From Muribaculaceae bacterium (GTDB taxonomy: Bacteria; Bacteroidota; Bacteroidia; Bacteroidales; Muribaculaceae): DNA of 64,000 nt. How positions within the stretch are numbered: position 1 is the first letter of the stretch; each line of letters starts with the position of its first letter. The notes under the pieces were generated by a model. It searched no databases, was not told the origin of the DNA, and saw only the letters and a program-made list of their open reading frames with translations. Below are positions 1-64,000 of this stretch, piece by piece. The translations under genes and the position numbers were made by a program. The stretch is from assembly GCA_910573745.1 (NCBI GenBank), contig CAJSYI010000004.1, positions 1-64,000 on the forward strand, written 5' to 3'.

Positions 1-17
1 ACGCGAGTTCGGGATAA
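1..17. repeat. Left terminal inverted repeat of the IS
   Basis: ACGCGAGTTCGGGATAA is the exact reverse complement of bases 1129-1145. The 18th base differs between the two ends. Confidence 0.85.
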
Positions 18-56
18 CGAAAGCCCTAACGGCTGTTCTGAAAAGAGACATAGATT

Positions 57-89
57 ATCAGGTGACCCGGTCGGGTCGCCTGATTTTTT
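57..89 (+). terminator. Rho-independent terminator inside IS left end
   Basis: A 12-bp stem (57-68 with 73-84, one G-U pair) closes a 4-base loop (GGTC) and runs into a T6 tract at 84-89. It lies 3' of the transposase and would stop plus-strand transcription entering from the left before it runs antisense through the transposase. In the minus direction the stem is followed by mixed sequence, so it is weaker there. Confidence 0.7.
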
Positions 90-99
90 ACCGTCGTGT

Positions 100-1020
100 T
101 TACCGCCAGAAGACGAGCTGCCCGCTTGACTCGGGCACATCGTAATCGAAATTGACTCCGGGTTTTGTGGCGAAGAAGCAATATGCGCCCATTGCCGCAA
201 GCAGGTTCATTATGAAATTATGGACGCTACGGTGACGGGAATGCACCAGCTGCGCCACGTTCTTGAGCATGTCGTTTATCGACTCGATGACGCTCCTTTT
301 CCGGAGCATAATCTTGTCGTACAACGGCATCAGACGCTGTTTCATATTGGAGCGCAGCCCTGTCACGATATGCACCCCCTTGTCCCACAGATGTCCGAAA
401 AGCGATTGCGAGATATATCCCTTGTCGGCGTACAGTTTGCCGAACACCTTGTCTGTCAGCGTGTCAATGACTGATTCCTGTCGGTCATCGACATTGGCGC
501 GGGTGAGGACGAAATTCACAAGCTCGCCCTTTTCGTTGCACAGAAGGTGTAGCTTGAAGCCAACATACCACCCCATGGTGCTCTTGCCCTTGGCCGCAAT
601 GCCCTTGAATACCTTCATGCTGAATTCACGCTTGTTGTGTATAACCGGGATGCAGGTGCTGTCAACAAAACTTATGCCGGTGCATTCTCCGAAACAGGCA
701 AGACGCAGGAACATTGTCAGGGCCACGAAGCAACGCGGCATTACCTCGACAAAACGGTTGTACGAGAACCGGCGCGGGAACAGATGCTTCCATTGTCCGC
801 ACACGCATGACAGATAGTAATGCTTGAAGTTGCGGTAGGTGTTGAAGTGGAAACAGATCAGGATCGTTATGACCTCCGCATCGGACATCATGCGCTTTCG
901 GCGGCGTTTCGTTGCATCCGCAGAAGAGGAAAGGGCGTTTTTCGACATCTCTACTTCAAATTCTTTGCAAAAATCATCGGCAATACAGAAAATTTCAGTA
1001 ACTTTACTCTCGGTAATCAT
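100..1020 (-). CDS. IS982-family transposase
   Basis: This DDE transposase cuts and inserts the surrounding element. I start it at the ATG at 1018-1020 (MITESKVTEIF, 306 aa). The frame stays open 26 codons further upstream, but that extension has no similarity I recognise. In the 306-aa numbering, the catalytic acidic residues are in FVDST (D at about 120), YADKGY (D at about 199) and RSVIESIND (E at about 246). The spacing and the C-terminal HSRHRSVHNF segment fit IS982. There is no frameshift or internal stop, so it should be functional. It is the only gene of the element. Confidence 0.88.
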   Translation of the reverse strand: MITESKVTEIFCIADDFCKEFEVEMSKNALSSSADATKRRRKRMMSDAEVITILICFHFNTYRNFKHYYLSCVCGQWKHLFPRRFSYNRFVEVMPRCFVALTMFLRLACFGECTGISFVDSTCIPVIHNKREFSMKVFKGIAAKGKSTMGWYVGFKLHLLCNEKGELVNFVLTRANVDDRQESVIDTLTDKVFGKLYADKGYISQSLFGHLWDKGVHIVTGLRSNMKQRLMPLYDKIMLRKRSVIESINDMLKNVAQLVHSRHRSVHNFIMNLLAAMGAYCFFATKPGVNFDYDVPESSGQLVFWR

Positions 1021-1128
1021 GATATCGTATTTATTGTTTGGTTCCTCTAAATTACTAAATATCAGTGATATTACCAAAAGAATCGGCAACTTTTTCAAGC
1101 TGCTGATTCTACTTTTTTATACTATTAC

Positions 1129-1145
1129 TTATCCCGAACTCGCGT
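1129..1145. repeat. Right terminal inverted repeat of the IS
   Basis: TTATCCCGAACTCGCGT is the reverse complement of bases 1-17 and marks the right boundary of the element. Host sequence resumes at 1146. Confidence 0.85.
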
Positions 1146-1188
1146 TAAAAGCCCAGATTCTCGGAAACAGATGACCGGCTGAAACGAC

Positions 1189-1222
1189 GGGGGAGCGAAT
1201 CGAACAGTCCGCTCCCCCTTTT
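1189..1222 (+). terminator. Rho-independent terminator next to the IS
   Basis: Perfect 9-bp stem GGGGGAGCG (1189-1197) with CGCTCCCCC (1210-1218), followed by TTTT and a second T-run shortly after. The T-tract is on the plus strand, yet no plus-strand gene lies between it and the IS. It probably belonged to a gene now left of the IS. It may also stop nadC from the other side. Confidence 0.65.
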
Positions 1223-1243
1223 CCTGCTTTTAGAACGTGCTGC

Positions 1244-2092
1244 TCAGACAGCCTTGAAAGACATATCAAGCCCTTTTACGCTGTGGGTCAAAGCCCCAAC
1301 CGATATGAAATCCACTCCGGCCTCACCGTAAGCACGCAAATTATCAAGAGTTATTCCTCCTGATGATTCTGTCTCGGTCTTTCCTCCGACGAGAGCGACA
1401 GCCTCACGGGTAAGTTCCGGAGTGAAATTGTCGAACATTATTCGGTCCACTCCACCTATTTCCAACACCCTGCGTATGTCGTCAAGGCCTCTTACCTCGA
1501 CCTCGATTCTAAGGTCTTTCCTGTTTTCACGACAATAATTCTTCGCACGTTCCACGGCTTTCTCTATGCCGCCTGCGAAATCAATATGGTTGTCCTTTAT
1601 CAGAATCATGTCAAAAAGCCCGATTCTGTGATTCGTGCCACCGCCAAGCCTCACAGCCTCCTTTTCAAGCATGCGCATTCCTGGAGTGGTCTTGCGTGTA
1701 TCAAGGACTTTCGTTTTGAGTCCTTCAAGCTTATCCTGATAGCGGCGTGTCATAGTCGCGATTCCGCTCATGCGCTGCATGATGTTGAGCAGCGTGCGTT
1801 CGGCCACAAGCAATGAACGCACCGGGCCTTCAGCAAAAAAAGCTACATCGCCGGGGGTTACACGGCTTCCGTCAGTAATGATAATCTCCACCTTTATGGA
1901 AGGGTCTACTCTGTGAAGCACCTTTTCAGCCATTTCCACGCCTGCAATCACACCCTCTTCCTTTACAAGCAGCCTTGACCGCCCAATCGCATCCGCCGGA
2001 ATCGTGGAAAGGGTGGTATGGTCGCCGTCGCCTACATCTTCAGCGAAAGCGAGATCAAGAAGCTCGTCTATAAGCTCGTTTTTTGTCTTCAT
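1244..2092 (-). CDS. nadC: Nicotinate-nucleotide pyrophosphorylase (carboxylating)
   Basis: Cytosolic enzyme of de novo NAD synthesis that converts quinolinate and PRPP to nicotinate mononucleotide, CO2 and pyrophosphate. At 282 aa it has the normal family length. Visible motifs are the N-terminal AEDVGDGDHTT (about 18-27), ERTLLNIMQRMSGIAT (98-113), DTRKTTPGMR (131-140), GGGTNHRIGLFD (150-161), IKDNHI (165-170) and the C-terminal SSGGITLDN. These supply the arginine, lysine and histidine residues that bind quinolinate and PRPP in the family. It is divergent from rlmH, and nadA or nadB are not adjacent. Confidence 0.95.
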   Translation of the reverse strand: MKTKNELIDELLDLAFAEDVGDGDHTTLSTIPADAIGRSRLLVKEEGVIAGVEMAEKVLHRVDPSIKVEIIITDGSRVTPGDVAFFAEGPVRSLLVAERTLLNIMQRMSGIATMTRRYQDKLEGLKTKVLDTRKTTPGMRMLEKEAVRLGGGTNHRIGLFDMILIKDNHIDFAGGIEKAVERAKNYCRENRKDLRIEVEVRGLDDIRRVLEIGGVDRIMFDNFTPELTREAVALVGGKTETESSGGITLDNLRAYGEAGVDFISVGALTHSVKGLDMSFKAV

Positions 2093-2128
2093 ATCTTCAG
2101 GAATTGTTCTTTTCTCGTTATTAATTAG

Positions 2129-2136
2129 TAATTTTG
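2129..2136 (+). promoter_or_regulatory. -7 element for rlmH
   Basis: TAATTTTG matches the Bacteroidota -7 consensus TAnnTTTG. No good -33 TTTG is present at the expected distance. It would give an rlmH leader of about 14 bases. It lies 2 bases from the opposing nadC -7 box. Confidence 0.5.
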
Positions 2137-2138
2137 CG

Positions 2139-2146
2139 CAAAGTTA
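2139..2146 (-). promoter_or_regulatory. -7 element for nadC
   Basis: On the minus strand this reads TAACTTTG, a full TAnnTTTG match about 46 bases before the nadC start. No clear -33 TTTG is seen. It faces the rlmH -7 box, so the two promoters should exclude one another. Confidence 0.5.
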
Positions 2147-2155
2147 GCAAAAAAG

Positions 2156-2629
2156 ATGGATATAACATTGCTTGTCATAGGCAAAACAACCAGCCGGGAA
2201 ATAGCCGCACTTACAGAATCATACGTATCTCGATTAAGACATTATGTGCCTTTCAGGATAGTATATATTCCTGATGCCAAGAAAGGCAAGGCGGCAGACG
2301 AGGCAAAACAGAAAGCGAACGAGGGCGAGATGATCCTCTCAGTCCTGCAGCCTTCCGACCATGTGTGTCTACTCGACGAACATGGCAAAGAGGCAACGTC
2401 CATAGAGTTTTCATCCATGCTCCAGAAACGGATGGCATCAGGACTACGCAGACTCGTATTCGTAATCGGCGGCCCATACGGGTTTTCAAAGGCGGTATAT
2501 GACCGTGCCGACAGCCTGTTGTCACTGTCCAGAATGACCTTCAACCATGAGATGGTAAGGCTGTTTTTTACAGAGCAGGCATACCGGGCCATGACCATTC
2601 TCAAAGGAGAACCCTATCATCACGAGTAA
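2156..2629 (+). CDS. rlmH: 23S rRNA (pseudouridine-1915-N3) methyltransferase
   Basis: SPOUT-class methyltransferase that methylates pseudouridine 1915 in helix 69 of 23S rRNA on assembled ribosomes, using S-adenosylmethionine. Its 157 aa are typical. The knot region carries VFVIGGPYGFSKAVYDRAD, the SAM-binding glycine-rich loop, and the C-terminus has the conserved block MTFNHEMVRLFFTEQAYRA followed by KGEPYHHE. The ATG at 2156 is 20 bases downstream of its -7 box. It is divergent from nadC. Confidence 0.95.
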   Translation: MDITLLVIGKTTSREIAALTESYVSRLRHYVPFRIVYIPDAKKGKAADEAKQKANEGEMILSVLQPSDHVCLLDEHGKEATSIEFSSMLQKRMASGLRRLVFVIGGPYGFSKAVYDRADSLLSLSRMTFNHEMVRLFFTEQAYRAMTILKGEPYHHE

Positions 2630-2689
2630 AAGGTCGTAAAAATAGTCTCTAAATGGCTCAGAACAGGAGAGACTATAGGAAAATTTTGT

Positions 2690-2697
2690 TAACTTTG
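2690..2697 (+). promoter_or_regulatory. -7 element upstream of the acyltransferase
   Basis: TAACTTTG is a full TAnnTTTG match, but no TTTG is found 19-21 bases upstream. It would leave a 5' leader of about 110 bases before the acyltransferase gene at 2817. Confidence 0.45.
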
Positions 2698-2816
2698 CAC
2701 CGCAATGGAAACATCGCGCCTTCCGGCAGGTTCTCAGTTTTATAAGAGAGGATTGCATATGAACAAGCATTGAACTCTTGCCGATGACCGCCGCCGGTAA
2801 ACCAAATCTATAGACA
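2698..2816 (+). other. Leader of the acyltransferase gene with a short open frame
   Basis: Between the -7 box and the acyltransferase start lies a 22-codon frame (2705-2773) whose ATG is only 7 bases after the -7 box, so it would be read from a near-leaderless end. It begins METSRLPAG. Nothing about its sequence is recognisable, and it could be chance. Confidence 0.2.
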
Positions 2817-3992
2817 ATGGCTTCTGAAGACTTCAAATTCAATGACATAGCCCCTTACGATGATGCTGAATTCCAGCATAAGATGCGTCATCTCGTCGAG
2901 GAGCCGGGCTTCCTGCACGCTGTAGGATACGCAATGCCTAAGGAGGCGATTCCGGCTTTGATAGAAGACTTGTTGAAAATCAACAACAAGTATGATTTCC
3001 AGCATCAGATAATGTTCCCTTTCCTCGAGATGCTTGCCAAGACCACCACTTCCGGAATAACCATCGGTGGGGTGAAGCATTTCAATCCGTCTCTCAATTA
3101 TACATTCATCACCAACCACAGGGACATTGTCCTCGACGCCTCTTTCCTGAACCTCGCTTTCCTCAGGCACAACCTTCCCACCACCGAAGTGGCAATCGGA
3201 GACAACCTGTTGATATACGACTGGATTTCCGACCTTGTGCGCCTGAACAAAAGTTTCATCGTGCGCCGCAACACCGGTCTGCGAGAAGGGCTGATGGCCG
3301 CCAAGAAGCTTTCTGCCTACATCCACTATACGATTCTTGAAAAGCATGAATCAATATGGATAGCCCAACGCGAAGGAAGGGCAAAAGACAGTTCAGACCA
3401 TACGCAGGACTCACTTGTGAAGATGCTCGCCCTTGGCGGTGAGGGCATGTTTATGGACAGGCTGAAGGAAATCAACCTGATGCCCGTGGCCATATCATAC
3501 GAATATGACCCGAACGATTATCTGAAAGCCAGGGAATTCCTTATGCGCCGACGCGACCCGGAATTCAAGAAAAGCCAGCGCGACGACCTGTTCTCTATGG
3601 AAACGGGACTTTTGCAGTTCAAGGGCCGCGTGCATTTCCAGCTCACGCCGCGCATTAACGGGCGCATAGACCAAATCGGGGATTTCCCGGACACGAATAC
3701 AGCCGCACGCCATGTCGGAAGCCTGATAGACCAGGCAATACACAGAAGCTACGAAATATTCCCTATCAATTATGTGGCTTTTGACATGCTTTACAACACG
3801 TCCCGTTTCGCCCGTAAATACACCAGTGAGCAGAAATCCGGATTTGCAGAATATCTTGAAGGCCAGCTCGACAAGATTGATCTTCCGGAAATAAGCTCTG
3901 AAGAACGGGAATGGATGAAAGAGAAAATAGTAACCATGTATGCCAACCCCTTGAAGAACAAACTCCGCACGTTCTTCGGCGGAGAACTTTGA
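2817..3992 (+). CDS. Glycerol-phosphate-type acyltransferase (PlsC superfamily)
   Basis: Membrane-associated acyltransferase, probably of phospholipid or other acylated-lipid synthesis. Near residue 98 it has the block TNHRDIVLDAS, which corresponds to the catalytic NHxxxxD motif. As read here the His and the last Asp are separated by five residues rather than four, with an extra Asp two after the His. Further on, FIVRRNTG (about 150) matches the block with a substrate-binding arginine, and IAQREGRAKD matches the FPEG(T/G)R-type block. At 391 aa it is longer than PlsC and lacks obvious transmembrane helices. Bacteroidota homologues are usually called 1-acyl-sn-glycerol-3-phosphate acyltransferase. 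The exact acyl acceptor cannot be told from sequence. Confidence 0.75.
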   Translation: MASEDFKFNDIAPYDDAEFQHKMRHLVEEPGFLHAVGYAMPKEAIPALIEDLLKINNKYDFQHQIMFPFLEMLAKTTTSGITIGGVKHFNPSLNYTFITNHRDIVLDASFLNLAFLRHNLPTTEVAIGDNLLIYDWISDLVRLNKSFIVRRNTGLREGLMAAKKLSAYIHYTILEKHESIWIAQREGRAKDSSDHTQDSLVKMLALGGEGMFMDRLKEINLMPVAISYEYDPNDYLKAREFLMRRRDPEFKKSQRDDLFSMETGLLQFKGRVHFQLTPRINGRIDQIGDFPDTNTAARHVGSLIDQAIHRSYEIFPINYVAFDMLYNTSRFARKYTSEQKSGFAEYLEGQLDKIDLPEISSEEREWMKEKIVTMYANPLKNKLRTFFGGEL

Positions 3993-4016
3993 TTCAACTC
4001 CATTTCTTTTGTGCAT

Positions 4017-5258
4017 ATGCGTCTCCCTTTGATTGCCGTATCCATAACGCTGATCTGCAGTTTACTCATAGACTTCTGCATCTGGCATGACATACGCCGA
4101 GGATGCCGCAGCATGCATTTATCCGGAAGACGCAGATGCATTTCCGCTTACTGGGTGTCTACGGTTCTGTGCTGGGGACTCCTGCTGACGGTTGTCTTTA
4201 TGCCTAAGCGCGGGGAATCGAGCATAATACCATTGATGTGGATGCTCTATGCATACATTTCGGTCTACATCCCGAAACTCATTTATGTCCTTTTTTCCCT
4301 TATCGGACGCATTCCGTCCCTGTGGCACGGCAAGTCGATAAAGCTCGGCAAATACGTGGGGCTGCCTATCGGCATAATCGTTTTTGCAACAATATGGTGG
4401 GGAGCCACCGGAGGCCGCCGTGCGATACAGACCAATGTGGTTGAGATGGCTTCCCCCAAGATACCTGAGGCATTCGACGGATACCGCATAGTGCAGTTTT
4501 CAGACCTCCATGTCGGCACGTGGGGTGCAGACACGGCATTCGTGTCAAGATTCGTTGACTCCATCAACTCTCTCAGGCCTGACTTGATAGTCTTTACAGG
4601 AGACGTCGTGAACAGATGCACAGACGAGATAAAGCCATTCGTCCCCGCATTGTCCCGCCTATCGGCCAAAGACGGCGTTTATTCAGTCCTTGGCAATCAT
4701 GATTACGGAGATTATATGGATTGGAAATCCCAGTCCGACCACGAAAGGAACAATGCCGAAATGCGTTCCATACAAGCCCGTATGGGATGGACAATGCTCA
4801 ACAATGACCATTGTTTCCTCAAAGCCGACAATGACTCCATTGTGCTGATTGGCGTGGAAAACTGGGGCGAACCCCCTTTTCGTCAATACGGAAGACTTGA
4901 AGACGCATATCCGTCAATCGCCGCACCGGCACAGAATGCCAACGACCGGAAGTTCAAGATTCTGCTCTCGCACAATCCGGAACATTGGAGACTGGAAGTT
5001 TCAAGAAACACCAACATTGACCTTACTCTTTCCGGGCATACACATGCAATGCAGTTCATCGTATCCGCCAAGAACTGGCGTTGGTCTCCGTCGCAATACC
5101 GATATGAGCAATGGGGAGGAATGTATGAAGCAACGTCTCCTGACGGCCGTCCTTCACGCATATACGTCAACATCGGTTCCGGGGAAGTCGGGATGCCATA
5201 TCGCATCGGTGCCGATTCAGAAATAACGCTTATAACACTGAAACACGCTCCACGATGA
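4017..5258 (+). CDS. Membrane-anchored metallophosphoesterase
   Basis: Calcineurin-like phosphoesterase on an N-terminal membrane domain. The first 140 residues hold about four hydrophobic helices. The catalytic part then shows the five family blocks: FSDLHVG (D-x-H), VFTGDVVN (GD), LGNHDYG (GNHD), LLSHNPEHW, and LSGHTHAMQ (GHxH), which coordinate two metal ions. The layout resembles YkoQ/YaeI-type enzymes, for which lipid (UDP-diacylglucosamine-like or polyprenyl) substrates have been proposed, but the substrate here is unknown. I use the ATG at 4017 over a GTG two codons earlier. The stop overlaps the folK start (ATGA), so the two should be translationally coupled. Confidence 0.85.
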   Translation: MRLPLIAVSITLICSLLIDFCIWHDIRRGCRSMHLSGRRRCISAYWVSTVLCWGLLLTVVFMPKRGESSIIPLMWMLYAYISVYIPKLIYVLFSLIGRIPSLWHGKSIKLGKYVGLPIGIIVFATIWWGATGGRRAIQTNVVEMASPKIPEAFDGYRIVQFSDLHVGTWGADTAFVSRFVDSINSLRPDLIVFTGDVVNRCTDEIKPFVPALSRLSAKDGVYSVLGNHDYGDYMDWKSQSDHERNNAEMRSIQARMGWTMLNNDHCFLKADNDSIVLIGVENWGEPPFRQYGRLEDAYPSIAAPAQNANDRKFKILLSHNPEHWRLEVSRNTNIDLTLSGHTHAMQFIVSAKNWRWSPSQYRYEQWGGMYEATSPDGRPSRIYVNIGSGEVGMPYRIGADSEITLITLKHAPR

Positions 5259-5650
5259 TTTCACACAAAACCGTGCTTTGCCTCGGAAGCAACTGCGGAG
5301 ATCGAAAGAAGACCCTTGAGAATGCACTGACTGTAATCCGGTCGATTGCGGAAAGCGTGAAAGCCTCTGAAATGTATGAGACTCCGGCGGTAGCCGACGC
5401 ATCTTCTACTGCATTTGCAAAGCACCCTTATGTGAACATGGTGGTAGAGGCAGAAACCTCACTGACACTTCATGACTTGGGCATAAAGCTAAAGGAAACT
5501 GAAATCGAGGCAGGACGGGATGACGAATGCAGGAAACTCGGCCTTGTTCCGCTTGATATGGACATTATAGTGTTCGACAGCAAGATACTGCGTCCGAGAG
5601 ATTACGCACAGTCGTTTTTCCGAATCGGACTTAAGCAGCTCAAACATTGA
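5255..5650 (+). CDS. folK: 2-amino-4-hydroxy-6-hydroxymethyldihydropteridine pyrophosphokinase
   Basis: HPPK transfers pyrophosphate from ATP to 6-hydroxymethyl-dihydropterin in folate synthesis. The N-terminus has CLGSNCGDRKKTLENA, and later come the YETPAV block, KHPYVNMVVEAETSL, and LVPLDMDIIVFD, equivalent to the usual R-x-(I/L)-D-(L/M)-D-I metal-binding block with its two aspartates. The arginine usually just before this block is not obvious. At 131 aa it is shorter than the E. coli enzyme (about 159), a length seen in Bacteroidota. It is read from an ATGA overlap with the metallophosphoesterase. Confidence 0.88.
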   Translation: MISHKTVLCLGSNCGDRKKTLENALTVIRSIAESVKASEMYETPAVADASSTAFAKHPYVNMVVEAETSLTLHDLGIKLKETEIEAGRDDECRKLGLVPLDMDIIVFDSKILRPRDYAQSFFRIGLKQLKH

Positions 5651-5721
5651 CTTCCAAACCGTCCAGCACCCGCTGCACCCACTGACATCGCCATATTTTG
5701 ACGCGCGGAAGTCAATTTCTT

Positions 5722-5753
5722 TTTGGCAATATGGGATTTTTTTGCTAACTTTG
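5722..5753 (+). promoter_or_regulatory. Bacteroidota-type promoter for bamD
   Basis: TTTG at 5722-5725, 20-base spacer, TAACTTTG at 5746-5753. This full consensus match sits about 31 bases before the chosen bamD start. Confidence 0.75.
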
Positions 5754-5784
5754 CAGATTGATAACGTTATCCAAAATTCAACCG

Positions 5785-6585
5785 ATGCGTAAGTATCTAT
5801 ATGTCATAGCGGCATTGGCTTTGCTCAGTTCTTGTGGGGAATACAACAAGGTGCTGAAAAGCCGCGATGCCAATTATCGTTTTGATTACGCTAAACGCGC
5901 ATTCAACGAAAAGAAATACGTCAATGCCGCTACTGTCCTTACAGACATAATCACCCCCCTGCGCGGCGGACCGAACGGCGAAGAGGCTCTGTATCTCCTC
6001 GCCATGTCGCATTTTGAAAACAAGGATTACCTCAACGCAGGCCTGTATTTCAAGACCTACTACCAACGCTATCCCCGAGGAAAGTATGCGGAACTCGCAA
6101 GGTTCTACGGAGGCTATGGCTATTACCTTGATTCTCCCGACCCACAGCTTGACCAATCGATGACGGTCAAGGCAATCGAAGAACTGACTGGATTCCTTGA
6201 GGCATACCCGAAAAGCGACAGGGTAACTGTGGCCCAAAACGCCATTTTCGAGATGCAGGACAAACTGACGCTGAAAGAACTTCAGAACGCCCAACTCTAC
6301 TACAACCTGGGGAACTTCCTCGGAAACAACTACCAGTCGGCGATAATCACGGCCCAGAACGCCATCAAGTCATATCCCTACTCAAAATACAAGGAGGATT
6401 TCGAAATGCTTATATTGAAATCCAAATTCCAGGAAGCGCGCCAGAGCATCGACGAGCGCAGGGAAGAGCGTTACAGGGATGTTGTGGACGAATACTATTC
6501 TTTCATCAACAATTATCCCGACACAAAGAACAGAAAAGAGGCCGACAACATCTTCAAGATTGCCGAAAAGCATGTAAAGAACTGA
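5785..6585 (+). CDS. bamD: Outer membrane assembly lipoprotein BamD
   Basis: BamD is the essential lipoprotein partner of BamA in the complex that folds beta-barrel proteins into the outer membrane. I start it at the ATG at 5785, which gives a clean lipoprotein signal MRKYLYVIAALALLSSC with lipobox LLSSC. The frame is open nine codons earlier but that would spoil the signal. The mature part is helical with tetratricopeptide-like repeats (AKRAFNEKKYVNAATVL, LYLLAMSHFENKDYLNAG, AIEELTGFLEAYPKSD), and the length of about 266 aa fits the family. The omega subunit gene follows after 60 bases and is likely co-transcribed. Confidence 0.92.
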   Translation: MRKYLYVIAALALLSSCGEYNKVLKSRDANYRFDYAKRAFNEKKYVNAATVLTDIITPLRGGPNGEEALYLLAMSHFENKDYLNAGLYFKTYYQRYPRGKYAELARFYGGYGYYLDSPDPQLDQSMTVKAIEELTGFLEAYPKSDRVTVAQNAIFEMQDKLTLKELQNAQLYYNLGNFLGNNYQSAIITAQNAIKSYPYSKYKEDFEMLILKSKFQEARQSIDERREERYRDVVDEYYSFINNYPDTKNRKEADNIFKIAEKHVKN

Positions 6586-6645
6586 TCGACCCCCGAATCA
6601 TAAATCAAGACAACGAATAAATCAAGACTCATATAACACGGTTCT

Positions 6646-6981
6646 ATGGACTACAAGAAGACCAATGCACCTCTCAACACTGTAACACGCGACATGATTG
6701 CCATGTCTGAACAGACTGGAAATGTTTACGAAACCGTATGCGTGATTGGCAAGCGAGCCAACCAGATTTCAGTGGAAATGAAAAATGACCTCCAGAAGAA
6801 GCTTCAGGAGTTCGCTTCCACCGACAATCTCGAAGAAGTGTCGGAAAACCGCGAACAGATTGAAATTTCCCGCTTCTACGAAAAGCTGCCGAAGCCCACT
6901 CTGATTGCCACACAGGAATATCTTGAGCACAAGCTCTATTTCAGCAATCCCGCCAAGGAGAAAGAACGTATCTCTGAATAA
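6646..6981 (+). CDS. rpoZ: RNA polymerase omega subunit (Rpb6-type)
   Basis: Small subunit that helps RNA polymerase assemble and hold the beta-prime subunit. The family core is seen in NVYETVCVIGKRANQIS (about 26-42), equivalent to the omega/Rpb6 motif for residues touching beta-prime. The 111-aa length and the C-terminal YEKLPKPTLIATQEYLEHKL are characteristic of the Bacteroidota version usually annotated RNA polymerase Rpb6. It follows bamD on the same strand. Confidence 0.88.
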   Translation: MDYKKTNAPLNTVTRDMIAMSEQTGNVYETVCVIGKRANQISVEMKNDLQKKLQEFASTDNLEEVSENREQIEISRFYEKLPKPTLIATQEYLEHKLYFSNPAKEKERISE

Positions 6982-7066
6982 GAAGATTGCAACCGACAAA
7001 CGGCACAAGTCGTCTGCATCAGTCCATGATGAAGGCGACTTTCCTTTTTTGGAAAAACAAAAACGG

Positions 7067-8077
7067 ATGGATTTAAAAAAGACAATTTTCATCTTCAATC
7101 CTGACACGGATTTTGCCCAAGCCGACCCGTTTGCAAACTATACGCCCAATGCAAAAATAAGGGCGTTCAGACGAAGGATGGCACTGGTACAGTCCGAGAT
7201 TGCATCACCCGGAGACATGATCCTCCTTCTCGACGGTCAGACCGATGTCGAAATGACCTCTTTGCCACACTATTCCGCTTTCAGCCAGAAAGGGCTTTCG
7301 GCCATACGTCCAGACGAAATAAAGCACATCGATTACGGCATTTACGGTTTTACACCTTGGGGATGGAATCAGACGCTCAGACGCAGATTAATCAAACACG
7401 GGGCGGTTTCGTCGAATCTTCCGTCAGAGGAAAGCCTTGACAGACTCAGGGAGCTGACACACAGACGCACTACAATACATTTCCACAACGAACTGCGCTC
7501 GCTCGGCATCCATTCCGGAATAAGTTCCCCATATGAGTTCACAGACCTGACTTCTCTCGAAGCATGGCTCCGACGGTTTCCTGAAAGTTTCCTGAAAGCG
7601 CCTTGGAGCAGTTCCGGGCGCGGAATAATGCCTACTTCAGGACAACCGCTGCCGCTGATGCTTCAATGGGCGAAAGGGATAATCGCACGCCAAGGGAGTG
7701 TCATGGCAGAAAGAGCCATGGACAAGACTCTCGACTTTGCCACAGAATGGGAGTGCCGCAATGATAAAACCATATTCTCAGGATATTCAGTCTTCAGCAC
7801 GAGCGGCAGATCAGTGTACAAAGGCAATGTCGGTGCAGACGACGGCTCGCTGCGACAAATCATATGCCAGCACATAAACGAACCTCTCGACAGAATCGTA
7901 GAATGCCAACGCAAAACAATAAACAAGCTGATTGCACCTTTCTATTCCGGCCCGTTGGGAATAGACATGCTCGCAGACCGGCAAGGCACCGTGAACGCCT
8001 GCATAGAGCTTAACATCAGAATGACAATGGGACACATAGCCCTTAAAAAGCCCGTTTGTCCCAGTTCCGTGTTTTAA
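7067..8077 (+). CDS. Orphan ATP-grasp-like protein
   Basis: A 336-aa protein starting at the ATG at 7067 (MDLKKTIFIFNPDTDFA). The frame is open further upstream, but that part overlaps the omega gene and looks non-coding. Signs of the ATP-grasp fold are SFLKAPWSSSGRGIMP (ATP-binding lysine and glycine-rich loop, about 176-191), SVMAERAMDK, and a C-terminal metal-binding pattern in GPLGIDMLA followed by ACIELNIRMTMGHIAL (acidic, Asn and Arg residues). ATP-grasp enzymes join a carboxylate to an amine or thiol using ATP. The substrate is unknown and no peptide-precursor gene is adjacent. The end overlaps the convergent nrdG end by four bases. Homologues are annotated as hypothetical in Bacteroidales. 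Confidence 0.65.
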   Translation: MDLKKTIFIFNPDTDFAQADPFANYTPNAKIRAFRRRMALVQSEIASPGDMILLLDGQTDVEMTSLPHYSAFSQKGLSAIRPDEIKHIDYGIYGFTPWGWNQTLRRRLIKHGAVSSNLPSEESLDRLRELTHRRTTIHFHNELRSLGIHSGISSPYEFTDLTSLEAWLRRFPESFLKAPWSSSGRGIMPTSGQPLPLMLQWAKGIIARQGSVMAERAMDKTLDFATEWECRNDKTIFSGYSVFSTSGRSVYKGNVGADDGSLRQIICQHINEPLDRIVECQRKTINKLIAPFYSGPLGIDMLADRQGTVNACIELNIRMTMGHIALKKPVCPSSVF

Positions 8078-8520
8078 GCAAGATAAACTATCCGTTGGTT
8101 GGACGACCCCCTGAAAGGCAATGACTCATCACGCAAAGACTCCATAAATCTTCCTTCCACTATGGCTTCCGCGCCTTCCACGGCCGCAATGAGGCTCTTG
8201 TCTTCTACGATTTCCTCCCAAGTGAACCCGGTATATATCCATACGGTCAGACCTTCGGCTTTGATGGCCTTGACAAGAGCCCCGGCTCCGTCGGGATTGT
8301 AAAGAGGGTCTCCCCCAGTCAATGTAACATTGAATTCCTCCTCCCTGACCACATCCATTATCTCTTCAAGCGACATCTTCACGCCTGCTTCAAAATCCCA
8401 CGACTGAGGATTGTGGCATCCGGGACACCCGTGGCGGCATCCCGCAAGATAAATGCTCGTGCGAAATCCCGGCCCGTCAACAGTGGTGCCGCGTTCAATC
8501 TTCAAAACGTTGTATAGCAT
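8074..8520 (-). CDS. nrdG: Anaerobic ribonucleotide reductase activating enzyme
   Basis: Radical SAM enzyme that makes the glycyl radical on NrdD. The iron-sulfur cysteines are in CRHGCPGC (about 28-35, CxxxCxxC), and the SAM-binding glycines in VTLTGGDPLYN. At 148 aa it has the compact family size. It directly follows nrdD on the same strand with no gap, so the two make an operon, and it meets the ATP-grasp gene tail to tail with a 4-base overlap. Confidence 0.93.
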   Translation of the reverse strand: MLYNVLKIERGTTVDGPGFRTSIYLAGCRHGCPGCHNPQSWDFEAGVKMSLEEIMDVVREEEFNVTLTGGDPLYNPDGAGALVKAIKAEGLTVWIYTGFTWEEIVEDKSLIAAVEGAEAIVEGRFMESLRDESLPFRGSSNQRIVYLA

Positions 8521-10725
8521 TTATTTATGCACCACGCGATCGTGAAGTTCCGCAAGTTTACCTGAATTCCAACGGTCTGTCGTGCCAACAAGATAACCGG
8601 TTATGCGCTGTATAGTCTCAAACTTATCCCCGCATTTGGGACAATTCGTCTGCCCCGTATCAGCGTTCTCATATCCACATTTGGGACAATGGTTCCTGTT
8701 GTGGTTCACAGATCCGTAGCCCATATTGTATTTGTCCATAAGATCCACCACCTGCATTATTGCCTCCTCATTGTGCGTGGCATCTCCGTCCATCTCCACA
8801 TAGAAAATATGGCCACCGCGAGTCAGCTCATGATAAGGTGCCTCAATCTTAGCTTTGTGGCGCGGAGAACAATGATAACCAACTGGTATATGATTTGAGT
8901 TGGTATAGTAATCCTTGTCGGTAACGCCACCGATCACGCCGAAAGTCTTCCTGTCGCGTCCGGTGAACTTCCCGGACAGCCCTTCGGCTGGCGTCGCAAG
9001 CACTGAATAATTGTGTCCGTACCTCTCGCTGAATTCGTTGGCCTTGCTTCTTAGATGCCCGACAATGCGCAGCCCCAGAGTTTGAGAATCAGGAGATTCT
9101 CCGTGATGCTTTCCGGTAAGAGCCGTCAGACATTCCGCAAGACCGATGAACCCGATTCCCAACGTCCCCTGATTTATGACACTTTCCACCGTATCGTCAG
9201 GTCCAAGGCTTTCCGCGCCGTTCCAAAGGCGGCTCATGACAAGAGGGAACTGCTTGGCAAGCGCGGTCTTCTGAAAACGGAAACGCTCGTCGAGCTGTCT
9301 GGCAGTCAGTTCAGCCACTTCGTCAAGCTTACGGAAAAACGCGTCAACCCTCTCATCCCTGTCTTTAAGGGAAGAGACCTCAAGTGCGAGGCGCACTATG
9401 TTGATTGTGGTGAAAGACAGGTTGCCCCGGCCTATGGAAGTCGTCGCCCCATAGCGGTTCTCGAATACACGTGTGCGGCATCCCATAGTCGCCACCTCAT
9501 GCACATACCGATGGGGATCATCCGCATGCCATTCCTCCGACTGATTGAATGTGGCATCCAGGTTGAGGAAATTGGGAAAGAATCTTCTTGCCGAGACCTT
9601 GCAGGCAAGTTTATAAAGATCATGATTCCGGTCTTCGGGCAGATAGCTCACTCCGCGCTTCTTCTTCCATATCTGTATGGGGAATATTGCAGTGGCACCG
9701 TTGCCGACACCTTCATAGGTGGATTGCAGAAGTTCCCGAATCACGCATCTCCCTTCGGCAGACGTGTCGGTGCCGTAATTTATCGAAGAGAAAACAACCT
9801 GGTTGCCTCCACGCGAATGGATTGTGTTCATATTATGTATGAAAGCCTCCATGGCCTGATGCACACGGCTTACGGTGCGATTAACGGCATGCTGCAACAT
9901 ACGCTCCTCGCCTTCCATCCCCTCAAGCGGGCAGAATATGAAATCCTCAAGCCTGACATCGTAGAGATGCGAAAGATTCGTTCCGGAAAGATTCTCCAGA
10001 TTCTTGACCTCCTCGATGAAACTGCTTCTGACGAATGGCGCAAGGTAGAAGTCAAACGCCGGTATGGCCTGCCCTCCGTGCATTTCGTTCTGAGCCGTCT
10101 CGAGAGAGATGCATGCTATCACGCTTGCCGTCTCGATACGCTTGGCCGGACGCGATTCACCATGTCCGGCCACGAATCCGTGTTGCAGTATCCGGTCAAG
10201 AGGATGCTGCACGCATGTCAGGCTTTTTGTGGGATAATAATCCTTGTCATGGATATGTATGTAGTTGTTCCTCACGGCCGCACGCACTTCTTCAGACAAA
10301 AGGTAATCATCCACAAACGGCTTTGTGGTCTCCGAAGCGAACTTCATCATCATTCCGGCCGGAGAATCAGTGTTCATATTTGCATTCTCACGCGTTATGT
10401 CATTGTTTTTGGCCTCGATTATTTCAAGGAACATATCGCGGGTCTTGGCACGGCGTGCAATAGAACGTTTGTCGCGGTAGGCGATGTAACGTTTGGCAAC
10501 GTCCTTACGTGCCGACTTCATCAGCTCCATCTCGACCTTGTCCTGAATCTCCTCCACGGTCATCCGCTCGTTGCCTGTCATTCCGATTCGGTCCGTTATA
10601 CGCTGGACAAGCGTCTCGTCCTCGCCTGCATCGGTTGTGAGCATAGCTTTCCTTATGGCCGCTTTGATTTTTTCTTCATTATATCCGACGATTCTGCCGT
10701 CCCTTTTGACTACCGTCTGTATCAT
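8521..10725 (-). CDS. nrdD: Anaerobic (class III) ribonucleoside-triphosphate reductase
   Basis: Reduces ribonucleoside triphosphates to deoxy forms without oxygen, using a glycyl radical. Domains in order: an N-terminal ATP-cone for allosteric control (VVKRDGRIVGYNEEKI), the ten-stranded barrel core (MGCRTRVFENRYG and others), a C-terminal zinc site made of two CPKCG pairs, and the glycyl radical loop RITGY near the end. At 734 aa it is full length. A consensus promoter lies 77 bases upstream. Together with nrdG it shows that the host makes DNA precursors anaerobically. Confidence 0.95.
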   Translation of the reverse strand: MIQTVVKRDGRIVGYNEEKIKAAIRKAMLTTDAGEDETLVQRITDRIGMTGNERMTVEEIQDKVEMELMKSARKDVAKRYIAYRDKRSIARRAKTRDMFLEIIEAKNNDITRENANMNTDSPAGMMMKFASETTKPFVDDYLLSEEVRAAVRNNYIHIHDKDYYPTKSLTCVQHPLDRILQHGFVAGHGESRPAKRIETASVIACISLETAQNEMHGGQAIPAFDFYLAPFVRSSFIEEVKNLENLSGTNLSHLYDVRLEDFIFCPLEGMEGEERMLQHAVNRTVSRVHQAMEAFIHNMNTIHSRGGNQVVFSSINYGTDTSAEGRCVIRELLQSTYEGVGNGATAIFPIQIWKKKRGVSYLPEDRNHDLYKLACKVSARRFFPNFLNLDATFNQSEEWHADDPHRYVHEVATMGCRTRVFENRYGATTSIGRGNLSFTTINIVRLALEVSSLKDRDERVDAFFRKLDEVAELTARQLDERFRFQKTALAKQFPLVMSRLWNGAESLGPDDTVESVINQGTLGIGFIGLAECLTALTGKHHGESPDSQTLGLRIVGHLRSKANEFSERYGHNYSVLATPAEGLSGKFTGRDRKTFGVIGGVTDKDYYTNSNHIPVGYHCSPRHKAKIEAPYHELTRGGHIFYVEMDGDATHNEEAIMQVVDLMDKYNMGYGSVNHNRNHCPKCGYENADTGQTNCPKCGDKFETIQRITGYLVGTTDRWNSGKLAELHDRVVHK

Positions 10726-10802
10726 ATTGTGTATTACAGCATTTCTTATTCAACGAATGTTTTCCAGGCAAACGTTGTCAGAAACTGCCTGCAAAAACGA
10801 TT

Positions 10803-10834
10803 CAAAATTAGTCATAAATATTGGCATCAACAAA
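10803..10834 (-). promoter_or_regulatory. Bacteroidota-type promoter for nrdDG
   Basis: On the minus strand: TTTG (10831-10834), 20-base spacer, TAATTTTG (10803-10810). Both elements are exact consensus. It predicts a leader of about 70 bases. Confidence 0.78.
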
Positions 10835-10848
10835 CATTCAAACATATT

Positions 10849-10891
10849 AAAACACCAAAAGTTGCCTGTTTTGGATAACTTTTGGTGTTTT
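10849..10891 (-). terminator. Perfect 15-bp inverted repeat upstream of nrdD
   Basis: AAAACACCAAAAGTT (10849-10863) pairs perfectly with 10877-10891 around a 13-base loop. On the minus strand it is followed by TTTTAATATGTTTG, so it can act as terminator for the regulator gene ending at 10968. Its place 15 bases upstream of the nrdD -33 box would also suit an operator for a dimeric regulator. I favour terminator but cannot exclude the other. Confidence 0.55.
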
Positions 10892-10967
10892 GAAAACTCT
10901 TATATCACTGAAAACCAATCAATACATATGCAAAATCGGACAACTTGTGCACGACGTACGTAAATAT

Positions 10968-11504
10968 TTATATCACCCCGTTCATCATAGCATATAGCGA
11001 CAAACCGGAAACCGAACGTATGCCAAGTTTTGAAGAAATGTTCTTTCTATGAGTGAGCACCGTATTCACAGAAATGCAAAGTCGGTCGGCAATCTCCTTT
11101 GCAGTAAGTCCCTCGGCAAGCCCTCTAAGCACATCCGTCTCTCTTGAAGACAGACCATTAGAATGGGATTGCTCCTTTTTATTGCTCAACAGAATCGATT
11201 CTACCGCACCGGCTATTTCAGACACCGGGCTGTCATTGCCGACACATTTGAATGCATCTTCCACGCAGTCGCGGCTAAGCACCAGCGTCTTCTCCTTTCG
11301 CGGCATAAAAAAACCGATTTGCCCTATGGCTGTTTCCGGGGTTACCAACCAACAATCCCTGTCTGTATGTGGAACAGTCTGCTCCCGACGCACTACACTT
11401 ATCTCAAGATCAGAATACTTGTCAAGGGCATACTGCAATCCCACAGACTGCAGTTCAGTCAGTCCTGCCGTTTCCACCACATACTCCTTGCCCTGTACAG
11501 CCAT
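10968..11504 (-). CDS. LuxR-type DNA-binding regulator
   Basis: A 178-aa protein whose last 65 residues are a GerE/LuxR helix-turn-helix (LSSRETDVLRGLAEGL, AKEIADRLCISVNTVLTHR). The N-terminal 110 residues have no phospho-acceptor aspartate pattern or other domain I recognise (WLVTPETAIGQIGFFMPR resembles a worn receiver or a small sensor fold). I start at the ATG at 11504, which overlaps the upstream stop as TGATG. A GTG one codon earlier is possible. The coupling to the RIC-like gene suggests the two proteins act together. Target genes are unknown. Confidence 0.75.
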   Translation of the reverse strand: MAVQGKEYVVETAGLTELQSVGLQYALDKYSDLEISVVRREQTVPHTDRDCWLVTPETAIGQIGFFMPRKEKTLVLSRDCVEDAFKCVGNDSPVSEIAGAVESILLSNKKEQSHSNGLSSRETDVLRGLAEGLTAKEIADRLCISVNTVLTHRKNISSKLGIRSVSGLSLYAMMNGVI

Positions 11505-12211
11505 CACTTGCTTACGCCTTCCGACAATCTTACGCTCAGTGGACGCAACAATCTTTCACGTATGCGGTCGTTGCGTTTTATGTCTTTTTCAAGCGACATA
11601 AGTGAAGTTACTACCGCCATACAAAGGTTCTGGTCATACTCACCTCGAAGATGGATGACAAAAAAGGATGTGAGATCGTCCACTTTGTCCTCGATGGCCT
11701 TCTCATCTTTAGGCACAGATGCCACAATCTCGGCAAGCGCGGCAGAAGATTCGGCACTTGGAGAAGCAATCACCCTACGGACAGCCGGAAACCATATTTC
11801 CTTGTCCGAGCCAATCCTTCCCAACAACTCCTTCTTAAGCTCTTGAAAGAACATCCAAAGAAACTCTATATTGTTGGAGCCGTTCACACTGCGGTCTTGA
11901 AGCGCACGGAAATGACGCTCAATGTTCGGGAGAGCTACTGACGCATAATATTCATTAGTGTTGTCGAGATAAGACAACACCTCTTCCACACCGTAATTCA
12001 CAGAAGAAAGAGCCGTGTCAGGAATATATCCGTCTGAAGCGCAGACATTGACTATCATAAGGAAAAACTCCGTGTCAATGTTGCGGTCTCTGCATACCGA
12101 CTCTATGTCCATATCGCCTACTCCAAGCGAAATCCCGAAACGGTTGAGAACCGGGATTATCGTGAAGTCATCGAAGATTACGTCGGCCAATCTCGTCGAG
12201 CCAAAATACAT
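11504..12211 (-). CDS. RIC/ScdA-like protein with degenerate hemerythrin part
   Basis: The N-terminus (about 7-60: LADVIFDDFTIIPVLNRFGI, then VCRDRNIDTEFFLMIV) follows the layout of the ScdA N-terminal domain (DUF542) of RIC/YtfE di-iron repair proteins, but lacks the usual Cys-Cys pair. The following helices (SYLDNTNEYYASVALPNIER, ELKKELLGRIGSDKEIWFP) line up with the hemerythrin-like domain in length and spacing, yet the His-His-x-x-Tyr and most iron-binding histidines are missing, while one Glu before WFP remains. At 235 aa it also has a C-terminal helical tail. It is probably a non-iron-binding partner or sensor for the LuxR protein encoded 1 base downstream (inference). The similarity is by eye only. 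Confidence 0.5.
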   Translation of the reverse strand: MYFGSTRLADVIFDDFTIIPVLNRFGISLGVGDMDIESVCRDRNIDTEFFLMIVNVCASDGYIPDTALSSVNYGVEEVLSYLDNTNEYYASVALPNIERHFRALQDRSVNGSNNIEFLWMFFQELKKELLGRIGSDKEIWFPAVRRVIASPSAESSAALAEIVASVPKDEKAIEDKVDDLTSFFVIHLRGEYDQNLCMAVVTSLMSLEKDIKRNDRIRERLLRPLSVRLSEGVSK

Positions 12212-12217
12212 TGCCTG

Positions 12218-12763
12218 TTATTTTATGACGATATGCGAAGACTGGGTGATCACCATATCCACAGGGACGTCATGCTCCTCTACGGGTATGCTCTCCACGA
12301 GCTGGAAATCATATCCGACACCGATTTTGGTCGCCTTGGCAGATGACAGAAGCCTGTCATAAAAACCTTTGCCACGCCCAAGCCTGTTTCCGGCCTTATC
12401 GTATGCCACTGCCGGAACCACAATCAGCTCGATTTCACCAGGATCGACACAGTCCTCTCCTGTAGGCTCTTCTATGTGGAACGCCCCGAGTTCCAGTCTC
12501 GTTTCGTTATAGGGAAGGATGTCAAGGTTCACACCGTTGACACGAGGCAGAAAGAAATGCTTTCTTCCACACCATTTCCGCAGAAAAGAATGAGTGGCCA
12601 GCTCGTCTGGAAGAGAATGATACATAAGTATCTTGTCGGCCATAAGAAACGCTGCGGTCTGTTCAAGACGAGCAAACACTTCTTCGGCGGCAGAGGCTTT
12701 CTCTGCTTCTGAAAGCATAGTGCGCAAAGCCTTGATTTTTCTTCTTATTTCACGTTTTTCCAT
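12218..12763 (-). CDS. 5-formyltetrahydrofolate cyclo-ligase
   Basis: Converts 5-formyl-THF to 5,10-methenyl-THF with ATP, returning this storage folate to one-carbon metabolism. The conserved ATP-binding block NRLGRGKGFYDRLL is near residue 139, and ELIVVPAVAYDKAGNRLG and VPVDMVIT complete the family pattern. The N-terminal KREIRRKIKALRTML is also typical. At 181 aa it is full length. It is the sixth gene of the minus-strand run and is separated from the RIC-like gene by 6 bases. Confidence 0.92.
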   Translation of the reverse strand: MEKREIRRKIKALRTMLSEAEKASAAEEVFARLEQTAAFLMADKILMYHSLPDELATHSFLRKWCGRKHFFLPRVNGVNLDILPYNETRLELGAFHIEEPTGEDCVDPGEIELIVVPAVAYDKAGNRLGRGKGFYDRLLSSAKATKIGVGYDFQLVESIPVEEHDVPVDMVITQSSHIVIK

Positions 12764-12781
12764 ATGAACGCTTTTGAAAGT

Positions 12782-14401
12782 TTACTTGGATGTAATTTCC
12801 GACGACAAGCCTTTTTGCATGGCATCAACCGCCCGTCTGAAAGTATTGTCGCCGTCATTTATCGACTTAATGTAATCGCTGTAACCGAGAGCGTCGAGTG
12901 CGACCAAAGCCTTTATTTGGCCAAGAAGAAGCTGGCGCGACTGGTTGATGTAATACCAGCGTGCCGGAACACCGTTGACAGCAGCGAAGCTCACAAAGTT
13001 GTTGAGAAGAGTGTCGTCCCTCGGAATCACACGTTTCAATTGATCAAGGGTCTTGACTCCTTTCAACACCGGACGGTATTTTTCCACGAGCTGGAACGCG
13101 AATTTCTGCAGAAGCCCGCTGTTCACCGCATTGACATAATAAGATGTGAATCCCGTCGTGTCCTGAGCCACAAAGAGGTCGGGCATTATGCCCCCTCCGC
13201 CGTAAACAGTGCGGCCGCCGACGGTCTTGAACTTCTTTGTCTTGTCGAGCTTTATGCTGTCCGGATTATAAAACTCGCCATGATTGTATCTTTCAAGGAT
13301 GTCAAGGTCATATCTTCCGTCCGCGCCGCGCTTGTAGTCCTTTTGGATGCAGCGTCCTGACGGTGTGTAATAACGTGCCACGGTAAGCCTTATGGCAGAA
13401 CTGTCGGGAAGGACAGCCTGATTCTGAACCAGTCCCTTGCCAAAAGAACGGCGGCCAACGACCAATCCCCGGTCATTATCCTGGATGGCTCCGGCAAAAA
13501 TCTCCGAGGCAGATGCCGAATACTCGTCTATAAGAACAGTTATTTCCGAATTCTGGAAACTGCCGTTACCGTCGGCCACGGCAACGGTTTCATTGATAGG
13601 CACACGTCCTTTACTGTAGACTATCATATTGCCTTTGGGGAGGAACTCGTTGGCCATATATATGGCCTGGTCCATAAACCCGCCGGTATTGCCGCGCAAG
13701 TCCACAATGAACTTGTCGGCACCTTGCGACTGCAATGACGTCAGCGCATTGAAGAACTCATCATATGTGCCGTTGCCGAATTTGCTTACCCTCAGATATC
13801 CTATGCGGGGGGCGGCCATATAGACCGCATCGACGCTGTTGACCGGAATGTCGGCCCTTATGACATCGAAGCTAAGCAGTTTGCGGGAATTGTAACGCTT
13901 TACCTTCAACAAGGCCTTTGTGCCCTTTGCCCCGCGCAGGGTCTTGAACACACGGTCATTGGTAAGCGTGTCTCCGGTAAGGCTTTTGCCGTTCGCGCTC
14001 ACAATCCTGTCGCCAGGCTGAAGTCCTACCTTCTCTGCCGGACCGCCTGCGATTACTTCCGAAACCACGACGGAATCGCTGACAATCTGAAACTTGACAC
14101 CTATGCCGCTGAAGCTGTTGTCAAGTTCTTCATTGACAGCCGAAAGATTGCTCTTGGCTATATAGGCCGAATGCGGATCGAGATGTGCAAGAAGATCCGG
14201 TATGCTGTTCTCGAGCAGACTGTCCACATCCACGTCGTCCACATATTCCTCATCAATCAGTGAAAGCAAGGCCGCCCACTTCTCTTGCGCAGGAGAAAGC
14301 TTGCGCGTGTTCATGACGCGCCCGATGAATATGCCACCAACGATGCCGAGCGTCAACGTCAGAGGCAACAACACTAATCCTAAGTTCTTTCCGTTTTTCA
14401 T
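12782..14401 (-). CDS. S41-family C-terminal processing protease with PDZ domain
   Basis: Periplasmic or inner-membrane-anchored serine protease of the CtpA/Tsp family. Domains in order: an N-terminal membrane segment (VLLPLTLTLGIVGGIFIGRV, about 10-29), a PDZ domain (about 90-175, with GPAEKVGLQPGDRIVSANG), then the S41 core with the catalytic serine in DEYSASASEIFAGAI and the lysine in RRSFGKGLVQ. The region LRGNTGGFMDQA supports the oxyanion pocket. At 539 aa it is typical of Bacteroidota. Likely roles are trimming of periplasmic or outer-membrane proteins. The genes on both sides are in the same direction with very short gaps. Confidence 0.92.
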   Translation of the reverse strand: MKNGKNLGLVLLPLTLTLGIVGGIFIGRVMNTRKLSPAQEKWAALLSLIDEEYVDDVDVDSLLENSIPDLLAHLDPHSAYIAKSNLSAVNEELDNSFSGIGVKFQIVSDSVVVSEVIAGGPAEKVGLQPGDRIVSANGKSLTGDTLTNDRVFKTLRGAKGTKALLKVKRYNSRKLLSFDVIRADIPVNSVDAVYMAAPRIGYLRVSKFGNGTYDEFFNALTSLQSQGADKFIVDLRGNTGGFMDQAIYMANEFLPKGNMIVYSKGRVPINETVAVADGNGSFQNSEITVLIDEYSASASEIFAGAIQDNDRGLVVGRRSFGKGLVQNQAVLPDSSAIRLTVARYYTPSGRCIQKDYKRGADGRYDLDILERYNHGEFYNPDSIKLDKTKKFKTVGGRTVYGGGGIMPDLFVAQDTTGFTSYYVNAVNSGLLQKFAFQLVEKYRPVLKGVKTLDQLKRVIPRDDTLLNNFVSFAAVNGVPARWYYINQSRQLLLGQIKALVALDALGYSDYIKSINDGDNTFRRAVDAMQKGLSSEITSK

Positions 14402-14404
14402 TTT

Positions 14405-14836
14405 TTACTCTTCAAGAGGGATATGGTCCACCTTGACTCCGGCCTTGCGAAGAAGCTCTATTCCGTCAGCAATCCGGTAAAGTTCCGTGAAGACCACACG
14501 TTCTATCCCTGCCTGTATTATGAGCTTTGAGCATTCCATGCAAGGGCTGGCAGTAACGTAAAGGGTGCTTCCGAGGCTGGAATTGTTGCTTTGAGCCACT
14601 TTCGTTATTGCATTAGCCTCCGCATGCAGCACATAAGGATACGTTACCCCGCCGGGGGTCTCGCACACATTGTCGAAGCCCGCCGGGGTACCGTTGTATC
14701 CGTCTGAAATGATCATATTGTCCTTGACGAGAATCGCACCTACCTGGCGTCGCTGGCAATATGAATTTTCAGACCATATCCTCGCCATACGGAGATAACG
14801 CCTGTCAAGCAACAGCTGTTTCTCCTCAGAGGTCAT
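14405..14836 (-). CDS. Deoxycytidylate (dCMP) deaminase
   Basis: Zinc deaminase that converts dCMP to dUMP for thymidylate synthesis. The zinc ligands are in HAEANAI (His plus catalytic Glu) and SPCMECSKLI (two Cys), and the N-terminal ENSYCQRRQVGAILVKD is typical of the ComE/dCMP deaminase group. The length is 143 aa. Its start overlaps the trxB stop by 4 bases, so it should be coupled with the thioredoxin reductase gene. dCMP rather than cytidine is inferred from GYNGTPAGFDNVCE. Confidence 0.88.
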   Translation of the reverse strand: MTSEEKQLLLDRRYLRMARIWSENSYCQRRQVGAILVKDNMIISDGYNGTPAGFDNVCETPGGVTYPYVLHAEANAITKVAQSNNSSLGSTLYVTASPCMECSKLIIQAGIERVVFTELYRIADGIELLRKAGVKVDHIPLEE

Positions 14837-15783
14837 AATTCGTCAGTCTTCATTAAGAACTTTTCGGCATCAAGAGCCGCACGGCAACCGGTTCCGGCTG
14901 CGGCTATGGCCTGACGGTAAATCGGGTCGGCGCAGTCGCCTGCGGCAAAGACACCGACAACGCTGGTGGCCGTGGTGGGAGCCTTTGTTACAACGTATCC
15001 CTCTTCGTCAAGTTCAATCTGACCGCGGAACACGTCTGTGTTGGGCTTATGGCCTATGCCAAGGAAAAATCCGTCGATTGCGATGTCGAAAGTCTCTTCA
15101 TTCTCTTTGCCGAGATTGCGCACGATGCGGGCACCCTGAACCTCTCCTTCTCCGAAAAGTCCAGACGTGTTGCAGTTGAAAAGCACCTCGATGTTTTCAC
15201 GCTCCATAACGCGCCGTTGCATTACGTCGGACGCACGGAGATGATCCTTGCGCACAATCATATACACTTTCTTGGCAAGGGTAGAAAGATAAAGGGCTTC
15301 TTCACAAGCGGTGTCCCCGCCACCGACAACAGCTACAGTCCGCTTACGGTAGAAGAAACCGTCGCATGTGGCACAGGCACTCACTCCCATACCTCTGTAT
15401 TTCTCCTCATCGGAAAGACCGAGATACTTGGCCGACGCACCCGTGGAAATGATTACCGTGTCTGCCACTACAAGGTCGCCACGGTCGTCTTCACACACGA
15501 ACGGACGCTTGGAGAAATCCACCTTTGTGATGATGCGTGAACGTATGTCGGCTCCGAATCTCTCAGCCTGCTTACGTATCATGCCCATCATCTCGTTTCC
15601 GTCGATTCCTTCAGGAAAACCGGGGAAATTCTCTATTTCAGAAGTCTGAGTAAGCTGCCCTCCCGGCTGTATTCCTTCGTATATCACCGGATTGAGGTTC
15701 GCACGAGACGCATAGATGCCGGCTGTATAGCCTGCCGGGCCTGAACCGATGATCAGCACCCTGGTATTTGTTGTTTCTGCCAT
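14833..15783 (-). CDS. trxB: Thioredoxin-disulfide reductase
   Basis: Cytosolic flavoenzyme that reduces thioredoxin with NADPH. The FAD-binding loop is IIGSGPAGYTAGIYASRA near the N-terminus, the redox pair is in CATCDGFF (about 139-146), the NADPH loop is VVGGGDTACEEALYL, and the FAD-binding C-terminal block is GVFAAGDCADPIYRQA. At 316 aa it is standard. It overlaps the dCMP deaminase gene, and thioredoxin is also needed by aerobic ribonucleotide reductases, so the pair concerns deoxynucleotide supply (inference). Confidence 0.96.
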   Translation of the reverse strand: MAETTNTRVLIIGSGPAGYTAGIYASRANLNPVIYEGIQPGGQLTQTSEIENFPGFPEGIDGNEMMGMIRKQAERFGADIRSRIITKVDFSKRPFVCEDDRGDLVVADTVIISTGASAKYLGLSDEEKYRGMGVSACATCDGFFYRKRTVAVVGGGDTACEEALYLSTLAKKVYMIVRKDHLRASDVMQRRVMERENIEVLFNCNTSGLFGEGEVQGARIVRNLGKENEETFDIAIDGFFLGIGHKPNTDVFRGQIELDEEGYVVTKAPTTATSVVGVFAAGDCADPIYRQAIAAAGTGCRAALDAEKFLMKTDEL

Positions 15784-15829
15784 AATGTGATGTTGTTCTT
15801 TTAGCGGCTTCCTTTTTATAGGAAACCGG

Positions 15830-16459
15830 TCATCTTAAGTCTATAATCTTTATTTTGGGATATTTGTTCTTAGGATACTCGAAATCAGACGCAGGAAGGG
15901 ATTTCCCGTAGGAAAACTTAGTGATTGAGACAGCAGTAACAGAGCCGTCAGATGCCTTCACACTTATCTTGGCCGGAACAAGTGTCGAAGCGTTGATTTC
16001 CACAGTGGCGTTCCTGATTCCCTGTTTCCGGCTCTTGGGAGTCAGTACTATGATTTTCTTCGTTGCGGTGGAACCCTTGCCATAGGCGCAATTATAACCG
16101 GACACTCCACCTGCCAGACAGGTCAGCGGATTTGTCTCGGCAAGTTCAGAGGCGGTAGGGACCACAAGCGTTGTCTCTCGCGACGCAGCACTGTAGGTCC
16201 AAAGATATTTGCCGTTATACCACGAAGCACTGCCGGGTGCCTGAACGGAAAATCTCTTCCCGCTTATCTTAAGCGTACCCGATCCGCTTGTGCCTCCACC
16301 TGAAAAGACAAAAGAGGAAGAAACGCTACCGGCCTTTGCAATCTTTTGCGAAGCGCGGTTGAGCAACTGCATTGCAGTCTCCGCCGAGGCTGCCATAGAC
16401 AAGCCCAGAATCATAGCCACGGCAATGGCCAATATTCTTCTTGATGCCGACATAGTCAT
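15830..16459 (-). CDS. LolA-like periplasmic lipoprotein carrier
   Basis: A 209-aa exported protein with a signal peptide (RRILAIAVAMILGLSMAASA) and the LolA/LolB-type fold. Visible signs are the amphipathic start (ETAMQLLNRASQKI), FVFSGGGTSGSGTLKISG, WYNGKYLWTYSAASRETTLV and the closing LPASDFEYPKNKYPKIKIIDLR. LolA shuttles lipoproteins across the periplasm to the outer membrane. Here that role is inferred from the family. The ATG at 16453 is an alternative start. It lies directly after ftsK, an arrangement I recall for other Bacteroidales. Confidence 0.8.
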   Translation of the reverse strand: MTMSASRRILAIAVAMILGLSMAASAETAMQLLNRASQKIAKAGSVSSSFVFSGGGTSGSGTLKISGKRFSVQAPGSASWYNGKYLWTYSAASRETTLVVPTASELAETNPLTCLAGGVSGYNCAYGKGSTATKKIIVLTPKSRKQGIRNATVEINASTLVPAKISVKASDGSVTAVSITKFSYGKSLPASDFEYPKNKYPKIKIIDLR

Positions 16460-16485
16460 TCTATCTTCATTTTAACTATAAACGT

Positions 16486-19110
16486 TCAATGCAACTGACT
16501 TAGTATGGACTCCAGCCCCATCGCGTCCACCAGCACCGAACGAGGCTTTCCGCCAGTGGACGGCCCTACTATTCCGGCAGCCTCAAGCTGGTCCATTATG
16601 CGTCCGGCCCTGTTGTATCCAATCGAGTAGCTACGCTGTATGGCCGATGTGGAAGCGGTGTTTGACTGAATCACACGACGTGCAATCTCCTCGAACAGCG
16701 GATCCCGGTCTTCGGCGAAACTGCTTCCGTGTCCGCCCAAATCGTCAGATCCGGAAACCACCGGTTCAGGAAGTATGTATGCCCCCTGCGGGTAAGGCTG
16801 ACGACTGACGTATTCACAGATTGACTCCACTTCCGGCGTGTCAATGAAAGCACATTGGACTCGAGTCATCTCCGAATTGTTGCTCACAAGCATATCGCCA
16901 CGTCCGATAAGCTGCTGCGCCCCGGTCGTGTCAAGAATAGTCTTGCTGTCCACGCCTGAAGACACCTTGAATGCTATACGTGCCGGAAAATTGGCCTTTA
17001 TGATTCCTGTGATTACGTTCGTAGAAGGACGCTGAGTAGCGATTATTACATGAATGCCCACTGCCCGCGCCTTTTGGGCAAGTCGCGCAATAGGCATCTC
17101 GACCTCTTTTCCCGCAGTCATAATCAGATCCGAGAACTCATCGACAATCACAACTATATACGGAAGATAGCGATGCCCTTCAAGCTCGCTGAGCCTGCCG
17201 GACTTCACCTTCTCGTTGTATTCCTCCACATTGCGCGAATTGCCTTTCAGGAGCTGATACCGGTTGTCCATCTCCACGCAAAGCGAACTCAAAGTTGCCA
17301 CGGCCTTTGACATGTCTGTAATGATTGGCTCCTCTTCATCAGGAAGCTTTGCCAGATAATGCTTCTCAATCTTGGCGTAAAGGCTGAATTCAACCATTTT
17401 AGGGTCAATCATGACAAATTTCAGCTCATCAGGACGCTTACGGTAAAGAAGCGAAGATATGATCGCATTAAGCCCCACGGACTTTCCTTGGCCTGTGGCA
17501 CCGGCAACAAGCAGATGCGGCATTTTAGCAAGGTCGGCGATGAACACATCATTGCTGATGGTGGAACCAAGTGCAATCGGAAGTTTATAACGTGAGTCGG
17601 CAAACTTCTTGCTCTGTATCACCGTACGCATCGACACCACCTGAGGGTCTTTGTTGGCCACCTCGATTCCCACAGTGCCGCGTCCCGGAATCGGAGCAAT
17701 GATGCGTACTCCTATGGCAGACAAGGAAAGGGCTATGTCGTCAACCAGATTTCTGATTCTTGCAATCTTGACACCTTTGTCGGGAACTATCTCATAAAGC
17801 GTTACCGTAGGGCCTACCGTCGCCTCTATGCTCACTATCGGGATTCCGAAATCAAGCAATGTCTTACGTATGCGTTGCTGGTTGTCCTCCTGTTCCTGGG
17901 TGTCAACGCTTATCTTCGTCTCTCCAGGCCGGAGCAGATCGGCAGACGGGAACCTGTAGCGAGTTATGCCCGGTTCATTGCGGGGGCGCAATCCGTCCGA
18001 CTGTGCAATCGTGTTGACGTTGACCACCATCGTGTCGCCATCACATCCATCCTTGCTTACCGGAGTCTCAGCCGCTTCAGACAAAGGAGTTTCTTTTACA
18101 GCTTCAGGCTCAGGCTCGTCTTGGTCTTCACATTTATATACGTATTCATCAGAATCATTGTCGTTAACGGCATCGTCATGCCTCTCATCCCCTGGTTCAA
18201 AGCGCATAAAGGAGTCTTCCGGATCCACATCTTCCGTCTCGTGCACATTCTCTCCTGATATCGCCGCATCGATGCGCTCCTGCATTGCCATCTCTTCAAT
18301 CACCGCAAGGCGGCGACGCTCCTCTTCTTCAGCAGCACGCTTCTCCGCAAGGCGAGCATCCCGGGCCTTCTTGATTTTAAGAACCCACTTCACAATGTCG
18401 CGGAGACATATCACCACGAACACTGCTATCAGAAACAGACAAACAATCACGGCTCCGGACCATCCGACAAACGAGATTATGAATTCATTCACATAACGGC
18501 CGTCATATCCGCCCCAATTGACCACACTGTCGGACGCAATCGTTGCAAACCCGACAACCATCGAGACTATCAGCAGCGCAACAACGCACTTTATGGTGAA
18601 ATCAACTGATTTGAAACGTGGACGTCCGGCAAGAAGCTTAAGCGTCATGCCGTACAGCCATACAAGAATCACCACGGAACCGAGTCCGAAACTTCTGTTT
18701 ATCAGAAAATCTGACAGTCTTGCCCCACCCTCGCCGCCAGCATTGCGTATATCTTTGGCCGTGCCTATTGACATAGACTCTATGGCAGCCATATCGTCGA
18801 TGCAGCTACTGACATACGAAATGAAGGAAATAGTGAGATAGACACCCAAAAAGCCCAGAAAAATGCCCAAAAGGAGACGCACGTTGAGCGAACCGGCCCA
18901 TTCCTTCACTTTTGAAACGAAAGTCTCCGCACCATCATTTTTGGCATCGCGCACCTTTTTCCGTCGCGCACCATTAGAGTTGCCGTTCTTCTTTCGCCTC
19001 ACGTTCTGTCCTGTTTCGGACACAACAGGTTTCTCCGGACTCCTTTCTGCCTCGGACTGCTTGTCTTCGTAATATATTTCGGGATTGTAATCGTCGTATT
19101 TAGTTGCCAT
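16486..19110 (-). CDS. ftsK: DNA translocase FtsK/SpoIIIE
   Basis: Septal motor that pumps chromosomal DNA and helps dimer resolution at division. I start at the ATG at 19108-19110 (MATKYDDYNPEIYYEDK, 874 aa). The frame is open 36 codons upstream, but those residues do not look like FtsK. In order: four membrane helices (about 70-250), an acidic linker (about 270-380), the RecA-like motor with Walker A GATGQGKS and Walker B VVIVDEFSD, and the C-terminal winged-helix gamma domain (AIQRSYSIGYNRAGRIMDQL) that reads KOPS-like DNA signals. It heads the minus-strand run. Confidence 0.95.
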   Translation of the reverse strand: MATKYDDYNPEIYYEDKQSEAERSPEKPVVSETGQNVRRKKNGNSNGARRKKVRDAKNDGAETFVSKVKEWAGSLNVRLLLGIFLGFLGVYLTISFISYVSSCIDDMAAIESMSIGTAKDIRNAGGEGGARLSDFLINRSFGLGSVVILVWLYGMTLKLLAGRPRFKSVDFTIKCVVALLIVSMVVGFATIASDSVVNWGGYDGRYVNEFIISFVGWSGAVIVCLFLIAVFVVICLRDIVKWVLKIKKARDARLAEKRAAEEEERRRLAVIEEMAMQERIDAAISGENVHETEDVDPEDSFMRFEPGDERHDDAVNDNDSDEYVYKCEDQDEPEPEAVKETPLSEAAETPVSKDGCDGDTMVVNVNTIAQSDGLRPRNEPGITRYRFPSADLLRPGETKISVDTQEQEDNQQRIRKTLLDFGIPIVSIEATVGPTVTLYEIVPDKGVKIARIRNLVDDIALSLSAIGVRIIAPIPGRGTVGIEVANKDPQVVSMRTVIQSKKFADSRYKLPIALGSTISNDVFIADLAKMPHLLVAGATGQGKSVGLNAIISSLLYRKRPDELKFVMIDPKMVEFSLYAKIEKHYLAKLPDEEEPIITDMSKAVATLSSLCVEMDNRYQLLKGNSRNVEEYNEKVKSGRLSELEGHRYLPYIVVIVDEFSDLIMTAGKEVEMPIARLAQKARAVGIHVIIATQRPSTNVITGIIKANFPARIAFKVSSGVDSKTILDTTGAQQLIGRGDMLVSNNSEMTRVQCAFIDTPEVESICEYVSRQPYPQGAYILPEPVVSGSDDLGGHGSSFAEDRDPLFEEIARRVIQSNTASTSAIQRSYSIGYNRAGRIMDQLEAAGIVGPSTGGKPRSVLVDAMGLESILSQLH

Positions 19111-19164
19111 TTCATTCTTTATGTCTGGGCTTGTCAATCTGACCGTTTCAGAGAAAAGCAAATG

Positions 19165-19172
19165 CAAAGATA
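19165..19172 (-). promoter_or_regulatory. -7 element for the ftsK run
   Basis: Minus-strand TATCTTTG fits TAnnTTTG and sits 54 bases upstream of the ftsK start chosen here, which also argues against the longer frame. No clear -33 box. Confidence 0.45.
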
Positions 19173-19263
19173 CTACAAAAATACGGTTCCCAGAATGGTC
19201 AGACCATATTTTCCGCATTTAAATTTGTGAACACCCATAAAAAACAAACGGGGCTTTACAGTC

Positions 19264-20205
19264 TCAAACGGCGACGCTTTCCGGCACCGTGTCGGATTCA
19301 GTTTCCGGGAGAGTTTCCGGAGACATTTTTTGTATCGTGTCGCTGCCTTCCGAAGACATTACAGAATCACTATCTGCCACGGCTTTTACCTGATAGCCTT
19401 TCTGTGGCACGGCTCTTTTCCCGCCCGGCAGAGTCGTGATTGAGGCTATGGAGAAACCTTCCGACTCGTTGACGGCCATATCCCTTGGCCCAGGGCTCAC
19501 TATTATCGGCATTCCAATCTGGACATATTCCACAAGCTCCAATATGTTCTCATTGGTGAGCCTTATGCATCCGTGGCTCGCCCTATGTCCTATGCTCCAT
19601 GGAGCCACGGTGCCGTGTATCCCTATCTGAGAAGTGTTGGGGCATTTAAGCCTGACGAACCTCGGGCCGAACTGTCCCTTCTTCGGACTCGTAACACCAT
19701 TGTCATCGGTGAAAAGCCAGTCGGTGCTGTCATAAATGCCTTCCGCCGTGAAAAACCCCTCCGGTGTCCGGGAATCCGCCTTCCGGTGCTTGGTGCCATA
19801 ATTCTTTGCACACGCCATCCCGTATTTCTTCAATACCTCGCCATACCTGCTGTACAGAATCACCTTCATAGAAGCCTTGTCAACCACTATGAAACGATCA
19901 TACTCATTATTGAGGAGCTTCTCGGCATAATCAAGCTCTTCCGAAGCCATAGTCGGTATGATGCCACGGGAATATTTGTCCCAATCACCTGATTCACGCA
20001 TATATTCCAAGGCTTCTTGCGACGAAGCAAACTTCAAAACCACCCGTTCAGGCTCCTTGGACACCGTGTCTTCAGTCTCGGCGACACCGACACCGGTGTC
20101 CATGACAGATTCGTCCGTCCCTTTTTCAGAAGGCCGCGAACAGCCGACCGCCAGAATAAATGCTGGAAGCAGGAACTTGGGCAATCGGCAAAATATGATG
20201 TTCAT
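19264..20205 (-). CDS. L,D-transpeptidase lipoprotein (YkuD family)
   Basis: Periplasmic enzyme that makes 3-3 peptidoglycan crosslinks or attaches proteins to the wall. It has a lipoprotein signal (FLLPAFILAVGC, Cys 22), an acidic linker, an N-terminal helical part, and the YkuD catalytic block IGIHGTVAPWSIGHRASHGC, whose His and Cys (in SHGCIRLTN) are the catalytic pair. The C-terminal 70 residues are a Ser/Glu/Thr-rich tail of no known role. At 313 aa it is longer than the minimal enzyme. It diverges from the AmgK-RapZ gene, so wall crosslinking and wall recycling share this intergenic region. Confidence 0.9.
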   Translation of the reverse strand: MNIIFCRLPKFLLPAFILAVGCSRPSEKGTDESVMDTGVGVAETEDTVSKEPERVVLKFASSQEALEYMRESGDWDKYSRGIIPTMASEELDYAEKLLNNEYDRFIVVDKASMKVILYSRYGEVLKKYGMACAKNYGTKHRKADSRTPEGFFTAEGIYDSTDWLFTDDNGVTSPKKGQFGPRFVRLKCPNTSQIGIHGTVAPWSIGHRASHGCIRLTNENILELVEYVQIGMPIIVSPGPRDMAVNESEGFSIASITTLPGGKRAVPQKGYQVKAVADSDSVMSSEGSDTIQKMSPETLPETESDTVPESVAV

Positions 20206-20251
20206 ATACTATTCGTTGATTACAGAAAAAACAGATAGACTTGATTCTTGT

Positions 20252-20278
20252 TCAGTCATCATCAGTGATGATGACTGA
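20252..20278. repeat. 27-bp perfect palindrome in the L,D-transpeptidase leader
   Basis: Two 13-base arms around a single central base (arm CAGTCATCATCA plus one T/A pair at the ends). It lies between the predicted start point of the L,D-transpeptidase transcript and its ATG. It could be an operator or a leader hairpin. The T-run (TTTTTT) comes only about 17-20 bases later on the minus strand, so a simple terminator is unlikely. Confidence 0.75.
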
Positions 20279-20298
20279 CAAATCAATGAAAAAGCGTG

Positions 20299-20330
20299 CA
20301 AATTTATATGATTTCCACGATATATTCAAA
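20299..20330 (-). promoter_or_regulatory. Bacteroidota-type promoter for the L,D-transpeptidase
   Basis: Minus strand TTTG (20327-20330), 20-base spacer, TAAATTTG (20299-20306). It predicts a leader of about 87 bases that contains the palindrome. Confidence 0.72.
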
Positions 20331-20348
20331 TTTTACGGCATCTACGCG

Positions 20349-20379
20349 TTGCACACCTGACAGGAGTTTGCTAATTTTG
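20349..20379 (+). promoter_or_regulatory. Promoter for the amgK-rapZ fusion and murU
   Basis: TAATTTTG at 20372-20379, with a partial -33 TTGC at 20349-20352 and a 19-base spacer. The leader before the ATG at 20406 would be only about 21 bases. Confidence 0.6.
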
Positions 20380-20405
20380 CATCAGCATCTCGCATTACAA
20401 CGACA

Positions 20406-21854
20406 ATGGACACTATGCCGGACCCTAATATAGCCCCTCTCAAAGCCCTTTATGCCAATCATTTCGGCAAAGAGACAGATTCTGTCGCGCGACTTCCGCA
20501 GGCAGGAAGCGACCGAATATATTACAGACTTTGGACCAAAGACAAAGAAGAATCAGCAATCGGAGTCTTCGGACCCGACAAAGCCGAGAACCTTGCTTTC
20601 CAGAACTTCTCCCGTGTTTTCCAGAAAGAAGGAATCCCGGTTCCCGGTTTGCTCAGCCCCATATCCCTGAGCAATCATTATCTTATCGAAGACCTCGGCG
20701 ACGTATCGTTGTTTTCGCTCATTGTGAACAGAGACAGCAAAAGCAAAGGAATAGAAGAGGATAGCATGCGGCTTCTCGCGCGAATGCAGACAGTCCCTGC
20801 TGACAGCTGGCATCAGTTCCAGCTGTCCGGAGATTTCTGCCGACGACAGATTTTATGGGACCTTAACTATTTCAAGTATTCGTTCGTCAAACCTGCGGGC
20901 ATCGGATTCGACGAAGAGAGGTTGGAGAACGACTTCGACAGGTTTGCCGAAGACCTATACATACCGCAGCACTTATGGGGATTCATGTACAGAGATTTCC
21001 AAAGCCGCAATGTTATGGTCAAAGACGGAAAAACGCACTTCATCGACTATCAGGGAGGACGTTTCGGACCATGCGTCTATGACGCGGTCTCTTTCGTCAC
21101 CCAAGCAAAAGCGAAGATTCCAGAAGCCCGACGCACGGAGCTTCTGAAAACATATGCAGACGAGTTCTCAAGGATAAAAGGAACGAATCCGGTTGAGATA
21201 CTGCGATATGCAAAGATTTTCGCGCTCTTCAGGACACTGCAAGTGCTTGGAGCATACGGCTTCCGAGGACTCGTGCAGCACCGCGCACATTTCGTGGAAA
21301 GCATTCCTGACGCACTTTCAAATCTCGGGAACCTGATGCAGGAAGAGATGGCAAATAGATATCCGGAGCTAAAGGGCATTGCCGACAAGCTCACAAAGGA
21401 ACAAAGATTCAATGCAATAAAAGAGCCGCCGGGAAAACTGACTGTCAGCATATTCAGTTTTTCATACAAAAAAGGCTATCCTGACGACTTCTCAGGCAAC
21501 GGCGGAGGATTCATGTTCGATTGCCGCGCATTGCACAATCCCGGACGCTACGAAGAATACAAACAGCTCACCGGCCGAGACAAGCCTGTGGCCGATTTTC
21601 TTGAACAGAGAGGTGAAGCGGATAGATTCCTCAGGTCGGCATGGGAAATGACCGACAAATCCGTGGAAAGATACATCAAACGGGGATTCACCAATCTACA
21701 AATCGGTTTCGGATGCACAGGAGGACAGCATAGGTCGGTCTACTGTGCCGAAGCCACGGCAAGACACATAGCCAACGCGTTTCCCGGTGCAGTGGTCTTG
21801 CTGACGCACCGAGAACAAGGGATTTATGAAACGCTGAACTCGACCAGACAATGA
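20406..21854 (+). CDS. AmgK-type sugar kinase fused to a RapZ C-terminal domain
   Basis: A two-domain protein of 482 aa. Residues 1-340 are an aminoglycoside-phosphotransferase fold like AmgK, the kinase that phosphorylates MurNAc (or GlcNAc) at C1: catalytic FMYRDFQSRNVMV (Asp 197, Asn 202) and metal-binding FIDYQGGRFGP (Asp 214). Residues 345-482 match the C-terminal domain of RapZ, including DDFSGNGGGFMFDCRALHNP, TGRDKPVADFLE and GFGCTGGQHRSVY (about 435-447). In E. coli RapZ this domain binds glucosamine-6-phosphate and the sRNA/QseE partners. The RapZ N-terminal P-loop domain is absent and is replaced by the kinase. The end overlaps murU by ATGA. Kinase substrate is inferred from the neighbour. 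Confidence 0.85.
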   Translation: MDTMPDPNIAPLKALYANHFGKETDSVARLPQAGSDRIYYRLWTKDKEESAIGVFGPDKAENLAFQNFSRVFQKEGIPVPGLLSPISLSNHYLIEDLGDVSLFSLIVNRDSKSKGIEEDSMRLLARMQTVPADSWHQFQLSGDFCRRQILWDLNYFKYSFVKPAGIGFDEERLENDFDRFAEDLYIPQHLWGFMYRDFQSRNVMVKDGKTHFIDYQGGRFGPCVYDAVSFVTQAKAKIPEARRTELLKTYADEFSRIKGTNPVEILRYAKIFALFRTLQVLGAYGFRGLVQHRAHFVESIPDALSNLGNLMQEEMANRYPELKGIADKLTKEQRFNAIKEPPGKLTVSIFSFSYKKGYPDDFSGNGGGFMFDCRALHNPGRYEEYKQLTGRDKPVADFLEQRGEADRFLRSAWEMTDKSVERYIKRGFTNLQIGFGCTGGQHRSVYCAEATARHIANAFPGAVVLLTHREQGIYETLNSTRQ

Positions 21855-22579
21855 AAGCAATGATATTGGCTGCAGGCCTCGGCACAAGACTCAGGCCGTG
21901 GACTCTGCAACATCCCAAAGCGCTCGTCCCTGTAGGAGGCATACCTATGCTCCATCGCGTGATCACAAGCCTGACGGCTCAAGGATTTGATGACATCACA
22001 GTAAACATACATCATTTCGGCCAGCAAATCATCGATTTCCTGAACTCAAAAGAATACGGAACACGCATAAACATAAGCGACGAACGCGGGCATCTACTCG
22101 ACACAGGAGGCGGGATAGTCCATGCCTCAAAGTTTTTATGTGCAGATGCGGAACCATTTTTAGTGCATAATGTTGACATACTGTCTGATGCAGACCTATG
22201 CGGACTTATGAAGGCACATATCGAAAACAAAGCCGACGCTACATTGCTTTTAAGCGACCGCAATTCATCGCGGAAATTGGCAATGAACGAAAACAACTGT
22301 CTGGTCGGATGGCACAACTGCACAACAGAAGAATACCGTCCAGCCTCCTACATCCCACATTCAAGCGACAAGGAATTCGCATTCAGCGGCATACATTGCA
22401 TATCACCAGCTTTGGCAGACAGGATGTCGCGCAAATACGGCGGAAGGCCCTTCCCGATAATGGATTTTTACCTTGAAGAATGCGCCGATTCCGACATCAG
22501 ATGCGAAGTGTGCAGCTTCTCTATGATTGACATAGGGAAGCCAGAGACATTGACACGAGCCAATTCCATATTCATCTGA
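21851..22579 (+). CDS. murU: MurU-like sugar-1-phosphate nucleotidyltransferase
   Basis: A 242-aa nucleotidyltransferase. The signature AMILAAGLGTRLRPWT at the start binds the NTP, HPKALVPVGG follows, HNVDILSD holds the metal-binding Asp, and IDIGKPETLTRA closes the fold. In MurNAc salvage MurU turns MurNAc-1-phosphate (from AmgK) into UDP-MurNAc. The immediate translational coupling to the AmgK domain is the main reason to call it MurU rather than another sugar nucleotidyltransferase. If both act so, the two genes provide the anomeric recycling path that bypasses de novo UDP-MurNAc synthesis. Confidence 0.8.
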   Translation: MKAMILAAGLGTRLRPWTLQHPKALVPVGGIPMLHRVITSLTAQGFDDITVNIHHFGQQIIDFLNSKEYGTRINISDERGHLLDTGGGIVHASKFLCADAEPFLVHNVDILSDADLCGLMKAHIENKADATLLLSDRNSSRKLAMNENNCLVGWHNCTTEEYRPASYIPHSSDKEFAFSGIHCISPALADRMSRKYGGRPFPIMDFYLEECADSDIRCEVCSFSMIDIGKPETLTRANSIFI

Positions 22580-22582
22580 ATA

Positions 22583-22614
22583 TTTGCAAATGTCAGGAAT
22601 TTGGAGTAAATTTG
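22583..22614 (+). promoter_or_regulatory. Bacteroidota-type promoter for the NlpC/P60 gene
   Basis: TTTG 22583-22586, 20-base spacer, TAAATTTG 22607-22614. Full consensus, about 50 bases before the ATG at 22664, so the endopeptidase gene has its own start even though it follows murU closely. Confidence 0.75.
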
Positions 22615-22663
22615 CGTTTGTAAACCACGACGATACTTTTCATTCCCGACATTCCCCCTGACG

Positions 22664-23236
22664 ATGCGACTCTACTGCACTGACAAGAAGACTACCCGTT
22701 ATGACAACCTGCTTGTTGCCATAGCGTTGATTCTTGTTTCCATCATCTCTTCATGCGGCTCTTCAAAGATTGCGACAAAGGCATCGCCTTCATCTGAAGA
22801 CTATCTTAAAGAAATAGAGTCAACTTATAATCTGGACAAAGAGCAACGGAAACTCATAGAGGAAGCCTTCTCATGGTTAGGAACCCCATACACATACGCG
22901 ATGCAAGACAAAGGAGTGGGCACCGACTGCTCAGGCATGGTGATGTCTGTCTACAGGGATGTTGCAGGATGCCTCCTACCACGCAATTCAGCCAAACAGG
23001 CGGAATTCTGCATAAAGGTGAAAGAAAAAGATGCCAGAATCGGCGACCTTGTGTTTTTCGCAACCGGCAAGGATCCTGAAAAGGTGTCGCATGTCGGAAT
23101 ACTTGTTGACGACAACAGATTCATCCATGCATCAACTTCAAAAGGCGTTGTGGTGTCGAGGCTCCACACACCATATTATATATCAAGGCTGAAAATGTAC
23201 GGACGTGTGCCGCGAAACCGTGCGGAAGTGGACTGA
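22664..23236 (+). CDS. NlpC/P60 family lipoprotein endopeptidase
   Basis: Peptidoglycan peptidase, probably cutting between D-Glu and mDAP in stem peptides. It has an N-terminal membrane/lipoprotein signal (VAIALILVSIISSC, Cys 31). The NlpC core holds the catalytic Cys 89 in GTDCSGMVMSV, His 143 in KVSHVGILV and His 155 in RFIHASTSKG. At 190 aa it is a single-domain Spr/NlpC-type lipoprotein. It lies beside wall-recycling genes on the same strand, which fits a role in supplying turnover products. Confidence 0.9.
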   Translation: MRLYCTDKKTTRYDNLLVAIALILVSIISSCGSSKIATKASPSSEDYLKEIESTYNLDKEQRKLIEEAFSWLGTPYTYAMQDKGVGTDCSGMVMSVYRDVAGCLLPRNSAKQAEFCIKVKEKDARIGDLVFFATGKDPEKVSHVGILVDDNRFIHASTSKGVVVSRLHTPYYISRLKMYGRVPRNRAEVD

Positions 23237-23313
23237 AAGAAATGTATATACGAAACATAAATTATACATTATGAAAATCATACATCATTTGCCGAAAATT
23301 TATCCTTTTTTAT

Positions 23314-23344
23314 TTTGCCAATAAAGAAAAAGTCTATAATTTTG
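23314..23344 (+). promoter_or_regulatory. Bacteroidota-type promoter for the citrate lyase operon
   Basis: TTTG 23314-23317, 19-base spacer, TAATTTTG 23337-23344. Full consensus. The leader before citD would be about 140 bases, long for this window, which leaves room for leader control. I see no strong hairpin in it. Confidence 0.75.
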
Positions 23345-23488
23345 CCTTCGATTTGAGGACGTGATAATAGTCGTGGCAAACTATATGCACAGAATCCGAT
23401 CTTGACCTTAAGGAAATACCGAAACACTCTGAAAAGCCAGATGATTCGTCTGACGGCTCTCGGAATCAAACAAACAATAAACCCAATA

Positions 23489-23767
23489 ATGAATCTGACC
23501 AATTCACAAGCCGGAACCCTCGAATCCGGCGACATCATGATCCGTATCGCCCCAGGCAACGGAAACGGCCTTGAAATCAACCTGGACAGCACTGTGGCAT
23601 TCCAGTTCGGCCGTCAGATTGAAAATGTGATTCGCGAAACCCTTACCGGACTTGGCATCAACGACGCGATAGTGGATGCCACTGACAAAGGTGCGCTTGA
23701 CTGCACCGTGCGTGCCCGTACCACAGCAGCCGCAGTCCGTGCCACCGGAAAAGACGTTTGGCAATAA
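23489..23767 (+). CDS. citD: Citrate lyase acyl carrier protein (gamma subunit)
   Basis: Carrier of the 2'-(5''-triphosphoribosyl)-3'-dephospho-CoA group of citrate lyase. I start at the ATG at 23489 (MNLTNSQAGTLESGD, 92 aa), which matches the family length; an ATG 29 codons upstream adds an unlikely extension. The attachment serine is Ser 13 in AGTLESGDIMIRI, and FGRQIENVIRETLTGLGI and DCTVRART are family blocks. It opens the citrate lyase gene set. Confidence 0.9.
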   Translation: MNLTNSQAGTLESGDIMIRIAPGNGNGLEINLDSTVAFQFGRQIENVIRETLTGLGINDAIVDATDKGALDCTVRARTTAAAVRATGKDVWQ

Positions 23768-23856
23768 AAACTCTCAAGTTAACCGAATTCATACAGTACC
23801 GCAGCGGGCGGCATTCCTGCAAAGGCTCCGCTCCATCGGGCTAATCAATCCCCAAT

Positions 23857-24747
23857 ATGGAAAGACTCAGAAGAACTATGATGTTCGTCCCCGGAAACAA
23901 TCCGGGCATGATGGCCGACGCACACATCTACGGTCCCGACTCTATAATGCTCGACCTTGAAGATTCTGTAACAATGGCCGAGAAAGACACGGCTCGCCTG
24001 CTTGTCTACAATGCACTGAAGAGCATCGATTACGGCGACACCGAAATGGTGGTGCGCATCAATCCGCTCAACACGCCCTACGGAAAGAAGGACATCGAGG
24101 CCGTAGTGAAGGCCGGCGTACACGTAATCCGTATGCCCAAGACCGAAACCGCAGAAGAAGTGGTGGAGGTAGAGCGTGAAATCGAGCGTGTGGAAAAAGA
24201 GATTGGATGCCTCGGCCGCACACAGATAATGGCAGCCATCGAATCCACTCTCGGCGTGGTCAACGCATACGCGATTGCCACCGCCTCAAAGCGCATGATG
24301 GGCATAGCGCTCGGCGCAGAAGACTACAGCGCCAACCTCAAGACCCAGCGCACACCAGGCGGAGAAGAGCTGCGACTCGCACGCGAGACAATTGTCGTGG
24401 CCGCACGCGCAGCCGGCATCGACGCACTCGACACCGTATACTCCAACCTCAACGATATGGAAACTTTCAGAAAAGAGGTTGAATTCATCAAGACACTCGG
24501 CTTCGACGGCAAGTCCATCATCAATCCTCGCCAAATCGAGGTGGTCAACGAAGTCTTTGCTCCCTCCGAAAAAGCAATCGAGAAGGCACGCACCATCATT
24601 GCAGCCATCAAGGAGGCTGAGAAGAAAGGCTCGGGCGTGATTGCTGTCAACGGAAAGATGGTAGACCGTCCCGTGGTGATCCGCGCACAGCGCACAATCG
24701 AGTTAGCTCTTGCATCAGGAATCTTAACAGAGGAGGATTTGAAATGA
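23857..24747 (+). CDS. citE: Citrate lyase beta subunit (citryl-ACP lyase)
   Basis: Splits citryl-ACP to oxaloacetate and acetyl-ACP. At 296 aa it is a single HpcH/HpaI aldolase-type barrel, with FVPGNNPGMMADA (CoA-group binding), LDLEDSVTMAEKD (metal-binding Asp/Glu), VVRINPLNTPYG (Arg), MAAIESTLGVVNA (Glu), GAEDYSANLKTQRT and KSIINPRQIEVVNE. The stop overlaps the citF start by ATGA. Confidence 0.94.
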   Translation: MERLRRTMMFVPGNNPGMMADAHIYGPDSIMLDLEDSVTMAEKDTARLLVYNALKSIDYGDTEMVVRINPLNTPYGKKDIEAVVKAGVHVIRMPKTETAEEVVEVEREIERVEKEIGCLGRTQIMAAIESTLGVVNAYAIATASKRMMGIALGAEDYSANLKTQRTPGGEELRLARETIVVAARAAGIDALDTVYSNLNDMETFRKEVEFIKTLGFDGKSIINPRQIEVVNEVFAPSEKAIEKARTIIAAIKEAEKKGSGVIAVNGKMVDRPVVIRAQRTIELALASGILTEEDLK

Positions 24748-26282
24748 ACACATATAAAGAACGTATGGCTCTTGTAGAACAGGAAGCCAAGGCTCTCAAC
24801 AAGAAAGTCTACGACGACACGCTTCACCATAAAGACCCGACGGCCAATGAACTCCGTCAGGACAAAAGCCCTAAAATCGCCACTCTCGAGGAGGCAATCC
24901 GCAAGACCGGCCTGAAAGACGGAATGACAGTGTCTTTCCACCACCATTTCCGAGGCGGAGACAAAGTCGTGAATATGGTTGTGGACAAGCTCGCTGAAAT
25001 GGGATTCAAGAACCTGCATCTTGCCGCTTCCAGCCTTTCTGACGTACACAAGCCGCTGATTGAGCATATCAAGAACGGCGTCATCACCCAGATTTCCACT
25101 TCCGGCCTGCGTGGCGACCTTGCCAAAGAGATTTCAGGCGGACTGATGGAAAATCCTGTCATTTTCCGTAGCCATGGCGGACGCGGCAGCGCAATCGCTT
25201 CCGGCGACCTTCATATCGACGTGGCCTTCCTCGGTGCCTCTTCTTCCGACGCACTCGGCAACGCATGCGGATATTCACGTTCCGAAAACGCAAAATCGAT
25301 CTGCGGCTCACTCGGATACGCTCTTCCTGACGCAGAATATGCAGACAAGGTAGTGATACTGACCGACGACCTTGTGGCCTATCCCAACACACCCAATTCC
25401 ATCTCTGAGCGTAATGTGGATTATGTAGTGGTAGTGGACAGCGTAGGCGACAGCTCCAAGATTTCATCGGGTGCAATCCGCGACACCAAAAATCCCCGCG
25501 ACATCCTCCTTGCGCAGCAGGCTGCCAAGGTAATCATCAACAGCGGCTACTTCAAGAACGGATTCTCTATCCAGACCGGATCCGGCGGCGCATCGCTCGC
25601 TGCCGTGAAGTACATCCGCAACAAGATGATGGAAGACGGCATAAAGGCTTCATTCGCACTCGGAGGCATCACCGCCCATATGGTAAAGATGCATGAAGAA
25701 GGTCTTATCGAACGCCTCATAGACGTACAGTCATTCGACAAGGTTGCCGCAGAATCGCTCAAGAACAATCCGATGCACAAAGAGGTTACCGCAGTAGAAT
25801 ACGCCGCTGCCGACGACGCCGGTTCCGCAGTGCACTATCTTGACATCGTGATTCTTTCCGCCCTTGAGGTGGACGTCAACTTCAACGTGAACGTGCTCGT
25901 TGGAAGCGACGGAATCATACGCGGAGCCATCGGCGGCCATCCCGACACTGCAGCGGATTCCGCACTTTCAATCATAGTATGCCCGCTTCTCCGTGGCCGC
26001 ATACCGTGCGTAGTGGACGAGGTAACCACCCTTATCACTCCTGGATCGACAGTAGACGTGATTGTAACAGAATATGGCATTGCTGTCAATCCGCGCCGTC
26101 CGGAGCTTGCAGAGCGTCTTAAAAAGGCCGGTCTGAAGATTGTGGACATCGACTCGCTGAAAGAAAAGGCAAACAGCATCATCGGCGATGCAGACCCTCT
26201 GCCTTTCGGAGACAAAGTGGTCGGAGTGGTGATGAACCGCGACGGCTCTGTTATGGACGTAATCCGCAACATCGAAGCCTGA
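24744..26282 (+). CDS. citF: Citrate lyase alpha subunit (citrate:acetyl-ACP transferase)
   Basis: Exchanges acetyl-ACP for citryl-ACP in the citrate lyase complex. The 512-aa size is normal. Blocks seen are MTVSFHHHFRGGDKVVNMV (about 64-82), FRSHGGRGSAIASGDLHIDV, QTGSGGASLAAVKYI, ALEVDVNFNVNVLVGSDG and ITPGSTVDVIVTEYGIAVNP, all typical of CitF and related CoA transferases. It is translationally coupled to citE. Confidence 0.95.
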   Translation: MNTYKERMALVEQEAKALNKKVYDDTLHHKDPTANELRQDKSPKIATLEEAIRKTGLKDGMTVSFHHHFRGGDKVVNMVVDKLAEMGFKNLHLAASSLSDVHKPLIEHIKNGVITQISTSGLRGDLAKEISGGLMENPVIFRSHGGRGSAIASGDLHIDVAFLGASSSDALGNACGYSRSENAKSICGSLGYALPDAEYADKVVILTDDLVAYPNTPNSISERNVDYVVVVDSVGDSSKISSGAIRDTKNPRDILLAQQAAKVIINSGYFKNGFSIQTGSGGASLAAVKYIRNKMMEDGIKASFALGGITAHMVKMHEEGLIERLIDVQSFDKVAAESLKNNPMHKEVTAVEYAAADDAGSAVHYLDIVILSALEVDVNFNVNVLVGSDGIIRGAIGGHPDTAADSALSIIVCPLLRGRIPCVVDEVTTLITPGSTVDVIVTEYGIAVNPRRPELAERLKKAGLKIVDIDSLKEKANSIIGDADPLPFGDKVVGVVMNRDGSVMDVIRNIEA

Positions 26283-26392
26283 TTTCCGGATACGACCGAC
26301 AAGAATCTTCATAAATGAACGAAGGAATGGCTGCGGATCGCGCCAATCCCGCTATCCGCAGCCATTCCCAGCTTACCGCCACATCCGCCAAG

Positions 26393-26977
26393 ATGGAATC
26401 ACAACAAATCTCGCTTACCGAATTGCTTGATTCTCGCGACAGACGCCGCGACATGCAGCTGCGTCTGCTACAGGAGAATCCGGGCAAGACGCTTGTCGTG
26501 GTTACCATCGTGATTCCGGGAAATGTGAAACGCAATGCCGATTCGGAGGCCATTGCCAACGCCGCATGTGAATCAATAGAGAACGATTCCATGCTGAAAG
26601 CGCATTGCGAAGCCAAGAAAGACCTTATGACCGGTTTTGAGGCTTTCTATCTGACTGACCTTAATCCCGAAGACACAAAAGAAATCACGTCTATGATTGA
26701 AGACACCCATCCTTTGGGCAGGATGATGGACATAGATGTGATTGACAGCGGAGGCAACCAAGTGTCTCGCGCAAGACAAGGGCAACGTACACGCAGATGC
26801 CTTCTGTGCGGGAACGACGCACGCGTCTGTATGCGCGCATTCACGCATTCCCAAGAAGAACTATTGGCTGAAATCCATCGACGAGTATCTCTGTGGCTAT
26901 CAGGACGAGCGGGAAAAACCTGTCAGGCGACAGGACATCCTTCCAGTCCACTAATGACCTCAGCCGATGAACCATAG
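26393..26977 (+). CDS. citX: Apo-citrate lyase phosphoribosyl-dephospho-CoA transferase
   Basis: Attaches the triphosphoribosyl-dephospho-CoA prosthetic group to CitD. I start at the ATG at 26393 (MESQQISLTELLDSRDRRRD, 194 aa), although the frame is open from 26315. The family block is clear in GRMMDIDVID, RRCLLCGNDARVCMRAFTHS and EELLAEI. The N-terminal LLQENPGKTLVVVTIVIPGN also fits. The C-terminus past the CitX core is about 25 residues of no known similarity. Confidence 0.88.
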   Translation: MESQQISLTELLDSRDRRRDMQLRLLQENPGKTLVVVTIVIPGNVKRNADSEAIANAACESIENDSMLKAHCEAKKDLMTGFEAFYLTDLNPEDTKEITSMIEDTHPLGRMMDIDVIDSGGNQVSRARQGQRTRRCLLCGNDARVCMRAFTHSQEELLAEIHRRVSLWLSGRAGKTCQATGHPSSPLMTSADEP

Positions 26978-27012
26978 TTGACGTTTTTCAGTAATAATCA
27001 CCAATTTGACTG

Positions 27013-28782
27013 ATGTTCGGAGATTTTGAAATACGTGAATTGCCGCTCTCGCTGACGGCCACAAAAAAGAAAGTGGAATCATTTCTGCTTTCACAAGGAC
27101 TTCGTATGGAGAACCTTGACCGGTATTTCGGCATCTTCGACATGAACGACAATCTGGTCGGAGGAGGAGGGCTCCAAGAAAACGTCGTGAAGTGCATCGC
27201 GCTTTCAGAATCGACAAGAAACGAATCACTCACAAATCCGCTCATGAGCCGCATACGTGAAGCGGCAATGGCCGATGGCCACTACGACTTGCTCCTGTTC
27301 ACCAAGCCCGAAAACCAACGCATATTCGAGAGCCTCGCTTTCCATACAGTGGGAAAAGCCGACAAGGCTTTGCTTCTTGAAAGCAATCCCAGAGGCATAT
27401 CCGGATACTGCAAAAAACTGTCAGGCATTCTTCCACAGTCCAAGGAATCACGCAACGGCGTGATTGTCATGAACTGCAATCCGCTCACAAAAGGTCATCT
27501 GTTCCTGATAGAGGCAGCCGCCAAGCAAGTGGACTTTCTTTTCATAATACCCGTCATGGAAGGGGACTCGGAATATTCATATGCCGAACGGACAGCCATG
27601 ATGAAGGCCGCGACAAAGGACATACTAAACACAGCAGTCTGTCCCGGAAGCCAATACAGCATTTCACAAGCCACATTCCCGACATACTTCCTCAAAGACC
27701 TAAACGATGCGGCAAAGACACACATAGAGCTCGACCTCGACATATTCTCAAACCACATCGCTCCTGCACTAAATGCATCGGTGAGATTCGTCGGGACAGA
27801 ACCTTTAGATGCCTTGACCTGCGAATACAATGCGGTCATGAAACGCATATTGCCTTCCAAAGGCATCGAAGTCGTGGAAATAGAGCGCCAATCCTTAAAT
27901 GACATTGTGATAAGCGCATCAAAGGCAAGAACGCTTACAGAAACCGGAAACGCATCGGAAGCATTAAAGCTTCTGCCCGAAACGTCGGTGCCGTATCTGC
28001 TCGCCCATACGGCATGCCTGTCATTGAAGAAAGAACTTGAAGCAACCCCAAAGCCCGGACTTGTAGACCGCAATGACAACGGATCGCATACAGATATGGA
28101 TTTTTCCATTATGTCCCGCAGCATAGAAGCATTGAAACCATACTTCACGGAGTTTTCCCGTCTCGGCACCGACACTTCCCTCCCATCCCACGATGCAGTG
28201 GCCAAAGCCGGAATGGAGGCGGAAAAAGCCATGAAATCTGCCACCGGCGGAGTAAACACGCATCGTGGCGCGCTTTTCTGCATCGGACTCACCACCATCG
28301 CCGCGGCGAATGCATATCACAACACAGGTCATATCGAAGAGAACGGGCTGAGGGACAGGATAACACGTCTCGCCTCCGGATTTGCCGGAGAGAAAGATTC
28401 ACACGGCGGTGAGGCTCGCCGCAAATACGGCCTCAAAGGAGCCGCAGAAATGGCTCAGGATGCCTACTCCGAGCTATTCTCGGAATGGCTTCCTTTCTAT
28501 CGGAGTGTCAAAGAACGTAATGACGGTGCAATCCTCACGCTACTGAAGATAATGTCAACGCTTGAAGACACCAACCTCTATCACCGAGGAGGAGAAGAGG
28601 GAGCCGCTTTCGCCAAGGAAACGGCACGAGATTTGCTCAAAGACTGCAAAGCTTCGGCTTTGGAGAAAGCGAACGCCGACTTCATAGCCCGCAACCTCTC
28701 CCCCGGAGGAGCCGCCGATATGCTGGCCCTGACGTTTTTCATAGACTCGGTACTGCACAACGGCCCTGAAATTAACGAATAA
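27013..28782 (+). CDS. CitC-CitG fusion: citrate lyase ligase and triphosphoribosyl-dephospho-CoA synthase
   Basis: One 589-aa protein carrying two citrate lyase maturation activities. Residues 1-125 are the GNAT-like N-terminus of CitC, and 148-325 its nucleotidylyltransferase with NCNPLTKGHLFLIE (154-167, the HIGH-type motif) and ISASKARTLT. CitC acetylates the prosthetic group of CitD. Residues about 335-585 are CitG, which makes the prosthetic-group precursor from ATP and dephospho-CoA: ATPKPGLVDRNDNGSHTDMD (344-363), GGVNTHRGALFCIG, DSHGGEARRKYGLKGAAEMA. In Klebsiella and E. coli these are separate genes. Confidence 0.9.
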   Translation: MFGDFEIRELPLSLTATKKKVESFLLSQGLRMENLDRYFGIFDMNDNLVGGGGLQENVVKCIALSESTRNESLTNPLMSRIREAAMADGHYDLLLFTKPENQRIFESLAFHTVGKADKALLLESNPRGISGYCKKLSGILPQSKESRNGVIVMNCNPLTKGHLFLIEAAAKQVDFLFIIPVMEGDSEYSYAERTAMMKAATKDILNTAVCPGSQYSISQATFPTYFLKDLNDAAKTHIELDLDIFSNHIAPALNASVRFVGTEPLDALTCEYNAVMKRILPSKGIEVVEIERQSLNDIVISASKARTLTETGNASEALKLLPETSVPYLLAHTACLSLKKELEATPKPGLVDRNDNGSHTDMDFSIMSRSIEALKPYFTEFSRLGTDTSLPSHDAVAKAGMEAEKAMKSATGGVNTHRGALFCIGLTTIAAANAYHNTGHIEENGLRDRITRLASGFAGEKDSHGGEARRKYGLKGAAEMAQDAYSELFSEWLPFYRSVKERNDGAILTLLKIMSTLEDTNLYHRGGEEGAAFAKETARDLLKDCKASALEKANADFIARNLSPGGAADMLALTFFIDSVLHNGPEINE

Positions 28783-28825
28783 AACAAACTACTACATAAT
28801 CACTAACTTAAAATCAACCACCGAA

Positions 28826-31072
28826 ATGGTAGAACTCATCAAAGAAGGAGTTTATCTGAAAGACGGTAAACTCGTAGAGAAAGGCGCAGCCGGCCTTCCG
28901 ACTCCGGAAGAAGGACGCGAAAACACCATCGCTTACCAAATCCTCCGCAGCCATGACGTTGATGGCTCCAAAGGAGACAAGATGCGCATCAAATTCGATG
29001 CCATGATGAGCCACGACATCACTTATGTCGGAATCATCCAGACTGCACGTGCCAGCGGCCTTGAAAAGTTCCCCCTGCCATACGCAATGACCAACTGCCA
29101 CAACTCGCTCTGCGCAGTAGGCGGCACCATCAATGAAGACGACCACGTGTTCGGACTTTCCGCCGCAAAAAAATACGGCGGCATATACGTTCCTGCCAAC
29201 CAGGCCGTAATCCACCAGTACGCACGCGAGGCAATGGTGAAATGCGGCAACATGATTCTCGGCTCTGACAGCCATACACGCTACGGTTCACTCGGAACAA
29301 TGGGCGTAGGCGAAGGCGGCGGCGAGCTTGTAAAGCAGCTTCTCGAAAACACATGGGACATCAACGCCCCTGAAGTGGTGCTCGTTTGGCTGGAAGGCAA
29401 GTCCCGCAAAGGCATCGGCCCGCACGACGTGGCCATCTCTCTCGTGAAGGCTGTCTTCGACAACGGTTTCGTCAAAAACAAAGTGCTTGAATTCGCCGGC
29501 CCCGGTGTGAAGAACCTCCCCATCGACTTCCGCAACGGAATCGACATCATGACCACCGAAACCACCTGCCTCAGCTCTATCTGGATTACAGACGAGGAAG
29601 TGAAGAAGCACTATGACACTCATTGCCACAGCGAGAACTACAAAGAACTTCAGCCCAACGGCACTGCATACTACGACGGAATGATCCGCATCGACCTTGA
29701 CAAGCAAGAGGCCATGATCGCACTTCCCTTCCACCCGTCCAACGCCTACACTATCCATGAGCTTCAGGCAGATCCCGAACGCATCATGCGCGAAGTGGAG
29801 GAAGACGCAAAGAAGCGTTTCGGCGACAAAGTATGCGTTGACCTCGTAGGCAAAATCAAAGACGGCAAGGTGATGGCCGACCAAGGCATCATAGCCGGAT
29901 GCTCGGGCGGCACCTACGACAACCTCAGCCAGGCCGCGGCCATACTCCGCGACAAATCTGTGGGCAACGACTACTTCACAATCTCGGCATATCCGCAGTC
30001 AGTTCCCGTGTATATGGCAACTACACGCAACGGAATCGCCGAGGAGCTTCTCGAAGCCGGCGTGGTAATCAAACCGGCTTTCTGCGGCCCGTGCTTCGGT
30101 GCTGGCGACGTTCCGGCCAACAACGGCCTCTCGATACGCCACACTACCCGCAACTTCCCCAACCGTGAAGGCTCAAAGCCCGGCAACGGTCAGCTCTCAC
30201 TCGTCGCTCTTATGGACGCGCGTTCGATTGCCGCCACGGCTGCCAACGGCGGTGTAATCACTGCCGCCACTGACGTTGAATTCAACGACGACCACAAGCC
30301 TTACGAGTTCGATGCCAAGATTTACGAGCGTCGCGTATTCAACGGCTATGAAAAAGAGAACGCGCAGGAAGAGCTCCGCTACGGCCCGAACATCAAGGAC
30401 TGGCCCAAAATGTATCCGATGGAGAAGGACATGCTTCTCGAGCTTGCTGCAGTGATACACGATCCCGTTACCACTACCGACGAGCTTATCCCCTCAGGAG
30501 AAACTTCTTCCTATCGTTCCAACCCGCTCAAGCTGTCAGAGTTCGCACTTTCCCGCCGCGTGCCCGAATACGTCGGCATCAGCAAGCGCATACAGAAAGA
30601 AGACCTTGAGCGCCGCGACGGCAAATGCCCTGCCGAGGTAGAGAAAGTACTCGAGAAAGTAGGTGCAAAATGCAGCGAGACATCGTTCGGATCATGCGTG
30701 TTCGCCAACCGTCCCGGCGACGGTTCGGCCCGCGAACAGGCTGCGTCCTGCCAGAAGGTTCTCGGCGGCGATGCCAACATCTGCTACGAATACGCCACAA
30801 AACGTTACCGCAGCAACTGCATCAACTGGGGCATAGTGCCTTTCACCATCGACAAGGACACTAAATTTGACTACGAATCCGGCGACTACGTGTTCGTCCC
30901 TGGCATCCGTGAACTTATCCTCGGCGGCAAGGAAGAGGTTATGGCCAAGGTCATCACCAAGAACGGCGAAGTGAAAGACATCAAGCTGCACTTCTCCAAC
31001 CTCACCCCGACCGAACGCCAGATTCTCGCCGACGGTTGCCTCATGAACTATTACGCCGCACAGAAAAAGTAA
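28826..31072 (+). CDS. acn: Aconitate hydratase
   Basis: Interconverts citrate and isocitrate with a 4Fe-4S cluster. Its 748 aa suit the Bacteroidota/mitochondrial-like form. Blocks include LGSDSHTRYGSLGTMGVGEG, the cluster cysteine in GCSGGTYDN (about 359) and the pair in FCGPCFGAGDVP (about 419 and 422), and near the end YATKRYRSNCINWG. The third codon position is strongly C-rich, as in icd next door, which suggests high expression. It follows the CitC-CitG gene by 43 bases with no terminator in between, so it probably shares transcripts with the citrate lyase genes. Confidence 0.95.
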   Translation: MVELIKEGVYLKDGKLVEKGAAGLPTPEEGRENTIAYQILRSHDVDGSKGDKMRIKFDAMMSHDITYVGIIQTARASGLEKFPLPYAMTNCHNSLCAVGGTINEDDHVFGLSAAKKYGGIYVPANQAVIHQYAREAMVKCGNMILGSDSHTRYGSLGTMGVGEGGGELVKQLLENTWDINAPEVVLVWLEGKSRKGIGPHDVAISLVKAVFDNGFVKNKVLEFAGPGVKNLPIDFRNGIDIMTTETTCLSSIWITDEEVKKHYDTHCHSENYKELQPNGTAYYDGMIRIDLDKQEAMIALPFHPSNAYTIHELQADPERIMREVEEDAKKRFGDKVCVDLVGKIKDGKVMADQGIIAGCSGGTYDNLSQAAAILRDKSVGNDYFTISAYPQSVPVYMATTRNGIAEELLEAGVVIKPAFCGPCFGAGDVPANNGLSIRHTTRNFPNREGSKPGNGQLSLVALMDARSIAATAANGGVITAATDVEFNDDHKPYEFDAKIYERRVFNGYEKENAQEELRYGPNIKDWPKMYPMEKDMLLELAAVIHDPVTTTDELIPSGETSSYRSNPLKLSEFALSRRVPEYVGISKRIQKEDLERRDGKCPAEVEKVLEKVGAKCSETSFGSCVFANRPGDGSAREQAASCQKVLGGDANICYEYATKRYRSNCINWGIVPFTIDKDTKFDYESGDYVFVPGIRELILGGKEEVMAKVITKNGEVKDIKLHFSNLTPTERQILADGCLMNYYAAQKK

Positions 31073-31094
31073 GGCTCTGACATCATTGCTCATT

Positions 31095-31122
31095 TCCGGA
31101 GAAAGCCACGGTTTTCTCCGGA
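31095..31122 (+). other. Hairpin between acn and icd
   Basis: Perfect 10-bp stem TCCGGAGAAA (31095-31104) with 31113-31122 around an 8-base loop, not followed by a T-tract. It is therefore more likely an RNA processing or stability element than a terminator. Confidence 0.55.
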
Positions 31123-31166
31123 GATAAACAAAAACGAAAACAAATTTCAAAAACCATAAAACCATC

Positions 31167-32384
31167 ATGGAAAAAATCAAAATGACCACTCCCGTCGTGG
31201 AGATGGACGGCGACGAAATGACCCGCATACTTTGGAAGATGATCAAGGACGAACTCATCCTCCCTTTCGTTGACCTCAAATCCGAATACTATGACCTCGG
31301 TCTGCCTGAGCGCGACAAAACCCGCGACCAGATAACCCACGACGCAGCCGAAGCCACAAAGAAATACGGCGTAGCGGTGAAGTGCGCGACAATCACGCCC
31401 AACGCACAGAGAATGACCGAATATGACCTCCACGAAATGTGGAAGAGCCCTAACGGCACCATCCGTTCCATCCTCGACGGCACTGTGTTCCGCACACCGA
31501 TAACCATCCCTTCCATCAAGCCCGCAGTCCGCAACTGGCAGGAACCGATCACCATCGCCCGCCATGCCTACGGCGACGTGTACAAGAGCGTTGAAATCCG
31601 CGTGAACGAACCCGGTGTGGCCAAGATGGTATTCGAAGGCGAAAACGGACAGAAAGAAGAAGTGGTAATCCACGAGTTCAAAGGCCCGGGCGTACTTCAG
31701 GGCATGCACAACACAGACAAATCCATCCGCTCTTTCGCAAACAGCTGCTTCAAGTTCGCCATCGACCAAAAGAAAGACCTCTGGTTCTCCACAAAGGACA
31801 CTATCTCAAAGAAGTATGACGCGCGTTTCCGCGAAATCTTCAACGAAGAGTACGAAAAGAACTACAAGGAACAGTTCGAAGCCCTCGGCTTGGAATACTT
31901 CTACACTCTGATTGACGACGCTGTGGCACGCGTTGTACGCAGCAAAGGCGGTTTCATCTGGGCTTGCAAGAACTATGACGGCGACGTTATGAGCGACATG
32001 GTTTCAACCGCATTCGGCTCTCTCGCCATGATGACAAGCGTACTCGTAAGCCCCGACGGCAAATTCGAGTATGAGGCAGCTCACGGCACTGTTACCCGCC
32101 ACTACTACAAGTACCTCAAAGGCGAGGAGACTTCCACCAACCCGATGGCCACCATCTTCGCATGGAGCGGTGCTCTCCGCAAGCGCGGCGAAATGGACGG
32201 CCTCGAGAAACTCGTCATCTTCGGCGACGAACTTGAAGCAGCATGCTTCGATACCCTCAACGCCGGCATAGTGACTAAAGACCTTGTGAACCTCATGGAA
32301 GGAATCGAGCCTAAGGCCGTTACATCCGCAGAATTCCTCAAGGCCATCCGCACTCGCCTCGAAGAACGTCTCGCAGCGAAGTAA
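31167..32384 (+). CDS. icd: Isocitrate dehydrogenase (NADP-type, homodimeric)
   Basis: Oxidises isocitrate to 2-oxoglutarate and CO2, or carboxylates in reverse. At 405 aa it is of the eukaryotic-like subfamily rather than the E. coli type: VVEMDGDEMTRILWKMIKD at the N-terminus, KSPNGTIRSILDGTVFRTPI (substrate-binding Ser/Asn/Arg), YFYTLIDDAVARVVRSKGGF, YDGDVMSDMV (metal-binding Asp) and EAAHGTVTRHYYK (cofactor loop). The basic residues after HGTVTRH fit NADP, by family knowledge only. A strong terminator follows. With citrate lyase and aconitase it forms a three-step citrate-to-2-oxoglutarate unit. Confidence 0.95.
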   Translation: MEKIKMTTPVVEMDGDEMTRILWKMIKDELILPFVDLKSEYYDLGLPERDKTRDQITHDAAEATKKYGVAVKCATITPNAQRMTEYDLHEMWKSPNGTIRSILDGTVFRTPITIPSIKPAVRNWQEPITIARHAYGDVYKSVEIRVNEPGVAKMVFEGENGQKEEVVIHEFKGPGVLQGMHNTDKSIRSFANSCFKFAIDQKKDLWFSTKDTISKKYDARFREIFNEEYEKNYKEQFEALGLEYFYTLIDDAVARVVRSKGGFIWACKNYDGDVMSDMVSTAFGSLAMMTSVLVSPDGKFEYEAAHGTVTRHYYKYLKGEETSTNPMATIFAWSGALRKRGEMDGLEKLVIFGDELEAACFDTLNAGIVTKDLVNLMEGIEPKAVTSAEFLKAIRTRLEERLAAK

Positions 32385-32408
32385 TCCGGATTGCATCAAA
32401 GACATGTC

Positions 32409-32448
32409 GGACGGCAGGAGAGTGAATCTCTTGCCGTCCTTTGTTTTT
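32409..32448 (+). terminator. Strong rho-independent terminator after icd
   Basis: 13-bp stem GGACGGCAGGAGA (32409-32421) with 32427-32439 (one G-U pair), 5-base loop, then TTTGTTTTTG. It ends the citrate operon. Its T-tract contains the -33 box of the next gene. Confidence 0.85.
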
Positions 32449-32476
32449 GCCAGTCCCGGTTTTTTTCGTAACTTTG
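32446..32476 (+). promoter_or_regulatory. Bacteroidota-type promoter for the DUF1599 gene
   Basis: TTTG 32446-32449, 19-base spacer, TAACTTTG 32469-32476. The -33 box lies inside the T-tract of the preceding terminator. Confidence 0.75.
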
Positions 32477-32489
32477 CTTTCAATCTACA

Positions 32490-33062
32490 ATGAACGGAAT
32501 GGCAGACAACACATACATCAAAGACACGGAAAAGGAATTCTCGGAAGTGCGGGCCCTATGCCGCGACATCTTCGAGAAAAAGCTTTTTGACTACGGCACT
32601 TCGTGGCGCATAATGCGTCCGGAAAGCATCACAGACCAGATATACATCAAGGCCATGCGCATTCGCTCAATACAGGAAAAGGGTGTGGCGCAGGTCAATG
32701 AAGGCGTGGAGCCGGAATTCATAGGAATAGTTAACTATTCCGCAATCGGCCTCATCCAACTGCAGCTCGGAAGCGGCAGCCAGATTACGCCCGAAGAAGC
32801 TTTGCGCCTTTACGACGAATGGCTCGACAAAGCGACCGGCCTGATGATCAACAAAAACCACGACTATGATGAAGCATGGCGACATATGCGCGTATCAAGC
32901 ATCACAGACATCATTCTGCAGAAACTTCTGCGCACACGTGAAATCGAAGACCACAACGGAATCACAAAGATTTCCGAGGGCATCGACGCCAACTATATGG
33001 ATATGATCAATTATGCCGTTTTCGCGTTGATACATATAGCAGAAGGCAAACAGACAATCTGA
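32490..33062 (+). CDS. DUF1599 family protein (internally duplicated)
   Basis: A 190-aa protein of the DUF1599/nucleotide-modification-associated family, whose activity is not established. It is two copies of one unit: SWRIMRPESITDQIYIKAMR (about 37-56) parallels EAWRHMRVSSITDIILQKLL (about 126-145), and VNEGVEPEFIGIVNYSAIGL parallels the segment from ISEGIDANYMDMINY on. The ATG at 32499 (MADNTYIKDTEKEF) is an equally good start. In other Bacteroidales, as I recall, the gene sits beside the BT_3928-type membrane protein, as here. Confidence 0.8.
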   Translation: MNGMADNTYIKDTEKEFSEVRALCRDIFEKKLFDYGTSWRIMRPESITDQIYIKAMRIRSIQEKGVAQVNEGVEPEFIGIVNYSAIGLIQLQLGSGSQITPEEALRLYDEWLDKATGLMINKNHDYDEAWRHMRVSSITDIILQKLLRTREIEDHNGITKISEGIDANYMDMINYAVFALIHIAEGKQTI

Positions 33063-33088
33063 AACAACTGCTGCAAGCCCCTACCCTG

Positions 33089-34378
33089 ATGAAAGAATCA
33101 ACGAAACACAATCTCACGATGGCCTTGACGTGGCTCTGCCGACTCCTCGTCGGCGGCACTTTCCTCTTTTCCGGATTCGTGAAAGCCATTGATCCGTGGG
33201 GAACCATCTACAAACTCAACGATTACCTTGCGGCTTTAGGAATAGGCCTTTGGGACAACCTTGTGCTTGTCGGCGTAATCATACTTTGCGTATTCGAGTT
33301 TCTGACAGGCGCTTTCCTCGTTACAGGTTCTTTCCGCCGCGCCGCGCCCATTATGGCTGCGCTGATGATGCTTTTCATGACACCGCTGACACTTTGGATA
33401 GCATTGAAGAATCCGGTGGCTGACTGCGGTTGCTTCGGAGACGCCTACATCATATCAAACTGGGCTACCTTCTGGAAGAACATCGCCATAACCGCCGCCA
33501 CCATATGGCTGTTGCCGCACAACAAAAACGCTCGTTGGCTGATAACTCCGGCTCTGCAGTGGCTCGGATTCGTTGCGGATGCCGTTTTTGTAGGGGCTGT
33601 TGCACTTTTGGGTTATTTCTATCAACCGCTCATCGATTACAGACCATACAAAGCCGGCCAACCTCTTATAGAAACTACCGATGGCATTGAACATGAAACC
33701 GAATATTCGTTTGTCTATGAGAAAGACGGGGTAAACAAAGAATTCTCAATCGATGATGAGCTGCCTGACGAATCAGATGGTTGGGTATTCGTGGAACGCA
33801 AAGAGAAAAATCCCATACCGACAACCGACGATGCCGTTGCTGGCGGAAAAGGACTGTCAATATGGAACGGAGACGATAACATAACTTCTGAGGCCGTTGT
33901 CCGCAGCGGCGCACAGTTCATACTGTTCATTCCCGACATTTCCGATGTCTCAATAGCGTCTTCATATCAAATCAACTCACTGTCTACGAAATCGCAAAGC
34001 CAAGGCATCGGCTTTATTGCAGTGGTGGCCGGTTCATCTGAAGAAATAGAGCGGTGGAAAGATCTTTCACTTGCACGCTATCCAATATACACAGCTGAAG
34101 ACACCTCGATAAAGGAGGTGGTTAGAGGCAATCCTGCAATAGTGTACCTTGAAGACGGCTCAATAAAGTGGAAAAGCACTTTGCGTGCGCTTCAAATCGA
34201 TGACTTCCTTGATCCTGAGACGGAACAGGATCCAATGAAGTATGCATACGACAATGAAAGCATTTTGCGCAACATAATCCTTCTCTACATTGCCACAATA
34301 TCCGTAATCATACTTCTTTCATTCTCTCCGAAAATGAAAGACATGTTCAATCCGTGGCTAAAACCCAAGCGCAAATAA
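33089..34378 (+). CDS. BT_3928-type DoxX/MauE membrane protein
   Basis: The N-terminal 190 residues form a DoxX/MauE-like domain of five or so membrane helices (LCRLLVGGTFLFSGFVKAID, then VIILCVFEFLTGAFLVTGSF and others), with the pattern VADCGCFGD between helices. The C-terminal domain (about 265-390) looks like a thioredoxin fold (FILFIPDISDVSIASS, GIGFIAVVAGSSEEIERW, NPAIVYLEDGSIKWKS) but has no CxxC, so it is probably not redox-active by itself. The last 30 residues hold a further membrane helix. MauE-like proteins take part in disulfide chemistry. Role here unknown. It follows DUF1599 after 26 bases. Confidence 0.75.
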   Translation: MKESTKHNLTMALTWLCRLLVGGTFLFSGFVKAIDPWGTIYKLNDYLAALGIGLWDNLVLVGVIILCVFEFLTGAFLVTGSFRRAAPIMAALMMLFMTPLTLWIALKNPVADCGCFGDAYIISNWATFWKNIAITAATIWLLPHNKNARWLITPALQWLGFVADAVFVGAVALLGYFYQPLIDYRPYKAGQPLIETTDGIEHETEYSFVYEKDGVNKEFSIDDELPDESDGWVFVERKEKNPIPTTDDAVAGGKGLSIWNGDDNITSEAVVRSGAQFILFIPDISDVSIASSYQINSLSTKSQSQGIGFIAVVAGSSEEIERWKDLSLARYPIYTAEDTSIKEVVRGNPAIVYLEDGSIKWKSTLRALQIDDFLDPETEQDPMKYAYDNESILRNIILLYIATISVIILLSFSPKMKDMFNPWLKPKRK

Positions 34379-34408
34379 CAGCATTGCTCCAGAACGGCTT
34401 AATGAACT

Positions 34409-35566
34409 TCAGGGCATAAGCTCCACTATTATATCGTCGGAAACGAAGAAGCCTCTCTCCGTTAGGGCGATATTCTGTTTGTTGACGGACAAAACATCCC
34501 CGTTCAGTCTTGACAGTCCAGACGCTTTCAGAAAAAGACGATCCGCCTCCTTTTCTCCAAACCTGTTCCTGTAGTCATCCAAGCATATTCCTTCCGCAAT
34601 GCGCAGACGCGTAAGCAGATATTCCTCAACAAGCTCTTCATCTGAAAGACACTCTTCCTCATAAAAAGGCTCCTTGCCGGAGTATGCACCGGAATGTCCA
34701 AAACGATGCAGATAAGCTTTAAGGTCTGACGGATTTGTGCGTCTTGTCCTCTTTCCGTCATAGCTTGAAGCCCCCGGCCCCAGACCTAAATAAGGCAGAC
34801 CCTTCCAATACGATGAATTGTGCAAAGACCGGAAACCCGGACGAGCGAAATTAGAAATCTCATAATGCTCATACCCGGCACTGCACATAGCCTCTGCCAA
34901 ATACTGGAACATCCTAGACGAGACATCCTCGCCTGCATCCATTATTTCCCCTGCCTCCAGCATAGCCGAGAAACGGCTTCTTTCCTCAAACATAAGGCTA
35001 TAGGCCGACACATGTTCCGGACTGAGTCGTATCACTTCATCCACGGTCGCTTTCCATGACTCGAACGTCTGGCCGGGAAGCCCGAAAATAACATCCAGGG
35101 AAACATTCCCGAATCTGTTTCGGAGAACATCATAAGACCTACGGGCGGAAGCCGCGTTATGCCGACGCCCGATGATCTTAAGTTCTTTATCCGAAAATGA
35201 CTGAACGCCCATACTTACGCGATTCACACCTGAGGAAGCCCATATATCGGCTATTGTTTCATCTACATCATCCGGATTCGCCTCTACGGTAAACTCCCTT
35301 ATGGATTCCCTACCGGCTGCACATGCACGACTCTTCAATGAATCTGCCAAGCCAAAGAACACGTCCGGAGCAAGCAGCGACGGGGTGCCTCCTCCTATAT
35401 ATATGGTGTCAACCGGCAATGCCATCTCAGACAGTCGTCCGTCAAGTTCATTGACAATGGCACCGGCAAAATCGCCTATATACGATTCATGTCCCACAAG
35501 ACTGTAGAACGCGCAATATCCGCATTTGCTCTGGCAAAAAGGGATATGTAGATATAGTCCGCCCAT
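34409..35566 (-). CDS. hemW: Radical SAM heme chaperone HemW
   Basis: HemW resembles oxygen-independent coproporphyrinogen III oxidase but acts as a heme-delivery protein, and does not oxidise coproporphyrinogen. The radical SAM cysteines are CQSKCGYC (11, 15, 18), with IYIGGGTPSLL and the C-terminal HemN-type domain (LRIAEGICLDDY). It lacks the N-terminal extension of true HemN, and 385 aa is the HemW length. It faces the DoxX gene tail to tail, 30 bases apart. Confidence 0.9.
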   Translation of the reverse strand: MGGLYLHIPFCQSKCGYCAFYSLVGHESYIGDFAGAIVNELDGRLSEMALPVDTIYIGGGTPSLLAPDVFFGLADSLKSRACAAGRESIREFTVEANPDDVDETIADIWASSGVNRVSMGVQSFSDKELKIIGRRHNAASARRSYDVLRNRFGNVSLDVIFGLPGQTFESWKATVDEVIRLSPEHVSAYSLMFEERSRFSAMLEAGEIMDAGEDVSSRMFQYLAEAMCSAGYEHYEISNFARPGFRSLHNSSYWKGLPYLGLGPGASSYDGKRTRRTNPSDLKAYLHRFGHSGAYSGKEPFYEEECLSDEELVEEYLLTRLRIAEGICLDDYRNRFGEKEADRLFLKASGLSRLNGDVLSVNKQNIALTERGFFVSDDIIVELMP

Positions 35567-35801
35567 TGATACTTCTTAAAAACAATGTAAAATTAAGCAT
35601 TTTCAGCGTTTCAGGCGTTATAAGAGAAGTGCAATTAGAAAAATAATCTGAAATACCAAGAAATTTCTCAAAAAATTCGGGATTTCCGAGGCGGTTTCAA
35701 ATATTTTTCGTAAATTGCAACCGATTTCAAAGATTCACTCCTCAAACCACCTTTGAAACGCTCTAACCAACAGAAATTTCACTTACCAAAATCTTAGCGT
35801 A
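35567..35801 (+). other. Intergenic region and leader of the EF-G paralogue
   Basis: A weak -7 candidate TAAATTGC lies at 35711-35718 for the EF-G gene. Between it and the ATG is an 8-bp inverted repeat, TTTCAAAG (35725-35732) with CTTTGAAA (35751-35758). On the minus strand a near-consensus TAATTTTA (35588-35595) could serve hemW. No gene is seen. Confidence 0.35.
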
Positions 35802-37958
35802 ATGAAGATCTACGAGACCAAAGAAATCAAAAACATCGCCCTTCTGGGATCGAAGGGCTCCGGGAAAACCACACTCGCCGAGTCGATGCTCTTCGAGTGT
35901 GGAGTCATAAAACGTCGCGGAACAGTCGAAGGCGGCAACACCGTTTCCGACTATTTTCCGGTAGAGAAAGAATACGGATATTCTGTGTTCTCAACAGTCT
36001 TCAATGCAGAGTTCAACGGCAAGAAGCTTAACGTGATTGACTGTCCGGGAGCTGACGACTTCGTAGGAAATGCCTACACGGCTCTTGGTGTATGCGACAC
36101 CGGCGTAATCCTCATCAACGCGCAGAACGGCGTGGAAGTAGGAACCCAAAACATATTCCGCGTAACAGGGCAGCTGAAAAAGCCCATCATGTTTGCGCTA
36201 AACCAGATTGACGGCGAGAAAGCCGATTACGACAACGTCATTGAATCAATGCGTGAGACTTTCGGCCCAAAGGTAATACAGATTCAATATCCTCTGCAGT
36301 CGGGTCCGGGGTTCAACTCTATGGTTGACGTACTCCTGATGAAGAAATACGAATGGGGACCCGACGGAGGCACTCCGACAATCTCTGAGATTCCTGCGGA
36401 AGAGATGGAACGAGCCAAAGAGCTTCACAACACCCTCGTAGAGGCTGCGGCAGAGAATGACGAGACTCTGATGGACAAGTACTTCGAGCAAGGACATCTC
36501 ACTGAAGACGAGATGCGCGAAGGAATAAGGAAAGGACTCATAGACCGTTCAATCTTCCCGGTGTTCGTGGTGAGCGCAATCAAAGACATGGGCGTACGCC
36601 GAATGATGGAGTTCCTCGGCAACGTGTGCCCGTTCGTTGACGACATGCCTGCACCTGAAACGACAGCCGGCGTGGAAGTCAAGCCCGACAGCAACGGCCC
36701 CCTGTCAATCTTCTTCTTTAAGACATCCGTAGAGCCGCACATCGGCGAAATAAGCTATTTCAAGGTGATGAGCGGCACGCTCAAAACGGGAGTTGACCTC
36801 GACAACGCCACACGCGGCGGAAAGGAGCGTCTTGCCCAAATCTTCACTGTATGCGGCCAGCTGAGAAATCCGATTGAAGAACTGCGGGCAGGCGACATCG
36901 GAGGCGCGGTAAAACTCAAAGACGTTCGTACAGGCAACACGCTCGACGAGAAAGGCATCGACTGGCAATTCGACTTCATCAAATATCCTGATCCTAAGTT
37001 CACACGTGCCATACGTCCCGTAACCGAAAGCGATGCGGAAAAACTTTCCGGCATACTCACCCGTATGCATGAAGAAGACCCGACATGGATCGTCGAGCAA
37101 AGCAAGGAACTGAAACAGACCCTTGTCAAAGGTCAAGGTGAATTCCATCTCCGCACACTCAAGTGGCGCATAGAGAACAATGACAAGATGCCGATAGAAT
37201 TCTTCGAGCCGAAGATTCCTTACCGTGAGACCATCACCAAGGCTTCCCGTGCCGACTACCGCCACAAGAAACAATCCGGAGGTTCAGGCCAGTTTGGCGA
37301 AGTGCACCTGATCATCGAGCCTTATACAGAAGGAATGCCGGAGCCTGACAGCTACAAATTCGGCAATCAGGAGTTCAAGCTCAATGTCCGCGACAAACAG
37401 GAGATTCCTCTCGAATGGGGAGGCAAGCTCGTGGTCTACAACTGCATCGTAGGCGGAGCGATTGATGCTCGCTTCATCCCGGCAATCGTCAAAGGGCTAA
37501 TGGACCGTATGGAACAGGGGCCGCTTACCGGTTCTTACGCCCGCGACGTCAGAGTGATGATATACGACGGCAAGATGCACCCGGTCGATTCCAACGAAAT
37601 CTCATTCCGCCTTGCCGGACGCAACGCTTTCTCTGAGGCATTCCGCAACGCCAATCCGAAGATTCTTGAACCTGTATACGACGTGGAAGTACTGACGCCT
37701 GGCGACGTGATGGGCGACGTGATGAGCGACCTTCAGGGCCGACGCGCAATCATCATGGGCATGCAGTCGGAAAGCGGTATAGAGAAACTCAATGCACGCG
37801 TACCTCTGAAAGAGATGTCTTCCTATTCCACTTCCCTGTCCTCAATCACAGGCGGACGCAGCTCCTTCACTATGAAGTTCGCAAGCTACGAACTCGTACC
37901 TGGCGACGTACAGGAGAAACTTCTCAAAGAGTACGAAGCTTCCCAGCAGGAAGACTGA
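35802..37958 (+). CDS. Elongation factor G paralogue lacking the catalytic histidine (EF-G2 type)
   Basis: A full-length 718-aa EF-G with domains I-V. The P-loop GSKGSGKT (16-23) is intact. The DxxG motif reads DCPGADDF: Ala 84 stands where canonical EF-G has the histidine (DTPGHVDF) that drives GTP hydrolysis. The guanine-specificity motif is NQID (134-137) instead of NKxD, and the switch I RGIT pattern is replaced by YGYS. Domain IV is still present (SGGSGQFGE and the VVYNCIVGGAID region), so it should still bind ribosomes. An EF-G paralogue of Bacteroides thetaiotaomicron (EF-G2) has been reported to support translocation without GTP hydrolysis and to be needed for gut colonisation. I infer this is its counterpart. 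The housekeeping fusA is not in the window. Confidence 0.87.
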   Translation: MKIYETKEIKNIALLGSKGSGKTTLAESMLFECGVIKRRGTVEGGNTVSDYFPVEKEYGYSVFSTVFNAEFNGKKLNVIDCPGADDFVGNAYTALGVCDTGVILINAQNGVEVGTQNIFRVTGQLKKPIMFALNQIDGEKADYDNVIESMRETFGPKVIQIQYPLQSGPGFNSMVDVLLMKKYEWGPDGGTPTISEIPAEEMERAKELHNTLVEAAAENDETLMDKYFEQGHLTEDEMREGIRKGLIDRSIFPVFVVSAIKDMGVRRMMEFLGNVCPFVDDMPAPETTAGVEVKPDSNGPLSIFFFKTSVEPHIGEISYFKVMSGTLKTGVDLDNATRGGKERLAQIFTVCGQLRNPIEELRAGDIGGAVKLKDVRTGNTLDEKGIDWQFDFIKYPDPKFTRAIRPVTESDAEKLSGILTRMHEEDPTWIVEQSKELKQTLVKGQGEFHLRTLKWRIENNDKMPIEFFEPKIPYRETITKASRADYRHKKQSGGSGQFGEVHLIIEPYTEGMPEPDSYKFGNQEFKLNVRDKQEIPLEWGGKLVVYNCIVGGAIDARFIPAIVKGLMDRMEQGPLTGSYARDVRVMIYDGKMHPVDSNEISFRLAGRNAFSEAFRNANPKILEPVYDVEVLTPGDVMGDVMSDLQGRRAIIMGMQSESGIEKLNARVPLKEMSSYSTSLSSITGGRSSFTMKFASYELVPGDVQEKLLKEYEASQQED

Positions 37959-38011
37959 ATCCAATATTGCTTCCGGCAATACGGAAAGCACTGAATAACT
38001 GATAATCGTAT

Positions 38012-38048
38012 CAACGGATGTTACTGCAGACTGCAATAACATCCGTTG
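38012..38048. terminator. Hairpin between convergent EF-G paralogue and MBOAT genes
   Basis: Perfect 12-bp stem CAACGGATGTTA (38012-38023) with 38037-38048. It lies between tail-to-tail genes and has no clear T-tract on either side, so bidirectional termination is possible but not certain. Confidence 0.45.
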
Positions 38049-38093
38049 CTGTTATCCAATAGTCTGCAGAAACCCAACAGACCCTTATATGTT

Positions 38094-39587
38094 TCAGAAC
38101 TGGAAATATATGAACGGAACCACTTCTTCTGTCATAAACTCTATCACAAGCTGAACCACTGCCACGAAAACAAGAAATTTGACTATCCAAGGGGATTTCA
38201 CAAACACACGTCCGCAGGCATCCGTCCAGCTTTGAGGCACAAAATGCATCACGATAAGAGCAAGCATCATTATGCACCAAACCATACGGACTTCAAAGAA
38301 CTGCGGAAATTGGTTTATATCGAAACCAACGAATATATTCTTGATTATCAATACAGACGATTCAAAGTCGGCTGCACGGAAAAACACCCACAGCAGCGAA
38401 ACATAAACAAATGTAATTGCCCACGAGACAAAAGAAACCAGCCAATTGTCAGGAATCCTGTCAAGCCAAGGTTTGCAGGCTTTATGTATTGCCAGACCCA
38501 CCCCATGCATAGCTCCCCAGAAAACGAACTTCCAAGCCGCACCATGCCAAAGTCCGCCGATAAGCATAGTGAGGAAATTATTGACGTATGTCCTTACCGT
38601 ACCTTTGCGGTTACCTCCGAGAGGAATGTAGACATAATCACGCAGCCACGAAGACAAAGAAATATGCCATCTACGCCAAAACTCCGTCAGGTTGCGGCTC
38701 TGATACGGAGAATCGAAATTGAGACCAAGATGAAACCCCATAATCAATGCAAGACCGATGGCCATATCCGAATAACCTGAAAAGTCGCAATAAATCTGCA
38801 TCGTATATCCCAGCACTCCCATAAGCGTCTGCATACCCGTGTATAGCGACGGATCATTGAATATAAGGTCATTATACTGGGCGATGTAGTCGGCTATTAT
38901 AGCTTTCTTCACTATGCCGATGATTATGAGCCAAAGTCCGCCGTAGATGTTTTCCTTGGTAGCCCGGCGGTTCTCTTCAATCTGAGGCAAGAAATAATCG
39001 GCGCGGACTATCGGACCTGCCACAAGCGCCGGAAAGAAAGAGAGAAAGAAAAGATAATCAAGCCAACTTTCAGTCGGAGCTATACGCTTTTTGTAAACGT
39101 CAACCACATAACTTATTGACTGGAACGTATAGAACGAAATGCCAACCGGAAGAATCAGATCGAGCGGCTGGAAATTCCCCTGCACCATCTGGTTCCAATT
39201 CCATAAAAAGAAGTTGGCATACTTGAAATATCCAAGAATTGAAAGTGAAACCAACACTGAAAGCCACATCACTGCAAGTCTCGGCCCACGCCTCTCAAGT
39301 TTAGCAATGGCGTGCGACAAAAGCCAGTCTACAAGCGAAGTGCCTATGAGCATAAGGAAGAAAAGTCCGGAAGACTTATAGTAGAAGTAAAGGGAAAAAC
39401 CTACCACAAACACCACCATCTTCGTCTTGCTCTTCTTCAAAAGCGCATAGACCGGAAGAAAGAAGATGAAAAGCAGCCAGAAAAGTCCCGATGAGAAAAG
39501 CATAGGAGCCTCCGCATCATAGAGCAACATATCGGCTATATTACGAACGACAGTCAAAAGAGTCTCTGAAATTTCCGCAAGCATCAT
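38094..39587 (-). CDS. MBOAT family O-acyltransferase
   Basis: Polytopic membrane enzyme of the AlgI/DltB type that moves acyl (usually acetyl) groups across the membrane onto an extracytoplasmic acceptor. The 497 aa hold about 11 hydrophobic helices. Conserved residues are in QIYCDFSGYSDMAIGLA, FWRRWHISLSSWLRDYVY (His 308) and LIGGLWHGAAW (His 348), the catalytic histidine of MBOAT proteins. The end of the SGNH gene overlaps its start by 4 bases, so the two are coupled. The acceptor (exopolysaccharide, LPS or peptidoglycan) is unknown, and no glycosyltransferases are adjacent. Confidence 0.9.
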   Translation of the reverse strand: MMLAEISETLLTVVRNIADMLLYDAEAPMLFSSGLFWLLFIFFLPVYALLKKSKTKMVVFVVGFSLYFYYKSSGLFFLMLIGTSLVDWLLSHAIAKLERRGPRLAVMWLSVLVSLSILGYFKYANFFLWNWNQMVQGNFQPLDLILPVGISFYTFQSISYVVDVYKKRIAPTESWLDYLFFLSFFPALVAGPIVRADYFLPQIEENRRATKENIYGGLWLIIIGIVKKAIIADYIAQYNDLIFNDPSLYTGMQTLMGVLGYTMQIYCDFSGYSDMAIGLALIMGFHLGLNFDSPYQSRNLTEFWRRWHISLSSWLRDYVYIPLGGNRKGTVRTYVNNFLTMLIGGLWHGAAWKFVFWGAMHGVGLAIHKACKPWLDRIPDNWLVSFVSWAITFVYVSLLWVFFRAADFESSVLIIKNIFVGFDINQFPQFFEVRMVWCIMMLALIVMHFVPQSWTDACGRVFVKSPWIVKFLVFVAVVQLVIEFMTEEVVPFIYFQF

Positions 39588-40363
39588 TTGTTCAAGGCTT
39601 TAAGAAATGTTACATTGGCATTTGCCCTGCCTATGGAATCTGAGGGGGAATCAGCAAGAATAGGATGCGCCGATTTAGGCATCCAACGCATTATGCTGTC
39701 CACCCACAAAGCCGAAGCGGCACGAGTGGGATGTATATGGTCTTTCTTGCGGGCAAGCTCCATCCCATCAGTGCGGAAAAACGAACCTGACCGACAAGTA
39801 CGCTCCAGAAGGTCGTTGATTCCACTGTCTTTCTGCCAGTTGGGCGGTCCGATCCAAACATATGGAATGGTGTCTATCATCTCAAGCACCTTCTTAATGT
39901 AGGGAAGGCGCGATTCCGGATTCTTGAAATAAAGCTCATTGCTGCCCAATGATATGAATACATAATCAACGTCAAACACACGTATGAAATGCCGCAACGT
40001 GTCGCAATCAGCCCAGATTTTGGTGTTGCTCGAATCCCAGTTGACCGAATGCAACGTATGACCGTTCTGCTTCGCATACTGGGCAAGACGCAAAGCAAGG
40101 TTAAGCGTCATAGAATCGCCGAAAATCAGTATGGACTTGGGAACACTGTCTGTCTTGGCCTCTATGACCTTTCCTGCCAAAGAATCTGCACAAAAATCAG
40201 AATTCCGGCCTACTGAATCTTCTTTAGCAAGAAGATTCTCAGAAAACGGAGCCTTTTTTATAGTCCAACCGCCTACCGATATGTCATCTACAAACGAGAT
40301 GACAAGGAAAACGATCAAGGAAACGGCTACAATCAGCCACAGACCTGAATAATGCGATTTCAT
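39584..40363 (-). CDS. SGNH/GDSL-type hydrolase or acetyltransferase
   Basis: A 259-aa protein with an N-terminal membrane anchor (LWLIVAVSLIVFLVISFV) and a periplasmic SGNH domain: LIFGDSMTLNLALR (Ser 84), SLGSNELYF (Asn 142), and KKDHIHPTRAASALW (Asp 208, His 211). Beside an MBOAT, such proteins act as the extracytoplasmic acetyl transferase or esterase of O-acetylation systems (as PatB or AlgX). It overlaps the MBOAT gene by 4 bases. Confidence 0.85.
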   Translation of the reverse strand: MKSHYSGLWLIVAVSLIVFLVISFVDDISVGGWTIKKAPFSENLLAKEDSVGRNSDFCADSLAGKVIEAKTDSVPKSILIFGDSMTLNLALRLAQYAKQNGHTLHSVNWDSSNTKIWADCDTLRHFIRVFDVDYVFISLGSNELYFKNPESRLPYIKKVLEMIDTIPYVWIGPPNWQKDSGINDLLERTCRSGSFFRTDGMELARKKDHIHPTRAASALWVDSIMRWMPKSAHPILADSPSDSIGRANANVTFLKALNK

Positions 40364-40406
40364 CAGAATCAGTGATTCCCGGCAAAAACAGCCGGGCCGT
40401 TAAAAT

Positions 40407-40688
40407 TTATGCGAAACCTAAGGAAAAAAGTACGGCCTCGACTATAAGCGCAACAACTCCGAGAATACCGAATATCAATGCAAAGAAATCAAGCTTCTTC
40501 GATGCGAACACGTTGAATCTTGCAAGATAAACGGCCATAAGATGGCTGAACACCATCATAAATATGAAAAAGACGTCAGAAAAGCTCCACCAAACCGTGC
40601 GTATGGGAAATGAAAAGCCTATCACAAGTATTACCAAGACTAAAGCGGCCCACGCGAAAGCCTTAGATTTCAAGACATTGGTTGACAT
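40407..40688 (-). CDS. Small three-helix membrane protein
   Basis: A 93-aa protein with three hydrophobic segments (AWAALVLVILVIGFSFPI, FSDVFFIFMMVFSHLMAVYL, FFALIFGILGVVALIVEAVL). I do not recognise a family. It lies 43 bases upstream of the SGNH gene on the same strand, so it is probably the first gene of the O-acylation unit or a partner of it. Function unknown. Confidence 0.65.
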   Translation of the reverse strand: MSTNVLKSKAFAWAALVLVILVIGFSFPIRTVWWSFSDVFFIFMMVFSHLMAVYLARFNVFASKKLDFFALIFGILGVVALIVEAVLFSLGFA

Positions 40689-40734
40689 ATATATTTACTT
40701 GACTACAGTGTATTTATATTTTACAATCATTTTG

Positions 40735-41847
40735 TCATCTTACCAGCTTGATGCCGAAAGGACGGCCGCCGACACCGTTGGCCAAGATGAAATAAAATCC
40801 CTGCGGATGAGCGGATATGTCAATATGAGCCAAAGGCGTCTCCCTGTATTTGAATGTCTCTACCTGAGCACCGGAAAGATTGTAGACACGCACCAACGAC
40901 ACGTCTTCAGGGAAAAGTATCTCGAAATGGCCACCTCCGATGAAACGCACCTCAGGTTCCGTCACTATCCAAGAATCATCTCGGCGTTTCTGCTCCAAAC
41001 GTCTGCCCTCCTCCTGCTCTGCAATAAACGAATCATAAAAAGCGAACGGAATTTCTTCCGGTTCGTAGTAATCCGCAGACTTCGGATTTCCTACCATGGC
41101 AATTTGAGGCGAGGTGATGAACTCGGTGGCATTCAACCGGAAAAAGGAATTGTTCGTACCGTCGAGCGCAATGCGGAAATAATCCCCTTTATTGCCATAA
41201 ATCACAGTAGTCGGGAAATTCTTGTAGGCAGGAAAACCCAACGGGACATTGCCACGACTGCCAAGCTCTGACTTTATGACATCGCTCCACTGTGAAGGCG
41301 TGTATATGTCCGACATATAGTTGTCCGCATCATACGAACCTGCCAAAGCATAAATCTCCGTCTTCGCATTTTCCGCAGGCAAATCCTTGATGTTGATTCT
41401 CGGACTTTGACGAAGAACCGCCGCTATGTACTGTGGACGGTAACGCCAAGCCTTTACTGCTTCCTCGGGGACACGGTCGTCAAGTCTTATCTGCTCTATT
41501 TCCTGGGCATATCCCGAAAGAAGAGCCTTCATCTCAGTCCCTATTGCATCAGGATTGAAAGAATCGACAAGGTCATACCCAAGAACCGGATAAGCTTTGT
41601 CATCGGCAGAAATGACCACAAAGCCTCCCGAAGGATTGTTGAACACATAAAACGGCGTGAACAGACGGTCGAAAGCAAGCTTCTTTCCGTTATATACAAA
41701 CTTAGGCGTAGCCATCACACGCCCGAAAGCTTCATTGAAGAAATCGGACGCGAACCGCTGCGCATCTTTTCGGCTCACCGACTCGGCAAACGATAAAGAT
41801 GCAGCCGCCAAGGCTATGGCTAAAATCAGTAATCTTCGGAGATTCAT
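40735..41847 (-). CDS. Secreted Spi-domain protein with T9SS-like C-terminal domain
   Basis: A 370-aa protein started at the ATG at 41847, giving the signal peptide MNLRRLLILAIALAAASLSF. Longer frames upstream look non-coding. Residues about 23-125 resemble the Spi domain, the propeptide/inhibitor of C10 (streptopain) peptidases: SRKDAQRFASDFFNEA, PFYVFNNPSGGFVVISADD, YPVLGYDL. The C10 peptidase domain itself is absent. The last 60 residues (VRVYNLSGAQVETF, IDISAHPQGFYFILAN) have the pattern of a T9SS type A sorting domain. So it is probably secreted by T9SS and may inhibit or bind a C10 peptidase made elsewhere. Confidence 0.7.
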   Translation of the reverse strand: MNLRRLLILAIALAAASLSFAESVSRKDAQRFASDFFNEAFGRVMATPKFVYNGKKLAFDRLFTPFYVFNNPSGGFVVISADDKAYPVLGYDLVDSFNPDAIGTEMKALLSGYAQEIEQIRLDDRVPEEAVKAWRYRPQYIAAVLRQSPRINIKDLPAENAKTEIYALAGSYDADNYMSDIYTPSQWSDVIKSELGSRGNVPLGFPAYKNFPTTVIYGNKGDYFRIALDGTNNSFFRLNATEFITSPQIAMVGNPKSADYYEPEEIPFAFYDSFIAEQEEGRRLEQKRRDDSWIVTEPEVRFIGGGHFEILFPEDVSLVRVYNLSGAQVETFKYRETPLAHIDISAHPQGFYFILANGVGGRPFGIKLVR

Positions 41848-41867
41848 ACGTCTATTAAACGCATAAG

Positions 41868-41900
41868 CAAGGATAAAAGTATGAAGCGGACTCCAACAAA
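41868..41900 (-). promoter_or_regulatory. Probable promoter for the Spi-domain gene
   Basis: Minus strand TTTG (41897-41900), 21-base spacer, TATCCTTG (41868-41875, one mismatch to TAnnTTTG). The start point would be about 15-20 bases before the ATG. Confidence 0.5.
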
Positions 41901-41923
41901 TCCAATCATTGAAATCCGCTTCA
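41882..41923 (-). terminator. Hairpin after the MFS gene, overlapping the Spi promoter
   Basis: Perfect 9-bp stem 41882-41890 with 41915-41923. On the minus strand it is followed by TACTTTTATCC. The loop contains the -33 box for the Spi gene. It may terminate MFS transcripts. Confidence 0.45.
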
Positions 41924-41938
41924 CATATGGCTATTGCA

Positions 41939-43663
41939 TCATGCCTCCGCAGCCTCCACCTCGGCTTCTTCAACCTTAGTGTCAGGTTTGATGTTCGGCA
42001 ATTCGAGGCCGAGATGCTTTTTGCGGTCCACGACCTTAAGATAAAGGCCAAGAACGAGTGCGGCCACGCCAAGGCATGCAAGCATCACAAGAGGCCAAGT
42101 GTAATCGTAGCTTACGGCAGCCTGCTCCGCGGTCATCGTGCCGTCCTTCACAGCCGCCACGATGTCGGCATTGGTCGAATCGAGAACCTTGCCGATAAGG
42201 AGCGGGAACAGCCACAGGCCGATGTTCTGAATCCAGAAAATCAGCGCATATGCCGAACCGATGATTTTTGCGTCTACAAGTTTGGGGACGCTCGGCCATA
42301 AAGATGCCGGAACAAGCGAGAATGAAGCACCGAGAACGAGGATGGTAACGTATGCCACCATAACGCCTCCTATGTCATTGCCCTTGAACATCGGAAGGAT
42401 GAAAGCGAAAGTAAGGTGGCAGACAATCAGGAGCAACGCACCAAACACAAGCATAGAAGCCGCTTTCCCTTTATAGTCCACATAGTTGCCGAGAATGGGC
42501 GTGATGCCCACTGCAAGAAGCGGGAACACCGCAAAGATGGCGGCAGCCGACTGGCGCATATACCCCATCGTGCAATAAGCTACAAGGGCGATGACAGAAA
42601 CCACAAGCGCAGGAATCTTGACAGATTTGTTCTTGGCAAAGCTGAATCCGAATGCACCACCTGCAACGATGAGCATAATCACATACTGGATATACGTGGC
42701 TGCATCGCCCGACCAAAACGAACCTACAGAACCCGGGTCAAGCGTGAGGTTGCACTGAAGCATATTGACCGCATATTTCTGGAACGGGAAAATAGCCGAG
42801 TAATAAAGCACGCAAAGCAGCGCCACCACCCAGAAGCCAAGCGAACTGAGAATCTTTCCGAGATCGGAAATCTTGAACGGATCGTCCTTTTCCTCAGCCT
42901 CTCCCGTCTGCGCATCAAGCTTCTTGTCCATAAAGAAATAAACGACAAACATAATCAAGGCCACCATCAGGAGCACCACTCCGAAAGCCACTGAACGAGA
43001 CACACTTATGTCTCCCCCGAAGTTAGCCACAAGCGGAGAGAATATCATACATGTACCCACGCCAAGACGCGCAAGAGCCATCTCCGAACCCATGGCCATA
43101 GCCATTTCGCGACCCTTGAACCATTTCACAATGCCTCGGCTTACCGTGATGCCGGCCATCTCCACGCCGCATCCGAAAATCATAAACCCTACGGCGGAAA
43201 GCTTGGCCGATGCCGGCATTCCCTTATAGAAAGGCGATATGCCCAACTCGTCAAAGCCGGGGATATAGTTCAGGTGATTGGTAAACCATACGTCGAGGCT
43301 GCTTCCGATGAAAGCATCCGTAAGCGCATACCAGTTGATGCTTGCCCCGACCAGCATCACTGCCCCTGACAGCAATGCCGTGAACCTCACCCCCATCTTG
43401 TCGAGGATAATGCCGGCGAATATGAGGAAGAAGATAAACACGTTAAGGAACGTCTCCGAACCCTGCATCGTTCCGAATGCAGTCGAGTCCCATCCACGCG
43501 TAGACTGAAGCAGATCCTTGATTGGGGACAAGATGTCCATAAAGATGTAGGAGCAGAACATTGCGAACGACAAAAGTCCCAAGGCAGTCCAGCGCGCCCA
43601 GGCTTTGTCTCTCAACAATTCCACCTTGCCGCCTATGGCGGCATTCAATGTCGTTGAAGCCAT
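41939..43663 (-). CDS. MFS transporter, MFSD1-like
   Basis: A 574-aa major facilitator with 12 hydrophobic helices and extended loops. The first helix pair has LDKMGVRFTALLSG (the MFS motif A region), and GIVKWFKGREMAMAMGSEMAL resembles the equivalent segment in MFSD1-type carriers, for which dipeptides are known substrates in the animal homologue. Substrate here unknown. The C-terminus is a Glu/Ala-rich tail of about 25 residues. Confidence 0.8.
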   Translation of the reverse strand: MASTTLNAAIGGKVELLRDKAWARWTALGLLSFAMFCSYIFMDILSPIKDLLQSTRGWDSTAFGTMQGSETFLNVFIFFLIFAGIILDKMGVRFTALLSGAVMLVGASINWYALTDAFIGSSLDVWFTNHLNYIPGFDELGISPFYKGMPASAKLSAVGFMIFGCGVEMAGITVSRGIVKWFKGREMAMAMGSEMALARLGVGTCMIFSPLVANFGGDISVSRSVAFGVVLLMVALIMFVVYFFMDKKLDAQTGEAEEKDDPFKISDLGKILSSLGFWVVALLCVLYYSAIFPFQKYAVNMLQCNLTLDPGSVGSFWSGDAATYIQYVIMLIVAGGAFGFSFAKNKSVKIPALVVSVIALVAYCTMGYMRQSAAAIFAVFPLLAVGITPILGNYVDYKGKAASMLVFGALLLIVCHLTFAFILPMFKGNDIGGVMVAYVTILVLGASFSLVPASLWPSVPKLVDAKIIGSAYALIFWIQNIGLWLFPLLIGKVLDSTNADIVAAVKDGTMTAEQAAVSYDYTWPLVMLACLGVAALVLGLYLKVVDRKKHLGLELPNIKPDTKVEEAEVEAAEA

Positions 43664-43739
43664 ATAGTTAGGTCTATGTTTTGATTATTGTTTACTGAAC
43701 CCGTCTGCCGCATCGGTAGATAAAGCGACTAATCAACCG

Positions 43740-43747
43740 CAAAATTA
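43740..43747 (-). promoter_or_regulatory. -7 element for the MFS gene
   Basis: Minus-strand TAATTTTG about 76 bases before the MFS ATG. No -33 TTTG at the expected distance. Confidence 0.45.
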
Positions 43748-43874
43748 GCAAAATTTCCTGAAATCCACTTATGATTCCTAAACAAAAATCGGACACACCG
43801 ATGCATTTACGTTTAATCGGATGTTATATATGAAGTTTGGTGCATATTTGACGAATTTTAGAAGAATACGCGAA

Positions 43875-43905
43875 TTTGCCCCCTGCGTTTTTTTTTGTAA
43901 TTTTG
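43875..43905 (+). promoter_or_regulatory. Bacteroidota-type promoter for mlaEF
   Basis: TTTG 43875-43878, 19-base spacer, TAATTTTG 43898-43905. Full consensus. The rest of the 267-base gap to the MFS gene is AT-rich and shows no gene. Confidence 0.75.
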
Positions 43906-43930
43906 CAACCTCAACACAATTGCGTAGCTT

Positions 43931-44677
43931 ATGATAATATCATCTATAAAGTCGTTCGGAAGATACTGCATGTTTATGACGCAGGTCTTCCGCCTCCCTG
44001 ACAAATGGAGCGTATTCGCACGGTCTATGGTCAACGAAATCAGCAAACTCGGCGTCGATTCCATCCCGCTCGTAATCATAATCTCGATATTCATCGGAGC
44101 GGTGATAACCATCCAGATGACCATCAACATCGTGTCTCCCCTTATTCCCTCATATTCCACCGGGCTTGCCACCAGAGAGATACTGCTCCTTGAGTTCTCT
44201 TCGTCGATAATGTCGCTGATTCTCGCCGGAAAGGTGGGAAGCAACATAGCCTCCGAAATCGGAACCATGCGTGTAACCGAACAGATAGACGCACTCGACA
44301 TAATGGGCATAAACTCAGCCAACTTCATAGTATTGCCGAAAATAATAGGCTTTGTTCTTTTCGTCCCTGTCCTGTGCATACTGTCAATGTTCATGGGGCT
44401 TGTCGGAGGATGGTGCATAGCCGAGTTCACCACTATGATTTCCATCGAGAACTACACTTTCGGCATACAATCGTTCTTCAATGAATGGTTCGTCTGGTAC
44501 GGAATCATAAAGACCTACTTCTTCGCGTTCATAATCACAAGCGTAGCTGCCTATTACGGATACTTCGTCAAAGGCGGTGCGCTCGAAGTCGGCAAAGCCA
44601 GCACCAACGCCGTGGTTTCAAGCTCAATCCTCATCCTCCTCGCCGATGTGGTACTCACTAAACTTCTTCTGCAATGA
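43931..44677 (+). CDS. mlaE: MlaE-type ABC transporter permease
   Basis: Inner-membrane part of the MCE/Mla lipid transport system that moves phospholipids between inner and outer membrane. The 248 aa show five or six helices and family blocks VIIISIFIGAVITIQMTINI, LILAGKVGSNIASEIGTMRV, EQIDALDIMGINSANFIVLP. The end overlaps mlaF by ATGA. Confidence 0.9.
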   Translation: MIISSIKSFGRYCMFMTQVFRLPDKWSVFARSMVNEISKLGVDSIPLVIIISIFIGAVITIQMTINIVSPLIPSYSTGLATREILLLEFSSSIMSLILAGKVGSNIASEIGTMRVTEQIDALDIMGINSANFIVLPKIIGFVLFVPVLCILSMFMGLVGGWCIAEFTTMISIENYTFGIQSFFNEWFVWYGIIKTYFFAFIITSVAAYYGYFVKGGALEVGKASTNAVVSSSILILLADVVLTKLLLQ

Positions 44678-45459
44678 TAGAGGCAAAAAACGTAAGCAAA
44701 TGGTTTGACGGACAACGCGTCCTATACGACATATCAGCAAATTTCGAGACAGGAAAGACCAATCTCATCATCGGACAAAGCGGGTCTGGAAAAACAGTCT
44801 TCATGAAATGCCTTATCGGGCTTCTGACCCCGGAAGAAGGCACAATAAGCTATGACGGCCGCCTTTTCCGCGAAATGGACGCAAAACAGCGAAAACAGCT
44901 CCGCATGGAAATCGGGATGCTTTTCCAGGGTTCGGCACTTTTCGACAACGAGACTGTACTCGGCAACGTGATGTTTCCCCTGAAGATGTTTTCCCCTATG
45001 TCGAAAAAGGAGCAGCTTGAACGCGCACGCTTCTGCATAAGCCGCGTAGGCCTTGAAAACGCCGATGACAAATTCCCGTCTGAAATCTCAGGCGGCATGC
45101 AGAAACGCGTAGCCATAGCGCGTGCAATCGCCCTCAATCCGCGCTACCTTTTCTGCGACGAGCCGAACTCCGGACTCGACCCGAAGACCTCGATTCTCAT
45201 AGATGAGCTGCTGAGCGACATCACTCACGAATACGGAATCACAACCGTTATCAATACGCATGACATGAATTCCGTGCTCGGAATCGGAGAAAACATCATC
45301 TTCATCAACAAAGGGCACTGCGACTGGACTGGCAACGACAGAAGCATATTCCGCTCTACAAGCAAATCGCTCAACGACTTCGTGTTCGCATCAAAGCTCT
45401 TCCAGGAAGTGAAGCATTTCTTGGAACGCGAATACGAAAACAAACAAGACGAAAAATAA
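44674..45459 (+). CDS. mlaF: MlaF-type ABC transporter ATPase
   Basis: ATPase partner of MlaE. Walker A is IIGQSGSGKTVFMK (about 29-42), the signature is EISGGMQKRVAIARAIA, Walker B is YLFCDEPNSGLDP, and the H-loop is VINTHDMNSV. At 261 aa it is full length. The next gene, smpB, is convergent, so the MCE-domain partner (MlaD) is not in this cluster. Confidence 0.92.
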   Translation: MIEAKNVSKWFDGQRVLYDISANFETGKTNLIIGQSGSGKTVFMKCLIGLLTPEEGTISYDGRLFREMDAKQRKQLRMEIGMLFQGSALFDNETVLGNVMFPLKMFSPMSKKEQLERARFCISRVGLENADDKFPSEISGGMQKRVAIARAIALNPRYLFCDEPNSGLDPKTSILIDELLSDITHEYGITTVINTHDMNSVLGIGENIIFINKGHCDWTGNDRSIFRSTSKSLNDFVFASKLFQEVKHFLEREYENKQDEK

Positions 45460-45471
45460 TGCCCACACTGC

Positions 45472-45502
45472 GCAATCCCGAGTCTTCAGCCTCCGGGATT
45501 GC
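45472..45502. terminator. Hairpin between convergent mlaF and smpB
   Basis: Perfect 9-bp stem GCAATCCCG (45472-45480) with 45494-45502, 13-base loop. Tail-to-tail position suggests shared termination, but no T-tract directly follows on either strand. Confidence 0.4.
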
Positions 45503-45528
45503 CCTATGCATCAGTCAATTCAATCCGG

Positions 45529-45981
45529 TCATTTCATCATGACACGGGCAAGGTTCCGCTTGTCCTCGCGTTCTTTGATGCTCTGACGTTTGTCGTACTG
45601 TTTCTTTCCCCGACCTACGCCTATTACAAGCTTGGCATATCCACGGTCCGAAATGAAGATACGGAGAGGAATCACCGTAAAACCGGGGTCTTCCGAAGCC
45701 TTGGCAATTTTCGCTATCTCTTTGCGATTGAGCAGGAGCTTGCGGTCGCGACGAGCACTGTGATTATTGTAAGAACCATAGAAATACTCGGAAATGTTTA
45801 TCCCCTTGACCCATACCTCACCCCTGTCCACAACGCAATATGAATCCACAAGAGAAGCCTTGCCTGCCCTTATTGACTTTATCTCAGTTCCTGTCAACAC
45901 CATGCCGGCAGTAAAGGTCTCGGTTATCTCGTAGTCGAACGTTGCCCGACGGTTCTTTATGTTAACTTGACTTGCTTTCAT
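45529..45981 (-). CDS. smpB: SsrA-binding protein SmpB
   Basis: Carries tmRNA into stalled ribosomes for trans-translation. The 150-aa size and blocks [54 protein letters not shown] and the basic C-terminal tail ([18 protein letters not shown]) are characteristic. The tmRNA gene is not in the window. Confidence 0.95.
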
Positions 45982-46015
45982 CTTTTCTAATGTTTTTTAC
46001 CCCCTTGCAATCATC

Positions 46016-46696
46016 TCAGAGATTCCGGGGAATCATCATGACAAAAATCCATTGCATCAGCCACGGAACCCCAATCGTGAGCAGCGATACGGACACCATA
46101 AGCAGCGTCTCCCTGTTACTTCCGCAACGAAGGAACCTCACACCCTTCACTATCATAAAAATAGTGTACAACGGCAAAAAGACGAGTACCGGCTGGAAAA
46201 AAGGCACAAGTCCGATAAGTATCCGCACCATAGCCAAAGAGGTCATGGCCACCATAACAAAGTTGCGCCCGAACGGGGCATCAAAACACCGGCGGCAATC
46301 TGCCGGAAGAAACGACTTCAACAACATGATTACCGTGAAGTAGCCGAGAAAATAGGAAATGAAACTGATCAACGCCTCCACAAGCAAAGACTGCAACGGT
46401 GTGGAAGAAACATAAAACAGCATCGCGAAACACGACAGTGCCAACACGGCAAGCACAGGATAATAACAACCCTGAGCCATCCTTTCAGGAGCCGGATTTG
46501 CGCGCTTCAATCCCTTCCAGCCATTCACGGGATTGAACAAGACCTTAAGGAACAATATAAAAGGGTTTACACCTTCCGGACTCTTCGGATTCCCTGAGCC
46601 GGAATATGCCTGATCTTCCGTCTCATCATCAGGAATAACGTAGAATCCTTCCTTTTCTTCCGTGTCCCGGGCATCTATGTCTTTGTTGTTTGCCAT
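46016..46696 (-). CDS. Yip1-like membrane protein
   Basis: A 226-aa protein started at the ATG at 46696 (MANNKDIDARDTEEKEG). A hydrophilic, acidic N-terminus of about 60 residues is followed by about five membrane helices (YYPVLAVLALSCFAMLFYV, LVEALISFISYFLGYFTVIM, and others) in the layout of Yip1-family proteins. Bacterial members have no settled role. A consensus promoter directly upstream shows it can be transcribed on its own, although trkH ends just before it. Confidence 0.65.
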   Translation of the reverse strand: MANNKDIDARDTEEKEGFYVIPDDETEDQAYSGSGNPKSPEGVNPFILFLKVLFNPVNGWKGLKRANPAPERMAQGCYYPVLAVLALSCFAMLFYVSSTPLQSLLVEALISFISYFLGYFTVIMLLKSFLPADCRRCFDAPFGRNFVMVAMTSLAMVRILIGLVPFFQPVLVFLPLYTIFMIVKGVRFLRCGSNRETLLMVSVSLLTIGVPWLMQWIFVMMIPRNL

Positions 46697-46710
46697 AATG
46701 AAATGAAACG

Positions 46711-46742
46711 CAAAATTAATAAATTCGGTTCTTTCCTGCAAA
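46711..46742 (-). promoter_or_regulatory. Bacteroidota-type promoter for the Yip1-like gene
   Basis: Minus strand TTTG (46739-46742), 20-base spacer, TAATTTTG (46711-46718). Full consensus, placed just after the trkH stop. It supports the start at 46696. Confidence 0.72.
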
Positions 46743-46752
46743 TAACAACACG

Positions 46753-48222
46753 TCATTTACGCCAGAAAGAGGGTGAGAAAAGCAGCAGAATGGTGTAAAG
46801 CTCCAATCGTCCCACAAGCATACAGAATGCAAGAACCCATTTGGCTCCGGCAGGGACAAGGGAATAATTACCGGAAAGTCCGGTTATCTCAGTGCCAAGA
46901 CCCGTATTCGACACGGCGGAAAGCGCGCAGAAAAAACTGTCCACAAGAGGCATGCCGAACAAAGTCAGCATCACACCGCCAGCCATGACAACGACAACAT
47001 ACATGAACAGAAACGCCAACACCTTCTGCACCAACACATATGAAGTGCCTTTGCCGTTTATGCAGACCGTCGTAACCGCGTTTGGATTCATCATCTTATA
47101 GAATTCATTCTTCAGGAACTTGAACAATATGACTATCCTGTCTATCTTCGCTCCTCCAGAAGTGCTGCCGGCAGAAGCTCCGACAAACATCATAACAACA
47201 AGCACCACAACAGCCAGAGGCCCCCAGTCGGGAAAGTCAGGCTCTGTAAGTCCGGTGGACGAAACTATGGAAACGACCTGAAAAAGCGGGTCAATAGTCA
47301 AATCCGCCACCGAACGAACCAGACCACGGACTGTCAGGTTAAGACACAGAAGAAAATAGCAAGCAACAATCAGGCACACGTAACTCTTGAACACCGTATT
47401 CTTCCAGAGATGCATACCGCCTACGGTAACGCTCCTGTATATAAGCGTGAAATTCACACCTCCAAGGAACATGAACACAACCACCACTATCTTCACATAC
47501 AGCGAGTTACCGCCTATGGACATATCCGATGTGGCAAAACCTCCGGTAGACATAGTGGAAAGTCCGTAACACACGGCATCGAAGATGTCCATCTCCGAAA
47601 ACGCGAGCAGCACTATCAGAAGCACTGTAAGGCAAATGTACACCAGCCACAGACCTTTGGCCGTATAGCTCACGCGCGGCCTCAGCTTGTCATGCGTAAT
47701 TCCGGTAACCTCCGCGTTGAACAGCTGCATACCGCCCTGATAATTGAGCATAGGCACAACCGCCAACGTAAACAGTATGATTCCAAGACCTCCTATCCAT
47801 TGAATCACGCAACGCCAGAACAAGACCGACTTCGGCACTCCGACAAGAGAATCAAGAACAGACGCGCCGGTGGTGGTGAATCCGCTCATCGTCTCGAAAA
47901 ACGCGTCAGTTACGTTGAGATGCGTTTTGCTGAGCAGGAACGGGAGCATACCGAACAACGAAAGAATCACCCACGTCATTCCGGTCAGCAGAATCGCCTC
48001 CCTCTTCCCCATCTCACGTGATTTGGGCCTCAGACTCATCATAATCCCGCCCGAAACGGCCGTAACTCCAAGAGAAATAATGAAAGCCAACGTTTCATTC
48101 TCTCCGTACAGCAATCCAACGATAAGGGGGACAAGCATAAACCCGGCCTCTATCATCAGAAGCCAGCCTATAACCCTGAGGAGCATCGGGAAGTTTATGT
48201 ACAATCTGCTCTTAAAAGCCAT
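46753..48222 (-). CDS. trkH: Potassium uptake protein TrkH
   Basis: Channel-like subunit of the Trk K+ uptake system. The 489 aa contain the repeated M1-P-M2 units with filter-like segments (FFETMSGFTTTGASVLD, AVCYGLSTMSTGGFAT, VVSIVSSTGLTEPDF, ALSAVSNTGLGTE). It pairs with TrkA encoded just upstream on the same strand. The C-terminal LVGRLELYTILLLFSPSFWR is typical. Confidence 0.95.
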   Translation of the reverse strand: MAFKSRLYINFPMLLRVIGWLLMIEAGFMLVPLIVGLLYGENETLAFIISLGVTAVSGGIMMSLRPKSREMGKREAILLTGMTWVILSLFGMLPFLLSKTHLNVTDAFFETMSGFTTTGASVLDSLVGVPKSVLFWRCVIQWIGGLGIILFTLAVVPMLNYQGGMQLFNAEVTGITHDKLRPRVSYTAKGLWLVYICLTVLLIVLLAFSEMDIFDAVCYGLSTMSTGGFATSDMSIGGNSLYVKIVVVVFMFLGGVNFTLIYRSVTVGGMHLWKNTVFKSYVCLIVACYFLLCLNLTVRGLVRSVADLTIDPLFQVVSIVSSTGLTEPDFPDWGPLAVVVLVVMMFVGASAGSTSGGAKIDRIVILFKFLKNEFYKMMNPNAVTTVCINGKGTSYVLVQKVLAFLFMYVVVVMAGGVMLTLFGMPLVDSFFCALSAVSNTGLGTEITGLSGNYSLVPAGAKWVLAFCMLVGRLELYTILLLFSPSFWRK

Positions 48223-48252
48223 ATCGTCCGTCGTCTTTGCCTGAAACCCGGC

Positions 48253-49587
48253 TCATCCGAACCATTTCTCGATTTTGTGGATCGAACCCGACAGGCAGAA
48301 TACCGTAACGAAGTCGCCAGGAAGGATATGCGTGTCGCCTCCCACCATCTCTATGGAATTGTCGCGGACCAGAGCTGCAAGAGTCATTCCGAAAGGCAGA
48401 CGCAAATCCTTGACAGGAGCCTTCGTTATCTTGGCTCCTTGCCTCACCTGAAGTTCCGCGACTTCAGCATCCGCAAGGGCAAGGCACTTTGCACTCGATT
48501 CGTCCGTATCAAGGAGGATCTTGAAAATATGGCTCGAAGCAAGAAGCTTTTTGTTGATTGTAGTCCCGATGTTCAGATTTTCAGCCTGCGAAAGGAACTG
48601 GATGTTCTCGACATCGGCAATAGTCTTGGGCACTCCGAACTCCTTAGCGGTCAGGCATGCGAGGATATTGGTTTCAGAAGAGTCCGTAAGGGCAAGAAAA
48701 GCATCATACTGAAACACATTGTTGTCCCTCAGAACCTCTATGTCGCGGCCGTCGCCAAGTAGAATCTCGCAGTCCGGAAGCATCATGGCCATCTGCTCGC
48801 AATGATCCCGGTCGAGATCGATAATCTTTATATGATAATGCTCGTGATAGTCGAGCGCAAACCGCAATGCTATGGGACTCCCGCCCATGATGAGCACTTT
48901 CCGGATGTTGCGCTTCTTCTTGCCGCACAAATCGCGCACCTGCTCCACAAAAGGAGCAGTGGTGATGAAATACACTATGTCGTCGCGCAATATGGCATCG
49001 TTGCCGTGGGGGATGATTGTCTCATTGTTCCGTTTGATGGCCGCGACATGGAAATTATGGCCTGTAACAGGTAAGTCCTTAAGTTTGCAGTCCAATATCG
49101 GACACTCAGTCCTTATCTTCACACCTATAAGAAGCAGACCTCCGTCGTGAAGCTCGCCCCAATAGCGTGCCCAATTATGCCTCAATGCAATGTTGATTTC
49201 GTCTGATGCCAGATTTTCCGGATAGATAAGATAATCCACACCAAGCGAACGGAGCACTTCGCCGTTCGCCTGATCCTGAAACTCATCACTGTCGATACGC
49301 GCAACCGTCTTTCGCGCACCCAACTTCTTGGCTATGCAGCATGACGAGATATTCCGTGTCTCATACGGCGTTACTGCAATGTAGAGGTCTGTATCCTGCA
49401 CACCGATGTCCCTGAGCGTGCGGAACGAAGATGACGAGCCGTTCCACGTCATCAGATTGTAATTGGAATCTATGATGTCGAGCCGTTCCTGATCATTGTC
49501 AAGAAGTATGATGTCCTGATCCTCGTTGGAAAGCATCTTGGCGAGGTGTGTACCCACTTCTCCCGCGCCCACGATTACGATTTTCAT
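48253..49587 (-). CDS. trkA: Trk system peripheral subunit TrkA
   Basis: Cytoplasmic regulator that binds NAD(H) or ATP and gates TrkH. The 444 aa hold two TrkA_N Rossmann units (VIVGAGEVGTHLAKML at the start, VLIMGGSPIALRFALDY at about 235) each followed by a TrkA_C domain. The second glycine loop is less regular (GGSPIA). It lies 30 bases upstream of trkH and 1 base after dxs on the same strand. Confidence 0.94.
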   Translation of the reverse strand: MKIVIVGAGEVGTHLAKMLSNEDQDIILLDNDQERLDIIDSNYNLMTWNGSSSSFRTLRDIGVQDTDLYIAVTPYETRNISSCCIAKKLGARKTVARIDSDEFQDQANGEVLRSLGVDYLIYPENLASDEINIALRHNWARYWGELHDGGLLLIGVKIRTECPILDCKLKDLPVTGHNFHVAAIKRNNETIIPHGNDAILRDDIVYFITTAPFVEQVRDLCGKKKRNIRKVLIMGGSPIALRFALDYHEHYHIKIIDLDRDHCEQMAMMLPDCEILLGDGRDIEVLRDNNVFQYDAFLALTDSSETNILACLTAKEFGVPKTIADVENIQFLSQAENLNIGTTINKKLLASSHIFKILLDTDESSAKCLALADAEVAELQVRQGAKITKAPVKDLRLPFGMTLAALVRDNSIEMVGGDTHILPGDFVTVFCLSGSIHKIEKWFG

Positions 49588-49588
49588 T

Positions 49589-51532
49589 TCATCCGCGCCC
49601 CTTGATTGTTTCTTCCACAGCCTTGGCTATTCCATCTGAGTCATAACCGCACTCATGCCAAAGCTCATCAGGAGTACCTTGTGCCACCCATTTGTCCGGT
49701 GTCCCGAGACACACAACCCTGATGCCGCCGTCATATCCGGCTGCCCATTCGCTAACGGCAGATCCAAGTCCGCCTGATGCCGCACCGTCCTCTACCGTAA
49801 CCACGGTTTCGATTCCGGCTTCAGCCAACCGGACTAAAAGCTCCTTGTCAAGAGGCTTAAGCCATATCATATCGTATACGGCGGCTGCAACCCCTTTCTC
49901 GGACAACAGTTCAGCGGCACGTTCGGCCTGCCTTACCGCAGGGCCGAGGGCAAGAATGGCCGTTTCTGCCCCGTCGCTGGCCCTTACGCAGCGGGCTTTC
50001 CCTATTTCAATCTCTTCCAACGGAGTCTGCCATTCAGCTACCGACGCCTTGCCACGTGGATAGCGTATTGCAAGCGGAGAATCCATTTTCAGCGAAGTGA
50101 ACATAAGATTGCGCAACGTGCGCTCGTCTGCAGGCGCGGCGACACAAATGGAGGGTATGCACCTAAGATAGGCAAGGTCGAAAAGTCCGTGGTGAGTAAC
50201 TCCGTCCTCACCCACTATCCCTGCGCGGTCAATGCAGAAACATACCGGAAGCCCTTGGATGCACACGTCATGGATTATGTTGTCGTATGCCCTTTGCAGG
50301 AAAGAGCTGTAGATGGCCACGAAAGGACGCTTCCCCGCAGCAGCCAAACCGCCGGCAAACGTAACGGCATGCCCTTCTGAAATGCCTACATCGAAAGCCC
50401 TTGACGGATGTTTCTTCAGCATAAGGTTCATTGAAGTGCCTGAAGGCATCGCTGCTGTAACCCCGGCCACCCTCGAATCGGTGTCTGCAAGCTCGACAAG
50501 CGTGTGTCCGAACACTTCCTGCCAATTCGGAATCCCGTCGTTGCTTTTCTTGATCCTCTCCCCTGTCTCCGGATTGAACTTACCGGGCGCATGCCATGTA
50601 GTCGGGTCTTTTTCGGCCTGCTCGAAGCCTTTACCCTTCACAGTGCGCAGATGAAGGATGCGCGGGCCGTTCATATTCTTGATTTCGTTCAAGACCTTGA
50701 CAATCTTTCCAACGTCATGGCCGTCAAACGGACCGAAATACCTTATGTTAAGACCTTCGAAAATGTTCTGTCTCGCAGAAATCAGAGCTTTCAGGGCATT
50801 GTTGAATCTAAGCACCATACCCCTTCCCTTCTCTTTGATGATTCCCTTACGCTTGCAGAAACGGTATATCTTGTCGCGCCAGCGGTTGTATCGCGATGAA
50901 GTGTTCAGGTCTGTCATATAACGGTGCAATGCACCGACATTGTCATCAATCGACATATCATTGTCGTTGAGGATGATAAGCAGGTTGTTAGGATTGTTGG
51001 ATGCATTGTTCAACCCTTCAAATGCGAGTCCCCCGCTTATCGAGGCATCTCCTATGACTGCCACAGTCTTACGATGCTCATGTCCCGGAGTCGTACTGTC
51101 TGCAATGGCCATTCCCAAAGCGGCAGAAATGGAATTTGAGGCATGCCCTGCCACAAAAGTGTCGTACTCGCTTTCATTCGGATTCGGAAAACCGCTCAGT
51201 CCGCCCAGCTTACGCAAAGAAGCAAAAGCCTCCCTTCTTCCGGTAAGTATCTTATGCGCGTATGACTGATGTCCCACATCCCAGACTATATGGTCCTCAG
51301 GAGTGTTGAATACGTAATGCAGAGCCACCGTTATCTCCACTGCACCCATGCTTGATGCGAAATGGCCCGGATTGCTGGAAAGATTCGCTATTATGCATTT
51401 TCTCAGCTCATCGCAGACCTGCGGCAGCCGCTCCTGCGGCAGTTTGCGCAAATCGGACGGAAAACCGATGGTCTGCAAAAGCGGACAATCGGAGTCTCGG
51501 GAAACTATGCTGTGGTTGGCAGATTCGCTCAT
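49589..51532 (-). CDS. dxs: 1-deoxy-D-xylulose-5-phosphate synthase
   Basis: First enzyme of the non-mevalonate isoprenoid pathway, joining pyruvate and glyceraldehyde 3-phosphate with thiamine diphosphate. The 647 aa show HIVWDVGHQSYAHKILTGRR (about 79), the ThDP/metal motif starting GDASISGGLAFEGLNN and ending at NDND, and the C-terminal transketolase halves (FVAIYSSFLQRAYDNIIHDV, DRAGIVGEDGVTHHG). It overlaps the small upstream gene by 4 bases, so it should be translationally coupled to it. Confidence 0.96.
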   Translation of the reverse strand: MSESANHSIVSRDSDCPLLQTIGFPSDLRKLPQERLPQVCDELRKCIIANLSSNPGHFASSMGAVEITVALHYVFNTPEDHIVWDVGHQSYAHKILTGRREAFASLRKLGGLSGFPNPNESEYDTFVAGHASNSISAALGMAIADSTTPGHEHRKTVAVIGDASISGGLAFEGLNNASNNPNNLLIILNDNDMSIDDNVGALHRYMTDLNTSSRYNRWRDKIYRFCKRKGIIKEKGRGMVLRFNNALKALISARQNIFEGLNIRYFGPFDGHDVGKIVKVLNEIKNMNGPRILHLRTVKGKGFEQAEKDPTTWHAPGKFNPETGERIKKSNDGIPNWQEVFGHTLVELADTDSRVAGVTAAMPSGTSMNLMLKKHPSRAFDVGISEGHAVTFAGGLAAAGKRPFVAIYSSFLQRAYDNIIHDVCIQGLPVCFCIDRAGIVGEDGVTHHGLFDLAYLRCIPSICVAAPADERTLRNLMFTSLKMDSPLAIRYPRGKASVAEWQTPLEEIEIGKARCVRASDGAETAILALGPAVRQAERAAELLSEKGVAAAVYDMIWLKPLDKELLVRLAEAGIETVVTVEDGAASGGLGSAVSEWAAGYDGGIRVVCLGTPDKWVAQGTPDELWHECGYDSDGIAKAVEETIKGRG

Positions 51533-51720
51533 CTTTTCTTCTTTTTGTCGATTTCGGGTGCGACGTATTTACGCCATAGCGGAACAAAAATTATTATTCC
51601 GGAAGCCGCAACAAGAAAAAGCGTGCGGAGTGTGAAGCCACCGCCTGCCATGACTATGCGGCATAGCCACAGCCATACGAGCAAAAGCACTGACAATCCG
51701 ACGATTCTAATTGGCTTCAT
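51529..51720 (-). CDS. 63-aa two-helix membrane protein upstream of dxs
   Basis: Two hydrophobic segments (IVGLSVLLLVWLWLCRIVMA, LFLVAASGIIIFVPLW) and a basic end (DKKKKR). I do not recognise a family. A consensus promoter lies directly upstream, and its stop overlaps the dxs ATG, so it is the leading gene of the dxs transcript. Confidence 0.65.
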   Translation of the reverse strand: MKPIRIVGLSVLLLVWLWLCRIVMAGGGFTLRTLFLVAASGIIIFVPLWRKYVAPEIDKKKKR

Positions 51721-51744
51721 AGCAATAATGATTCATACCAAATA

Positions 51745-51776
51745 CAAAATTAGCAATTTTTCGCCGAAACCACAAA
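51745..51776 (-). promoter_or_regulatory. Bacteroidota-type promoter for the dxs-trkA-trkH transcript
   Basis: Minus strand TTTG (51773-51776), 20-base spacer, TAATTTTG (51745-51752). Full consensus, between the sprA stop and the 63-aa gene. Confidence 0.75.
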
Positions 51777-51778
51777 TG

Positions 51779-54700
51779 CTAACGCGCAAGAGAGATGTTG
51801 CACGATATGCCATAATTAGAGTTTGACGTCGGATAAGACGAATTGCTCACGAGCGGCGTATTGACCTGATGGTCGAAGAATGCGGAAAGCGTAACACGCT
51901 TGCTAAGCACGTAGCTTGCCGTGAAATTTATCGACAATGTCTGGGTTCCCGATGTGGCCTGGGTATACGCGCTTTCTATACGACGTATCAGAGCCTGGTT
52001 GTTGGCCCAGGAAAGGTCGAAATTGAGCGAAAGGTCATTGTTGACCGCGCCTTGGCTTCTTCCCAGTTTAAGCACTTTGTTGAAATTAGCTATCTTGTAG
52101 CCGGCTCCCACGGTAAGCTGTCGGCTGTTTGCCTCCACAATCTGACCTGCCGAAGTGTTCAGGGTCAATGTGCGTGAATCACGGTATTCACAATTGATGG
52201 ACAAATCATTATGCAGCGTCATATTCACTCCTATCAACGGCGCGAACTTCTCCGTGATTGCCACGGAGGTTATGTTGTAGGGAGAAGACGGAATCGGCAT
52301 CTGGGACTGCTCATCGAGGATGAATCCGCAGTCGCCGTCCACACTGAGCCAGTTGAGATAACTTCCGTATGAACCAACTGAATACGTGCATTGATAGGCA
52401 TGGGTGAGCGTGAACGTCTTGAACCACTTCTTCATATTGCCCATATCACGGAAGCCGTCGTAGGTGATGCGCCAGTTGGGACGCATCGAGCCGAGGCCGG
52501 GGAAGTGCCTGAGCGTGATTTTGTTTATGTCCTGGCCACTGTAAGCCGAAACGAACGCCGGTATAAGCACATCGGAACTGGTGGCCGACACGGTGCCGTT
52601 CTCTGGATTATAAGGTGTGCCGCCAAGAGGATTGCCTTCCATAAAACCGTCAGTGGGATAAATATGGCCTCTGTACTGGGCCTCAACACGCGAAGCGGCT
52701 ACAGGTATGTTTTCCAAAAACTTGGTGAAAGCCGCAGACGCATATCCGTCGTCGGCCTTGCTGCTTTTCAGAGCCGTGGCAAAAGCCCAGTGCGTACGTG
52801 TGTATGATCCGGTTCGCGAAGTGGGCATATCGGAATACATGAATTGAACCTGACGTGTACGGTTGTCCGTAAGATTGGACGTGAGCAGAATCTTCAGTCC
52901 CCGTACAGGCTCAAGGGTAAGTTCAAAGTTGAATTCCTGCGATTTGTTCCATATGGCAGGAGAAGTGAGGTCATTGCCCGTAAGAAGCCATCCTCTGTCG
53001 AGAGCCTTGTCCACATACGATTCGTCGTAAAATCCAAACGCAAAGTCCAGACCGGGAGCCATAGGACCATATGACCGCGTCTGACCGAAGGCGTTGCCAA
53101 CGTTCGGAGAGAACTGCGGCAAAGTCATTGAACGGGTCTGACGCCAGCGGAACGACGCGCTACGGGGCATCATAAGGAAACGGACAGCATGGGCAGAAAC
53201 CTCTTTCCATAAGTCTTTCTTTTCCCCTTTAGGATTTTCACGCACCGTTACCTTAACCTGCTGGTCCCCGCGCGTAAGGATTTCAATTGTATTGTCGTCC
53301 ACTATCTTCGTGTCAAGTTTGAAAGGCTTTCCGTTTACCGTTGCGGTAAGGCGCACTTTCTTCGACTTCATATTGTGCTTGACGAGCGTGGTAGTGTCGG
53401 GGGAAAGGGTGAACGCCCGCTCAAACTTCTTATCTTTCCTTGTCTTGTTATTGGTTCTGGAGCTCCCGGGCTTGGAACCGCGCGACGAAGCGGAGAAACG
53501 ACGGTTGATTTCACGCAGATACTTGGACTTGTTGAAAAGCGTCTCGAAATTGAAACGCGCATCGGCATTCCATGTGGACTGGTTCTGGATGCTGTTGCCC
53601 ATATAAAGGTCGTCCACAGTCGCCCCTTTGTCCCATCTGTAGGTAGAATTATACGTTACGTTTCCACTCAGATAATCAAGGACGGGAATTCGCGAGAAAG
53701 GCGCACGGTATGAGGCCGTGAATGTCTGGTTGTAGTTCCACGGTGTGCCGAGATGCTTGATTGAATTAAGCACCGTATCCTTCCAGTCGCGGTATTTATC
53801 CGGGAACAGACGCTTGTTTACAGCACCTATCGACTCCTCGATACGCGCCGTCGTGTTTGACGCAAACGAAAGGTTGAGGCTTTGTGTAAGATTCCAAGTA
53901 ACGTTGAACTGCCTGTCCCACAGGAAATTCTTGCTCACCTGAACCGGAAGCTGGAAATCCACGTCCACCTCGCTGCGTGTCTGCTGCTCGTAATAATAAC
54001 GCGAAATATTGGTGTAGAACGTCAGCGAATTGAACATCCATCTGAGCCCCCAGTCCTTGAGGAACTTCACACCTTTCCCTTTACCTTTGAGCTTAGAGAA
54101 CGGTTTCCAATCCTTGATCATAGGACTATAGGAATACTGGAAGGAACCACGGTAATCGTTGGTGTTTTCATATTCAGTATTCGGATCTATGTTCTTCTGC
54201 TTGTTGAAAGAGAACGATACCTGAAAGTTGGCGGGATCCCACGGCATCGGATTCTTGCTGCGCACGTCGAAGCGGAAATTGCTGAGAGAGAAGCTTTCTA
54301 CGGAACGATGAGTTACTGCATAACTTTTGATTGAATCCTTTTCATGCTTCGTGGTGGCGGCATCAAGAGCATCCTTGAGAAGCATGTCCTGGTCAAGAGG
54401 ATTGTATTTCGGGGTGATGGTCTCGTTGGACTTAGAATAATACACAGGAGCCGAAAGCTTCACTTTCTCAGGCACAAGACGGCCAACGTCGCCCTGTACC
54501 GCTATGTTGTACTGCTTATAGTCGTCAAGCCTGCGCGCAGACAGACCTTGATCAACACCTCCGAAACCGGCAGTCTCCACATGACCTGAGAAATTGACCG
54601 TGGCTATGTCGGAAAGCGCAAGATTTACATTGGCCTTCGCCGCCCAACCTCCGCTTTCATTGAAATCGGTAACTTTAAGCTCATTGACCCACACACAGCC

Positions 54701-57700
54701 GTCCTTCACCGAGTTCGACTTGTTGCGCACGCCGATAAGCATTACACGTATGTCGCTCAGCGACGGATTTCCCAACACTGACACCGTGTTGTTTTCATTG
54801 CCGGAATCGCGGCGGGAAAAGACCTGCGTGTAGCCTACGCCTTCTGTCCCCGCGCTCTTCTCATGGTTGCGCTGAGCCTTGACGTCGGTGAAAGCATCAA
54901 GAGGGATGTCGAGAAAGTTTGATATGGGCCAAACCTTGGCGCGGTCGGAGCTGGAAAAGTTATTGTATTGTCCGGCCGGAGTGAGCTCAAGAGGAATCTC
55001 ATATTCATAATAGTTGCTCTTCACGTCCGAGCCGAGGCGTATGAACAGGGCAAGGTCTCCGTTGCGGAGATTGGTCTTGTCATCTATGAGAGCCTCAGCA
55101 TGGTTCCACATCTGGAGACGGCGGTAGACACGCAGGTCGAGCTGCGTGTTCTTATATATTCCACGGGCATCGCCGGGCTGAAGGCCGGTGAGGGTCATAG
55201 AAAGCGCCTGTTCATTGAGCTGGGTGGCCTGCGACTGCCCCGGATCCTGAATGCGGTTCACGCCCGGAGGAAGCACATAGTTGACGGGGGTGCGCCCCGA
55301 ATTCTCTTCTATGTTCACAATCGACATGTCAAGTTCGCCCTCGGCCGGAGAGTCGTTGCGGTTGTTGAGGTTGAACTTATAGCCACGCCATTCACCGCGT
55401 ACAAGCTCGAGTGTGGCGAAACGCAAATGTGTGGTCTCCTTGAATCCGGTCATGAACATACGTGCGAAACGTATCGACGAGAAGTCATTGATTCCGCCTA
55501 TGACCTTATCGGGAGACGAAAGCGGTATCTTGAACTGATACCATACGACGGTCTTCGGACCGTCAACCGTAGTCACACGGCTTTCCTGCCTGTCTGATAT
55601 GTAGTTCTTGCCGACCTGAAGGTCTTCGGGCCTGATCGAGACCTTGTACTGATAATAACGCTCATACTCATTCAGCGTGTTGTCCTGATTTATGTCCTCC
55701 ACGTCAGGGACGCTACGAGAAGACTGATAATAAGGATTGTCGCTTTGGTCAGGAGAAAGAGAGTTGCCCTCCACCCCGTTATAATGCTTATAACGCTCAA
55801 TGATGCCGGTGCGGTTCTCGTCATAATAGGGAGAACGGAAGAAATGGTAGTTGTCTCCAGCGGGGTCATTGAACGGAGAGAACGGATTGTCCTGCATTTC
55901 CGAAACGGCAGTTCCAGACAATTTTATGCGCAGTTTATCAAGATATTCGCTGTAGGCAGGGAAAGTGAATTCATCGGCATTCGGAAGCCCGTCAAGTCCG
56001 ACGTCCTGCATAGGACGCGCGTTCTCGGAATTCTCAAAGGCATAAGTCAACGAATTCTGTCGGCTCACACGCCCCCATACCGTCTCCGCAATGAAACGGG
56101 TATCTCCGTCGATGGGAATGCCGTTCTCATAGCTTTTCATTCCGTCCTTAAGTATGTCTTCGGAAATGTCTCCGAAATTGAAATACAAGTCCCCTCCTTC
56201 AGTGTTGGGGTTGTCGGGGTCAAGGAACGGGTCGAGAAGCCAGAACTGCAGATACTCCACGTTTGAATTCTCGAAATTGGTGTTGTCAATCTTGCGCATG
56301 ATGCCGCCCCAGCGTTTTTCAGGGAAAAGCAATGAGCCGTTGTCGGCTATGTTGTCCGCATCAAGGTTATATGGGCCGCGTTCCTTCGGATAGAAAGAAA
56401 GGTTGAGAGTCTGGATATAATCGGCCTCACCGTATGAAAGATCCCTGTTGGGGAAAATCTCATTCACCGTTATTTCACGGACATAAGGGTTCGCGAGCTG
56501 CTTAAGGTCGTTTTTCAGATAGCCCGGAAGCATTGAAGAATTCTTCTGCGTGAAAAGCCTGTCGATGTAATACCATGACAACAATGCACGGTTCTTGCCG
56601 TAATCCACGTTGTTTGAAAGCAACGCCTCAGGGAAAAGCGCGGAATTTGACTGTTCGGCCGGAGTAGAGGCCAAGAACCATGAATAAGGCGACCGAAGGT
56701 CAACCCCGGTCTGAGTGGTCTCGAAATCGTCGATATAACTCGAACCTTTGTTTGAACCGCTCTTCTGTTTATGCGGGACAAGCTGGGCAAACTCCGCCGT
56801 AACATTAATCGACGATGGAGCCGTGGCATTGATGGTCGGCACCTTGTTGAGCAGATTGGTGAGCCACATGAACTGTTTGTTCCAGCTGAGGTTCAATCCC
56901 CACATAGTATTGTTGATCACCTCGTCGCCTATGTTGACCTTCTCCGTCAAAGCCTTTTCGGAAAAATGCAGTATGGTGGCACCGACAGTAAGGTCTTTGT
57001 TGAACCTGTACTGGGCGTCAAGTCCGAGAAGCGTCTTTCTCTGCATAGAGAAGAGCGACTGGTTCTCAAGCGTAACGCTAACGTTGGTTCCTGCATCAAT
57101 TATGCTTTGGTTGGTAATCGTAACGATGCCCATACTGTAGTCCACCGTATAATCGCTGTTTTCAACAAGCGTAACGCCACCGGCAGTAACAACAACCGAA
57201 CCTCGAGGCACATTCATGGCGTTCAGGCGTATTGTCGCGCCTGAAGACGCCTGGTACTCACCTGAAAGCGTGTACTTGTTCTTGTCGGCGAACTGACGTG
57301 CCACCACAAGTGTGGAGTCATAAAGTTCCTTGTACACATACGGGGCAGCTATGTCGGGATTTCCTATCTTGCGTTCAAGATTAGAACCGAACGGCTCAGC
57401 AACAGGAAATATGATTTTTCCGGTTGAAGACTGCACGGTATAGCCTTCTATGTAGTCAAAAAATCCGTCGGAATGCGATTCCTGATTGGAATCGATGCGG
57501 TCAAGGTTCATCACCTGCAGAAGCGGCTGGTTGGCTATGGCCCCTACCGGAAGATAGTTTATTTCCGTGCCTGTAGTGTCCGAAAGGAATTTGATGTTGA
57601 GCTTGAAGTTTTTGCTCTGCAATTGATATGCGCCGAGTGAATACACATTTTTCATCATCAGCTTCCACATAGGCAGCTTTGTGGAGACCGTAGTCCCACG

Positions 57701-59254
57701 CAGCATCTTCAGATAAAGAGACTCGGAAGTCGATGTAACGTCGGAAGAAAACTCGCCTACCTGATATACCTTTCCCTGATAAGTGTACTCGTACGCCACG
57801 GCCAGCACCTCGTCGGTGTTGAGCGCTGACTTGAGCGATATGTAGCCGAGCGTGGAATTAAGTGTATACTCGGAAGAATTGAGAAGACGGGCGCTTTCCA
57901 CCTTCTCGAAATCCTGACCGCCCCGGATACCGAACGCCTGAAGAGGCTCAAGCACCTGCGTAACCTGATTTATGTTGCGTGCGCCCGGATACTGCTCCTT
58001 TATAATCGAGAGAAGATTGTTTGACTGATTGGACGGAACCGGAATTGCGGCATTGGGCTGCCAATAATCATTGGCCAGCCTTGTGTTCTCGCCCAAATCC
58101 ATAAACCCGACGAAATTGCGGCTTTCATTGTAGTTGCCCTGCTTGTTGGTTACCCAAACCTCTATGCGTGTTATGTTTATGCCCGAAGACACATGAGGGA
58201 GTCTGGAAGCAAAACTGTCGTAATTGTCATAGAAATACTGGGCAAGGAAAAAATGGCGATTGGCGTCATAATTGTCCGCCTTGACGGAAAACTTTGTTGA
58301 CTGCACTCCGCCTTGTGTTGTAACAGTCTGGGATTCACTGTTCTGCTGTGAAATAAGTCCAGTAAGCGTAAGCTTTCCGAACTGCAATTTGGCTTTTGCC
58401 CCGAAAAGAGCCGTTCCGCCTCTGATGAGCGAAGAGCCGGTGGTCATCGAGACATTGCCGGCCTCTATGTTCTTGATTATCTCATCCTCCTTGCCCTCGT
58501 ATGAAAGCTTAAGGTTTTTGGAGTCGAAATCAAACGTGGCATCCGTGTTGTAGCTCATATTGAACTTGAGCTTGTCTCCGACAGACGCATTGATGTTTGC
58601 CTGTATCTTCTGGTCAAAGTCAAAGAAGGTCTTACGCCTCGACTTCAGGGAAAGAGCCGGATTGTCAGTCTTGTTGCTCTTGACACCCATCGAAATCTGT
58701 ATGGAGCCGGATGTAGTGAGACGCACTCCGCCCGGGCCGAACACCTTCTCCAAAGGACCGAGGGCAAAATTCATATCGAAGATGTTGAAAGCCTGTTTCT
58801 CCTTCTTTTCAAATATCTCCGAGTTCTTTTCCTGGAAATAGTCGAACATCTCACGACGATTCGTCAGCTCATGGTATTGCTCTGCCGTCATCATATACGG
58901 AGTAACAATCTCTCTGTCGCCGAGCTTGGTGCGAATCCAATACATACCTGTAGCAGGGTCGTATTCAGCCTCAGTGGTGATGTTCTGGGGGTCGCGGAGG
59001 TCGGCAACGAACTCACGGCCTGCATAGTCGGAATAGCCTTGCGGAACAGTCGTCTGCACAGGCGACATCAGCATAACGCTGTCTGGAATAGCCGTCCCGT
59101 CAAGATACGGAGTCGGCGGCGGAGGAGGCGGTTGGACTGCCCCTTTCTGCCCGCTGACGGACTGCGCGTTGGAATACACGACACCTGCCAACGCTCCGAA
59201 GACGGCAGCGCAGCAGATTGCAATATAGCGTGATAAGTATCGACTTCGCTTCAT
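51779..59254 (-). CDS. sprA: SprA/Sov: type IX secretion outer-membrane translocon
   Basis: A 2491-aa outer-membrane protein of the SprA (Flavobacterium) / Sov (Porphyromonas) family, the giant 36-strand beta-barrel that forms the T9SS pore. It has a signal peptide (ending about YSNAQS), then a Pro-rich segment (PPPPPPTPYLDG), and long stretches of amphipathic strands. Blocks such as FDFDQKIQANINASVGDKLK, VPRGSVVVTAGGVTLVE, GSSYIDDFETTQTG and WVNELKVTDFNESGGWAAKA are typical of the family. The last residues end in an outer-membrane-type aromatic/polar pattern. It follows ruvA by 42 bases on the same strand. Confidence 0.93.
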   Translation of the reverse strand: MKRSRYLSRYIAICCAAVFGALAGVVYSNAQSVSGQKGAVQPPPPPPTPYLDGTAIPDSVMLMSPVQTTVPQGYSDYAGREFVADLRDPQNITTEAEYDPATGMYWIRTKLGDREIVTPYMMTAEQYHELTNRREMFDYFQEKNSEIFEKKEKQAFNIFDMNFALGPLEKVFGPGGVRLTTSGSIQISMGVKSNKTDNPALSLKSRRKTFFDFDQKIQANINASVGDKLKFNMSYNTDATFDFDSKNLKLSYEGKEDEIIKNIEAGNVSMTTGSSLIRGGTALFGAKAKLQFGKLTLTGLISQQNSESQTVTTQGGVQSTKFSVKADNYDANRHFFLAQYFYDNYDSFASRLPHVSSGINITRIEVWVTNKQGNYNESRNFVGFMDLGENTRLANDYWQPNAAIPVPSNQSNNLLSIIKEQYPGARNINQVTQVLEPLQAFGIRGGQDFEKVESARLLNSSEYTLNSTLGYISLKSALNTDEVLAVAYEYTYQGKVYQVGEFSSDVTSTSESLYLKMLRGTTVSTKLPMWKLMMKNVYSLGAYQLQSKNFKLNIKFLSDTTGTEINYLPVGAIANQPLLQVMNLDRIDSNQESHSDGFFDYIEGYTVQSSTGKIIFPVAEPFGSNLERKIGNPDIAAPYVYKELYDSTLVVARQFADKNKYTLSGEYQASSGATIRLNAMNVPRGSVVVTAGGVTLVENSDYTVDYSMGIVTITNQSIIDAGTNVSVTLENQSLFSMQRKTLLGLDAQYRFNKDLTVGATILHFSEKALTEKVNIGDEVINNTMWGLNLSWNKQFMWLTNLLNKVPTINATAPSSINVTAEFAQLVPHKQKSGSNKGSSYIDDFETTQTGVDLRSPYSWFLASTPAEQSNSALFPEALLSNNVDYGKNRALLSWYYIDRLFTQKNSSMLPGYLKNDLKQLANPYVREITVNEIFPNRDLSYGEADYIQTLNLSFYPKERGPYNLDADNIADNGSLLFPEKRWGGIMRKIDNTNFENSNVEYLQFWLLDPFLDPDNPNTEGGDLYFNFGDISEDILKDGMKSYENGIPIDGDTRFIAETVWGRVSRQNSLTYAFENSENARPMQDVGLDGLPNADEFTFPAYSEYLDKLRIKLSGTAVSEMQDNPFSPFNDPAGDNYHFFRSPYYDENRTGIIERYKHYNGVEGNSLSPDQSDNPYYQSSRSVPDVEDINQDNTLNEYERYYQYKVSIRPEDLQVGKNYISDRQESRVTTVDGPKTVVWYQFKIPLSSPDKVIGGINDFSSIRFARMFMTGFKETTHLRFATLELVRGEWRGYKFNLNNRNDSPAEGELDMSIVNIEENSGRTPVNYVLPPGVNRIQDPGQSQATQLNEQALSMTLTGLQPGDARGIYKNTQLDLRVYRRLQMWNHAEALIDDKTNLRNGDLALFIRLGSDVKSNYYEYEIPLELTPAGQYNNFSSSDRAKVWPISNFLDIPLDAFTDVKAQRNHEKSAGTEGVGYTQVFSRRDSGNENNTVSVLGNPSLSDIRVMLIGVRNKSNSVKDGCVWVNELKVTDFNESGGWAAKANVNLALSDIATVNFSGHVETAGFGGVDQGLSARRLDDYKQYNIAVQGDVGRLVPEKVKLSAPVYYSKSNETITPKYNPLDQDMLLKDALDAATTKHEKDSIKSYAVTHRSVESFSLSNFRFDVRSKNPMPWDPANFQVSFSFNKQKNIDPNTEYENTNDYRGSFQYSYSPMIKDWKPFSKLKGKGKGVKFLKDWGLRWMFNSLTFYTNISRYYYEQQTRSEVDVDFQLPVQVSKNFLWDRQFNVTWNLTQSLNLSFASNTTARIEESIGAVNKRLFPDKYRDWKDTVLNSIKHLGTPWNYNQTFTASYRAPFSRIPVLDYLSGNVTYNSTYRWDKGATVDDLYMGNSIQNQSTWNADARFNFETLFNKSKYLREINRRFSASSRGSKPGSSRTNNKTRKDKKFERAFTLSPDTTTLVKHNMKSKKVRLTATVNGKPFKLDTKIVDDNTIEILTRGDQQVKVTVRENPKGEKKDLWKEVSAHAVRFLMMPRSASFRWRQTRSMTLPQFSPNVGNAFGQTRSYGPMAPGLDFAFGFYDESYVDKALDRGWLLTGNDLTSPAIWNKSQEFNFELTLEPVRGLKILLTSNLTDNRTRQVQFMYSDMPTSRTGSYTRTHWAFATALKSSKADDGYASAAFTKFLENIPVAASRVEAQYRGHIYPTDGFMEGNPLGGTPYNPENGTVSATSSDVLIPAFVSAYSGQDINKITLRHFPGLGSMRPNWRITYDGFRDMGNMKKWFKTFTLTHAYQCTYSVGSYGSYLNWLSVDGDCGFILDEQSQMPIPSSPYNITSVAITEKFAPLIGVNMTLHNDLSINCEYRDSRTLTLNTSAGQIVEANSRQLTVGAGYKIANFNKVLKLGRSQGAVNNDLSLNFDLSWANNQALIRRIESAYTQATSGTQTLSINFTASYVLSKRVTLSAFFDHQVNTPLVSNSSYPTSNSNYGISCNISLAR

Positions 59255-59296
59255 GATGAAGATGGCATCACCTTGTCTGCAAAAGCCGCATATACG

Positions 59297-59878
59297 TCAT
59301 AGCATCTTAAGAGCCTGTTTAATCGCGTCTTCTGTCGTCAACGAAGCATCTGCGGCAAAAAGCTTGTCGAGAACCTTACGGCTTTGCGGAGCGGCAAACC
59401 CCAGCATAAGCAAAGCCGAGAGAGCGTCGTCGTAGACTTGCAGGGACAAAGGTGTACTCGTTATAAACGAGGCCACCCCTTTGTTTATTTTATCGCGAAG
59501 GTCTACAATGATGCGCTGGGCCGTTTTCCCGCCGATGCCCTTCACCGCCTTCAGGGCGGCATCCGAACCTGTCGATATCGCGTTTTCAAGCTGCTGGAGC
59601 GTCATAGCCGAGAGGATGAGCCGGGCGGTGTTCGGGCCTACCCCGCTGACCCCTATAAGCATACGGAACATCTGACGGCCTCCCCGCTCGATAAATCCGT
59701 AAAGGACGTGGGCATCTTCCCTTATGGATTCATGGACATACAGTTTGGCTTCGTCCTTCCCCTCCAAGGCCGAATAATCGATAAGCGTAATGTTGATTTC
59801 ATAGCCGACCCCGGCGCAGTCTATCACCGCGAACGTAGGGTTTAGCTCGGCCAGTCTGCCTGAGATATAGTCAATCAT
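59297..59878 (-). CDS. ruvA: Holliday junction branch migration protein RuvA
   Basis: DNA-junction-binding subunit of RuvABC. The 193 aa show the N-terminal OB domain ([20 protein letters not shown]), two helix-hairpin-helix motifs ([31 protein letters not shown]) and a C-terminal UBA-like domain that meets RuvB. Its ATG is only 5 bases from the -7 box, which suggests a leaderless mRNA. Confidence 0.95.
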
Positions 59879-59883
59879 GGTTG

Positions 59884-59891
59884 CAAAGTTA
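59884..59891 (-). promoter_or_regulatory. -7 element for ruvA-sprA
   Basis: Minus-strand TAACTTTG, 5 bases upstream of the ruvA ATG. No -33 TTTG at the right distance. If used, the transcript starts at or next to the ATG. Confidence 0.5.
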
Positions 59892-59903
59892 GCAATAAAT
59901 TAC

Positions 59904-59911
59904 TAACTTCG
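59904..59911 (+). promoter_or_regulatory. -7 element for recR
   Basis: TAACTTCG, one mismatch to TAnnTTTG, 4 bases upstream of the recR ATG. It is back to back with the ruvA box 12 bases away. Confidence 0.35.
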
Positions 59912-59915
59912 CGGC

Positions 59916-60536
59916 ATGAATGGAAATTTCAATTCTGTTTTGCTTGAAACGGCAGTGGACGAGCTTTCAAAACTGCCAGGAATCGGACGCAAGACCGCCC
60001 TCCGGCTCGCACTCCACCTTCTGCGCAAGGAGGAGCAGGCGGCGTATTCGCTCGGCGAGGCACTGATCCGCATGCGTCGCGACGTGCGTTATTGCCCACG
60101 GTGCCACAACATCACAGAAGAGCCGCTATGCCCTATATGTTCCAGTTCCCGCCGCAATCCGAAAATCGTCTGCGTGGTCGAGAATGTCAAAGACGTAATC
60201 ACAATAGAATCCACCCATGAACACAACGGGCTCTATCACGTGTTGGGCGGACTCATATCCCCCATCGACGGCATCGGCCCTTCCGACGTTGAAATAGACA
60301 GTCTTATAGCCCGTGTAGAAGAGGAGAAAATAGAAGAAGTGATTCTTGCATTGAGCCCTACAATGGAAGGAGACACCACAAACTATTACATTTTCCGCCG
60401 CCTGGAATCAAGCCCTGTGAAAATCACAGTCCTTGCCCGAGGACTCAGCATAGGAAACGAGCTTGAATTCACAGACGAGCTGACTCTGGGTCGCTCAATC
60501 ATCAACCGCATCCCTTTCGCCTCTCCAAGCAGATGA
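59916..60536 (+). CDS. recR: Recombination protein RecR
   Basis: Works with RecO (and RecF) to load RecA on gapped DNA. The 206 aa show the helix-hairpin-helix (LPGIGRKTALRLALHLL), the four-Cys zinc site (CPRCHNITEEPLCPIC) and the Toprim domain (VCVVENVKDVITIES, LISPIDGIGPSDV). It is divergent from ruvA, so two recombination genes share this short intergenic region, and its end overlaps the GNAT gene by 4 bases. Confidence 0.95.
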   Translation: MNGNFNSVLLETAVDELSKLPGIGRKTALRLALHLLRKEEQAAYSLGEALIRMRRDVRYCPRCHNITEEPLCPICSSSRRNPKIVCVVENVKDVITIESTHEHNGLYHVLGGLISPIDGIGPSDVEIDSLIARVEEEKIEEVILALSPTMEGDTTNYYIFRRLESSPVKITVLARGLSIGNELEFTDELTLGRSIINRIPFASPSR

Positions 60537-61063
60537 ACAGTCGCCTTTCATCCAGACGCATTGTTCTCAGGGCTGTAGAACCCGAAGATGCAGTACTGAT
60601 GTCCGCAGCGGAAAACGATGAGTGCAACATCGACTTCAACGGCTATTGCGCCCCATTTTCCTCACGTCAATTGCTCGAATATGCCTTGTCTTATGACGCA
60701 GACCCGTTCCGCGCCGGACAAATCAGAATGATGATGACAGACACAGAATCCGGCAACACCATAGGCATCGTTGACCTTACGGAAATAAGCGCACGCGATT
60801 CACACGCATTTACGGGCATCTACATATTCCCTGACCACAGGCGGCGCGGATATGCAAAGGAAGCATTAGAACTGATTGCTTCATACGCTTCCGCCACACT
60901 GCGCATCAACACTTTAGGGGCAAAAATCGCCGGAGACAACGATGCAAGCATTTCACTGTTTGAGAAAGCGGGATATGCATTTAAGGGTTCGTTGGAAAAA
61001 TGGACATATTCACCCCGCAGAAAAGATCCGGTGGACTTGCTTCTCTATCAGAAGACCATATAA
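60533..61063 (+). CDS. GNAT-family N-acetyltransferase
   Basis: A 176-aa RimJ/RimL-like acetyltransferase. The acetyl-CoA binding motif is FPDHRRRGYAKEALELIA, with a C-terminal SLFEKAGYAFKGSLEKW block. Acceptor unknown. It is translationally coupled to recR. Confidence 0.82.
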   Translation: MNSRLSSRRIVLRAVEPEDAVLMSAAENDECNIDFNGYCAPFSSRQLLEYALSYDADPFRAGQIRMMMTDTESGNTIGIVDLTEISARDSHAFTGIYIFPDHRRRGYAKEALELIASYASATLRINTLGAKIAGDNDASISLFEKAGYAFKGSLEKWTYSPRRKDPVDLLLYQKTI

Positions 61064-61124
61064 TAAAGAGGTTAGAAATCGCGTTGTTTTATAATGCCGA
61101 TTCCCCGGCACAGACCGACGGATT

Positions 61125-61667
61125 ATGACGGACAAGACAACCCAACCCACTGACATAAAGGCTATATGCCGGTTTATAACAGATTCAGACGCAAGGATAG
61201 TCCTTCTTTCCGGCATAAGCGGAAGCGGAAAGACCCATCTTGCGAAGATGCTTGAAAAGGAGAAATTCACAAGGCTTTCCGTAGACGCTTTTCTTATGGC
61301 TGAATACGGAAAGGAATTCCAGTCTTTTGAGCCTGAACGCCAACGCATGCTTACGGCCGAGGCGGAATCCGCGCTGGCCGAACGTATGGCGACTGAGGTC
61401 AAAAAAGGCAAGCGCGTAGTGATAGACAGTTGCCTGTGCAAACGATCCAAACGTGATTTCATGCGTAGAAAAGCGCAAGAGACCGGCCATCATACACTTC
61501 TGATCTATATGCAAGCATCGTTTGACGAGAGCCTGCGTAGGCTGAAAGCCCGCAAGGGTGAAGGGTGCGATGACATTCCTGTCAGTGAAGAAATGCTACG
61601 CAGGTTCTTCTGCGGGTTCGAGCGTCCGGATGAAGACGAAAATGCGATTTTAGTTGTTAGTTGTTAG
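61125..61667 (+). CDS. P-loop kinase/ATPase (AAA_33, zeta-like)
   Basis: A 180-aa nucleotide-binding protein with Walker A LSGISGSGKTHLAKML (29-44), a Walker B-like VVIDSCLCKR and a C-terminal lid. Such proteins phosphorylate small molecules or peptides, but the substrate cannot be read. No toxin-antitoxin partner is adjacent. The stop at 61667 lies 10 bases before the uvrA start. Confidence 0.7.
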   Translation: MTDKTTQPTDIKAICRFITDSDARIVLLSGISGSGKTHLAKMLEKEKFTRLSVDAFLMAEYGKEFQSFEPERQRMLTAEAESALAERMATEVKKGKRVVIDSCLCKRSKRDFMRRKAQETGHHTLLIYMQASFDESLRRLKARKGEGCDDIPVSEEMLRRFFCGFERPDEDENAILVVSC

Positions 61668-61677
61668 TTTAAGGAAA

Positions 61678-64000
61678 TTGGAAAACAGGTATATAAGCAT
61701 CAAAGGCGCCAGGGTCAACAATCTGAAAAACATTGACCTTCAGCTTCCTCTCAACAAGTTCACGGTTATAACCGGCGTAAGCGGATCCGGAAAATCATCA
61801 TTGGCGTTCGACACCCTTTATGCCGAAGGCCAACGACGTTATGTGGAAAGCCTCTCGGCATACGCCCGCCAGTTTCTCGGACGCATGTCCAAGCCGGAAT
61901 GCGACTACATAAAAGGCTTGCCGCCGGCCATAGCCATTGAACAGAAAGTGAACACCCGCAATCCGCGAAGCACAGTGGGAACGGCCACGGAAATCTACGA
62001 TTATCTCCGTATGCTTTTCGCACGCATAGGCAAGACATATTCGCCGGTGAGCGGAGAAGAGGTGAAACGCCACGGCATATCGGACATTGTCGCAACCGTA
62101 ACATCCTATCCGGAAGGAACCCGCCTCGCAGTATTGACGGAAATATCCGTTCCCGAAGGCCGCACTTTCGCCCAACAACTGGAAATCTATCTCAAAGAAG
62201 GGTTTTCGCGTCTTGAAAAGAAAGGCGAGTTCATTGACATCGCGGAGCTTTTGGAAGGCGGCGACCTTGAAGATGCCAGCAACTATCGATTGCTTATAGA
62301 CCGGCTCAGCGTCAGCAATGAGAAAGACGAGATAAGCCGCCTGACAGATTCTGTCGAAACGGCATATTATGAGGGACATGACGAATGCATAATAAAAATT
62401 TGGACAGCCGACGGACAGAAGGAACATCTGTTTTCCAAGAGATTCACAGCCGACGGAATGGAATTCCGGGAACCGAGCGACCTGATGTTCAACTTCAACA
62501 ATCCCTACGGAGCATGCGAAGTCTGCGAGGGATTCGGCAAGGTGTTGGGCATCAGCGAAGACCTTGTCATACCTGACAAAAGCCGCTCCGTCTACCAGAA
62601 TGCCGTGCAATGCTGGAACGGCGAAAAGATGGGTGAATGGAAAAAGGAGCTGATACATATAGCACCAGAATACGGGTTTCCAATCCATAAACCATACATA
62701 GCACTGAGCGATGAAGAGCGTGATTTCCTGTGGCACGGGAAAGGACGTTGGGAAGGGATAGACGGCTTCTTCCGATGGGTGGACGAAAACCAATACAAGA
62801 TACAATACCGGGTGATGAAAGCCCGCTACCGAGGCAAGACCGAATGCCCCGAATGCCACGGTTCCCGTCTGCGCCACGATGTGGAATACGTCAGAATCGG
62901 AGGAAAGACAATCACCGGGCTTGTCAGGATGCCTGTATCCGAACTGCGCAGGTGGTTCGACGCACTTGAACTCAGTGAAAACGACGCTTTGGTAGGAAAA
63001 CGACTTCTGACAGAATTGAGGAGCCGACTCGGGTTTCTTGAAGAGGTGGGACTTTCCTATCTCACCCTCGACCGCTTGTCATCCACGCTTTCCGGCGGCG
63101 AAAGCCAACGCATCAACCTTGCCACGAGCCTGGGGTCGTCGCTTGTCGGTTCGCTCTACATCCTCGATGAACCATCCATAGGGCTGCATTCGCGCGACAC
63201 TCAGAGGCTCATCAAAGTACTGCATCATCTTCAGGAAATAGGCAACACCGTTGTGGTGGTGGAACATGACGAAGAGATAATGCTTGCCGCAGACGAAATC
63301 ATAGACATAGGCCGGGACGCAGGACGTCTGGGCGGAGAAGTGGTGTATCAAGGCGATATGGAATCTGCCCTTGCAAAAAAAGGGGACACTCGCTCATATA
63401 CCGTTGACTATCTTCGAGGCACACGCCGGATTGACTACAATCCCATACGTCGGCAATGGAAGAAATTCATCGAGGTCAAAGGTGCAATGGAAAACAACCT
63501 GAAAGACATAGACGTGAAGTTCCCTCTTGGAGTGATGACCGTCGTAACAGGAGTAAGCGGCTCCGGAAAATCCACTCTCGTTAAAGAGGTGTTCTACAAA
63601 GCATTGCTACGGCATCTCGGCGAACCCGGCGATGCCCCGGGCACCCACAGGGGATTGGGAGGCGACATAGAATCCGTGGCCTCTGTTGAATTCGTTGACC
63701 AGAACCCCATAGGCGTATCTTCCCGCAGCAATCCTGCCACATATCTCAAAGCTTATGACGAGATACGCCGCCTGTATGCCGACCTTCAGTATTCAAAGCA
63801 GATGGGATTCACCCCCACCCATTTCTCCTTCAACGCCGACGGAGGACGCTGCGAGGAATGCAAAGGAGAAGGCACCATCACGATACCGATGCAGTTCATG
63901 GCCGACATTCGTGTAACCTGCGAAGTATGCGGAGGCAAACGGTTCAAAAAAGAAGTCCTTGACGCGGAATACCGTGGCAAGAACATCTACGATATGCTCG
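61678..64000 (+). CDS. uvrA: UvrABC excinuclease subunit A, partial (3' end outside)
   Basis: DNA-damage recognition ATPase of nucleotide excision repair. About 774 codons are present and the frame runs off the right edge. There is no ATG near the conserved N-terminus, so I place the start at TTG 61678 (then ENRYISIKGARVNNL). Walker A is GVSGSGKSSLAFDT and the first signature LSGGESQRINLAT; the second ATPase has GVSGSGKSTLVKEV. The first zinc site shows only its second half (NPYGACEVCEG), the usual earlier CPxCG being absent. The other zinc site is intact (CEECKGEGT, CEVCGG). The family resemblance to UvrA is otherwise complete. Confidence 0.92.
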   Translation, partial: MENRYISIKGARVNNLKNIDLQLPLNKFTVITGVSGSGKSSLAFDTLYAEGQRRYVESLSAYARQFLGRMSKPECDYIKGLPPAIAIEQKVNTRNPRSTVGTATEIYDYLRMLFARIGKTYSPVSGEEVKRHGISDIVATVTSYPEGTRLAVLTEISVPEGRTFAQQLEIYLKEGFSRLEKKGEFIDIAELLEGGDLEDASNYRLLIDRLSVSNEKDEISRLTDSVETAYYEGHDECIIKIWTADGQKEHLFSKRFTADGMEFREPSDLMFNFNNPYGACEVCEGFGKVLGISEDLVIPDKSRSVYQNAVQCWNGEKMGEWKKELIHIAPEYGFPIHKPYIALSDEERDFLWHGKGRWEGIDGFFRWVDENQYKIQYRVMKARYRGKTECPECHGSRLRHDVEYVRIGGKTITGLVRMPVSELRRWFDALELSENDALVGKRLLTELRSRLGFLEEVGLSYLTLDRLSSTLSGGESQRINLATSLGSSLVGSLYILDEPSIGLHSRDTQRLIKVLHHLQEIGNTVVVVEHDEEIMLAADEIIDIGRDAGRLGGEVVYQGDMESALAKKGDTRSYTVDYLRGTRRIDYNPIRRQWKKFIEVKGAMENNLKDIDVKFPLGVMTVVTGVSGSGKSTLVKEVFYKALLRHLGEPGDAPGTHRGLGGDIESVASVEFVDQNPIGVSSRSNPATYLKAYDEIRRLYADLQYSKQMGFTPTHFSFNADGGRCEECKGEGTITIPMQFMADIRVTCEVCGGKRFKKEVLDAEYRGKNIYDML

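Follow-up and report, generated by a model that had tools for sequence, protein, structure and literature searches.

An AmgK-like kinase fused to the RapZ C-terminal domain in Bacteroidota: a possible sugar-phosphate phosphatase in MurNAc recycling

Two of the described systems closest to the locus reported here serve as points of reference. The first is RapZ, the small RNA (sRNA) adaptor of E. coli. The cited passages on this protein describe its C-terminal domain (RapZ-CTD) as a tight dimer and report oxyanion binding (PMC5737377) and the binding of glucosamine-6-phosphate (GlcN6P; PMC9841335, citing Khan 2020; PMC7073468). According to the same passages, RNA binding is carried by K270, K281, R282 and K283 (PMC9841335, PMC7073468), H190A abolishes GlmZ cleavage, and C247S is inactive (PMC9841335). 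A further passage notes homology between the pocket and the cysteine-dependent tyrosine phosphatase loop, and proposes GlcN6P hydrolysis by RapZ as possible (PMC7199280); because this was stated there for E. coli, we credit the phosphatase idea for the domain to those authors. The second system is AmgK-MurU-MupP of Pseudomonas and Caulobacter; in the parts of the literature cited, the AmgK-MurU route largely substitutes for MurQ in Pseudomonas (PMC5371407; PMC13046382), and AnmK and AmgK together require MupP there (PMC5371407).

The window analyzed here is a stretch of 64,000 nucleotides from a Muribaculaceae bacterium. A single open reading frame on its forward strand (20406..21854, 482 amino acids) encodes an AmgK-like kinase domain (aa 1-306; 20406..21323) followed by a RapZ C-terminal domain (RapZ-C; aa 346-470; 21441..21815), and an ATGA overlap (21851..21854) joins the end of this gene to the start of a same-strand gene for a MurU-like nucleotidyltransferase of 242 amino acids (21851..22579). 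That both domains lie in one frame, as a preliminary description of this DNA had proposed, is borne out by Pfam and NCBIfam; its coordinates, its catalytic residues (D197 and N202) and the overlap were all correct when checked against the open reading frames and, for the residues, against 45/45 AmgK domains. An L,D-transpeptidase gene lies upstream of the fusion on the opposite strand, and an NlpC/P60 gene lies downstream of the pair. Adjacent AmgK-like and MurU-like genes are common to this locus and to the Pseudomonas and Caulobacter systems, as far as the cited passages describe the latter; the difference here is that RapZ-C lies within or between the two genes.

The kinase domain matches Pfam APH (aa 53-253, 9.4e-9), and its closest solved relative is 3csv (1.7e-25, profile A1). 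Its NCBIfam AmgK match (5e-9, 35.7 bits) falls below the equivalog cut-off of 550 bits (NF045759), and we therefore call it AmgK-like, its identity as AmgK being unproven. The residues E61, R196-D197-F198, R201-N202, I213-D214 and Q216 are invariant in 45/45 AmgK domains, fused and free, all of which have the APH-type catalytic residues D197, N202 and D214; judged by these positions, the kinase part looks active. For the 242-residue protein, MurU is the best-scoring of 42 NCBIfam families (1.5e-34, 119.8 bits, below the equivalog cut-off of 250 bits; NF045761). The nearest solved structures are 4y7t (3.3e-21), which we take to be MurU of P. putida, and then 8hhd, one name of which is N-acetylmuramate alpha-1-phosphate uridylyltransferase, both ahead of guanylyltransferases.

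Our preferred explanation, to which we assign a probability of about 0.42 as a whole, is that the gene pair encodes an anabolic MurNAc-recycling route (AmgK plus MurU) and that the fused RapZ-C is its third working part, a cysteine-dependent sugar-phosphate phosphatase performing a MupP-like step. AnmK or a MurK-type kinase would make MurNAc-6-phosphate, RapZ-C would convert this to MurNAc, the substrate of the attached AmgK (a reaction carried out by MupP in Pseudomonas), AmgK would make MurNAc-1-phosphate, and MurU would then make UDP-MurNAc. Within the pocket, C437 would attack the phosphate while the loop backbone and R443 hold it, with D372, H442 or H468 assisting. We infer the catalysis, the substrate and the order of steps from computed domains, invariant residues, fold, co-occurrence and gene order. 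RapZ-C may act like MupP without being MupP: MupP of Pseudomonas and Caulobacter is a HAD protein whereas RapZ-C has the RapZ fold, and no HAD family is found among the Pfam matches of the fusion protein.

The C-terminal domain has PF22740 in common with E. coli RapZ (2.2e-33, 115.4 bits against a cut-off of 27), and the fusion protein matches the C-terminal half of RapZ in NCBIfam (3.5e-28, below the equivalog cut-off). Structure comparison of the domain agrees with the RapZ fold, the point at which the preliminary description had named a mismatch as refuting its proposal; after RapZ, the nearest among the 50 structures listed are P-loop kinases, with a phosphofructokinase at rank 9. The fusion protein is not RapZ, the full-length RNase adaptor: it has a kinase where RapZ has its P-loop N-terminal half, and it lacks the basic RNA-binding tail. 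The P-loop domain (PF03668) is absent from the fusion protein and has 0 matches in the host genome, which carries a single RapZ-C.

The 49 RapZ-C domains of the phylum, the window protein included, were aligned with E. coli RapZ. The position of H190 is Gly in 49/49, K251 is replaced by Gln in 48/49, an aromatic residue takes the place of R238 in 49/49, K270 and the basic tail (K281, R282, K283) are not conserved, and a Gly-rich segment, mostly S-G-N-G-G-G, stands in place of a shorter E. coli segment. The loss of H190, K251, R238, K270 and the tail, the missing N-terminal domain and the lack of any Rfam match in positions 15000-30000 of the window all speak against a role as in E. coli, in which the domain would bind a Bacteroidota sRNA or mRNA and couple cell-wall sugar status to expression; we consider this very improbable, even though several RNA-path positions known from E. 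coli are retained (K170 as K/R in 47/49, R184 in 49/49, R196 as K/R in 44/49). Because these positions are mostly retained, we call RNA binding by the domain, on alignment grounds, unlikely and do not put it more firmly.

Judged by the alignment, the conserved residues of RapZ-C form an enzyme-like set. C247, T248, G249, G250, H252, R253 and S254 (E. coli numbering) are invariant in 49/49 domains and correspond in the window to the C-x5-R-S anion-pocket loop C437-T-G-G-Q-H-R443-S444 (E. coli C247-S254; 21714..21737). D182, R184, N188 and P189 (D372, R374, N378 and P379; 21519..21542) and H276 (H468; 21807..21809) are likewise invariant in 49/49. In the domain model, a strand spans residues 95-102 and a helix runs from 108, so that the Cys (C437, model residue 102) is predicted to close the strand and the Arg (R443, residue 108) to open the helix; the modelled loop thus lies between strand and helix, as in the cysteine-dependent tyrosine phosphatases (C-x5-R-S/T), and oxyanion binding is also common to the two, on the RapZ side from what the cited passage reports for E. 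coli. Profile comparison with 25 LMW tyrosine phosphatase sequences gave no homology (probability 0.9-4.7%), and the likeness is therefore one of motif; 0 of the 50 structures listed for the C-terminal domain are tyrosine phosphatases.

This pattern, in which C, H, R and S of the loop together with D182, R184 and H276 are kept in every domain, yet H190 is Gly in every domain, argues for a phosphatase; the loss of H190 beside an intact Cys-x5-Arg-Ser loop fits catalysis, as far as sequence can tell, no less well than it fits sensing. The same invariance could serve binding alone, and the chief competitor, the reading favored in the preliminary description, is an allosteric sensor: RapZ-C would tune AmgK up or down upon binding GlcN6P or another amino-sugar phosphate, with no chemistry of its own, so that MurNAc salvage keeps pace with de novo supply. 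We hold this to be quite possible, given the GlcN6P binding reported for the E. coli domain in the passages cited (PMC9841335 citing Khan 2020; PMC7073468) and the conservation of the anion loop in the phylum. Gly at H190 in 49/49 domains and the Gly-rich insert suggest, however, that the ligand may differ, and a pure binding function would not lead one to expect an invariant Cys, the C247S variant of which is described as inactive in E. coli. A phosphatase accounts better than a sensor for this Cys and for the distribution of AnmK described below.

The motif extends well beyond the phylum set. C-x5-R-[ST] is present in 18/20 varied proteins compared with the window domain (E. coli RapZ, 4 other canonical RapZ proteins, 1 Parabacteroides fusion, 3 plasmid proteins with the C-terminal domain only, and 11 from viral contigs; L167, from a Desulfosarcina plasmid and annotated as a gene in two pieces, was left out), and the H190 position is variable among the 20. 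The two exceptions are distant C-only proteins, one from a plasmid and one viral, in which Ala replaces the motif Ser; the plasmid protein also has Asp at H276. These substitutions count against a phosphatase.

RapZ-C occurs in 49/395 genomes of the phylum, and 50 genomes match a profile built on the AmgK part at E <= 1.9e-79, 49 of them being exactly the RapZ-C genomes; this coincidence counts in favor of the phosphatase explanation, and the strict co-occurrence with, and fusion to, a kinase would suit a regulator as well. Family f19 accounts for all 84 genomes with a more distant AmgK (1e-28 to 1e-49), none of which has RapZ-C. The 49 RapZ-C genomes comprise 37 with fusions and 12 with free rapZC genes. 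Of the free genes, 8 are flanked by amgK and murU and 1 is next to murU, its amgK being distant; for the other 3, neither gene is found within about 6 kb, and amgK is encoded elsewhere in the genome. MurU is seen in 39/49 RapZ-C loci within the DNA read (for some loci 1.5 kb on each side), and a Bacteroidaceae MAG encodes a single 760-residue AmgK-RapZC-MurU frame (L090, 3992-6271, forward strand). Fusion, intermediate gene position, neighboring murU and triple fusion all argue for a phosphatase within the route. More generally, co-occurrence and gene order tie the RapZ domain to AmgK and MurU, in agreement with the link to MurNAc salvage first suggested for this locus, and RapZ-C very probably works together with both proteins.

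The triple fusion, and the tight dimer described for the E. coli domain in the passage cited (PMC5737377), would also suit a scaffold or dimerization module whose sole task is to bring kinase subunits together or to retain MurU, so that MurNAc-1P is channelled. In such a module the C, H, R, S, D, R and H found in 49/49 domains would not have to be conserved, and the pair persists with its genes apart in 4/49 genomes, where amgK is distant from rapZC and both are still present; we regard it as improbable.

Two features of individual genomes may be recorded here. The three isolated rapZC genes precede genes for an MFS transporter (two) or endonuclease I (one); at L031 and L033 the MFS transporter gene directly follows the free rapZC, and amgK lies in another part of the genome. 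The only close-AmgK genome without RapZ-C (G009, locus L133) has directly adjoining amgK and murU genes and lacks AnmK and strong MurQ.

The search for the domain pair across genomes that the preliminary description had proposed found it widespread, and its mention of similar Bacteroidota fusions was accurate: a scan of a genome collection confirmed at least 585 stretches, and each of the best 80, which were kept, has a fusion-sized frame with the loop (C-x5-R-S in 80/80 fusions). Same-strand murU lies downstream in 57 of these best 80, whose sources are Bacteroides, Phocaeicola, Parabacteroides, Prevotella, Muribaculum and others, including single MAGs labelled Elusimicrobia, Delongbacteria and Calditrichia. 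The fusion is already in databases and is not new as a sequence. That of Parabacteroides distasonis (L164, 2963-4393) stands in RefSeq as 'RNase adapter RapZ', which is a misleading transfer of name; in the open-access literature searched we found no account of the AmgK-RapZ cassette or of a salvage role for RapZ-C.

Strong MurQ (E < 1e-40; 278 genomes, compared with 270 above the curated cut-off) is present in 258/261 AmgK-free genomes, 20/49 RapZ-C genomes and 0/85 AmgK genomes without RapZ-C, and because of this distribution we conclude that the AmgK route largely replaces MurQ, a feature common to the Pseudomonas system in the literature cited. Within family f18, MurQ is absent from 9/9 RapZ-C genomes and present in 15/15 without AmgK. 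The lack of strong MurQ in 29/49 RapZ-C genomes, against 3/261 AmgK-free ones, favors a phosphatase, whereas its presence in the other 20 provides another outlet for MurNAc-6P and counts against one. Strong MurQ and an AmgK match at E 1e-20 are both absent from three of the 395 genomes (G381 of f26; G056 and G315 of f19).

AnmK is found in 271 genomes (one weak match, in G216 at 1.2e-10, counted as present): 240/261 AmgK-free, 31/49 RapZ-C and 0/85 AmgK genomes without RapZ-C. AnmK and AmgK therefore coincide solely in RapZ-C genomes (31/31); the corresponding Fisher value among AmgK genomes (5e-18, uncorrected for kinship) overstates independence, because 84 of the 85 genomes without RapZ-C belong to one family, f19. 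In gene order and occurrence, RapZ-C fills the place of MupP. The AnmK pattern argues for a phosphatase, and a sensor leaves it unexplained. AnmK is present in 15 of the 29 RapZ-C genomes without strong MurQ and absent from 18/49 RapZ-C genomes, the host among them; these 18 count against a phosphatase, a sensor accommodates them, and AnmK dependence as a simple rule was rejected.

NamZ is the expected source of MurNAc without phosphate. NamZ (PF07075) is present in 32/35 RapZ-C genomes scanned and 6/6 scanned of f19, and was rejected as a separator of the two cassette types, leaving AnmK alone to carry the contrast with f19, a point against a phosphatase; none was found in the host genome. 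The f19 cassettes have the AmgK-MurU pair in common with the present locus and differ in their distant AmgK, in the absence of RapZ-C and AnmK, and in having NamZ and a transporter-like gene next. This amgK-murU-namZ order, followed by the putative transporter gene, was read in four loci (L134-L136 and L140), the reading covering five of the nine f19 loci retrieved.

A phosphatase requires MurNAc-6P, which MurK/NagK-type kinases, judged by family, could supply. PF01869 was scanned in 42 chosen genomes (35/49 RapZ-C genomes, G009 and 6/84 distant-AmgK genomes of f19), and all 13 AnmK-free RapZ-C genomes of f18, f36 and f47 have a strong PF01869 (MurK/NagK) match. Loci were read in 10 of these 13 genomes: 9 have the kinase beside an AmpG-like transporter cluster, and in the remaining one a single gene separates the two (the transporter was family-checked in 3 loci, scoring under the AmpG cut-off). 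The top NCBIfam model for the three kinases tested is that of a GlcNAc kinase, and the S-P-L segment of MurK is absent from both AmpG-side kinases aligned (n=2); these kinases may be GlcNAc kinases, which would weigh against a phosphatase. At L178 and L180, genes for a NagK/MurK-type kinase, an AmpG-like transporter and one GH3 protein that also carries a beta-lactamase-like domain stand in a row, in genomes that have neither AnmK nor strong MurQ.

The host genome has no PF01869 match and no strong MurQ; a search with a relative's kinase found a clear MurK/K1058-type protein, and this combination favors a phosphatase. The best solved relatives of the host kinase are 1zxo, 1zbs, 8ow9 ('Putative novel MurNAc kinase'), 8oqw and 8oqk, the last three of which are presumably the MurNAc kinases of T. 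forsythia described in PMC10465942. The MurNAc-specificity segment of MurK, S133-P134-L135, reads P-S-L in the host protein. PGP_bact, used as a stand-in for MupP, exceeded its cut-off in 0/50 genomes examined, and weaker HAD matches occur in 49/50; by family, these HAD proteins could have a MupP role, a further point against a phosphatase.

Through its partners the RapZ C-terminal domain is placed in a pathway other than the GlmY/GlmZ circuit, and the E. coli question of 2020-2022 about the chemistry of the RapZ pocket becomes directly testable. Should the domain prove to be a phosphatase, it would supply the step missing from MurNAc recycling in many gut Bacteroidota, and proteins named 'RNase adapter RapZ' would require a new name. 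A broader conjecture, which we consider doubtful, is that RapZ-C began as a cysteine-dependent amino-sugar-phosphate phosphatase, that its AmgK-fused form is the phylum's missing MurNAc-6P phosphatase, and that E. coli RapZ later turned the phosphate pocket to use on the RNA backbone. RapZ-C-type proteins are also carried by mobile elements, namely viral contigs (L153-L163) and actinomycete plasmids (L165, L166 and L172), mostly consisting of just the C-terminal domain, and their loop reads C-x-G-G-x-H-R.
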